The position numbers were made by a program, and so were the translations under genes. From a virus: DNA of 35,890 nt. This document shows, piece by piece, positions 1-35,890 of the stretch (within the stretch, counting starts at the first letter, position 1; the number at the start of each line of letters is the position of its first letter). Location: positions 1-35,890 of the IMG/VR virus record IMGVR_UViG_3300007734_000920. One strand, written 5' to 3'. The notes under the pieces are model-generated. The model did no database searches. It was not told the origin of the DNA and saw only the letters and a list, made by a program, of their open reading frames with translations.

Positions 1-690
1 CAGTGTTGCCAGTGCCAGTGCCGGTTCCAGTACCTGTTCCAGTGCCGGTTCCAGTACCTGTGCCAGTGCCTGTGCCAGTGCCGGTTCCAGTGCCTGTGCC
101 TGTACCAGTACCTGTGCCTGTTCCTGTGCCTGTGCCGGTTCCTGTGCCTGTGCCGGTTCCTGTGCCGGTTCCTGTGCCAGTTCCTGTGCCTGTGCCGGTT
201 CCTGTGCCAGTTCCTGTGCCTGTGCCGGTTCCTGTGCCGGTTCCTGTGCCTGTGCCAGTACCAGTACCTGTGCCAGTTCCTGTGCCAGTTCCTGTGCCGG
301 TTGTGCCTGTGCCAGTTCCTGTGCCGGTGCCAGTGTCAGTGCCAGTTCCTGTGCCGGTTGTGCCAGTTCCAGTGCCAGTACCAGTTGTGCCAGTGCCGGT
401 TCCAGTACCGGTTGTGCCTGTGCCAGTTCCAGTGCCGGTTCCAGTGCCAGTTCCTGTTCCTGTTCCAGTGCCAGTTGTGTCAGTTCCTGTTCCTGTGCCA
501 GTGCCAGTGCCTGTACCGGTTGTGCCAGTGCCTGTGCCAGTTGTGTCAGTGCCAGTACCGGTTGTGCCTGTGCCAGTTGTGTCAGTTCCGGTTGTGCCAG
601 TTCCGGTTGTGCCAGTTGTGCCAGTTCCTGTGCCAGTACCAGTTGTGCCAGTTCCTGTGCCAGTATCTGTGCTTGTGCCTGTGCCTGCAG
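1..690 (-). repeat. Coding (Gly-Thr)n minisatellite, left part
   Basis: On the plus strand this is a degenerate hexamer array of the type ccagtg/ccggtt/cctgtg. On the minus strand every hexamer codes Gly-Thr, with synonymous drift (GGA/GGC/GGT with ACC/ACT/ACA). From about base 300 the pure dipeptide is interrupted by extra Thr codons (ttgtg on the plus strand). The reading frame is open throughout, which fits selection on the protein. Copy number is likely to vary and to be hard to assemble. Confidence 0.9.
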
Positions 691-2956
691 TAACGTCTGT
701 CACAGCAGGAGTTGTAATTGTTCCTACGGCAGTGCCAGTGGCTGCTGTGCTGGTAGGATCTTGGCTGCTATCTGTGGCAGTGGTTGCCACACTGCCAGTA
801 CCAGCAGTACCAGCAGTACCAGCAGTACCAGCAGTACCAGCAGTTCCGGCAGTACCAGCAGTGCCAGGCAAATTACTGGCTGGAACTTCTGAACCAGTGC
901 GATCATAAGTGGTGCCTTCAATCACATAGCCCTTGGTGCCATCATTTAATACAACTTCTGGAGCAGATCCTACCCAGCCAGGACGACTGGCAGCAGCAGT
1001 GGCAGCAGCAGCAGCTTCGCCTGCTGCCCAGGCCGCAGCAGCGGCAGCAGCGTTTGATGATATGCCAGCTGTTGTTGCAGCCTGTCCAGCAGTAGCAATG
1101 GCAGCAGCAAGGGCTGCCTGAGTGGCAGGATCAGTTGAGAAAGGATTGGCAGCAGCAATGGCTGCCACGTTGGCCAAAGCAGCCTTTGCTGCTGCCGCAT
1201 CAGCCTCGGCTTCAGCCTTAGCGGCAGCAGCCAACTGAGCGTTGGTTGCGGCTTTGGCTGCGGCTATTTCACCTGGTGTGGCACCTGGATCACCTGTGGT
1301 GGTTGATTCAGCAGACCGTGATGCTTCCAACGCAGCTTGTGCTGCTTCAGCAGCCGCAGCAGCAGTGGCAGCAGCAACCCCAGCAGCAGCAGCGGCAGCA
1401 GCAGCCCCAGCAGGATTAGCAAGACCCTCAGCAATGGCATCAGCCACAGTGGCCGGCGCAGTACCGGCTGGTGTGGTACTGTCTGGTGTGGTACTAGCTG
1501 GCGCAGTACTGATGTCAAAAGATATTGTTGCAGGATTGGTAGTGGCTGCGGTTTGATCAAATCCCAACACACCTGGTGCAAAAGCACTGCCTGTGGCTCC
1601 ACCTGCCAATGCAGTGGCTGTGGCGTTGGGATCTGATGTGCCCAGGCCCAACACTCCACCAACAGGCAGCCCTGCAGTAGATGTGCTGGCAGCAATATCA
1701 GCAGCAGACACAGCACCAGGCACAGCACCAGCAGTGCCACCCGTGGCTGTGGCAGCAGTGCTGCCCGGCACACTGGTGGAACCGGCAAATGTGCCAAAAT
1801 TACTTAATGCACCAAAATCGCCAATGCTAAAAAGGCCAGTGTTGGCATTGTATGAACCAATCACATTGTTGTTGGCATCAACTGTCAAGGTAGTGGCCAC
1901 ACCATCGGTCACCTGATAATTGCCATTCTCATCAGCACCTGCTGACAGACTCAAGGCTGGATTGCTGTTGAGGCCGGCCAAGGCAGCGTCAAACGCTGCT
2001 TGACTGCTGGCTGGCCCAACCAGACCTGTGCTGGCAGCAATATCTGCTGGAGACACAGCACTGACCGGTCCGGTAGCTGTGCCAGCTGGTGCGCCCAATG
2101 CTGCCTGTGCTTCAGCGGCAGCAATGTCTGCTGGATTGACTGAACCAACTGGTGCATTGGCTGAACTTGGATAACTGCCTTCAAACATGTTGTTGATGAA
2201 ATCCATGGCAGTGTCTTCTGAACTGACCGGCGCCGCAGCCACCTGGGTACCATTGACCATGCCAGTGTTTATGGCGCTCATGGGATTGGACACAGCAAAG
2301 TCCACAGCCGTGGATATGGGAGTGCCAGTGGCCACTGCCATGTCCACAAAAGATCGGTCTTCTGGTGACAATGCTGTGTATGCAGCAGCAGTGGCTGTTT
2401 GTGCAGCAGCAGTGGCAGCAGCAGCAGTGGCAGTGGCTGCTTCAGCAGCAGTGATAGCATCTGCAGTGGCCTGTGCTTGTGCAGTGGCTGCAGCAGCAGC
2501 AGCAGCAGCTTGTGCGTCGGCCACAGCCTGTGCTTCGGCAGCTGCCACAGCCTGTGCAGCAGTGGCCACAGCAGCGGCAGCAGCATCTGCAGTGGCTTGT
2601 GCAGCAGCAGCAGTGGCAGCAGCAGCTTCTGCAGCAGCGGTAGCAGCAGCAGCAGCAGCATTGGCATCAGCAGTGGCCTGTGCAGCAGCAGCGGCATTGG
2701 CATCAGCAGTGGCCTGTGCAGCAGCAGCAGCATTGGCATCAGCAGTGGCCTGTGCAGCAGCAGCAGCAGCAGCGTCGGCAGCAGTGGTATCAGCACCACC
2801 ACCACCACCACCAGTAGTACCACCAATATTTCCGCCAGTGCCAGGAGCATTTGCTCCGCCGCCGCTTTCACCACCACCACCACCACCGTCGCCGCCACCA
2901 CCACCAAGATAACCACAGAGTGGCAGAAGTCGACGTTTTATATCTAACAAATTCAT
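1..2956 (-). CDS. Giant low-complexity virion-type protein, N-terminal 985 codons (continues across the window ends)
   Basis: The minus frame opens at ATG 2956-2954 and stays open to base 2, with no stop, so it leaves the window. It begins [20 protein letters not shown], followed by a Gly-rich segment, an Ala-rich segment with a 12-residue unit repeated three times, about 450 residues rich in Ala, Thr, Gly and Pro, a (GTA)n stretch, then a long (GT)n stretch. The first 67 bases recur at 35473, in the same frame as the minus ORF that ends at 34880. The full protein is therefore about 1182 residues if the molecule is closed there. It sits between tail genes and ejection genes, which suggests a structural role (tail spike, fibre or disordered linker). 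I recognise no enzymatic motif. The plus-strand Pro-Val and Ala frames over this region are shadows of it. Confidence 0.85.
791..870 (-). repeat. Nine-base coding repeat, (Gly-Thr-Ala)n
   Basis: The plus-strand unit ccagcagta is repeated about seven times with few changes, giving Gly-Thr-Ala triplets on the minus strand inside the giant protein. The Gly-X-Y period resembles phage collagen-like segments, but the stretch is short and has few prolines, so a collagen helix is only a possibility. Confidence 0.8.
2659..2766 (-). repeat. 36-bp tandem repeat, three units, Ala-rich
   Basis: Units begin at 2659, 2695 and 2731, each opening with cattggcatcagcagtgg, and are nearly identical. Each encodes the 12-residue unit [12 protein letters not shown] on the minus strand. 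The unit predicts a helical Ala-rich segment near residues 60-100 of the giant protein. Confidence 0.85.
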
Positions 2957-3008
2957 AGATTAATCCTGTGATAAAGTGCAGTGTGGCAAGCAGAACACAG
3001 CATGGGTA

Positions 3009-3015
3009 TATTTAT
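3009..3015 (-). promoter_or_regulatory. Weak copy of the CTAAATA late-promoter-like motif
   Basis: The minus strand reads ATAAATA, followed by TACCC, in the 83-bp gap between the tail gene ending at 3040 and the giant gene starting at 2956. The gap to the ATG is 52 nt. It differs from the stronger copies at the first base but is closer to the T4 late consensus TATAAATA. It is likely the promoter of the giant gene, but the match is short. Confidence 0.4.
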
Positions 3016-3039
3016 TATATTTGGGTTTTGCAACTGTGA

Positions 3040-4260
3040 TCATTGTTTGATCACCTGTGCAGTGAGACTGCGTAGGCCAGTGGTCACAGCACCAATGGCA
3101 ATGTTATAGGTGCCTGACGACGGCGGCACCACAGCTGTGACTGTGATGGTCATGTCATTGGCCGGTGTGGCACCACCAAGATCTGTGCCTGCAACCAGCA
3201 GTTGATCGCCCAGGCGATAGTCTGCGCCGGCATCAACGGTGATGATATCTGTGTTGGTTGCTGTGGCTGGGCCAAGATTGTTGTAGGTGTCAGGTGGCAA
3301 ATCATACAATGTTGTATCAATTTCCAGGCCACTGCCAGTTCCAGTCACTGTGACCGGAAACAGGCTGCTGTAAGTGGTGGTCACTTGTGGCTGTCTTGTG
3401 CCGCTCAGCACATATCTGACCAACGTGCCTTGAGCTCCACCAGGCACCTGAAACTCCACTGAAAGAATATACCAATAATAACCAAAAGGCAGACCTGGAC
3501 CATCCAACACTGTGGTGAACACAGCTTCAAGACTTTGTGTGCCTGTGCCTGCAGTGACAGATCTAGCAAATGTTTTTTGGCTGACCAACACACTGTTGCT
3601 GAACAAATAATCTGTGTTGGTTGTGCTGCTGGTTGGAAATCCTTGCGATCTATAAATGGCCACAACCACATCATAATCATCTGCCATGGTGCAGGTGTAT
3701 GCCCAGTCAAGATTCAGTTGTGCTGACACAAACACCTGATCGGTAGGCCCAGCCACACTGACTCTGGCATTGCAGTCGGTGTCCAAAGGCTGATTCATTC
3801 TGTCTCGCCCTATCTCGCCCCCACTGATGTAATTGCTCCAGGTAATGGATGCAGTGTACTGTATGATAACACTGGTAACCGAACAACTGAACACCACATA
3901 ATTGCTGTCATCAAATGCCGAGCCTGATCCATCATCCGTTACCCCAGTGACCTGCAGTCGATCACCCCATTCAAATGGTGCTGTGGTCTGTGGCGTGGCA
4001 AAGGTAAATTCCACCTGACTGGAAGGATTGCCGCCCACAGGTTGAGCATTGCTGATGGGCAAGGCAAGATATATGCTGGGATTCAGACCGGTTGTGGCAG
4101 GCAGGCTCCAGGGTTGTCTAAAACTTGATCTAAGATATGCTGGCTGATATGCAGCAAATCCTTCAAAGTTCTGACCCAGTCCAGCAGGACCACTCAACAG
4201 GTAGTTGACTGCGTCGTTTATGCCTTGACTGTCGTTGATCTCAATGGGAAACTGTGACAT
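3040..4260 (-). CDS. Putative tail structural protein with inserted beta domain
   Basis: A protein of 406 residues, rich in Thr, Ser and Gly, with no signal peptide or membrane segment. Residues 65-150 form a beta-rich module with a pattern seen in two other proteins here (GDRLQVTGV, then a short extended stretch, then SGG). Around residues 335-395 is a second stretch with GDQLLVAGT that resembles the same type of module. Its start ATG overlaps the TAA of the upstream nozzle-like gene (TAATG), so the two are translationally coupled. Position and composition suggest a tail or baseplate-like component. I do not recognise a named family. Confidence 0.75.
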   Translation of the reverse strand: MSQFPIEINDSQGINDAVNYLLSGPAGLGQNFEGFAAYQPAYLRSSFRQPWSLPATTGLNPSIYLALPISNAQPVGGNPSSQVEFTFATPQTTAPFEWGDRLQVTGVTDDGSGSAFDDSNYVVFSCSVTSVIIQYTASITWSNYISGGEIGRDRMNQPLDTDCNARVSVAGPTDQVFVSAQLNLDWAYTCTMADDYDVVVAIYRSQGFPTSSTTNTDYLFSNSVLVSQKTFARSVTAGTGTQSLEAVFTTVLDGPGLPFGYYWYILSVEFQVPGGAQGTLVRYVLSGTRQPQVTTTYSSLFPVTVTGTGSGLEIDTTLYDLPPDTYNNLGPATATNTDIITVDAGADYRLGDQLLVAGTDLGGATPANDMTITVTAVVPPSSGTYNIAIGAVTTGLRSLTAQVIKQ

Positions 4261-6197
4261 TAACGATCATCCTCGGTCTGTGTGATTTGCCAGGTGGTGG
4301 CAGCACACATCCAGATATTTGCATTGCTGGTGTTGCTCAATTCAATGCTGTTCACTCGAAATGCGTTTTGATTGATCTGTGCCCAGGGATTGGCACCACT
4401 ATTGCCATTGGCATCAATGGCCAACTCAACAGGTGTCTTGGCAGTGGGTGCGGATCCAACTGAATTGGCACCTTCTATGGTCACAGTGATATTGCCAGTG
4501 GCCGGAGTGATTGTGAGTTCGTTGTCGCCAATGTTCATGACTTCGGGTAGTATACGATGTACCATGAGTTTGCCAGAATAGTTTGGCAACAGTCGGATGT
4601 TGTCTCTGCGGAATCGGCTGTCAATCTCACCAGTGGGATTGGCAGCAGTTGACACAAATTCAAAACCTTGATCCTTTTGCACCAGTTTCTGATCTTCCAC
4701 ACCTCTGGCATATACCACAGTTCTTGAACTTAAATCTGGTTGAAACACTGGCAACGAACTGTCAGTCTGATCGGTAAAGATTGGTGATTCACAGGCAAAG
4801 GTGGCTGAACTCACATCTCTTGGTGGATTCCAACACTGTAGATCATATCGATAGCTGATCATCTGATTGGGCACACCATTCACAATGGGATTGCTGGCTG
4901 TGGCATATTCTGGACGAGTGGTGTAGTAGATTTCTATTTGACTTCTGGCACTGTTGGTCTCCATGAACACACGATCATGAAATTGCGGATCCAGTTGATC
5001 ATAAAACCAGTTTTTAACTCGTTGATTGCCCAGACCGGTAAAGTCTTGACCGTCAAACACCCAGATGTCTCTGGCATCCACACCATACACCAGTCGATCA
5101 GTGTTGGCCCAGCAGTTGCTGCTCAGCAGGCCCCGTCCTTGATTGAACTGACGCACACCCAGGATAGGTGCTGACGTGGTTGAATAGTTGATGGGCGAGA
5201 ATACCACAGTGTCCCAGTAACTGCACAGAAAGAACTGGCCATTGCAAGGAAATGCATCCAGGGCAGGTCCTCTCAATGGCACCTCCAACTGGTTGGCCAC
5301 ATTGGTCACTGTGGGTGTCCAGGTGGTGGGTGCCTGGTTCAGGCCAAACGCCTGACTCCATTGCACAGTGACCGGAAAGATTTGTTCACTGGAATCAGTC
5401 AACGCTGCTGTGAGATTGCCGGCCACCAGGATTGATCCCACATTGGGTGTGTTGTACAATCGCATGAATTTGGCATAATAACCAGTCCAGGCAGGATTGT
5501 AGTTCCAGGTGTATTCAGCTGCCACAATGCCACCATTGCTGTAGGCATCGGTCACATCACAGGCAATTGTGACTGACACTGTGTCACATGCAGTGACTGT
5601 CCAGGTGCCATTGTAATATCGGGGATTGACTGACGTCAATTGTATGCTGTTGCCCACCAGGAATGGTGCTGAATTTTGAGCAGTGGTAAATCCCAACTGT
5701 CGTGTACCAGCAGTGACTGGCACAATGCTGTTGATTTCAATGGGTATGGTATTGCTGTACATTTGCAACACAGCGCCAGGCGTGTCAGGCCAAAAGAATG
5801 GTGGATTGTGTTCGTCATTCAAGAACAACACTGTGCCATTCCAGGCTTCGGTAATGTTGGTTGCTTGATCATAATCATAGGTGATTGCGCCCACAGGCGT
5901 GATGTCTTGCCAGTTGTTGCCAGCACTGGCCCAGTAATAGCCTTGTGTGGTGGCCACCACAAACCAAAACTCATTGGCCAATCTAAATCCACCAGTGACA
6001 AATGTGGGTGTGCCTGGAATGAGATCAAAGAACTCTTGATCACCACTCACGCTGCGTATGCCACGCAGGTTGGTTTCTATATTTTGACCAGAATTGTATT
6101 CGTCAGGTCCCAGTGCCGTGCTTGGTATGTCCGGCGTGAATGACATTTTGGCAAATGGTATTCTCACTTCTTGAAATGGGTTTTTTATTTGTGCCAT
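4260..6197 (-). CDS. Tail nozzle/stabilisation-like protein (T7 gp12 or P22 gp10 type, tentative)
   Basis: A protein of 645 residues. Residues 18-55 contain TPDIPSTALGPDEYNSGQNI and then NLRGIRSVSGD, the N-terminal pattern of large podovirus tail proteins that open with a statement of a ring contact and a conserved Arg-Ser-Gly stretch. The middle carries repeated short beta blades (for example WVFDGQ-like DIWVFDGQDF), which suits a beta-propeller nozzle. Residues 150-227 look like an inserted beta module shared with two neighbouring virion proteins. The gene is coupled to the next by TAATG. Assignment to a nozzle is by length, position and pattern, not by a clear signature. Confidence 0.6.
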   Translation of the reverse strand: MAQIKNPFQEVRIPFAKMSFTPDIPSTALGPDEYNSGQNIETNLRGIRSVSGDQEFFDLIPGTPTFVTGGFRLANEFWFVVATTQGYYWASAGNNWQDITPVGAITYDYDQATNITEAWNGTVLFLNDEHNPPFFWPDTPGAVLQMYSNTIPIEINSIVPVTAGTRQLGFTTAQNSAPFLVGNSIQLTSVNPRYYNGTWTVTACDTVSVTIACDVTDAYSNGGIVAAEYTWNYNPAWTGYYAKFMRLYNTPNVGSILVAGNLTAALTDSSEQIFPVTVQWSQAFGLNQAPTTWTPTVTNVANQLEVPLRGPALDAFPCNGQFFLCSYWDTVVFSPINYSTTSAPILGVRQFNQGRGLLSSNCWANTDRLVYGVDARDIWVFDGQDFTGLGNQRVKNWFYDQLDPQFHDRVFMETNSARSQIEIYYTTRPEYATASNPIVNGVPNQMISYRYDLQCWNPPRDVSSATFACESPIFTDQTDSSLPVFQPDLSSRTVVYARGVEDQKLVQKDQGFEFVSTAANPTGEIDSRFRRDNIRLLPNYSGKLMVHRILPEVMNIGDNELTITPATGNITVTIEGANSVGSAPTAKTPVELAIDANGNSGANPWAQINQNAFRVNSIELSNTSNANIWMCAATTWQITQTEDDR

Positions 6198-6201
6198 GTG
6201 G

Positions 6202-6582
6202 TTAACTCAAGGTTACAGTGATATTGCCAGTTTGGAAATTCAATGTGTTGGTGTTTTGCACTGTTTGTGTGGGCACCAGAGCATTGAAATACAAGATGTT
6301 GCCGGCCGTGGCTGCATCACACACAGCCCAACTCACTGCCTGACTCCAGGTGGCTGTGGCTGGACCAAACACCACATTGGCAGTGCTGGTGGCAGTGCTG
6401 TTGACCACGTTGGCAGTGAGTGCCACTCGAGCATAACCTGAACCTGTGAGTTCGGTGCCACCAGTGCTCACTGTGGGAGCCACACTGTACAAGGCCACAT
6501 ATGGTGTGGCAGGTGAGGTATAGCTGACATTGGCCAGGGTGGCGTTTAACAACGCTGCTGATAGATAATTTGAAATTGCCAT
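6202..6582 (-). CDS. Small beta-sandwich tail-fibre-associated protein
   Basis: A protein of 126 residues starting MAISNYLSAALLNATLANVS. It contains the run PYVALYS, GGTELTGSGYARV, then a beta strand FGPATATWSQAVSWAVCDA and a closing GNITVTLS. This layout (short N-terminal helix, VALY, GTE..GGYAR, WG.v..w.i.DA) is one I know from phage tail-fibre or virion-surface proteins near fibre genes. A GGAA Shine-Dalgarno precedes the ATG. It lies four bases upstream of the nozzle-like gene and is likely part of the tail-tip complex. Confidence 0.65.
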   Translation of the reverse strand: MAISNYLSAALLNATLANVSYTSPATPYVALYSVAPTVSTGGTELTGSGYARVALTANVVNSTATSTANVVFGPATATWSQAVSWAVCDAATAGNILYFNALVPTQTVQNTNTLNFQTGNITVTLS

Positions 6583-6594
6583 GATTGATTCCGG

Positions 6595-7617
6595 TTAAAA
6601 ACTCACAAATGTGCCAGGCAGCGGTGGCACTTGAACTGGACTGGCGTTCACAATGCTGCTGTTGGGTTGTCTGCTGTCCAGACTGCCACACACAGTGACC
6701 CACTGACTGGGCACTGGCTGTGTGCCCACTGCCGTGGGTTGATTGAACACCAGGGCCTGCACACCGTTCACAGTGCCGCCCACTCCTGAGCCCACCAGGC
6801 TGGGCCAGTACACCCCAGGGTCCATGGTCTGTCCAATGGCAAACCACTGTGCTCCTATGTAAACATCACCGAGGTCATAGGTGTTGCCATCAGATGGAGA
6901 ATTAACAAACGGGTTGATGAAATTCACTCCAGCGCCACCAACTGCGTTGTATGCCACAGTGAGGTCAGGTGTGTAGGCTGCTTGATTGCCATAGCGATCA
7001 TCGCTGCTGATCACTGTGCCGGCAGCCACATCAATCAGCAGGGTTCTGGCACCCCAGCCATATGTGTTGGTGCCAGTGCCAGTCCAGGCAGCAAAATCAC
7101 TGGCAGGGTTGTCACTGGCTGCGCCAACCATGGCCAACCAACGACCGCGATAGGGTGACAGTTGTGCTGTGGTGAGATTGAAAGGGTTGACACCATCCAT
7201 TTTAAATCCATACTGGGTCAGATCCCAGAATATCTGCATGCTGTAGAAACTGCTCACAGCACCATTGTCCATCTTCACATATGAATTCAGCAGACCCACA
7301 TTTGACGCTGGCAGTCCTGTGCCCCAGGTGCTGCCCACTTGGAAATTTATGGTCTGCACCCAGCGTTTGACTTGATTGACCACCCCGGTCATGTCATAGG
7401 CATCTGCTGGTGGCACCAGACTCACTGCATTCATGGACTGTCTGCTGCCGCCCACAATGGGTGTGGTGTCAGCCAGGCTGGGTGTGAGATCAGCATAGTA
7501 TCTGGGCTGAACCAGCCAGGGACTGAGATTGTTCACACCCACTGTGACGCCGGCTGTGGCCACAGCAGCAGTCACACTGCTGGCAATGGCTGCTGTGCGT
7601 GCAATACCCAGAGCCAT
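6595..7617 (-). CDS. Virion structural protein, unknown family
   Basis: A protein of 340 residues. It opens with an Ala/Val/Thr-rich hydrophobic stretch (about residues 1-30), then a mixed beta-rich body with many aromatic residues (NLSPWLVQPRYYADL, MQIFWDLTQYGFKMDG, GARTLLIDVAAGTV). The ATG follows the TAA of the long fibre gene directly (TAAATG), with a GGAG Shine-Dalgarno inside the fibre's 3' end. Position between fibre and small fibre-associated gene makes a tail-fibre or receptor-binding accessory role likely. No recognised catalytic motif. Confidence 0.7.
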   Translation of the reverse strand: MALGIARTAAIASSVTAAVATAGVTVGVNNLSPWLVQPRYYADLTPSLADTTPIVGGSRQSMNAVSLVPPADAYDMTGVVNQVKRWVQTINFQVGSTWGTGLPASNVGLLNSYVKMDNGAVSSFYSMQIFWDLTQYGFKMDGVNPFNLTTAQLSPYRGRWLAMVGAASDNPASDFAAWTGTGTNTYGWGARTLLIDVAAGTVISSDDRYGNQAAYTPDLTVAYNAVGGAGVNFINPFVNSPSDGNTYDLGDVYIGAQWFAIGQTMDPGVYWPSLVGSGVGGTVNGVQALVFNQPTAVGTQPVPSQWVTVCGSLDSRQPNSSIVNASPVQVPPLPGTFVSF

Positions 7618-10600
7618 TTACACAAACTCCGTGCTGACTGCTGTGAGATAAACGTTGCCAGTGTTGCCTCGATTGCGAATGGCTGACACTGACACCAGGG
7701 TCACTGCATTGGCAGTGGCTCCCACCACACTGCTGCCACTGGAGTATTTGATCTGTGTGTTGGCAGTGCTGGGCAAGGTCACAGTGTAAGGTGTGGCACC
7801 CTGTTGAATGATTAGAGTCACTGTGTCGCTTTGCAGATCATAGTTGGTGCCGTCGCTGATGCCGGTCATGAAGTTTTGATAGTCGCCAATGGTCACATTG
7901 GCAGTGGGTGCAATCATCTGCACCTGTGCATTGGTCTTGTCAATGTTCACAGTGCCTGATGTGGCAGTTGAATATTCAAACTCGTTGTAACTGCGTAAAC
8001 TGCCCAGCTGTGCCTGTGCCACTGGATCATCGTTGCGCAGGAAATAATAGTTGGCTGCAGCTCGTGCTGAGTTGTTGATCCTGGTGCCTGTGGTGGTCAG
8101 TGTGTTGGCATTGCCATGATAAAATGCATAAATGTTGCCAGTGGGTGTGGTGGCTGCATTGATCGTGCTGTTGAATCCCACATAATTGTTCCATGTACCA
8201 TTGACGTTGTTTAGAGCTATTTCAGCCTGCACACCATAACCCAGTGTCAGCGTGCTGTTGTCATCCACCAGGATTTTGGGCGACAGGCCACAGCCAGCTC
8301 CCACTGTGGTATTGCCAGCACCAATGCTGTTGCCACCTACCACAAGGAACGTCACAATGGGCGTGACTTGATTCACTGCTCGGGATGCACTGTTGACCGG
8401 TCCGGCCATGGTGTTGGCAGCAGACCCGCCGGCCACAGTGTGTGTCACAACTATGCCGCGGTTTTGCCATGAAGTGTTGTTCACATTGCCAGTCAGGCTG
8501 GTGATCAGGTCAACTGCCACTTCACTGCCGCGTGTGGTGGTGTTGGCATGGTATATGGTGTCGCTGACCAACACTCTACGCCAGTTGAGATTGTCATAAT
8601 CAAATGAGTTGGCCACATTGCCAGCGCCTATGGCAATGCGACCGCGACTGAGATTGGCCAGTCCGGTCAAGCCGTCTGGACTCAATATCATGTCTGTGGC
8701 TATGTTGCGACCGGCAATCACAATGTTGCCCACAGTGCCCACATTGGCAGTGCCAGCCACAGTTTGTTGTGTGCTGGTGATCAAGCCAGTGGCCACCACA
8801 TTGGCTGCAGTGGTATTGCCAGTCACACTGGTACTGGCAGCAGTCACAGCTCCGGTCACAGCCAGGGATGTGAGTGTGCCCACTGATGTGATATTGGCCT
8901 GTGCGTTTTGAGTCACATACTGAGCAAGACCCACAGTGCCGGTAACATTGGCTCCGGCCACTGAGTTGGCCAAGTCAGCCACATTGGCATGCAAAGCATT
9001 GGTTGTGTTGCCTGTGATGTTGCCGGTCACATTGCCAAAGAAATTGGCAGCTGTGACATTGCCAGTCACTGTGAGTGCTGTGAGCGTGCCTACTGAAGTG
9101 ATGTTGGCCTGTGCTGCATCGGTAACAGTGTTGGCTGTGGCAGCAGAACCTGCACTGGTAGCAAAGGTGGCATTGGCCACTGTGCCGGTCACATTGGCAC
9201 CGGCCACTGAGTTGGCCAGGTCAGCCACATTGGCATGCAAGGCATTGGTCACATTGCCGGAGATGTTGCCGGTCACTGATCCAAAGAAATTGGCAGCTGT
9301 GATGTTGCCAGAAGTTGAAATTGGGTTGTTGGCAAATGCTGCCAGGTTGGCAGCCACATTGGCATTGCCATATGTTGCTGGTAATCCAGTCAGTTGTGAT
9401 CCATTGCCCAGAATGTATGAGCCTGTGATATTGCCTGTTGCACTCACAGCACCACTGGTGTTCACAGCAGTTAGAATGCCCACACTGGTGATGTTTGGTT
9501 GTGCGTTTGTGGTCACAGTGCCTGCTATGGCAGCAAACTGTACATTTGACAGCTGTGATCCATCACCAATGAAATATCCAGACGTGGTTTGCACATTGCC
9601 CACAGCAGTGATAATTCCTGCTGTGACCAAGTTGCCACCGGTGATGGTTCCCACTGCGGTGACCGCAGCACTGGCCACCAGGTTTGCTCCAGAAACATTG
9701 GCTGTGGCCACAATATTGCCAGTTGAACTTACCAAGGCACCATTCACCTGACCAGCAGTGTTTATGTTGGCGCCAGTGACATTGCCTGTGACAGCCAAGG
9801 CATTTGAACTTTTGTTGAATGTAAAGCCTGCAGACGCACCAAATATGTTGCCAGTGGTGTTGAACTGCACTTGTGTGTTGGCACCTGCGGCCAGCACGTT
9901 GCCTGCAACATTGCCAAAGAAATTGGCAGCTGTGACATTGCCAGAAGCACTGATGTTGCCAATGGTCTGATTGCTGTTGGGAGCAAGAATATTACCGTTG
10001 CCAGCCCAACTGGACACCATTACCAGGCCGCCATATACTCGGACATAGGGTGGCTGCCCACTGGTGGTGTTGCCAGAAGGTCCCAGACTGATTTCTCCGT
10101 TTAACGCTCCAGTGGTCCGGTCATTGATTGTGATATAAGCATCAGCCTGAGCAATGCCATTATAAGCACTCAAGGACAGGGGATTTCCAGTGCCACCGTT
10201 GCTGTTGCCTCTACTGGATATCAGTCCAGAATTAACCATTAAGGCTGTGGTTGCTCCAACAATTTCCACACTCCCGTTGCCAACAATGTTAGAAGTTGCA
10301 TTGCCTGATGGAGTTATTTTTAAGTTTACGCTGGCGTTGCCAGTTCCTGCCAGGGTTGTGGTTGTGACATTGCCAGCGGTGATATTGCCACTGGTGCTGA
10401 TGGGATTGTTGGCAAACGCTGCCAGATTGGCTGCCACATTGGCATTGCCATATGTGCCTGCCACGTTGGTCAGACCGGACCCATTGCCAGTGAACACATT
10501 GCCTGTGATATTGCCGCTGGTGCTGATGGGATTGTTGGCAAACGCTGCCAGGTTGGCTGCCACATTGGCATTGCCATATCCGCCCACAATGTTGCCAGCA

Positions 10601-11454
10601 GGAATGTTGGTCAGTCCAGCAGCATTGCCAAAAAACACCTGGCCGGTGATATTGCCAGCAGCACTGATTGCTTGACCAACTGACACACTGTCTGACACAA
10701 TTAAATTGGCTTTGCCATACACAGGATCAGCACCTTGTGCAGCGCGACTCACATACACGTTGCCACTCAGGTTGATATTGCCAGTTGCGCCGTATCCACC
10801 AACATTGCTGCTATACACATCAACGTTGCCAGTCATTGGAGCATATGCAGTGGTATATTTTCCTATGATAATGCCAGGTGCACCATCGCCAGTGGTAGTC
10901 AGTTGCAGTGCTTCTTTGGCCACAGCACGAATTGGTGCATTAGAAGTATAAACGCCATTGGGATCGCCAACTGTCACTTCATAACCAGCCTGCAGGTGAA
11001 TAGACCCTTGACTGGTAATCTTAAAATCGCCAAGGTTTTGATTACCGGTTATGGTGTTGGCAGAGATTTCAATGCCAGCAGTGGGAAACACACTGTTGCC
11101 TGTGACTTTTAATATGCTGGTAGACTTGTCGAATGTTAAATTTGCACTGGCATCCAGCACATTGCCTGTGTTGAATTGCACCTGTGTGTTTGAGCCTGCA
11201 GCAGTGACATTGCCCACAATGTTGCTGGCAGTTATATTGGTCAGTTGTGATCCATCACCAATAAAGTAGGCTGCTGTGACATTGCCAGTGGTTGAGATGT
11301 TGCCAGTGGCTGTGATGTTGCCCACTGTGTTGCCGCCATCTGTGCCCACTGCCAGCAGACTGACCACATTGGCATTGCCGTAGGCTCCTTGTGGCACTAC
11401 TGATCCAGCACCAGAATACAGTGTGGTTAAATTTCTACTTGATGTTGATGACAT
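7618..11454 (-). CDS. Long repetitive tail fibre
   Basis: A protein of 1278 residues, made largely of repeats with Gly-Asn-Ile/Val-Thr turns. Recurrent pieces include GDGSQLTN, TAANFFG, AAGSNTQVQFNTGN, QANITSVGTLT and a 25-residue block starting YGNANVAANLAAF that occurs three times. Such Gly-Asn/Thr beta-repeat arrays are typical of trimeric phage fibre shafts. The last 450 residues are less repetitive and contain a region around QMIAPTANVTIGDYQNFMTG that may be a head domain. No intramolecular chaperone motif (such as a terminal S74 peptidase) was seen. The start has AAGGA 9 nt upstream. It is the longest gene fully contained in the window. Confidence 0.85.
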   Translation of the reverse strand: MSSTSSRNLTTLYSGAGSVVPQGAYGNANVVSLLAVGTDGGNTVGNITATGNISTTGNVTAAYFIGDGSQLTNITASNIVGNVTAAGSNTQVQFNTGNVLDASANLTFDKSTSILKVTGNSVFPTAGIEISANTITGNQNLGDFKITSQGSIHLQAGYEVTVGDPNGVYTSNAPIRAVAKEALQLTTTGDGAPGIIIGKYTTAYAPMTGNVDVYSSNVGGYGATGNINLSGNVYVSRAAQGADPVYGKANLIVSDSVSVGQAISAAGNITGQVFFGNAAGLTNIPAGNIVGGYGNANVAANLAAFANNPISTSGNITGNVFTGNGSGLTNVAGTYGNANVAANLAAFANNPISTSGNITAGNVTTTTLAGTGNASVNLKITPSGNATSNIVGNGSVEIVGATTALMVNSGLISSRGNSNGGTGNPLSLSAYNGIAQADAYITINDRTTGALNGEISLGPSGNTTSGQPPYVRVYGGLVMVSSWAGNGNILAPNSNQTIGNISASGNVTAANFFGNVAGNVLAAGANTQVQFNTTGNIFGASAGFTFNKSSNALAVTGNVTGANINTAGQVNGALVSSTGNIVATANVSGANLVASAAVTAVGTITGGNLVTAGIITAVGNVQTTSGYFIGDGSQLSNVQFAAIAGTVTTNAQPNITSVGILTAVNTSGAVSATGNITGSYILGNGSQLTGLPATYGNANVAANLAAFANNPISTSGNITAANFFGSVTGNISGNVTNALHANVADLANSVAGANVTGTVANATFATSAGSAATANTVTDAAQANITSVGTLTALTVTGNVTAANFFGNVTGNITGNTTNALHANVADLANSVAGANVTGTVGLAQYVTQNAQANITSVGTLTSLAVTGAVTAASTSVTGNTTAANVVATGLITSTQQTVAGTANVGTVGNIVIAGRNIATDMILSPDGLTGLANLSRGRIAIGAGNVANSFDYDNLNWRRVLVSDTIYHANTTTRGSEVAVDLITSLTGNVNNTSWQNRGIVVTHTVAGGSAANTMAGPVNSASRAVNQVTPIVTFLVVGGNSIGAGNTTVGAGCGLSPKILVDDNSTLTLGYGVQAEIALNNVNGTWNNYVGFNSTINAATTPTGNIYAFYHGNANTLTTTGTRINNSARAAANYYFLRNDDPVAQAQLGSLRSYNEFEYSTATSGTVNIDKTNAQVQMIAPTANVTIGDYQNFMTGISDGTNYDLQSDTVTLIIQQGATPYTVTLPSTANTQIKYSSGSSVVGATANAVTLVSVSAIRNRGNTGNVYLTAVSTEFV
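8932..9246 (-). repeat. Direct repeat within fibre gene, two copies of a 69-bp block
   Basis: The blocks at about 8932-9000 and 9178-9246 are nearly identical and encode the same 23-residue segment starting NALHANVADLANSVAGA. The surrounding QANITSVGTLT segments repeat too, so the unit of duplication may be about 246 bp. Confidence 0.8.
9301..10579 (-). repeat. Dispersed direct repeat in fibre gene, three copies of about 73 bp
   Basis: Copies at 9301-9373, 10381-10453 and 10507-10579 share the core attgttggcaaacgctgcca and end in ggcattgccatat. They encode the shaft block starting YGNANVAANLAAF and ending NPISTSGNIT. The two right-hand copies are closest to each other and only 126 bp apart, which favours a recent duplication. 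Confidence 0.85.
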
Positions 11455-11466
11455 TATTCGCTGTCC

Positions 11467-12447
11467 TTACTTGATGTTGTACTGGCGATACTGACGTGGT
11501 TGCCACACACTGGTAAAGCGTGTGTGTCCGCCAGACCACTTGCCTTTGTTGTTTTGATCGGTCACCTGATTCCAGGCGCCATTGAATTTGGCCAGAAAGA
11601 TGGCAGCGTCTTCTGCATTGTGACGTTTCTGATAGTACTCTGCCAGAGTGGCATACACATAGCCTTCTGGCCAGGTTTGCAACACAGCATTTGACTGCAC
11701 TGTTTGATCAGCAAGGTATAAATTGGTTATGGTGCCAGCTACAGGTGTTGTGCCACCTGTGGCTGTGAATGTGATACTGGTGTTGCTGACCACTGTGAGC
11801 ACTGTGTAAACACCACCGCCGCCCAGACTTCCTGTGCCGTTGGTGGCAGTGATGATATCAGCAGGGGACAGGCCTGTGGTGGTGCTCATGCCTGTGATTG
11901 TGGCTTGCCAGGGACTGGTTGCACCCACAATTGATCCCACTGTGCCTGTGGTAGAGATCAACTGATCATTCACAGGAGCAAACAACAAGGGCCAGGCCTT
12001 GTAGTAGTACAAGTTGATTTCGGCACCCTCACCAACCCAGGGCAAGAAGTGATACTTGTCTGCCACTTCTGAGAATTTGCCGCGAATCACCGCAGGCACG
12101 TTGACCGGACTGAGATACAACTGTGCAATCATGCCTTGTGTGATGATGTCTCTGTCGCCAATGCGATCATACACAATCCACGGGCCTGTTTGGCTGGGAG
12201 TGGAACCAGATTGGTTGAAGAACAAAATGGGTTTGTTCATGTCTTCGGGAATGGGCACATAACCATCGGCATCGGCAATGCCAATGTTTTCCACAGCATA
12301 AGGATCAGATCGCAGGGCTGGCAGTTCAATGTTTCTCATGGCCAATTCAGCCAGGAAGATACACTGCTTGACTTCAGTGTCATTGGTTGACCCAGTGAAA
12401 TCTTTAATATAGTCGACGAGATCATCGCCTGTGGGAATTACAAACAT
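11467..12447 (-). CDS. Head-to-tail adaptor protein with an inserted beta domain
   Basis: A protein of 326 residues. The N-terminus (DDLVDYIKDFTGSTNDTEVKQC) and the C-terminal helical part (TWPEGYVYATLAEYYQKRHN, then AAIFLAKFNGAWNQV) form the pattern of podovirus connector adaptors that bind under the portal. Between them, residues 165-245 form a Thr/Gly-rich beta module that looks like an insertion. The start codon lies inside the 3' end of the homing endonuclease gene, whose last codons carry the AGAGGA Shine-Dalgarno used here. It precedes the long fibre gene by 12 bp. Confidence 0.75.
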   Translation of the reverse strand: MFVIPTGDDLVDYIKDFTGSTNDTEVKQCIFLAELAMRNIELPALRSDPYAVENIGIADADGYVPIPEDMNKPILFFNQSGSTPSQTGPWIVYDRIGDRDIITQGMIAQLYLSPVNVPAVIRGKFSEVADKYHFLPWVGEGAEINLYYYKAWPLLFAPVNDQLISTTGTVGSIVGATSPWQATITGMSTTTGLSPADIITATNGTGSLGGGGVYTVLTVVSNTSITFTATGGTTPVAGTITNLYLADQTVQSNAVLQTWPEGYVYATLAEYYQKRHNAEDAAIFLAKFNGAWNQVTDQNNKGKWSGGHTRFTSVWQPRQYRQYNIK

Positions 12448-12959
12448 AATATTTGTTCCTCTTTAAGTTTTTTATTAGCCCACCATAGACTGCGGGCTTC
12501 TGCCTGTTTTTGTTTTGTTTCTGCTGATCGTTTTAAGCCCCAGTTTGGATTTTTCTCACCACGATTGACCTCACTTAAATGTTGACGTTGTTCTTTTGAC
12601 AATGTTTGCAATTTAAGTTTAGATCTGATCTTCTCAACAGTTTCTTTAGAACGAGGAGGCATCTTCTTTCCAGCAGTAGTAAATTTGCCATCACCATTGT
12701 GCAAGTTGTATGATCGAGACTCATTTCTAGCATCAGTTGTGTATAAAATATCCGCTTCTAATGATCTTATTTCACCTGGAGATCCAGTGGCCACAATTGT
12801 TTTTTGCCACTCTCCTGGATTGGCTTCTATTAGAGGCTTAACATAACGGCTTGAGCAAATATACTTTTCGTCTGGATGACAACCTTTTCTTGTTCTACTA
12901 CCAACATACCATTTTAAGGTTGGCAAGTGGGTCCATTTATACACATAGGGTTGATGCAT
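12438..12959 (-). mobile_element. Free-standing GIY-YIG homing endonuclease gene with NUMOD3 tail
   Basis: An ORF of 173 residues. The N-terminus has YVYKW (5-9) and KWYVGSR (16-22), the GIY and YIG elements, R38, the likely catalytic Glu in SLEAD (E68), and SYNLHNG near 84-90. Residues 103-155 carry a NUMOD3-type DNA-binding repeat (EKNPNWGLKRSAETKQKQ). The base composition is visibly richer in A/T than the neighbours. It is inserted exactly between two head-tail genes: its ATG overlaps the upstream stop (TAATG), and its last 10 bases overlap the adaptor start. Such enzymes cut alleles lacking them and spread into that site. The element is intact, and its insertion keeps the flanking genes in use. 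Confidence 0.85.
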
Positions 12960-13558
12960 TATTGTGATCCTCCGGTGAAGAACCTGGTTCTATCTCCACC
13001 CAATCTATTTGGCAATGCTGGTCTAATTGGCAGTGGTAACTTTCCGCCTGGATAACAAATATACTGCGGGAAGTATTGTTCTACAATCTGGTAGAACTGT
13101 GCTTTTAAATTTCTATCGTGTTTGATAGCAGCCCAGGGCATTCCTCCGAACCACTGATCTGAAATGCGAATACTCACAACATTGGGCAGGTCCATCCATT
13201 TGTAGGTCAGTCGGCCGTCATCTCCAATGGGTGCCAGGGGGTCCGGATGACCTGATTCGGCAGCAGCACGATACAATCTGCAGCGTTCAGCAACTGCATC
13301 TGAATTCAGCTGTTCTCTCCGGATGTAGAACCGGCCATCTTCACGACCTGTGGTGGTTCGAATGTTTTTACTGCCACTCATGCTGGTGCGAGACCAGTTG
13401 CCTTTCATGGCATTGTATAGTTTATCGTTTTTCAGCAGGCTATCAGCCACGCCGTTGTGAGCAGTTACTACACCACCATGATCTTGTCGCCAATAATCAT
13501 GGTTTTTTTCAGGGTCTTGGTCACTAAGATATTGGGGTTTGTTAAGATCATCACTCAT
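12959..13558 (-). CDS. Unknown protein of the head-completion cluster
   Basis: A protein of 199 residues, hydrophilic, with no membrane segment. It has a conserved-looking core KWMDLPNVVSIRISDQWFGG (about 120-140) followed by MPWAAIKHDRNLKAQFYQIV and a Pro-rich C-terminus. It follows the capsid gene and its terminator and precedes the adaptor, so it is probably a head-completion or connector component. There is no Shine-Dalgarno before the ATG: the CTAAATA motif ends 5 nt upstream, which suggests a leaderless transcript or a second promoter further up. The function is not known to me. Confidence 0.75.
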   Translation of the reverse strand: MSDDLNKPQYLSDQDPEKNHDYWRQDHGGVVTAHNGVADSLLKNDKLYNAMKGNWSRTSMSGSKNIRTTTGREDGRFYIRREQLNSDAVAERCRLYRAAAESGHPDPLAPIGDDGRLTYKWMDLPNVVSIRISDQWFGGMPWAAIKHDRNLKAQFYQIVEQYFPQYICYPGGKLPLPIRPALPNRLGGDRTRFFTGGSQ

Positions 13559-13563
13559 GCCAG

Positions 13564-13570
13564 TATTTAG
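13564..13570 (-). promoter_or_regulatory. CTAAATA late-promoter-like motif before the head-completion/tail operon
   Basis: The minus strand reads CACTAAATACTGGCATG. The motif lies between the capsid terminator and the next gene, so it can restart transcription of the tail operon. It is only 5 nt from the ATG, unlike the 21-22 nt of four other copies. Confidence 0.55.
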
Positions 13571-13600
13571 TGTGCCCCGTAATATCCAGTTGCAGTCAAC

Positions 13601-13624
13601 ACAAAAGGGCCGAAGCCCTTTTGT
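13601..13624 (-). terminator. Strong intrinsic terminator after the capsid gene
   Basis: On the minus strand ACAAAAGGGC and GCCCTTTTGT form a 10-bp perfect stem closed by a TTCG tetraloop, the stable UUCG type, with the T-run within and after the right arm. It starts 31 nt downstream of the capsid stop. A second 6-bp hairpin (ACAGCC/GGCTGT, 13636-13651) lies between. The pair would end or protect the abundant capsid mRNA. The stem also reads on the plus strand with a CGAA loop. Confidence 0.85.
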
Positions 13625-13654
13625 TGGTTATTGCAACAGCCCAGAGGCTGTGGT

Positions 13655-14824
13655 TTAATAACTGTCGCCGGCACCAGTGTTGATGCGTTGCACAAATGCA
13701 GCTGGTCGTGCACCTGACACAGCAGCACCAGTAGAAGTGATGTTGTGTAACACACCCACACCTGCTGGATTGCGCACAATCAGTGTGCCTTCCATCAAGA
13801 ATTGATCCAGGCTGGCATCTGCGTTTGAGAACACTTCATTGTTGGGTCCAAGGTCTCGTAAACTACCCCATTGTACCACATCCTCATTCAAGAAGTAGAT
13901 CTGATCGCTCACACCTGACTGATCCATGATCCAGGAATCATAGATTTCGTAAGTGTAATTGAAGTCGCCTTCATAAGTTTGGATTGTGTCACCACGCTCA
14001 ACGTTGCGTCTGTTGATTGACGTGTTTGAATTCACAATGTTGTCAGAGATCATGGTACGCAGGCTGGTTGGAACAACCATGGTACGGATCTTGGCATTGT
14101 AACGCTGTTCAGCAGTGGTAACCAGTTGCTTGTACAACACAGGCTGGAACAATTGGTTGGTAAATGTTCCTGAATAGAACTCACTGCCATTGGCACTGAT
14201 GTTCAAGTTGCCCACGTTGGCACTGGTTGTGTCAGCACTGGCACTTGTGGTGTTCGTGGTGATGTTGGCCGCTGAGCCTGACGTTGGATTGAACGAATGA
14301 GTGCCTGCAAAGGCATTCAAACTGCCCATACGACGACCTTCTGTGAGGTCAGTGGCAGGGCTGATGGCAGTGCCTGACTGTCCAGAGTATTGTGTGCCGA
14401 TTTGATCCCCGCGAACCAATTGCATCTCCACGTCAAACATCATTTCAATCAGTTGTTTTACTTCTTGATATGCCTGTGGATCTCCACCTGATTGCATCAC
14501 TGCACGAGCTGTGCCGGAAGCAGCAATTGTGGTCTGGAAGATCTGAGTGTAGTTGCCCAGGTTGTAACGAGCATTGCTTTCAGCATTGCTTGTGCTGACT
14601 GCGGCACCTTCTTGCACTGCTTGAGCTGCTGGCAGGCGATAGATGTCGTCTGTCCACAGTGGCAATGTGCTGTTGACCTTGCGCTTTTTGCTCATGCACA
14701 TGTTCAACACAGGGGTGTCGTCTTTCACTCTATTGCTCACGTCCAGATCCAGGTCCTTGACCACGATGTCTGTGGCGAAAGCTGTGGTACCGTTACCAAT
14801 TTGACTTGTTGTAATTTCTGCCAT
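13655..14824 (-). CDS. Major capsid protein, SU10-like (DUF5309 type)
   Basis: A protein of 389 residues, the usual size. It shows VQEGAAVSTSNAESNARYNL and NYTQIFQTTIAASGTARAV (about 70-110), then an acidic helix EVKQLIEMMFDVEMQLVRGD and GRRMGSLNAF, the order seen in SU10-type HK97-fold capsids. A T/S/N-rich loop at about 180-215 may be a surface-exposed insertion. The Shine-Dalgarno AAGGAG lies 7 nt before the ATG, the strongest in the head cluster. Upstream is the scaffold and downstream a strong terminator, consistent with high expression. Confidence 0.85.
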   Translation of the reverse strand: MAEITTSQIGNGTTAFATDIVVKDLDLDVSNRVKDDTPVLNMCMSKKRKVNSTLPLWTDDIYRLPAAQAVQEGAAVSTSNAESNARYNLGNYTQIFQTTIAASGTARAVMQSGGDPQAYQEVKQLIEMMFDVEMQLVRGDQIGTQYSGQSGTAISPATDLTEGRRMGSLNAFAGTHSFNPTSGSAANITTNTTSASADTTSANVGNLNISANGSEFYSGTFTNQLFQPVLYKQLVTTAEQRYNAKIRTMVVPTSLRTMISDNIVNSNTSINRRNVERGDTIQTYEGDFNYTYEIYDSWIMDQSGVSDQIYFLNEDVVQWGSLRDLGPNNEVFSNADASLDQFLMEGTLIVRNPAGVGVLHNITSTGAAVSGARPAAFVQRINTGAGDSY

Positions 14825-14848
14825 GTTATTCTCCTTGAATGTTGGCTA

Positions 14849-16021
14849 TTATCTTGCACCTCTTGAACTGCGTATTTGTTGTAGACGCTGTGTCAAGAGA
14901 TTATCACCGGCGTTGCGATCGCCGGCCTTGGCTTGTTCACGAAGTTTGTTTATGCCATCTGATTGTTCTCGAGTGGTTGAACTGCCTCGGCGTTGGGTCA
15001 ACGCAGCAAAACTGCTGCCTGCTGACTTTGTGCTGGGTCGGGACCGATATTTCAATCCATCTCTAACCAGGCCTAACAAATTCTCATCACTTGCGATCAG
15101 GTCAATATTGGCAACTCCAGGAATAATTTCGCCATGTGCTTGGGGCCAAACTCGGACCACTTTGTCACGTAGTTCTTTGTAGACAAATTCATTTCTCAAT
15201 TCTTTGTCTTGAAATCCCTTGCGTGCTGTGTCCAGTCTCAGGTTCACTTGATCTTTACGAATCTGTCTGAATGAATCCACAGCTGGTTTCAGTTGACCTA
15301 TCACTGCCTGCTGCTGCTGAATGTATCGTTCATTCTGCTGCATGCCTGCATGGATTCTGGCCACTTGGCCTGGATCCTGTGTCTGTCTCAACTGTTGTTG
15401 AAACGTGGTCTGATACCCCTGTGTCTTGACGATCTCATCGTAAGCACCTCGCAAACGCGGCTCTACCGTAAACTCCATGGCCAGTGTTAGTCCTTCCTGT
15501 TGCGCTCGTTGTGTGTTGATGTATTCATCAAACTCACTACGCTCAACCTTCAACTGGCGTGCTTCTTCGTGTATTGCTCCACCTTGACCCAATATGGCTG
15601 CGGCTTTCTTGGCATCGACTATGATTTCTTTTCCATTGCGCATGAACCGAAACTTGGCGTTGGGGTTGGTGTCTGCAAATTCAATAAAATCTATCAGTTC
15701 GTCTGCGTCTGAATTCTTACTATCTTGGCTTACAGGAGTGTCCTGGGCGTTTGTTTCTGAATTGTCGCTGTCACTATCGGTATCGCCGGTATCGGCAACT
15801 TCGGCCGGAACATTCTGAGTGTCCAGGTCCACAGGCTCGGAATTGGTGTTGGCCGTTTCTATTCCTGTTGCAGTCTGCTCGGTATCACGCAGTTGATTAC
15901 GCTGTGTATGCTCTCGCATGGCGGTCATCTTTTGTGCTATTGAGTCCAGGCTTGGGACTGCAGGGCTGTCAGTGGCCGTAGTCTGGACTGGGTCCGGACT
16001 GTTAGGCGTGATCATGGTCAT
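14849..16021 (-). CDS. Scaffolding protein (putative)
   Basis: A protein of 390 residues located between portal and capsid, the usual place for a scaffold. Residues 40-115 are strongly acidic and disordered, rich in Asp, Glu, Ser, Thr and Asn. From about 150 on the protein is helical and Gln-rich (for example NTQRAQQEGLTLAMEF, QQNERYIQQQQAVIG) and ends in a basic tail (LLTQRLQQIRSSRGAR) that could bind the capsid. This acidic front, coiled middle, basic end layout matches podovirus scaffolds. The assignment is by position and composition. Confidence 0.75.
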   Translation of the reverse strand: MTMITPNSPDPVQTTATDSPAVPSLDSIAQKMTAMREHTQRNQLRDTEQTATGIETANTNSEPVDLDTQNVPAEVADTGDTDSDSDNSETNAQDTPVSQDSKNSDADELIDFIEFADTNPNAKFRFMRNGKEIIVDAKKAAAILGQGGAIHEEARQLKVERSEFDEYINTQRAQQEGLTLAMEFTVEPRLRGAYDEIVKTQGYQTTFQQQLRQTQDPGQVARIHAGMQQNERYIQQQQAVIGQLKPAVDSFRQIRKDQVNLRLDTARKGFQDKELRNEFVYKELRDKVVRVWPQAHGEIIPGVANIDLIASDENLLGLVRDGLKYRSRPSTKSAGSSFAALTQRRGSSTTREQSDGINKLREQAKAGDRNAGDNLLTQRLQQIRSSRGAR

Positions 16022-16071
16022 TGTATCTATCCTTAAATTACGGGCACCTGAGTGTTACCGTTTTGTAAAGA

Positions 16072-16078
16072 TATTTAG
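16072..16078 (-). promoter_or_regulatory. CTAAATA late-promoter-like motif before scaffold/capsid
   Basis: The minus strand reads GGACTAAATATC in the 79-bp gap between the small gene ending at 16101 and the scaffold ATG at 16021. The gap to the ATG is 50 nt and contains an AAGGA Shine-Dalgarno. Confidence 0.6.
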
Positions 16079-16100
16079 TCCGGGTCACAAAAACTTGTGC

Positions 16101-16448
16101 TTATTGATTTTGTTTTGGAGCAGCTTCCCATTCCAGCACTCGGTTTCTCATGCTCACTGCTCGTTTTAGATTGCCAATAAATGCATCCATGGCACACAGT
16201 TGATTGACCAGGGCTATTTTTGCACTGTTGTCATCTGGTGAATGCCCAGCAATGGCTGTGACACTGTCTGTGAGATCAAATTTGAAATGGTGCACAAACA
16301 GCGCCAGTTCTCGATTCTTCAACAGTGCTTCAGCATCACTGCCATATTTCTTCACTTGATCTCTTTGTGCTGGTGTGAACTTTTTGTAATTGTTTAGATC
16401 CACAGTCATGCGACTGTTGAATGCTGTGACTGTGGTGTCTTCTATCAT
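16101..16448 (-). CDS. Small helical protein between portal and scaffold, unknown
   Basis: A protein of 115 residues with predicted helices (PAQRDQVKKYGSDAEALLKN, KIALVNQLCAMDAFIGNL), no membrane segment and no cysteine-rich motif. It starts six bases after the portal stop with no clear Shine-Dalgarno, so it is probably translated by coupling. Its place suggests a head-assembly factor. It ends just upstream of the CTAAATA motif that likely drives the scaffold gene, so it belongs to the portal transcript. Confidence 0.7.
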   Translation of the reverse strand: MIEDTTVTAFNSRMTVDLNNYKKFTPAQRDQVKKYGSDAEALLKNRELALFVHHFKFDLTDSVTAIAGHSPDDNSAKIALVNQLCAMDAFIGNLKRAVSMRNRVLEWEAAPKQNQ

Positions 16449-16454
16449 TGCCGA

Positions 16455-18719
16455 TCAACTGTAAACTTTGGGATCGCCAGCAGCCATGCTCATGAAGTCC
16501 AATTGACTTTCTGCGTCAGTGCCTGCTGTTTCAGCTTCAATTTGTTTGGCCTTGACGTCTGACAGGTTGGCATCTGCCAGTGCTTTCTTGTCTGCTGGTG
16601 ACGGCTCACGGTTTTTAGCAGCTTCTTGTGCCTGCGAGATCATGGTCATGACTTCATCATCGCTTGGCAAGTAGGTGTTGCAGTCTTTCACGCCCAGTTG
16701 ATACAGTGTGTCTTCGTAGGGCTTTTTGACTTTCTTGAATATCTCTGGTGTGAGTGTGCCAGAACCAACCATGGCCTGCACTGTGCTGTACAATTCCATC
16801 TGGCACTTCTGAATGATCTGTGTGCGTGCCAGGGCGTTTTCTTCACTCATCATGCCCAGTGCCAATTCAATATGCACCTGATGACGATCACAGAAGTTCA
16901 TGTCGTCCCAGGCCAGGAAGTCAAGAAACTCTGGCTGCTTGTCTGGGTGACTGGCCTGTGCCAATTTCTTAACACCATAGTCATCACCGTATTGAATCAA
17001 GGTACGCCAGGTCAGCCACAAGGCTTCTTTAAGACCTTCGGCACAATTGCGCACAGTGTTGTCTTGAATGATCTGATTGGGTGTGAGAGCCATCTGCAGT
17101 TTGATGCCTGAGTTGCCAGGTGCCATGACTTCTGGGTTGAACACATCTGTTGGTGTGGTCATGCCAATCATGCTCATGGTATCCTGTTGAATACGCTGCA
17201 TGGCCACTTCCAGGAACTGCAGATTGCCTGATGGTGGTGGCACTGGATACACATCTGTGGCAGGATCAAATTTTGAATCCAGAATAAAGATGGCAGCTTC
17301 GCCATCCTGCAGCATTTCAAAGTCCAGCTTGTCAGGTTTCACACCCAATCTTGGCGTTGCTGTCAACAGGCCCAGCTGGATCTCGGCTCTGGCAGCCGAT
17401 GTTGCGTATTCTTGCATGGGGATCACACTCTCACCAATGCTCATGCCATAGAAGTTGCCAGGCAAAGGTTTGGGACACATGTTGGCCACAGGAATAAACT
17501 CCACTTCCCTGGCTGAAATGATGTAGCTGCCTGAATAGATCAGTTCTACCAGTTCCAGTTCACCATCTCCGTCTATGTCATATCTGTTCCACACTGTGAC
17601 AATGGATATCTGTCGGCTGTCTGGATCCGCAGAACTGGCTGAACTTACTGGAATGCCCATGACCGGCACTGAGTCCCTGGCATGTATGGCCAAGTTGTTC
17701 AGCACACTTCCGGCTTGATATGCACCATTCATGTTGTATTCAGCGTGGCGGCGGAATTCGTCCAGGTCAATGCCCGGATACAGGTCCACGGCTTCTTGAA
17801 TGCTCATGGGGTCATAGTAACCGCAGAAAGGTTGGTCTCGCATTTCAGTCACTGTGGGATCACAGATCCAGTAGTGTTGTGCAATGGGGTGGAATTTGAT
17901 ATTGATTGAATAACCGGTCAATTTGTATCGGGCCGAGTATATGGTGTTGCGTGTGATAGCATCTGTCAGCACAGTCTGCTGCGAGTCTGCTGAAGCTTGT
18001 GCAGGATCTGTGGGTTCAGTCTCTTGGTCCGGATCCTGCTGCAGGTTTTTTACAAACTCATCCAGGCGGCCTTGTGTGACAGCATCAGCAGCAGGGCCCA
18101 GATTCTGTTGTATCTCACTCATGGCCTTTTCCAGATCCACTGTGGTCTTGCGACGACTCTGACGCAGAGCAGTGAGTCCTGCGTCTGCTGCCTGTTGTTC
18201 AAATGCCATCAGTTGATCTGCTGTGCCTTCTGTTGTGACGTAACGTACCACAGGTTCTCGAATGGGTTTGATCATCATCATGCCATTTTTGTGCATGGCA
18301 GCATCCATCACCCAGCGTTCCATGACAAAGTGCGGGTCGTTCATTTGGTTCACAACCTTTGAAACCATGTCAGTGGCTTGTTTGGCAGCTGCTTCGTCCG
18401 GTTCACCATCGGCCACAAACTCAAAGTTCACTTCACCATTGGGCACCAGGCCTTTGGTGATCACAGCAGTGGCATAATCCACTGCGGGTTTTACTGACGG
18501 GTGAATATAATCTATGCCGTTAACGGGTGCTGTGCTGTCGGTCACTGCCAGCACCAGATAGTGATAATCTGTTGCTCGGTTCACAGCGTTTTTGGTGCCC
18601 AGATAACGTAGATAGCTGGCCATCTTCACGTCCATCTGATTCTTCATTCTAACAAATCGACTGTTTATTACTTTGGACTGATTGATGCTGTCGATTGGCA
18701 CATTTTTAATATCTAACAT
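16455..18719 (-). CDS. Portal protein
   Basis: A protein of 754 residues, in the range of large podovirus portals. Features include a wing/stem region around KFHPIAQHYWICDPTVTE, an acidic insert with DPDQETEPTDP (about 230-245), MCPKPLPGNFYGMSIGESVI (about 415-435), and a long helical C-terminus (VMTMISQAQEAAKNREPSP, then KQIEAETAGTDAES) that could form a barrel. It follows TerL and precedes the scaffold, the usual order. The Shine-Dalgarno AGGA is 8 nt before the ATG, and a CTAAATA motif is 21 nt upstream. It forms the 12-mer DNA channel at one vertex. Confidence 0.85.
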   Translation of the reverse strand: MLDIKNVPIDSINQSKVINSRFVRMKNQMDVKMASYLRYLGTKNAVNRATDYHYLVLAVTDSTAPVNGIDYIHPSVKPAVDYATAVITKGLVPNGEVNFEFVADGEPDEAAAKQATDMVSKVVNQMNDPHFVMERWVMDAAMHKNGMMMIKPIREPVVRYVTTEGTADQLMAFEQQAADAGLTALRQSRRKTTVDLEKAMSEIQQNLGPAADAVTQGRLDEFVKNLQQDPDQETEPTDPAQASADSQQTVLTDAITRNTIYSARYKLTGYSINIKFHPIAQHYWICDPTVTEMRDQPFCGYYDPMSIQEAVDLYPGIDLDEFRRHAEYNMNGAYQAGSVLNNLAIHARDSVPVMGIPVSSASSADPDSRQISIVTVWNRYDIDGDGELELVELIYSGSYIISAREVEFIPVANMCPKPLPGNFYGMSIGESVIPMQEYATSAARAEIQLGLLTATPRLGVKPDKLDFEMLQDGEAAIFILDSKFDPATDVYPVPPPSGNLQFLEVAMQRIQQDTMSMIGMTTPTDVFNPEVMAPGNSGIKLQMALTPNQIIQDNTVRNCAEGLKEALWLTWRTLIQYGDDYGVKKLAQASHPDKQPEFLDFLAWDDMNFCDRHQVHIELALGMMSEENALARTQIIQKCQMELYSTVQAMVGSGTLTPEIFKKVKKPYEDTLYQLGVKDCNTYLPSDDEVMTMISQAQEAAKNREPSPADKKALADANLSDVKAKQIEAETAGTDAESQLDFMSMAAGDPKVYS

Positions 18720-18740
18720 TGGTGGATTCCTGACTTGAGA

Positions 18741-18747
18741 TATTTAG
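18741..18747 (-). promoter_or_regulatory. CTAAATA late-promoter-like motif before portal
   Basis: The minus strand reads TCGCTAAATATCTC. The gap from the motif to the portal ATG is 21 nt, the same as at three other genes within one base. Confidence 0.65.
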
Positions 18748-18774
18748 CGAGTGAGTGGAAACGGCGGTGATGCG

Positions 18775-18990
18775 TCACGGCCCTGGTGATCTTTCAAAAC
18801 CATCCCAGCGTAGCAAGAATGCTGTTTTTTCTGCTGTGGAGTCGGGCCATATGCGATCAGCAAACTCACGCACAGTGCAAGGTCGTCCGGCAAACATCCA
18901 GGTTGGCCAACCAGGATGTAGCGGTAGTCCCAGGCTGCTGACAGGTGCTTGTCCTTGTGGCCATTGGTTCCAGGCTGTTGGTTGTGTCAT
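18775..18990 (-). CDS. Small protein coupled to the second methyltransferase, unknown
   Basis: A protein of 71 residues, rich in Trp and Pro in its first half (LGLPLHPGWPTWMFAGRPCT) with a charged C-terminal half (REFADRIWPDSTAEKTAFLL). No membrane segment. Its ATG overlaps the stop of the upstream methyltransferase (ATG 18990-18988, TGA 18989-18987), so it is translationally coupled. It closes the packaging operon ahead of the portal promoter motif. No family recognised. Confidence 0.65.
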   Translation of the reverse strand: MTQPTAWNQWPQGQAPVSSLGLPLHPGWPTWMFAGRPCTVREFADRIWPDSTAEKTAFLLRWDGFERSPGP

Positions 18991-19745
18991 AGCATTCTCT
19001 TGTGTATTAGATTGCAGTAGTCAGCATCTATTTCGGTGCCCACACTGCTGAATCCCAACTGTTCAGCTGCCCATAGTGTTGTGCCAGCACCTGCAAAAGG
19101 ATCATATATCACACTGGTTGCATCTGCCCAGGTTTGTAATTGGTCCAGGGCCAGTTGTTCTGGCATGAGTGCAGGATGTTGACTCAACTGTTTGTTCTGG
19201 GTGGTATGACCTCCACCAATGGTATATTCAAACACATTGCGTAATTTGGTTTGAGCATTGCGTGGAGTTTTCTTGTATGTCAGCGTGCCATCTTGACCAC
19301 GATACTTCATCAGAGCCACACCAGAATACTTGGCATTGACCAGGATGGGATTGAACACTCGAGGCAGGTGTTTTGACAACACAAACAAGTATTCCCAGGC
19401 CTGATGATATCTGCGTGTGCGAACATTGGTTGGCATGGGATTGCGTTTGACATAGATCATGGTGTCATGCAAGCGTAATCCAAGACTGATAAAATGCAGG
19501 GCTTGCCGCATGCTGGTTCCTGACTCTGATCCATTCACTGTGGCATCTGCTGCATTCCAAACTATAACTCCACCAGGTGCCAACAATCTCACCAGTTCAC
19601 ATGCTGTGCTTTCAAAATCAAATGTGTATCCATTGTAGTGGCGAATGTTGTCATATGGTGGTGAAGTCAGCACACAGTCTACTGACTGATCTGGTTGTGT
19701 GGCCATCCAGGCCACACAGTCTTGTTGGTGCAGTTGGTAGGTCAT
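18987..19745 (-). CDS. DNA methyltransferase, beta class, SPPY type (N4-cytosine or N6-adenine)
   Basis: A protein of 252 residues. Motif IV TSPPYDN is at 27-33 and the AdoMet-binding motif I DPFAGAGTT at 214-222, with HPALMPEQLA (189-198) before it. The catalytic motif precedes the AdoMet motif, which defines the beta group. SPPY is most often seen in N4-cytosine enzymes, although N6-adenine members exist. No restriction partner is visible, so it is an orphan enzyme, probably protecting phage DNA. It overlaps TerL by ATGA. Confidence 0.9.
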   Translation of the reverse strand: MTYQLHQQDCVAWMATQPDQSVDCVLTSPPYDNIRHYNGYTFDFESTACELVRLLAPGGVIVWNAADATVNGSESGTSMRQALHFISLGLRLHDTMIYVKRNPMPTNVRTRRYHQAWEYLFVLSKHLPRVFNPILVNAKYSGVALMKYRGQDGTLTYKKTPRNAQTKLRNVFEYTIGGGHTTQNKQLSQHPALMPEQLALDQLQTWADATSVIYDPFAGAGTTLWAAEQLGFSSVGTEIDADYCNLIHKRML

Positions 19746-21349
19746 TGTGCTGAATAGGATCGCTTCCAGGACGGCCGGGATGACTCATCTCGCCGCACAT
19801 ATCTATCTCGCTGTGCTGCCATGCGTTGTTGTGGTGTTCTGTTGTCCCAGGGTTCGGCCAGTCCGTTTAGACAACCCAGGATGGCATATCTTGCACTGTC
19901 AATACAGTCGTCTGGATCACTGAAGCGGCCTTGTGAGTCCACATAGTAATTTTGTGCTTCTCTCAAGAAGTCCACACAGTTTTCATTGATCATGAGACTG
20001 CCCACTTCCAGCATCTGCCGCATTTGATTGATGCCATAACTCTTGTGATTGGTCACACGTCCTTCCGAGTCCGGGGGATTCATAATGGCCCGTGAATACA
20101 CGTTGAGTTCATATGATTCAAACAGTTCTCTTATGCTGCTGGCACTCATGGTGTAGCGTCCTGGCGAACTGGCGTCAGCAGGCAGCACTATGGGTGTGCC
20201 AAACACTTCGGGTCTAAGCAGATGACTCACATACTGTGTGGGCACAGCTTCTTCCACACCCTGCACCACAATCTGTCGGTGCAGCCAGGCTGTCTTTTCG
20301 TATGGATCCCAGTACACAAGACTGATCACTGTTTTGTCATTGACCAGTCCCAGGTCCAGAGCAATGATTCGGTGTATGTTGGGCTGAGTTCTAAAGTCAA
20401 TTGAACCTGACTTATATGTGGGCCATTCTCGGATCTGGAACACAGCACCTTTGCCTTGTATGGGTTTGCCTTGCATGCGTGCTTCACGTTCATGTGGCAG
20501 GTAATCTCGCTCCAGTTGATCTCTTGTGCTTTGCAACAGGAATGGTTCACCCCAGGGATCATATTCTGGCACGTCGGTCCAGGCCACTCGCACATAGTCG
20601 TAGCCGGTCTCTCGATTCCAGAACTTTGATACCAGACCATTCAGACCCTTGAGTGGTGTGAATGAACACATGACCATGCCTTGTGTGGTGGCAGTCCTGG
20701 TCACAATCTCACTGAAGAAGTCATCAGGTGGTTGTTCATCAAACACAGCCAGGTTCAGTTTGAATCCTTGCAACTGTCGCACTTCTTGAGTGTAGTTGGC
20801 AAACAACAGATAGCTTTTGCCACCGCTGGAGTGCAGCACTTCCACACCAATGGCGTTGGCACCATCACCACGCATGGTGTCAGGCACAATGGCGCTTCTG
20901 GGTATGGCTCCTGTGCCCAGTTGATCTTTCAGTTTGATATCTGGTGTGCCCAGCAGTTCGTTCTGCAGCACCAGGGCCACTTGACTCCAGCCTTCACCGG
21001 CCACCATCACAGTGATGCTGTGATCAAACCTGTGACCGGCCCACCAGTCTGGATATGCTCCTGTGAGATGATAGGCTGTTTCATAACAGGTGCTCACAGT
21101 CTTGCCAATTCGGTTGGCTGCCAGAATGCCACGACGGTCTGTTTTGGTCTGAAAGAAACTCCGTTGATGTTCGAATGGTCGGAAGTACTTGAGAGCATTG
21201 TACCGCATGTCGTCACTCACAGCAATGGTCAATTCTTCCAGGCGTTGTTGTGCATCTGTTGTGAGACTGGGCCAGGCATGTGGGTCAATGTCATGAGCGT
21301 CCATCACCCAGCGCAGGGCTCGACGCATGAGCACAATGGGATCAATCAT
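19742..21349 (-). CDS. terL: Terminase large subunit
   Basis: A protein of 535 residues. The ATPase domain has FEHQRSFF (59-66, adenine-binding Gln), Walker A AANRIGKT (77-84), Walker B LAVFDEQ with catalytic E205, and a coupling motif SFTPLKG (229-235). The nuclease domain has IIALDLGL with D332 and DPDDCIDSARYAI (478-490), whose Asp residues complete the metal site. It pumps DNA into the procapsid through the portal and cuts concatemers. ATGA overlaps with both flanking methyltransferase genes tie their expression. The sequence type cannot be used here to tell headful from cos packaging. Confidence 0.95.
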   Translation of the reverse strand: MIDPIVLMRRALRWVMDAHDIDPHAWPSLTTDAQQRLEELTIAVSDDMRYNALKYFRPFEHQRSFFQTKTDRRGILAANRIGKTVSTCYETAYHLTGAYPDWWAGHRFDHSITVMVAGEGWSQVALVLQNELLGTPDIKLKDQLGTGAIPRSAIVPDTMRGDGANAIGVEVLHSSGGKSYLLFANYTQEVRQLQGFKLNLAVFDEQPPDDFFSEIVTRTATTQGMVMCSFTPLKGLNGLVSKFWNRETGYDYVRVAWTDVPEYDPWGEPFLLQSTRDQLERDYLPHEREARMQGKPIQGKGAVFQIREWPTYKSGSIDFRTQPNIHRIIALDLGLVNDKTVISLVYWDPYEKTAWLHRQIVVQGVEEAVPTQYVSHLLRPEVFGTPIVLPADASSPGRYTMSASSIRELFESYELNVYSRAIMNPPDSEGRVTNHKSYGINQMRQMLEVGSLMINENCVDFLREAQNYYVDSQGRFSDPDDCIDSARYAILGCLNGLAEPWDNRTPQQRMAAQRDRYVRRDESSRPSWKRSYSAQ

Positions 21350-22347
21350 GTAAACAAGCCTGTGGCCTGTAATGGATGAGTGTGAGCATACCAGGCCCGA
21401 ATACGCTGCCGGGCTATGGCCACATAATTCTCATCCAGTTCGCAGCCGATGTAAGGATGATCCAGTTCCACTGCGGCACAGCCTGTGGATCCGGATCCCA
21501 GGAATGGATCCAGCACGGTGCCACCGGGCGGTGTGATCAGTTGAATCAGATACTTCATGAGAGCAATGGGCTTGACGGTAGGGTGGTTGTTATCTACTTG
21601 TTCTTCAATATGTCGTTCCCGGCGGCTGACCTTGGGGCAGTAGAAATACTTTTGATAGAGTGGAATCTCGCCTATGACATTTGACGGGAAGCGGCCACCT
21701 TCTGCCAGAGACCATTTGGGAACATCTTTGTTTATTTTGGTGCCAGTGCCAGGACCATCTACATTATTTTCAGCATTGAACTTATTAAATGTGTTATTAT
21801 TTCCAGCACCACAAATGATAACATCGTCTGTGGGAATACGAGTGGCATCAATGTTCAAGGCACCTGTACCGTGAGTCAGACAGTTGCGAGCAATGCTGTG
21901 GCCTTTGACAAAGGGCTTGCGGGCCAACACTATGGGTTCGTGGGCGGGCTTGAGTTGTGTGCCCCAACCTGCCCAATCGTTTGGATCTGAATTCTTTTCA
22001 CTGCGTTGGATGCTACGACCAATGTCTTGTGATTTGGGAAAGCCCGAACTGTAAATCCACATGATCTGATCACGGATCTCAAAGCCTGCCTGCTCCAGGG
22101 TGATGGCCAGGTGGTGATAGGTTCGTGCGGCACTGAACGCCAAGATATGACCACCCGGCTTGAGCACTCTCAAACACTGTTGATATGTTTCCAGTGCACC
22201 TGTGTTCACATCCCATGCTTTGCCCAGAAAGTCAATGCCGTAGGGTGGATCAGTCACAATGGCGTGTATGCTCGAGTCGGGTATGGTCAGCAGGGTCGCA
22301 CGATTGTCCCCGTGTAAGATTTGATCAGTCACTGACGGGCCAGTCAT
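21346..22347 (-). CDS. DNA methyltransferase, beta class, DPPY type
   Basis: A protein of 333 residues from the chosen start, where GAGG lies 6 nt before ATG 22347. An in-frame ATG 12 bases upstream has a poorer site. Motif IV TDPPYG is at 32-37, HPTVKP at 255-260, and AdoMet motif I DPFLGSGST at 280-288. The order IV then I marks the beta class, and DPPY with HPTVKP is common in N6-adenine enzymes. The region 150-240 between them (GALNIDATRIP, GGRFPSNVIG) is the target recognition part. The 5' end overlaps the previous gene by 23 bases and the 3' end overlaps TerL by ATGA. Confidence 0.9.
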   Translation of the reverse strand: MTGPSVTDQILHGDNRATLLTIPDSSIHAIVTDPPYGIDFLGKAWDVNTGALETYQQCLRVLKPGGHILAFSAARTYHHLAITLEQAGFEIRDQIMWIYSSGFPKSQDIGRSIQRSEKNSDPNDWAGWGTQLKPAHEPIVLARKPFVKGHSIARNCLTHGTGALNIDATRIPTDDVIICGAGNNNTFNKFNAENNVDGPGTGTKINKDVPKWSLAEGGRFPSNVIGEIPLYQKYFYCPKVSRRERHIEEQVDNNHPTVKPIALMKYLIQLITPPGGTVLDPFLGSGSTGCAAVELDHPYIGCELDENYVAIARQRIRAWYAHTHPLQATGLFT

Positions 22348-22639
22348 GATGCACCTCATTCAAGTGCTTGAGACTCATGGCAAGATTCAAGATGTCTTCA
22401 GAGCTGGCTGTCCAGGTGTCTGGTCTGGCAAGATCAGTGCCTGTGGGTTTGGTCAGGCAGGCCTGCAGGCGTTCACTGACCAGTCTCATGTGGTGCTCCA
22501 CCTGGCCAGGGAATCTGATCACAAAGGCCTCGCGGTTCACTGCCATGACCTTTTGCATGATTTTCACATCTGACACTCGCTGTGTTTCAGCTGCGTTGTG
22601 TGTGTGTCCGTCTCTCAAGCCTGGTGACACTGTGTTCAA
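22325..22639 (-). CDS. Small helical protein, likely TTG start, unknown
   Basis: The frame is longer, but the part before 22639 lies inside the upstream gene. TTG at 22639-22637 overlaps the upstream TGA (TTGA) and has GGGAG 8 nt before it, so I prefer it. A GTG at 22630 is the alternative. The product is about 104 residues, with helical stretches (VEHHMRLVSERLQACLTK, SEDILNLAMSLKHLNEVHHD). No known motif. It sits in the packaging operon and is coupled to both neighbours. Confidence 0.6.
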   Translation of the reverse strand: MNTVSPGLRDGHTHNAAETQRVSDVKIMQKVMAVNREAFVIRFPGQVEHHMRLVSERLQACLTKPTGTDLARPDTWTASSEDILNLAMSLKHLNEVHHDWPVSD

Positions 22640-23460
22640 TCTGCAATCTCCCAGGGGTTGATGGCTGCCTTGTGGTCCAGGCTCACAAAGTCTCGGTCCA
22701 CATACTTGATCCATTGATTGGTTCGGTTGTAGCGAAAGGTCTGCAGCATGGCCTTGAGCCGTCGTCCAATGGGAGTAAATGTGCCGTCATTGCGCTGCAC
22801 AATCTGTTCACCTGTGCGTGGATCCACCCAGCGTATGATTTCTGGACGAACCTTGCCCCACTTGTCTATCTTCTCACCATATGGTCTTGGTTCAATGGGA
22901 CCAATCACTTCATAGGTGATCATGCCTGACTTGTACTTGCGAAACATGCAGTGCATCTTGCGACCTTGGGAGTGATACTCAGCATCCGAATGTGGCACAA
23001 ATGCTGTGTAGAATTCGTTCTGCAATTGACTGCGATCTGGAATGCCAGCATCTGCTGACGGAACTGGCTGCATGGGATCTTCCGGCACAAGGTCTGTCTT
23101 GTCCAGGTAAGGGTTGTCTCGTCCCACATACTTTGCTTCCACATTCACACCGTTCAGTGTGTCCAGGGCCACTTGATACTTCAATCGGTTGGCACGGCCC
23201 TTGAGTGTGAGCACAATGCCTGTTTCGTCGTACACAAAGCGTTCCAGGTCTCGGGCTGTGGGAAAGTCTGTCATGAGTCCTTCAAGATCAAACTCTCGTT
23301 CTACCTGGACTGGTTCTGCTGGCCGGCGCGGTCTGGCACGTGTGTGGCCTGGCACAGGTTCTACAGGTGTTGTGAGCACTGTGAGATCTTCAGCTGCTGG
23401 CTCCCAGGGACTGGGTTCCACAACTGGTGCGGGTCTGGGGGTGATGGTGCGTTTGTTCAT
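22636..23460 (-). CDS. Unknown protein at the head of the packaging operon
   Basis: A protein of 274 residues from ATG 23460, chosen because AAAGGA lies a few bases upstream. An earlier in-frame ATG at 23475 lacks a site. Residues 5-55 are Pro-rich and probably disordered. Then come DLEGLMTDFPTARDLERFVY (about 60-80), TLKGRANRLKYQVALDTLNG (about 85-105), and a C-terminal RNDGTFTPIGRRLKAMLQTF. The basic helices suggest nucleic acid or capsid contact. No family recognised. Confidence 0.7.
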   Translation of the reverse strand: MNKRTITPRPAPVVEPSPWEPAAEDLTVLTTPVEPVPGHTRARPRRPAEPVQVEREFDLEGLMTDFPTARDLERFVYDETGIVLTLKGRANRLKYQVALDTLNGVNVEAKYVGRDNPYLDKTDLVPEDPMQPVPSADAGIPDRSQLQNEFYTAFVPHSDAEYHSQGRKMHCMFRKYKSGMITYEVIGPIEPRPYGEKIDKWGKVRPEIIRWVDPRTGEQIVQRNDGTFTPIGRRLKAMLQTFRYNRTNQWIKYVDRDFVSLDHKAAINPWEIAD

Positions 23461-23486
23461 AACATATCCTTTCATAACAAATCAAT

Positions 23487-23516
23487 AGCACTGGCCACAC
23501 AGTGTGGCACAGTGCT
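23487..23516 (-). other. Strong intergenic hairpin before the packaging operon
   Basis: On the plus strand AGCACTG (23487-23493) pairs with CAGTGCT (23510-23516), and GCCACA (23494-23499) pairs with TGTGGC (23503-23508). The loop is CAG and there is a single bulged A at 23509, giving 13 pairs. It lies 9 nt after the stop of the gene ending at 23525. The T content after it on the minus strand is modest (ATTGATTTGTT), so it could be a weak terminator, an RNase processing site or an mRNA 3'-end protector. Confidence 0.7.
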
Positions 23517-23524
23517 GGGGTGGT

Positions 23525-23848
23525 TCAATCGCTTGAACTGGCTCCGGCTGCACCCCTGCGGGCTGCTGAAGACTTTTGTGGTGCTGCATTGCCTCGGGTA
23601 GGACCACGTCCCACATTGACCCGGGCCTTGACAGGTTCCACTGACGGGTCTCTCACACTCCGCATGCCGTTGCCTCTGCGTGCCACAGCGTCTGTGATCA
23701 TGTTGGCAAGGTCGGCCTTTTCACTGCCGCTGCGGGACTTTTCACTCATGAAGTCCGCACGTTTGGTTCCTGTGCTGGCATTGCCAGTGGTAGGACCACG
23801 TGACTGGTTGATGGGTTTTGACTGCATGTTCTTGGTTGTGATTCTCAT
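23525..23848 (-). CDS. Small basic protein with two RGPTxGN motifs
   Basis: A protein of 107 residues, starting at ATG 23848-23846, coupled to the previous gene by TAATG. AGGAG lies 7 nt before it. It is highly basic and rich in Ser, Gly, Ala and Arg. The motif RGPTTGN occurs near residue 15 and RGPTRGN near 85. Between them lies a short helical segment (SEKSRSGSEKADLANMITDA). Another copy of the motif is in the gene at 24208-24678. The composition suggests an unstructured virion or DNA-binding protein. No function assigned. Confidence 0.7.
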   Translation of the reverse strand: MRITTKNMQSKPINQSRGPTTGNASTGTKRADFMSEKSRSGSEKADLANMITDAVARRGNGMRSVRDPSVEPVKARVNVGRGPTRGNAAPQKSSAARRGAAGASSSD

Positions 23849-24198
23849 TATAACACTCCTGGGGTGATGTAAACATTGCCAGTGGCGGTCACACCTGCCA
23901 CGCTGACATAAAGGTTGCCTTGAATGTACGGCACTTGTGGCAGACGGATCATTGCTGTGCCACCTGCCAGGATCACCACACCCAGGCCATTGGCACCAGA
24001 TGTGGGCACAATGGCATTGTGGTCCAGTGCGTCGAAACTGGTGCTGACCACTACCACATTGGCAGTGTCTGGGTTTGAACAAAACAGCACATTGGGCAGG
24101 CCTGCGGATCCTGGTTCAATGGTTATGGCAGTGTCAGATGAATCGTCTGTGTATGGTGCCTTGATACTGGCACCCACGGGAGTGAATGGTACGCTCAT
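23848..24198 (-). CDS. Small beta-structured virion protein, possibly a head decoration protein
   Basis: A protein of 116 residues, Val/Thr/Gly/Ala-rich, with alternating beta stretches (ANVVVVSTSFDA, GLGVVILAGGTAMIRLPQ, GNLYVSVAGVTATGNVYITP). Such small all-beta proteins near capsid genes are often head decoration or fibre proteins. The start has AAAGGA 5 nt upstream. It is flanked by two basic Gly/Ser-rich proteins that share a motif. The role is an inference from composition and context. Confidence 0.65.
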   Translation of the reverse strand: MSVPFTPVGASIKAPYTDDSSDTAITIEPGSAGLPNVLFCSNPDTANVVVVSTSFDALDHNAIVPTSGANGLGVVILAGGTAMIRLPQVPYIQGNLYVSVAGVTATGNVYITPGVL

Positions 24199-24207
24199 TG
24201 CGGTCCT

Positions 24208-24678
24208 TTAATATTGGCTCTTGGGACCACTGTTGAATGTGGTCTTGCCAGCAGAGGTGGCTGGAGTTCTGCTGCGGGTCACAGCACCGTAAGCAGTGCC
24301 GCCTGACTGTGCCACTCTGATTGAGTCTGGATTGGCAGGGTGTTTCACGGCAGTCATGCCCGAACCACGAACCTGACTGCCACGATTGATTGAATCACGC
24401 ACACTGCCTTGAGCTGGTAACTTTGGCAAGCTGGAGACTGGTGGGCATGTGTATGAGTCTTTGGTCACACTTGTCATGGCGCCAGGTTGTCCAGGTGTGT
24501 CACAACCTGTGTTGCCCACTGTGGGTCCGCGGCCTTTGTTGACCAGGCGGCCATCGTTGGCATGGCCTGACCACTGGTTCACATGCACACCTGCACGCAC
24601 ACTGCCAGAGCTTTCCCGACCAGCGCCATCAAAGGCCAAGCCGGTGTCCATTTGTGTTTTTGAGTTGGGTCTCATCAT
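24208..24678 (-). CDS. Gly/Ser-rich basic protein with one RGPTxGN motif
   Basis: A protein of 156 residues, basic, low in hydrophobic residues, with many Gly, Ser, Thr and Pro. It holds NKGRGPTVGNTG near residue 50, the same heptad as in the gene at 23525, and a repeated style (GSVRDSINRGSQVRGSG). The start has AAGGA 7 nt upstream, and a CTAAATA motif sits 22 nt upstream. Likely a small virion-associated or DNA-associated protein. No known family. Confidence 0.7.
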   Translation of the reverse strand: MMRPNSKTQMDTGLAFDGAGRESSGSVRAGVHVNQWSGHANDGRLVNKGRGPTVGNTGCDTPGQPGAMTSVTKDSYTCPPVSSLPKLPAQGSVRDSINRGSQVRGSGMTAVKHPANPDSIRVAQSGGTAYGAVTRSRTPATSAGKTTFNSGPKSQY

Positions 24679-24699
24679 TTTGTTTTCCTTGTGTTGTGA

Positions 24700-25068
24700 T
24701 TATTTAGTTGGGCTGGTAAGTTCATGTATCTTGGCCAGGGCAGCGGTAAAGGCTGCTGTCTTGGCCGCAACTTCATCCACACTGTTGATCACTTCTACTG
24801 AGGCCATGGTGGCCATGACCTTGTTCAAGATCAGGTTGTGGTACTTGGCTGCCAGGCCACGATCACCAGACCGTGATTCAATAAAGTCTTCAGCCAGCAT
24901 CTCTTGATAGGTGCGTCCACTCTGCTGTTCAATCTCATTCAAGAGACCAGCAATGGTCACCTTGTCAAGACTGCCTTTGGGACGGCCGGCACCTTTCCTG
25001 GCACCGCCGCGTGAGGAGATCTTGGGGCGGCCAGTTTTAGAATTTCTCTGAATCGTTTCCGTTTGCAT
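24700..25068 (-). CDS. Terminase small subunit (putative)
   Basis: A protein of 122 residues. The N-terminus is basic, with GRPK (13-16) and GGARKGAGRPKGSLDK (21-36), an AT-hook-like DNA-contact patch that is very common at the start of phage small terminases. The rest is helical (VTIAGLLNEIEQQSGRTYQE, AAKYHNLILNKVMATMA). Length fits. It is separated from TerL by seven genes, which is unusual but seen in other phages. It would bind the packaging site and load TerL. Confidence 0.55.
   Translation of the reverse strand: MQTETIQRNSKTGRPKISSRGGARKGAGRPKGSLDKVTIAGLLNEIEQQSGRTYQEMLAEDFIESRSGDRGLAAKYHNLILNKVMATMASVEVINSVDEVAAKTAAFTAALAKIHELTSPTK
24701..24707 (-). promoter_or_regulatory. CTAAATA late-promoter-like motif, overlapping a stop codon
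   Basis: The minus strand reads CAACTAAATAATC. The TAA inside it is the stop of the small-terminase-like gene. The gap to the next ATG (24678) is 22 nt. AAGGA lies within that leader. Confidence 0.6.
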
Positions 25069-25072
25069 GCAC

Positions 25073-25411
25073 TTACTTAGTGCTTGTGGCCAGGATAACA
25101 GGTTTAGGCATGGGTTGCGTGAGTTTTTTCACAGCATACTGTTGCAGTTGCAGTTCAAACCACTGTTGACATTCCGTTTCTTTTATGCCAGATCGTTCAG
25201 CAATCAGTGCCAGCCTGGCAAACTCCCGTTGTGCGTCAGACGGCACAGTGATCTCATGTGCTGCCCGCACCCAGGTGCCAAAATCACTGTCAGTGATCAA
25301 CCACATGACATCGCCTGCACGTGCCAGCACAGGCCGTGTGGGCCAGGGTGTGTGCATGAGGTTGAGTTTCAACTGTGCTATTTGTTGTTTTCTTGCTCGA
25401 GCTTGGCCCAT
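25073..25411 (-). CDS. Small protein, unknown
   Basis: A protein of 112 residues, basic at its N-terminus (MGQARARKQQIAQLKLNL), with an aromatic patch DVMWLITDSDFGTWVRAAHE (about 34-53) and a helical C-terminal half. It starts three bases after the previous stop, so translation is probably coupled. No known motif. A nucleic-acid-related early function is possible from the charge only. Confidence 0.6.
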   Translation of the reverse strand: MGQARARKQQIAQLKLNLMHTPWPTRPVLARAGDVMWLITDSDFGTWVRAAHEITVPSDAQREFARLALIAERSGIKETECQQWFELQLQQYAVKKLTQPMPKPVILATSTK

Positions 25412-25414
25412 GTG

Positions 25415-25681
25415 TTATGACTCCTGTATCACTTGCACAATGCCAAACTGGTTGGTTTTCATCTGTCGGTTCAGCCGTTCAGCTTTGCCTTGTGCTGTGT
25501 TTTGTGTGGTCCAACCATTTCTGGTGTATTCGGTTCTGTCTGAGTGATCAAATGAATTGATCACTTGACATATTTGACCAGCGTAAGTCAACATCCACCA
25601 TTCGGGCACGATTTTGACTGACTGGCATTTGGGGCTGCGGCCCAGTTGTATTTTTAATGCAATTGTGGGTAAGGGTTTCAT
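25415..25681 (-). CDS. Small early-type protein, unknown
   Basis: A protein of 88 residues, with KIVPEWWMLTYAGQICQVIN (about 23-42) and a C-terminal helix GKAERLNRQMKTNQFGIVQV. The last piece recalls phage small proteins that end in a basic helix followed by a short strand, but I cannot name the family. There is no Shine-Dalgarno before the ATG. It is divergent from the possible plus-strand gene at 25716. Confidence 0.6.
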   Translation of the reverse strand: MKPLPTIALKIQLGRSPKCQSVKIVPEWWMLTYAGQICQVINSFDHSDRTEYTRNGWTTQNTAQGKAERLNRQMKTNQFGIVQVIQES

Positions 25682-25715
25682 AATAGTAGTAGTTAATGGT
25701 TTTGATAAGTAGTGT

Positions 25716-25934
25716 ATGCCAAGAGGTCCAGGAATTAAACGTTATGCAGGAGTTGAACCAGTAGAAATAGCCTGTGACACCTGGCGGTGGCGTCGGGGTG
25801 AATGGCGGCGCACTGTGGAAATTTCTGCACATGTGCTGAATCCGGATCATGCTCAATCATATGCAGCCTTGCTCAAGGCCTACGATATTGCACCCGACGG
25901 CCGCCCAGTCGTTGTGGCACCAGTGGAGCCATAG
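25716..25934 (+). CDS. Possible plus-strand small gene
   Basis: A protein of 72 residues, starting MPRGPGIKRYAGVEPVEIAC, with the Trp/Arg-rich patch TWRWRRGEWRRTVE (22-35) and an Ala/Pro-rich tail. It has a protein-like composition, and no competing minus-strand gene covers 25682-25872. It lacks a clear Shine-Dalgarno and overlaps the 3' end of the minus gene ending at 25873 by 62 bp, tail to tail. It could be a real small protein or a chance frame. Confidence 0.4.
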   Translation: MPRGPGIKRYAGVEPVEIACDTWRWRRGEWRRTVEISAHVLNPDHAQSYAALLKAYDIAPDGRPVVVAPVEP

Positions 25935-26238
25935 GCAGCACAAAATCTGCTGCGGGTGCAGCATATGTTTTCATTTGAATGCCCAGACTCCAGTGGCTGC
26001 CTGATTTACGTTGTCCCAGTTGTTGTCTGGTAATCAAACACACATTGTCAATGGTCCAGGGCTGGTTCACATCACATCTGGTCATGCACAGGCTATCGCT
26101 ATCCCGGCCTCTTCGGTGCCAGTGATCAGCCCAAACTGCACGCCATTGATCAAGAGTCAGTGACCACAGTTCTTTTCGGTGTCTTGCTTGAGCACCAGCT
26201 GCTGACCAAGCAGTGTGCATCTCGTCCGGTTTTGTCAT
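25873..26238 (-). CDS. HNH-like small protein lacking clear catalytic histidines
   Basis: The start is ATG 26238, with AAAGGA 8 nt upstream. The frame extends further but the upstream part is not protein-like. The 121 residues contain WSLTLDQWRAVWADHWHRRG (25-44), then SDSLCMTRCDVNQPWTIDNV (47-66) and CLITRQQLGQ. This matches the SLDRID...Y...NV...Q pattern of phage HNH/homing-like proteins, but the HNH histidines are not evident. It may be a DNA-binding relative. The C-terminal tail overlaps the plus-strand ORF. Confidence 0.65.
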   Translation of the reverse strand: MTKPDEMHTAWSAAGAQARHRKELWSLTLDQWRAVWADHWHRRGRDSDSLCMTRCDVNQPWTIDNVCLITRQQLGQRKSGSHWSLGIQMKTYAAPAADFVLPMAPLVPQRLGGRRVQYRRP

Positions 26239-26428
26239 TTGTATTTCCTTTTGTTTGTTTGTTTTGTGACTGTCAACAACTACTTCGATAGTGGTGGCGC
26301 TATGTGTGTATAATATATTAAAATAACTTTTAAAGTAACTGTTTATAGTATTAGTAGTCGCATAGCCTCTTACGGTATCGCTAGACGCAAAAACCATGAG
26401 AAACTAATCATTTGGTTGCCACTATCTG
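26239..26428. promoter_or_regulatory. Intergenic A/T-rich region with inverted repeat (promoter or origin candidate)
   Basis: A 190-bp gap between the helicase gene and the HNH-like gene. Bases 26305-26350 are extremely A/T-rich and hold TATAAT-like boxes on both strands, but I find no -35 box at a proper distance. GATAGTGG (26287-26294) and CCACTATC (26419-26426) form an 8-bp inverted repeat around the A/T-rich core. It could be an early promoter region or the replication origin next to the helicase gene. Confidence 0.4.
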
Positions 26429-27769
26429 TTAGTCGCGTTGTGGGTCTTGACCACGTCTTGCAGCAGATTTATACTCATAAGCTGCGTCAGCTGCGGATAT
26501 GATCACGCAATACTGTTTGTTGCGATTGGCTTCAAATCCCTGTGTTCGCAGCCATCTGGCTCCAATATTGGTATCTCGTTTGCTGATTGTGTACCAGCCA
26601 CAGCGTTTGAGTATTTCTGTCACATTCAGCCACTCGCCCAGATTGTTGTGTCGAGCCAAAGCATTGTAGGTAATCCTTGAACTCAAAGTCTCTTCCACTG
26701 GTTCCACTGCACGGTGCACGTTCTGTAGATTCTGCATTTGGTCGCGTTCTGTGGGACTCATGAACCAGCCCCATTCACCGTTGGCCTTGCGATCTGCTCC
26801 GGTCACAATCAGCGGTGCCACCTGCTGATACTGCACACGCATTTGTGCCCAGAATTGAGCAGGATCAATCCGACCCAGGTTAAATCCTGCCACCTGTAGC
26901 ACCCAAAAGCGACGATTCTCTCGATCCTGCAAAAACTCCTGTTCGTTCACAGTGGCATAGAACACAGTGCGTCTGGGATATTTGTTGGCAGTGCGTTCGT
27001 AGGGTGGGCGAATCACATCAACCTTTTCTGTGATAAAGGCTTTGAGTGCTTCGATATCACTGCGTCGAAAGGTAGCGTCAATTTCGCCCAGTTCGGTTAT
27101 CCAGTAGCCCAGGGCCTTGGTAAGTGCGTCCTTGTTCTTGGTGTCAATGATCACAGCATCTTTGTTCCAGATGTTGTGAAATTCACGTGGGATCAATTCC
27201 TCCACCCATATGGTCTTGCCTTGTCCTTGACTGCCTGTGAATGTCAGCACACCCTCGCAGGAGAAGTTGGGGTGATACAATGCAGCCACCAGGCTCAAGG
27301 CCCACTTGCGCATCATTGTGTGCTTCATGCTGTTATCTGTTGCTAACTCCACCGAATTGTAGAGATCTGGCAGTCTATCCACACCGTCCCAGGTCAAGCT
27401 GTTCAACCAATCACGCACCGGATGATGGCTACACTCATTGGCTATCTTGGTCAAGTGTTCGAATATGTCTGATGGATTTAGATCATGTCTACGTGCCAGG
27501 CTCTTGATGTGTGCCAGTTTGGAATTCATTGCTGTGTCTATACTGAACTGTTCTGTTGGAATGTCAATGTCCATTTCTTTGGTCATTTCATTGTGCCGTA
27601 CCCGAATGCCATAATGCTTCAACAGTGCATCTGTGTTGTCACGTGTGGGTCGGCCCCCACCCCGGGGTGTCTGATCCGGCAGCACCAACAGCAGGCTTTG
27701 CCGGGCAGTCAGTATCTGTGCTTGCAACAGGTCCAGTTGTTCGGGGGTGAGATCATCTATTTTTATCAT
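26429..27769 (-). CDS. VirE/VapE-like helicase-ATPase (SF3-like)
   Basis: A protein of 446 residues. Walker A GSQGQGKT at 179-186, Walker B ITELGEID (224-231), a motif with EALKAFITEKVDVIRPPYER (240-259) and an Arg-rich element RENRRFWV (283-290) that fits an arginine finger. NEQEFLQDRE and FYATVN support the virulence-associated E family. The N-terminal 120 residues are helical. These proteins act as the replicative helicase or initiator in mobile elements, usually beside a primase, as here. It overlaps the primase gene by ATGA. Confidence 0.85.
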   Translation of the reverse strand: MIKIDDLTPEQLDLLQAQILTARQSLLLVLPDQTPRGGGRPTRDNTDALLKHYGIRVRHNEMTKEMDIDIPTEQFSIDTAMNSKLAHIKSLARRHDLNPSDIFEHLTKIANECSHHPVRDWLNSLTWDGVDRLPDLYNSVELATDNSMKHTMMRKWALSLVAALYHPNFSCEGVLTFTGSQGQGKTIWVEELIPREFHNIWNKDAVIIDTKNKDALTKALGYWITELGEIDATFRRSDIEALKAFITEKVDVIRPPYERTANKYPRRTVFYATVNEQEFLQDRENRRFWVLQVAGFNLGRIDPAQFWAQMRVQYQQVAPLIVTGADRKANGEWGWFMSPTERDQMQNLQNVHRAVEPVEETLSSRITYNALARHNNLGEWLNVTEILKRCGWYTISKRDTNIGARWLRTQGFEANRNKQYCVIISAADAAYEYKSAARRGQDPQRD

Positions 27770-28680
27770 GGGGTTTTCTTTCTTTGTTCAATTGCATGTT
27801 CCAACTGTTGTAATTCTGCCAGTTGCTGTGCATACACTGTGTATGCTGGGTTGGTTCGCACCGGGTGACCAGCCGTGGTCAACATTCTTATACTGCCTAT
27901 TGTGGGTGATCGCTCGGCTGAGTAGCCTGAATACAACTGGCGATACTCACCTGACTTTTTTTCTGGCCAATACAAGGGCATGAGGGCCTGGGCCACAGGC
28001 ACACCCAGATGATGTGCAGTGGCCCAGGCCACAGTGCGCCAGGTATCATAGTCCAGTGTGGGGTGTTGTCCACGCAGCAGTTGCAGCAGCGTGTGTATTT
28101 CGTGCAGATCCCGATCCGACAATTGACTCAGATCTCTTGGCGGCACTGGCGGCACTGCTGGGTTGGCCTGTTGTAACCAGTAGGCCAACACAGCATCAGG
28201 CAACTGAGCAATGCCTGATTCTGCAGGTGTTCGGATCCATTCATAACTGCGACCATCACTCAATCGACTGGGAGGCAACACACTTTGTGCTCCGGCCCAG
28301 CGAAACTCAAATCCTTCTCCCAGTGCAATCTGCGGATCGCGTGTGTGTGCAATTTTTAGTGTGCGTAGATAGAACCAATAGGCAGCAGGCACCTGAAATG
28401 CCATTTGGCAGCGATCTGCTTTGCCTGAAGTCCAGGTGGCTGTGGGCAGCAGATCACAACCTATTGTGTGATCAAACCAGGACCAGGCACTGGTGCCATC
28501 AAAGTCCAAGGCACACACTCCGTGACTGGTAGGACCCAGCAACAGGCCTATATTTGTGCTGGCAATCTCTGTCAGTAGACCAGGTCGTTGTTGCCAGTTG
28601 GCAGGATATGGTCGCTTTTCGCCGTCATGCACATGGCAGTATCGCCAGGCTGGCACACATTCCAATTGTGTGTTGATCAT
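27766..28680 (-). CDS. Primase-polymerase (PrimPol-type) with PriCT-like C-terminus
   Basis: A protein of 304 residues from ATG 28680, which overlaps the previous stop (ATGA). An earlier ATG at 28749 lies in the other gene. Prim-Pol motif I ALDFDG is at 57-62 with D59 and D61, SGKADRCQM at 85-93, and GFEFRWAGAQSVLPPS at 123-138 as the third motif. Residues 205-300 (TLDYDTWRTVAWATAHHLG, MPLYWPEKKSGEYRQLY) fit a primase C-terminal domain. It would make RNA or DNA primers and could do limited synthesis. With the helicase it forms the whole visible replication set, since no other polymerase is present. Confidence 0.85.
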   Translation of the reverse strand: MINTQLECVPAWRYCHVHDGEKRPYPANWQQRPGLLTEIASTNIGLLLGPTSHGVCALDFDGTSAWSWFDHTIGCDLLPTATWTSGKADRCQMAFQVPAAYWFYLRTLKIAHTRDPQIALGEGFEFRWAGAQSVLPPSRLSDGRSYEWIRTPAESGIAQLPDAVLAYWLQQANPAVPPVPPRDLSQLSDRDLHEIHTLLQLLRGQHPTLDYDTWRTVAWATAHHLGVPVAQALMPLYWPEKKSGEYRQLYSGYSAERSPTIGSIRMLTTAGHPVRTNPAYTVYAQQLAELQQLEHAIEQRKKTP

Positions 28681-28871
28681 AGATAGTCTTCCATCACTGC
28701 ACGATAGGTGGCCAGTCGTTGTTCCAAGTCCAAGGCCCGGCTGTACCACATGGTGGCACCTTCTGGATGGAGGTCTCGGTCACATGCGGCCATGTTGCGA
28801 TAGGCCTTTCGCAGTTGTTGATCGAACCAGTCTAGATCTGCCTGAGTATCTGGGTGGGGTGTTGTGGTCAT
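28677..28871 (-). CDS. Small acidic protein at the head of the replication operon
   Basis: A protein of 64 residues, helical (DTQADLDWFDQQLRKAYRNM, EQRLATYRAVMEDYL). It begins the replication transcript, 22 nt after a CTAAATA motif, with AGGAG in the leader. Its stop overlaps the primase start by ATGA. No known family. It may be an early regulator or helicase partner. Confidence 0.65.
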   Translation of the reverse strand: MTTTPHPDTQADLDWFDQQLRKAYRNMAACDRDLHPEGATMWYSRALDLEQRLATYRAVMEDYL

Positions 28872-28893
28872 TTGGTGTTCTCCTGTTGTTGTT

Positions 28894-28900
28894 TATTTAG
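28894..28900 (-). promoter_or_regulatory. CTAAATA motif before the replication operon
   Basis: The minus strand reads TATACTAAATAAACA. The gap to the ATG at 28871 is 22 nt. It shares the 28872-28971 gap with the only plus-strand copy, so the two transcription units are divergent. Confidence 0.6.
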
Positions 28901-28958
28901 TATAACACACAACAAACACAAAATAAACCACTGATTTTGCCTGAATCACCTGAGCCGG

Positions 28959-28965
28959 CTAAATA
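28959..28965 (+). promoter_or_regulatory. Plus-strand CTAAATA motif
   Basis: The plus strand reads GGCTAAATATTTCTG. The structured RNA starts only 6-7 bases downstream, which matches the usual distance from a T4-type late box to the transcript start. The only plus-strand copy thus faces the only well-supported plus-strand gene. Confidence 0.55.
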
Positions 28966-28971
28966 TTTCTG

Positions 28972-29120
28972 TCAGTGCTGCTGACACCATGGTCTGTCAG
29001 TCCATGGTGTTAAACGCAGTCCAAGATTGATGGACCATCAACCGCGTCATTTCGGGAGATCTTGTTCTAATTACCTTGTCATGGTAAGATCCTATCTCAA
29101 TCCAGCAGCACTGATTTTTT
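28972..29120 (+). ncRNA. Candidate structured non-coding or leader RNA
   Basis: The 5' end TCAGTGCTGCTG (28972-28983) pairs perfectly over 12 bp with CAGCAGCACTGA (29103-29114), followed by TTTTTT (29115-29120). Inside are a 9-bp hairpin ACACCATGG/CCATGGTGT (28984-28992 with 29002-29010), a hairpin TTGATG/CATCAA (29027-29032 with 29036-29041) framed by ACGC/GCGT (29014-29017 with 29044-29047), and GATCTT/AAGATC (29058-29063 with 29086-29091). No open reading frame or tRNA core was found. A 5'-to-3' closing stem with a T6 tail is the shape of a compact sRNA ending in its own terminator. It could also be a leader controlling the gene at 29147. Existence of a transcript is inferred. Confidence 0.6.
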
Positions 29121-29146
29121 GAACAAGATCAGATTGGTATTTTATT

Positions 29147-29641
29147 ATGACTGCACCCACGTGGAACTGGCAACCTGCCAGTGGTTTACATGTGAAGGAC
29201 ATTGTGCTGATAGCACAAGATCATTTTCAATTTGAAATCGACCAAATATTCACACCCTGTGCTGTGACCTACAGCCACAACATCACGCTGGCAGTGGTCA
29301 ACCAATTTTACGGTCCCAACCATGTGTTGTTATGGGCAGCCATCACACCAGAACAACGAGTGCTGGCCTATACCTGGGCCATACGTGGTCAACGTGCAGA
29401 GTGGAGTGACAACGAAATGATTGTGATTCGCATGGCTCATGTGGCCATGGGTTTGAGTGCCAGAGTGAGAGTACTCATGATTCGGCAGATGTTTGATATT
29501 TGGGAAGACTTTGCCAGACGCTGCGGGGTTGCCATCATATGCAGCACCACCATGCGACACAGTCAATCGGTATTTTTACGCATGCATGCTCAGGCCGGTT
29601 ATGATGTGCGTGGATCATATGCCTACAAGCGATTGAAATAA
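29147..29641 (+). CDS. GNAT-like acetyltransferase-fold protein
   Basis: A protein of 164 residues on the plus strand. From about residue 90 to the end it follows the GNAT layout: strand EMIVIRMAHVA, helix RVLMIRQMFDIWEDFARRCG, strand VAIICSTTM, helix SQSVFLRMHAQAGY, and strand DVRGSYAYKRL. The canonical acetyl-CoA loop (Arg/Gln-x-x-Gly-x-Gly/Ala) is not clear: the equivalent is GLSARVRV, so activity is uncertain. Phages use such proteins for host modification or virion roles. It sits alone between divergent and convergent minus operons, with a structured leader upstream and hairpin terminators downstream. Confidence 0.6.
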   Translation: MTAPTWNWQPASGLHVKDIVLIAQDHFQFEIDQIFTPCAVTYSHNITLAVVNQFYGPNHVLLWAAITPEQRVLAYTWAIRGQRAEWSDNEMIVIRMAHVAMGLSARVRVLMIRQMFDIWEDFARRCGVAIICSTTMRHSQSVFLRMHAQAGYDVRGSYAYKRLK

Positions 29642-29676
29642 CCACTGATCTTTGGGTGTTTTTTGTGTGCCTGCTA

Positions 29677-29711
29677 CCCAGGGTGCTGGGATTGCATTTT
29701 GCGAAAAATGC
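29677..29711. other. Two tandem hairpins in the convergent gap
   Basis: CCCAG-GGTG-CTGGG (29677-29690) and GCATTTT-GCGA-AAAATGC (29694-29711). They lie between the ends of the plus gene and the minus Dps-like gene. They may buffer converging transcripts. No gene fits the 29642-29780 gap. Confidence 0.6.
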
Positions 29712-29734
29712 CCAAAATAACCGCTTGCTGTGAT

Positions 29735-29754
29735 ACCGCTGCAGGCGGTTTTTT
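29735..29754 (+). terminator. Intrinsic terminator of the plus-strand gene
   Basis: ACCGC (29735-29739) pairs with GCGGT (29745-29749) around loop TGCAG, followed by a T-run to 29754. It is the clearest terminator in plus orientation and lies about 95 bp after the stop of the plus gene. Confidence 0.8.
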
Positions 29755-29780
29755 GCAGTTCGGTAAGAGATCTTGAGTGA

Positions 29781-30221
29781 TCAGTCCAGAGTGCTGTTCA
29801 GCATCCACAGGCTTCGAGCCAAGTCCAGGATCTGTTCCTGGGCGTAGTTGGCTATTTCCTCATGACCTTCTTCACTACTTGCATGCTCCAGTTCTTCATA
29901 GCACTGTTTAAGGTGTTCCAGGTCTTCGCGAACCAATTCAAGTAATTCATCTGCTGTTCCTTCTATGGGTTGATCTGTAATGTGACTGCCTTCCGTCACA
30001 TCGTTCAGGCAATGGGGCATGAACACTGTGAGACTGCGCAGCAGTTCGGCAATCACATCTATCTGTGCCTGTCGTCGTTCATACACACCCTGCAGCAACT
30101 TATGGTCACTGCGGAAGTTGCGTCCCATGATGTTCACATGTGCCACATGGCTGCGATAGTAAGCAACAAAATTGTCGTTGAATACCTGTGTTAGTTGTTG
30201 TTGTGTGTCAGTAGTGGTCAT
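29781..30221 (-). CDS. Dps-like ferritin-family protein
   Basis: A protein of 146 residues. The Dps pattern is clear: FVAYYRSHVAHVNIMGRNF with H28, then SDH with H40, then QIDVIAELLRSL with D55 and E59. The spacings 12, 15 and 4 equal those of E. coli Dps H51, H63, D78 and E82, so all four inter-subunit ferroxidase ligands are kept. The C-terminal helices (VREDLEHLKQCYEELEHASS, QEQILDLARSLWM) complete a four-helix bundle. It lacks the usual Lys-rich DNA-binding tail. The ATG overlaps the stop of the ejection gene (ATGA), so it is made with virion proteins. Roles could be iron or peroxide handling, or DNA compaction. Confidence 0.85.
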   Translation of the reverse strand: MTTTDTQQQLTQVFNDNFVAYYRSHVAHVNIMGRNFRSDHKLLQGVYERRQAQIDVIAELLRSLTVFMPHCLNDVTEGSHITDQPIEGTADELLELVREDLEHLKQCYEELEHASSEEGHEEIANYAQEQILDLARSLWMLNSTLD

Positions 30222-31024
30222 GGTACCGGTTTCTTTCTAGGCGGAGTCAATCCAAAATAGTCTCTTGCTTGATTGGCAGCCAATGCACCCAGTCCCACGG
30301 CAGTGCCCAGCACTGGGAATGGACTGGCAGCTGCTGCTGCACCACTCATACCAGCACCAACCATGTCGCCCTGTTGATATCGATTGTAAGCGTCATATGC
30401 ATTTAATGCCATGCCAGCACCAGGCAGCAATTTACCAGCCACACTGCCTGCACGGGCCATCATGCCTGGTGCTGCTGCAGGCATGTTGGTAATGCGACTG
30501 GCAGCTGCCTGTTGCACCTGTTGACTGAGAGGTTGCGGCGCAACTGGTGCAGCAGCCGGTGGTGCCATGGGCCGGCCATATTGGTCCAGAATGGCAGTGG
30601 GACGCACAGGTGCTGCTGCAGGTGCTGCGGCAGCAGCTTTTGCTGCTTGATTGGCTGCAATTCGTTCAGCATTCATTCTTGCAATTTGATTGGCTTCTTC
30701 AGCAGCAGCCACACCTCTTTGTGCCAGTCCACTGGTGGCAGTGACCGCAGGTTTTAAAATATACTTGCCAGCAGCCAGCAATGCTCCAGTGCCAGCCACA
30801 GCACTTGCGCCTGCCGCCAGTGCCATGGCTGTTGTCATACCACCACTTGGACTTATAAATCCGTCTTTAATTTCAGGTACTACTGTGGTTGGGGCAGGTG
30901 GATCGCCAACTGCTGTTGTTATTGCTGTTGCTCGTTTGTTTTTTTCAGCCTCAGCTTGTTGATAAGCACTGATTTCCTCATTGCTGTATCCTGCTTCTTT
31001 GGCTGCTGCTATGTCAAATGCCAT
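30218..31024 (-). CDS. Ejection/internal virion protein with hydrophobic Gly/Ala segments
   Basis: A protein of 268 residues. The N-terminus AAAKEAGYSNEEISAYQQAE (6-25) matches a short helix common in phage internal proteins. A hydrophobic segment around 64-86 (AMALAAGASAVAGTGALLAA) could cross a membrane. An Ala/Pro-rich linker follows, then a second Gly/Ala hydrophobic block at about 205-250 (GMSGAAAAASPFPVLGTAVG). It is the third gene of the ejection set and is preceded by AAAGGA. It likely enters the host envelope with the DNA. Confidence 0.65.
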   Translation of the reverse strand: MAFDIAAAKEAGYSNEEISAYQQAEAEKNKRATAITTAVGDPPAPTTVVPEIKDGFISPSGGMTTAMALAAGASAVAGTGALLAAGKYILKPAVTATSGLAQRGVAAAEEANQIARMNAERIAANQAAKAAAAAPAAAPVRPTAILDQYGRPMAPPAAAPVAPQPLSQQVQQAAASRITNMPAAAPGMMARAGSVAGKLLPGAGMALNAYDAYNRYQQGDMVGAGMSGAAAAASPFPVLGTAVGLGALAANQARDYFGLTPPRKKPVP

Positions 31025-31034
31025 AATGGTTCCT

Positions 31035-34000
31035 TTATTTAAAACTACTTAAAGGAGGGCGAGCTGCCTTTTTAGCAAATTCAGTGCCATAATCCCAACT
31101 GGTTCCGCTCCAGGTAGGAACTGGATAGTGAGTAAACGCATCAACTACAGCACCAGGATTTGTTTGCTTACCATTTTTGTCCAATGGATTGTATTTTGCA
31201 ATGTATGCTGCGCGAGCCGCATAAATCTGATCGTATGCCTGGTTTGCCTTGCGTTCTTGTATGTCCCATTCTTTGTTCAACTGATCAGTTGTTCTAATGT
31301 CTTGACGACCACTACGGAAATCATTGCGAGCAACTGATAAGTCTTTTATAAACTGATCGCGGGTCATCAATGACAGTGCTGAATGTAATGGCTGGCGTGT
31401 GATGTCCACATTGGCCTCACGGTTGATCTTGTGTTCAGCTTCACTGATAGCACCAGGTCCAGCATTGGCTTTCAATGTCAGCGGCAAGATTTGGTTATTC
31501 AAACCAATCTGTGCGTACAACACACGCTTTTGAGTGTCATTCAAGTTCAATGCAGCTACACGGGTTGTTAAATCAGTAGGTCCAACTGCACCTGTAATCA
31601 AGTCGCGTAATATATTACCAACTTCACTTCCTGAACCACCTTGTAGCATGCCAACAATTTCAGGATTCTTAAGAATACCGTCTGGACCATTAATCTGTTC
31701 CTTACGAACACGACCGATCTGCTTACCAGCATCAGCTTTGGGTTGAACATCTTTTTCAATGTATTCGTTATAGCGTTTTTGCTGATCTTCAGCAACTCGT
31801 ATGGGAGACTTGCCGGCTTCTTCAGCAATGCCGGCTGCCACACGATTGGCTTCTGCAACTGCTGTGTTCCATGCTGCCATTTTGGCTTTGTATTCAGCTT
31901 CGCCCATACCTGGTGTACGCCTTGGCATGGGTGGCACGTTTACACCAGCAGCAGCGGCAGCGGCAGGCGATCCAGCTGCTACTTTACCACCAGCAGGTGG
32001 TGGTGTTTGACCAGCAGCAGGTGCAGCAGGAGGTAGAGCAACAGGTGGCACCGGACCAGTGCCCGCAGCAGCAGGTTGAGGTGCAGCAGCAGGTGGTGCA
32101 GCAGCAGCAGCAGGTTGAGGTGCAGCAGCAGGTGGTGGTGTTTGACCAACAGCAGGAGCAAGACCAACTGCTTTCAATGCTTCAGGGTTCAATCCCAGCA
32201 TCTGTGCCATTTGTTGTTTTTCTTCTGTAGTGGCAGTTGGGTTGTCTTTAACAAATTGTGTATATCCACCAATAACATCCGATCCAAATTTCTCTTTTAG
32301 ACCACTTAGGTATTTGAGATCCATCTTGGCAGCAGTTGTGCCAATACTTTGAACTTCTAAATCTTTGGGATTGGCACGGAACGCTGCACCACCTTGGATG
32401 TTGATCAATGCAGCATTACCTGCGCTATCAACACCAGAACGGTAGCGATTACCAGTTTTGTTATCAACATAAACTTCAGCACTTACACTGGTGCCTTTGC
32501 CCAAAGCGCCACCAGTTTGAGCCATTTGTTCTTTTGTCAGCGGTATGTCAGTACCTCTAAGCACACCGCCTAGAGTTCGGCCGCTGGCAGTGGTCTGCAA
32601 TTCCACAGGAATCACATTGCCTTTTTCGTCAGTAATGGTGGATTGAGTCCATTTTTTTCCAATGCCCAATGCTTCACCTTTTTCAGCAGCCAAGTCTGCA
32701 AAGGCCGGCATGGTTGAAAGCACCAGGTATTGCAACCAATCACCAGCAGTGGGTTCTTTGCCATCCCTGGTTCTTCGACTCATGGCACCTGCCACCACAG
32801 CAGGTGTGGCTGTTTTTAAATCGGCTTCGGCTTGTTTTAATTTCTTCTGTTGATCATACTGTTCCACAATTTGATCTTTGGCACGGGTCTGCAGATAAGC
32901 AGGTGTGGCAGGATCAAATGCAAACTTCATCAGTTGATTGGGATCTGTCTGAATGGCCTGATAACGACTGATGGCCTGTGATGTGGCATCAGGCGGTGCA
33001 GGCATCGTGCTGGCCATTCTTTGTTGTGCTGTGCCCAGTCCCTGGCTGGGCATGCCAGTGGCCAGACTGTAGGTACTTGGATCAGCTGGCGCTGCTGGTG
33101 GTGGCTGTGCCACAGGTGCTGCTGATGGTGGTGGCTGTGCCACAGGTGCTGCTGATGGTGGGATACCTATAGTTTTTGCAAAATCTGCAGGGTTAGCCCC
33201 CATCTGGGCCCAACTGGGGGTTGCACCAATGTTTACTGAACTGCCACCAGGGCCTCTTCCTCCAGGCGGCATTGATTGTTGAAGTTGTGCCAGTCGTTGT
33301 TGTTCCGCAGCAGCAGATGCCGGTGCCGCAGCAGCAGATGCCGGTGCCGGCTGACCGGCCATGCGTTGTTGTAAGATTTGGTTGAATTTGTCCTGTCCAC
33401 CATTGGCCGCTGCTGACGCTGCACTGGCCTGTCCGGTCTGCAGATTGCGTGCCAGTCCAGCAGCGCCAGAGAATTGTGCTCCGCGAATATTGGCCTCAGT
33501 TGGCTCAATTCCCAGTGCTGTCAGCTGCTGACTCAGCACCTGACGATAGGTTTGATTGGCCTGACCTTGTTCTTCAACAGACAGACTTTCAATTGGTCTA
33601 CTGGCAAACTGTGGATTGGCCTTTTGTATGTCTTGATAAGCCGGCGCTGTGATACCATATGCTCCGTAAGCAGTGCTTTTACGCCGACCTTGAGCATCGG
33701 CTGGATAATGATAGCCTATGTTGGGATTGCTGCCGCTTTCTTGTTTTTGTATGTAAGTGTTATAATTTGCCGGATTCACTGCGGCCATCACTTGGCCAGG
33801 TATTGCTTTTACATTGTTGACAAAATTGCTGCCGGCCTGTGTGATGTTTTGACCCACTCGATCAAGCAGGCCTGGTTGTGCCGCTGCTGGCAGTTCTTGT
33901 GTGGTGGTGCGTGTGCTGCTGCCGTCTTGATATTGAGTGAGCTTTTGAGTGCTGACTTCGGTATTACCGGCAATTCGACGTTGTTCGGCTTCGCGACGTT

Positions 34001-34091
34001 CTCGTTCGCGACGTTGTTCGTCTGATTCTATAGCAGAACCAAACATCCCCTCACTGCTGTAAGGATCAAATGGGTCATTCATGTATGCCAT
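31035..34091 (-). CDS. Large internal virion/ejection protein with lytic transglycosylase domain
   Basis: A protein of 1018 residues. After an acidic, Arg-rich N-terminus (EQRRERERREAEQRR), residues 108-216 form an SLT-type transglycosylase: KQESGSNPN with catalytic E118, STAYGAYGITAPAYQD (139-154), and ANIRGAQFSGAAGLARNL (200-217). Next are Ala/Gln/Pro-rich linkers with repeats of PPSAAPVAQ type, and a long helical C-terminal half (for example RPIESLSVEEQG before and QKRVLYAQIGLNNQ after). This architecture is that of podovirus internal proteins that open peptidoglycan and build the trans-envelope channel. It is the only recognised peptidoglycan enzyme here. Confidence 0.85.
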   Translation of the reverse strand: MAYMNDPFDPYSSEGMFGSAIESDEQRRERERREAEQRRIAGNTEVSTQKLTQYQDGSSTRTTTQELPAAAQPGLLDRVGQNITQAGSNFVNNVKAIPGQVMAAVNPANYNTYIQKQESGSNPNIGYHYPADAQGRRKSTAYGAYGITAPAYQDIQKANPQFASRPIESLSVEEQGQANQTYRQVLSQQLTALGIEPTEANIRGAQFSGAAGLARNLQTGQASAASAAANGGQDKFNQILQQRMAGQPAPASAAAAPASAAAEQQRLAQLQQSMPPGGRGPGGSSVNIGATPSWAQMGANPADFAKTIGIPPSAAPVAQPPPSAAPVAQPPPAAPADPSTYSLATGMPSQGLGTAQQRMASTMPAPPDATSQAISRYQAIQTDPNQLMKFAFDPATPAYLQTRAKDQIVEQYDQQKKLKQAEADLKTATPAVVAGAMSRRTRDGKEPTAGDWLQYLVLSTMPAFADLAAEKGEALGIGKKWTQSTITDEKGNVIPVELQTTASGRTLGGVLRGTDIPLTKEQMAQTGGALGKGTSVSAEVYVDNKTGNRYRSGVDSAGNAALINIQGGAAFRANPKDLEVQSIGTTAAKMDLKYLSGLKEKFGSDVIGGYTQFVKDNPTATTEEKQQMAQMLGLNPEALKAVGLAPAVGQTPPPAAAPQPAAAAAPPAAAPQPAAAGTGPVPPVALPPAAPAAGQTPPPAGGKVAAGSPAAAAAAGVNVPPMPRRTPGMGEAEYKAKMAAWNTAVAEANRVAAGIAEEAGKSPIRVAEDQQKRYNEYIEKDVQPKADAGKQIGRVRKEQINGPDGILKNPEIVGMLQGGSGSEVGNILRDLITGAVGPTDLTTRVAALNLNDTQKRVLYAQIGLNNQILPLTLKANAGPGAISEAEHKINREANVDITRQPLHSALSLMTRDQFIKDLSVARNDFRSGRQDIRTTDQLNKEWDIQERKANQAYDQIYAARAAYIAKYNPLDKNGKQTNPGAVVDAFTHYPVPTWSGTSWDYGTEFAKKAARPPLSSFK

Positions 34092-34097
34092 AGTTTG

Positions 34098-34829
34098 TTA
34101 TTTCTTTCCGAACAACACGCCAAAATCCATGCCGCTGCTGCTGCCAGTTTTGTTTTCGCCTTGTGTGCCGGCAAAGTTGGCATTGTAACTGGTGCTGGGA
34201 GTGCCAAACAACACACTGGCGTATTGGTTGTACAACTGTTGTGGTGTCATGGACGCTGTGATTTGGTTGGCAGCAGCAGCTTGTGCTCCGCCCAGACCGC
34301 CTTGTCCCAGACCAGCCAGTGTGGCTCCCACACCCATGCGTTGACCAGCAATTTGCTGTTGAATCTGTGCTGCTGTGCTGGCTTGTAGGGCTTGATTTTG
34401 TCCTGCCAACTGTTGGCCTGCCAAGGCCTGGCGTGCAGAACCCAGGTTGCCTGATCCACCAAACTGTGCCTGTTGTGCTGCCAGGTTCTGTTGGTATTGT
34501 GCTTGTGGTCCTGCCAAGGCCGACTGAATTTGGTTTCTCTCATAATCTGGAGTGAACAAACTTTGCAGGCCTGAGATACCGGTGCGCAGGGCCGATTCAC
34601 CAGTTTCTCCCAGGGCTGTTTGTGCTTGTGAAGCAGTGCCGCCGGCATTTTGAGCAGCTTTTAACACACCACCGGCATTGAGATTGTATATGTCCTTGGC
34701 ACCAGACACAGCACCTTGATATGCTGGTATGATGGTGCCAGTCAACATGTTGGTCTGTGCCGAAATGGCATCTTTTTGTTCTTGTGTTAGAACAGGAGCT
34801 GATGAACTACTTGATTTTCCGAAACTCAT
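34098..34829 (-). CDS. Ejection/internal virion protein, small component
   Basis: A protein of 243 residues. It starts with a Ser-rich tail, then TQEQKDAISAQTNMLTGTII and a long Gln/Ala-rich helical region (GPQAQYQQNLAAQQAQFGGS, RQALAGQQLAGQNQALQAST) and a Gly-rich segment LAGLGQGGLGGAQAAAANQ. This Gln/Ala helix followed by a Gly-rich stretch is typical of the small ejection protein (T7 gp14 or P22 gp7 type). It starts 22 nt after a CTAAATA motif with AAGGA in the leader. Confidence 0.7.
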   Translation of the reverse strand: MSFGKSSSSSAPVLTQEQKDAISAQTNMLTGTIIPAYQGAVSGAKDIYNLNAGGVLKAAQNAGGTASQAQTALGETGESALRTGISGLQSLFTPDYERNQIQSALAGPQAQYQQNLAAQQAQFGGSGNLGSARQALAGQQLAGQNQALQASTAAQIQQQIAGQRMGVGATLAGLGQGGLGGAQAAAANQITASMTPQQLYNQYASVLFGTPSTSYNANFAGTQGENKTGSSSGMDFGVLFGKK

Positions 34830-34851
34830 TGTGTGTTTCCTTGTGATGTGA

Positions 34852-34858
34852 TATTTAG
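34852..34858 (-). promoter_or_regulatory. CTAAATA motif before the ejection operon
   Basis: The minus strand reads CACTAAATATCACA. The gap to the ATG at 34829 is 22 nt, matching the copies before the replication operon and the small virion gene. Confidence 0.65.
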
Positions 34859-34879
34859 TGTAAAAGCGGTTTGTGCCAT

Positions 34880-35890
34880 TTACCCTGGTCCAATGCCGCC
34901 ACTGTCCGTTGAAGGATTCAATATTGATCCAATACTATTTTGTATCTGAGCAATAGTTGCATAGTTGCCATTCAATGCAGCAGTATCCAGTCGTGATTGC
35001 CAATCCGCGCCCAAGGCAGCAGATATCGATGCTTTCTGACTGTCAGTGTACATCGAACTGTTGCGATTGGCAGTGGTTGCTGCTGTGACAGTGGGTGCTG
35101 GGCCTACTTTTACCTGTCCATAACTTGGACCATCAGGCGTGGATTGATATGCTTGATTTCGACTGGCTGCTCCAGTGCCTGCAGGTGCCTGGTAAGTGCC
35201 ATTGAGAATTGCTTGCATGTCTTGCGGACTTATGGGTCCAGCCATTTGTTGCAATCCCCATGGAGTATCGGATCCAGCAGCTTGATTGTATGCCGGTGAA
35301 TTGAAGTTTGGTCCGGCTTGATATCCATGTGGTCCCCAATTGAACTTGCTTTGCACAGCATTAGTTGTGTTGAAGAATGAATTAGGATTGATGAATCCAG
35401 GATTCAATCCAGTATTGGTTATGTTGCTTGCAACCGCAGTGTTGCTAGTGACCGCAGTGTTGCCAGTGACCACAGTGTTGCCAGTGCCAGTGCCGGTTCC
35501 AGTACCTGTTCCAGTGCCGGTTCCAGTACCTGTGCCAGTACCTGTGCCAGTGCCGGTTCCAGTACCTGTGCCAGTACCTGTGCCAGTACCTGTGCCAGTA
35601 CCTGTGCCAGTGCCAGTGCCGGTTCCAGTACCTGTGCCAGTGCCGGTTCCAGTACCTGTGCCAGTGCCGGTTCCAGTGCCTGTGCCAGTACCTGTGCCAG
35701 TACCTGTGCCAGTGCCGGTTCCAGTACCTGTGCCAGTACCTGTGCCAGTACCTGTGCCAGTGCCGGTTCCAGTACCTGTGCCAGTACCTGTGCCAGTTCC
35801 TGTGCCGGTTGTGCCAGTTCCTGTGCCGGTTGTGCCGGTTCCAGTACCTGTGCCGGTTGTGCCGGTTCCAGTGCCTGTGCCAGTGCCAGT
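34880..35890 (-). CDS. Giant low-complexity protein, C-terminal part
   Basis: The minus frame is open from base 35890 to the TAA at 34882-34880. It has no natural start: the upstream part is (Gly-Thr)n and leaves the window. After the repeat come [18 protein letters not shown], then a folded-looking domain [20 protein letters not shown] and [20 protein letters not shown], then a helical tail ([19 protein letters not shown]). WGPH and PWGLQ pieces recur in phage structural proteins that I know only by pattern. It is the C-terminus of the gene that starts at 2956. Confidence 0.8.
35473..35890 (-). repeat. Right-end (Gly-Thr)n repeat, starting with a 67-bp exact copy of the window's first bases
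   Basis: Bases 35473-35539 equal bases 1-67. From 35540 the hexamer order differs, but both tracts run from pure Gly-Thr hexamers into ones with ttgtg units. The tract ends in the middle of the repeat at 35890. The reading frame here is the same as for bases 2-67. Confidence 0.9.

Follow-up and report, generated by a model that had tools for sequence, protein, structure and literature searches.

The DNA analysed here as a whole, a 35,890-nt viral record of IMG/VR (IMGVR_UViG_3300007734_000920; hereafter the window), carries a segment of about 145 nt with complementary ends just upstream of a gene encoding a GNAT-like protein. The features assigned to this locus are as follows.

28960–28965, plus strand: putative TAAATA promoter box, 5 nt 5′ of the first base of the RNA; the sole plus-strand copy in the window.
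28971–29115, plus strand: structured RNA gene; predicted transcript of ~145–150 nt.
28971–28983, plus strand: P1 5′ arm (closing helix), partner of 29103–29115; double-sided changes in 11/11 pairs tested.
28984–29010, plus strand: P2 hairpin, 28984–28992 with 29002–29010.
29011–29019, plus strand: invariant UAAACGCAG, of which UAAACGCA is unpaired and G29019 is the first base of P3.
29019–29035, plus strand: P3 hairpin, 5 bp (29019–29023/29031–29035) with a 7-nt loop (29024–29030); 100% of cells paired in 28 members.
29025–29030, plus strand: pseudoknot 5′ strand GAUUGA, in the P3 loop; 98.8% paired, double-sided changes in 6/6 pairs.
29037–29060, plus strand: P4 domain, reduced in the window (29037–29039 with 29058–29060); assigned by inspection of members, with low confidence in the window.
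29071–29087, plus strand: P5 hairpin, UUACC with GGUAA; position conserved, sequence variable; moderate confidence.
29097–29102, plus strand: pseudoknot 3′ strand UCAAUC, adjoining the P1 3′ arm without a gap.
29103–29115, plus strand: P1 3′ arm, paired with 28971–28983; backed by covariation in the core alignment.
29115–29120, plus strand: T6 tract, putative transcript end.
29147–29641, plus strand: GNAT-like gene downstream of the RNA; a frequent neighbour, not part of the RNA.

The arms of P1, TCAGTGCTGCTG (28972–28983) and CAGCAGCACTGA (29103–29114), are perfectly complementary over 12 bp, and a G28971·U29115 wobble lengthens the closing helix to 13 bp. These paired ends, the T6 tract, and the promoter-like box upstream had been described in an initial annotation of this DNA, and all were found in their places. 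Since the window contains nine perfect 12-mer inverted repeats less than 300 bp apart (two of them overlapping), the arms by themselves are weak proof of an RNA. The fold itself stands out: its energy was −56 kcal/mol compared with −36.8 ± 4.1 for dinucleotide shuffles (z = −4.74), and none of 200 shuffles equalled it. When 28971–29118 was folded alone, z was −5.96. Thus, folding with an energy model, which the initial annotation had proposed as a check, gave a structure far stabler than dinucleotide shuffles (z from −4.7 to −6.0). No open reading frame (ORF) of at least 60 aa crosses the RNA on either strand, in agreement with the earlier remark that the conserved arms are not explained by a coding frame, and of the internal hairpins noticed at that time, P2 and P3 are backed by homologues. 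The pseudoknot formed by 29025–29030 and 29097–29102 is missing from the minimum free energy structure and was not described in the initial annotation; this H-type pseudoknot and the invariant UAAACGCAG strand are two features beyond that account.

Relatives of the RNA were sought in several collections. In 50,697 cultured-phage records, neither blastn with the region nor a consensus-like RNA query gave a match, and a single query with the window GNAT-like protein against IMG/VR found no relative. Relatives came from IMG/VR queries with two other proteins, the large terminase and the VapE-like helicase, and upstream of a homologous GNAT-like gene these relatives showed the same end-to-end pairing written in different letters. 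The family was assembled from two scans with a core pattern and one scan that added the TAAATA box; it comprises 28 distinct members, each with two complete P1 arms, including the window, and the 27 others come from IMG/VR viral contigs. Thirteen long members, the window not among them, were used to build a covariance model, which retrieved the window with E = 3.5e-11; the covariance-model search suggested in the initial annotation thus recovered the RNA with a model that had not seen its sequence. The same model retrieved the short members L103, L117, and L261 (E = 1e-6 to 3e-4). L117, a sequence of ~122 nt, is a weaker call, having been missed with whole-record E-values and the first-look filter. 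The least certain member is L254, also short: the model misses it, and it was assigned to the family because it has the promoter box, P1, P3, and a knot of 5 bp. In the records matching the model, the RNA occurs once per genome, and 11 similar-sized relatives obtained from the GNAT search had no model match anywhere in their records.

Invariance of UAAACGCAG and of some of the first P3 pairs, which the pattern scans held fixed, could be an effect of the search; P1 and the pseudoknot were in no search pattern. Because the scans might have imposed this invariance, both strands of the loci (2.48 Mb) were searched with a descriptor of structure only. Apart from one false positive, all its matches were members; the shuffled control gave 0 matches, and all true matches carried UAAACGCA and TAAATA, though the descriptor had no sequence requirement. 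Among 84,980 prokaryote genomes scanned with a pattern, no relative was found; all 28 pattern matches there were rejected because they were unfolded or not retrieved by the model. The pattern matches in L059, L081, L095, L102, L105, and L112 and most new loci from the scan with the TAAATA box were likewise rejected for having no fold or being missed by the model, as were occurrences of UAAACGCA near GNAT genes without the fold (L179, L180, L186, L192, L195, and others).

To evaluate covariation, we used a core alignment of 22 pairs (11 in P1, 5 in P3, and 6 in the pseudoknot). Among the first 22 members, 97.7% of cells were paired and 21/22 pairs changed on both sides (0/500 shuffles). Among all 28 members, standard pairs filled 97.6% of cells compared with 69.7% in column shuffles and 32–48% when the partners were slid; 161 cells were double-changed compared with 39 in shuffles, again with 21/22 pairs changed on both sides; and the covariation score was 0.783 compared with 0.228 (shuffled) and 0.065–0.188 (slid partners). 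The rows of this core were cut and registered by hand before alignment, a choice of register biased towards the structure. RNAalifold, whose result is independent of such a choice, recovered P1, P2, P3, and P4a from the 13 long members, with double changes in 23/33 pairs. Arms changing without compensation had been named in the initial annotation as the observation that would count against an RNA; on the contrary, compensatory changes were seen in 11/11 P1 pairs tested. Taken together, 28971–29115 is almost certainly a conserved structured RNA, as judged from these sequence comparisons.

The site between divergent transcription units, with arms that could extrude, could also suit a DNA element, namely a cruciform, a replication origin, or a protein-binding palindrome. 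However, G·U cells exceeded A·C cells (23 vs 9), which favours an RNA of the plus strand over DNA or the other strand, and a pseudoknot with 6/6 covarying pairs is meaningless in a simple cruciform. Together with the precise framing by a promoter box and terminators and the lack of a GC-skew turn at the RNA, these observations make a DNA element extremely improbable.

The P3 loop has 7 nt in every member, and its nucleotides 2–7 pair with six nucleotides that, in most members, abut the P1 3′ arm. In the resulting H-type pseudoknot, 1 nt spans the 6-bp stem and 0 nt lie between the stems, loop lengths that are textbook geometry for this fold. Since the knot abuts P1, P3, the pseudoknot, and P1 can be stacked into one rod. 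The window is a reduced member: P1, P2, P3, the pseudoknot, and small forms of P4 and P5 are kept, and the conserved loops of the long subfamily are gone. In most relatives P4 is bigger, with a loop AGGUAAAGUG recognised by inspection, and its inner hairpin P4a is the one regained by RNAalifold. By eye, the P2 and P5 loops might kiss, but this interaction was dropped because it is broken in several members. The unpaired stretches conserved in the long subfamily are CAAUCGC, UAAACGCA, GGUAAAGUG, CUUUCAAGUU, GCCA, and GUCCU. Several such stretches and a compact pseudoknot could form the core of a ribozyme or a ligand-binding RNA. However, no Rfam ribozyme or riboswitch matched, and the reduced members (the window, L103, and L117) have lost several of the loops, mainly UAAACGCA and the knot being left; a catalytic or aptamer function is accordingly improbable.

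Of the nine TAAATA sites in the window, eight lie on the minus strand, 11–58 nt upstream of gene starts (3014, 13569, 16077, 18746, 24706, 28899, 31041, and 34857), and the plus-strand copy at 28960 precedes the RNA. The box resembles the T4-late promoter element and also precedes GNAT in several relatives; it is a putative promoter class used phage-wide. The gap between the box and P1 is 5 nt in 22/28 members, 4 nt in five, and 2 nt in one; the box was selected for in the members unique to the last scan, which required it, and not in the remaining members. A sigma-70-like −35 element seen in the window (TTGCCT, 17 nt, TAAATA) is not claimed, as L003 and L005 do not keep this spacing. On the 3′ side, a T-run directly follows P1 in 11/28 members and a hairpin terminator follows in another 11, so that 22/28 have a T-run or an intrinsic terminator after the RNA compared with 6.5% of random positions. 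At the level of sequence, the RNA therefore has the marks of a stand-alone gene, with a TAAATA box at fixed spacing on its 5′ side and a T-run or terminator on its 3′ side, and it is very probably made as a discrete transcript.

The RNA is usually flanked by a minus-strand operon on one side and by the plus-strand GNAT-like gene on the other, and a convergent Dps/ferritin-like gene is part of this neighbourhood. The GNAT-like product of the window matched nothing in Pfam or PHROGs, and among PDB profiles it had only a weak match to 2aj6 (E = 0.016); its family is widespread in viral contigs, with 147 relatives. The gap between the RNA and GNAT contains nothing (the window and L103), a small ORF, a same-strand HNH-like ORF, or a convergent HNH endonuclease gene. 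The convergent HNH gene is found 3′ of the RNA in ten members (L063, L082, L083, L091, L093, L096, L098, L099, L100, and L113), most of which have an intrinsic terminator after the RNA, and several of which have a separate TAAATA before GNAT. In other members, an HNH-like ORF of another family fills the gap on the opposite strand. This looks like repeated insertion of homing genes beside the RNA.

This neighbourhood bears on whether the RNA is a cis leader, an attenuator or riboswitch-like element in which the fold, with P1 and the T-run, would serve as a terminator switched on or off to control the GNAT or HNH gene downstream. P1 with its T-run is terminator-like in 11/28 members, and in the window, as in about a dozen relatives, the next gene, GNAT or another ORF, is on the same strand with no second TAAATA, lying close in the window, L103, L003, L005, L087, L045, L049, L092, L097, L101, and L109; in such members the RNA may also be part of a leader. 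However, a leader would always have a same-strand target on its 3′ side, whereas the next gene is convergent in the ten members above and the RNA has its own hairpin terminator in 11/28. The convergent arrangement, and that of L117, where the RNA has a strong terminator and the DNA examined holds no GNAT, are incompatible with a GNAT cis leader in those genomes. Moreover, 54 of 74 distinct GNAT rows are without the RNA and 20 carry it. The GNATs of L233 and L103 are sisters (100/98), and in L233 (L233:2670-3000) TAAATA leads straight into an HNH-like ORF and GNAT with no RNA. We consider a cis leader unlikely, and regulation of the downstream GNAT-like gene, one of the roles offered in the initial annotation, is disfavoured.

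On the GNAT tree, the presence of the RNA requires 3 changes compared with 17.8 in shuffles, and the RNA thus appears to have been inherited largely vertically. The GC content of records with the RNA is 0.47–0.51 and that of ten fully read records without it is 0.36–0.44, a gap that may reflect different hosts. A comparison of gene content between 11 records with and 10 records without the RNA pointed to no convincing partner gene; kinship and GC content confound this comparison. Genes for a Prim-Pol primase and the VapE-like helicase lie at 26429–28749 of the window; the primase family occurs in 2/11 records with the RNA and in 9/10 without it, showing that the replication module does not track the RNA. 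None of ten proteins encoded around the window RNA matched a reverse transcriptase in PHROGs or Pfam, which argues against a retron ncRNA.

The RNA was also compared with known RNAs. Among the 4,227 families of Rfam 15, none matched the window or six member loci at the gathering score, and at E up to 10 only chance microRNA and lncRNA matches appeared. ARAGORN called no tRNA or tmRNA at any member RNA; its two tRNAs lie elsewhere (L254:8762 and in L256). The latter, a phage tRNA-Leu (UAA) at L256:6855-6937, raised the question of a tRNA origin, as its D-loop and anticodon arm, with GGUAAACGCAG followed by a 5-bp stem and a 7-nt loop, resemble UAAACGCAG with P3. Unlike the tRNA, the RNA lacks a D-stem partner, U33, and a T arm, the preceding GG is absent as a rule, and a pseudoknot closes off the loop; with no ARAGORN or Rfam match and these tRNA features missing, a tRNA origin was rejected.

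The pRNA of phi29 is a phage-encoded, stand-alone RNA with paired ends and loop–loop contacts between copies. Our RNA resembles it in being phage-encoded and stand-alone, with a similar length and paired 5′ and 3′ ends, and the small podovirus-like genome would also suit a packaging or virion RNA. However, an internal H-type pseudoknot on the closing helix replaces the contacts between copies, the large terminase is ordinary (PHROG match), many similar-sized relatives of the phage group are without the RNA, and no Rfam family matched, a result that presumably covers pRNA itself, which we take to be among those families. The packaging role suggested in the initial annotation thus found no support and is very unlikely. 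GOLLD and ROOL are ornate structured RNAs of phages and prophages with unknown function. The present RNA is likewise structured and phage-associated, but GOLLD and ROOL, whose folds have been described (PMC12286853), are several times larger, and no Rfam family matched here. The manA and wcaG motifs are carried in the 5′ UTRs of metabolic genes of T4-like cyanophages (Weinberg 2010; PMC2864571). They share with our RNA a phage origin, a source largely in aquatic metagenomes, and a structure defined by covariation (PMC2864571), whereas our RNA stands as a separate unit, often with a terminator or a convergent gene on its 3′ side, and had no Rfam match. Literature searches, which largely did not reach subscription papers, found no description of the RNA. 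Small structured ncRNAs of phages are already known as a kind; the family itself is unmatched in the libraries searched. With its covariation, fixed box spacing, terminators, and lack of Rfam, tRNA, and cultured-phage matches, the earlier proposal of a stand-alone phage RNA that is not a tRNA and is apparently novel holds.

How the RNA acts is less certain. Its invariant and apparently unpaired UUAAACGCAG, found in 28/28 members from different phages, could be the seed of a base-pairing small RNA directed at host or phage transcripts with UGCGUUUA. However, the window has one sense-strand UGCGUUUA, within a coding gene and distant from the gene start, and a conserved pseudoknot stacked on the closing helix is needless for a simple seed; this possibility is quite unlikely. 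Because the knot and the closing helix, rather than a simple seed, bear the conservation, and because the window offers a single possible target site, we prefer protein binding over base pairing.

Overall, we favour, with a probability of roughly 50%, a discrete trans-acting structured ncRNA of the phage that is probably protein-binding. The phage's own TAAATA promoter would drive transcription, with the start at the first P1 nucleotide or within one base of it and the end at the T-run or the following intrinsic terminator. The product would be a discrete, exonuclease-resistant RNA of ~125–195 nt, in which the invariant UAAACGCA strand runs into the knot, the two together forming a putative recognition site. 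It would act in trans on a protein of the host or the phage, as its scaffold or decoy; for this protein-binding part taken separately, we put the chance slightly below even.

Since paired mutations keep the shape in 28 versions, the RNA must, as far as such conservation can be read, do something for the phage. The family is compact, apparently undescribed, and strongly covarying, and it occurs in uncultured phages with many viral-contig relatives; as its fold is resolved pair by pair, its function is directly testable. To our knowledge, few stand-alone structured RNAs of lytic phages are well supported, and those that are understood indicated distinct mechanisms. More tentatively, and somewhat less likely than not, the family may represent a new class of phage-encoded regulatory or decoy RNAs, framed by a phage-specific TAAATA promoter and a terminator, that hijack a protein of the host or the machinery of translation or transcription, the rigid rod of P3, pseudoknot, and P1 presenting the invariant UAAACGCA strand during infection. 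If true, this would be a mechanism without a described counterpart.
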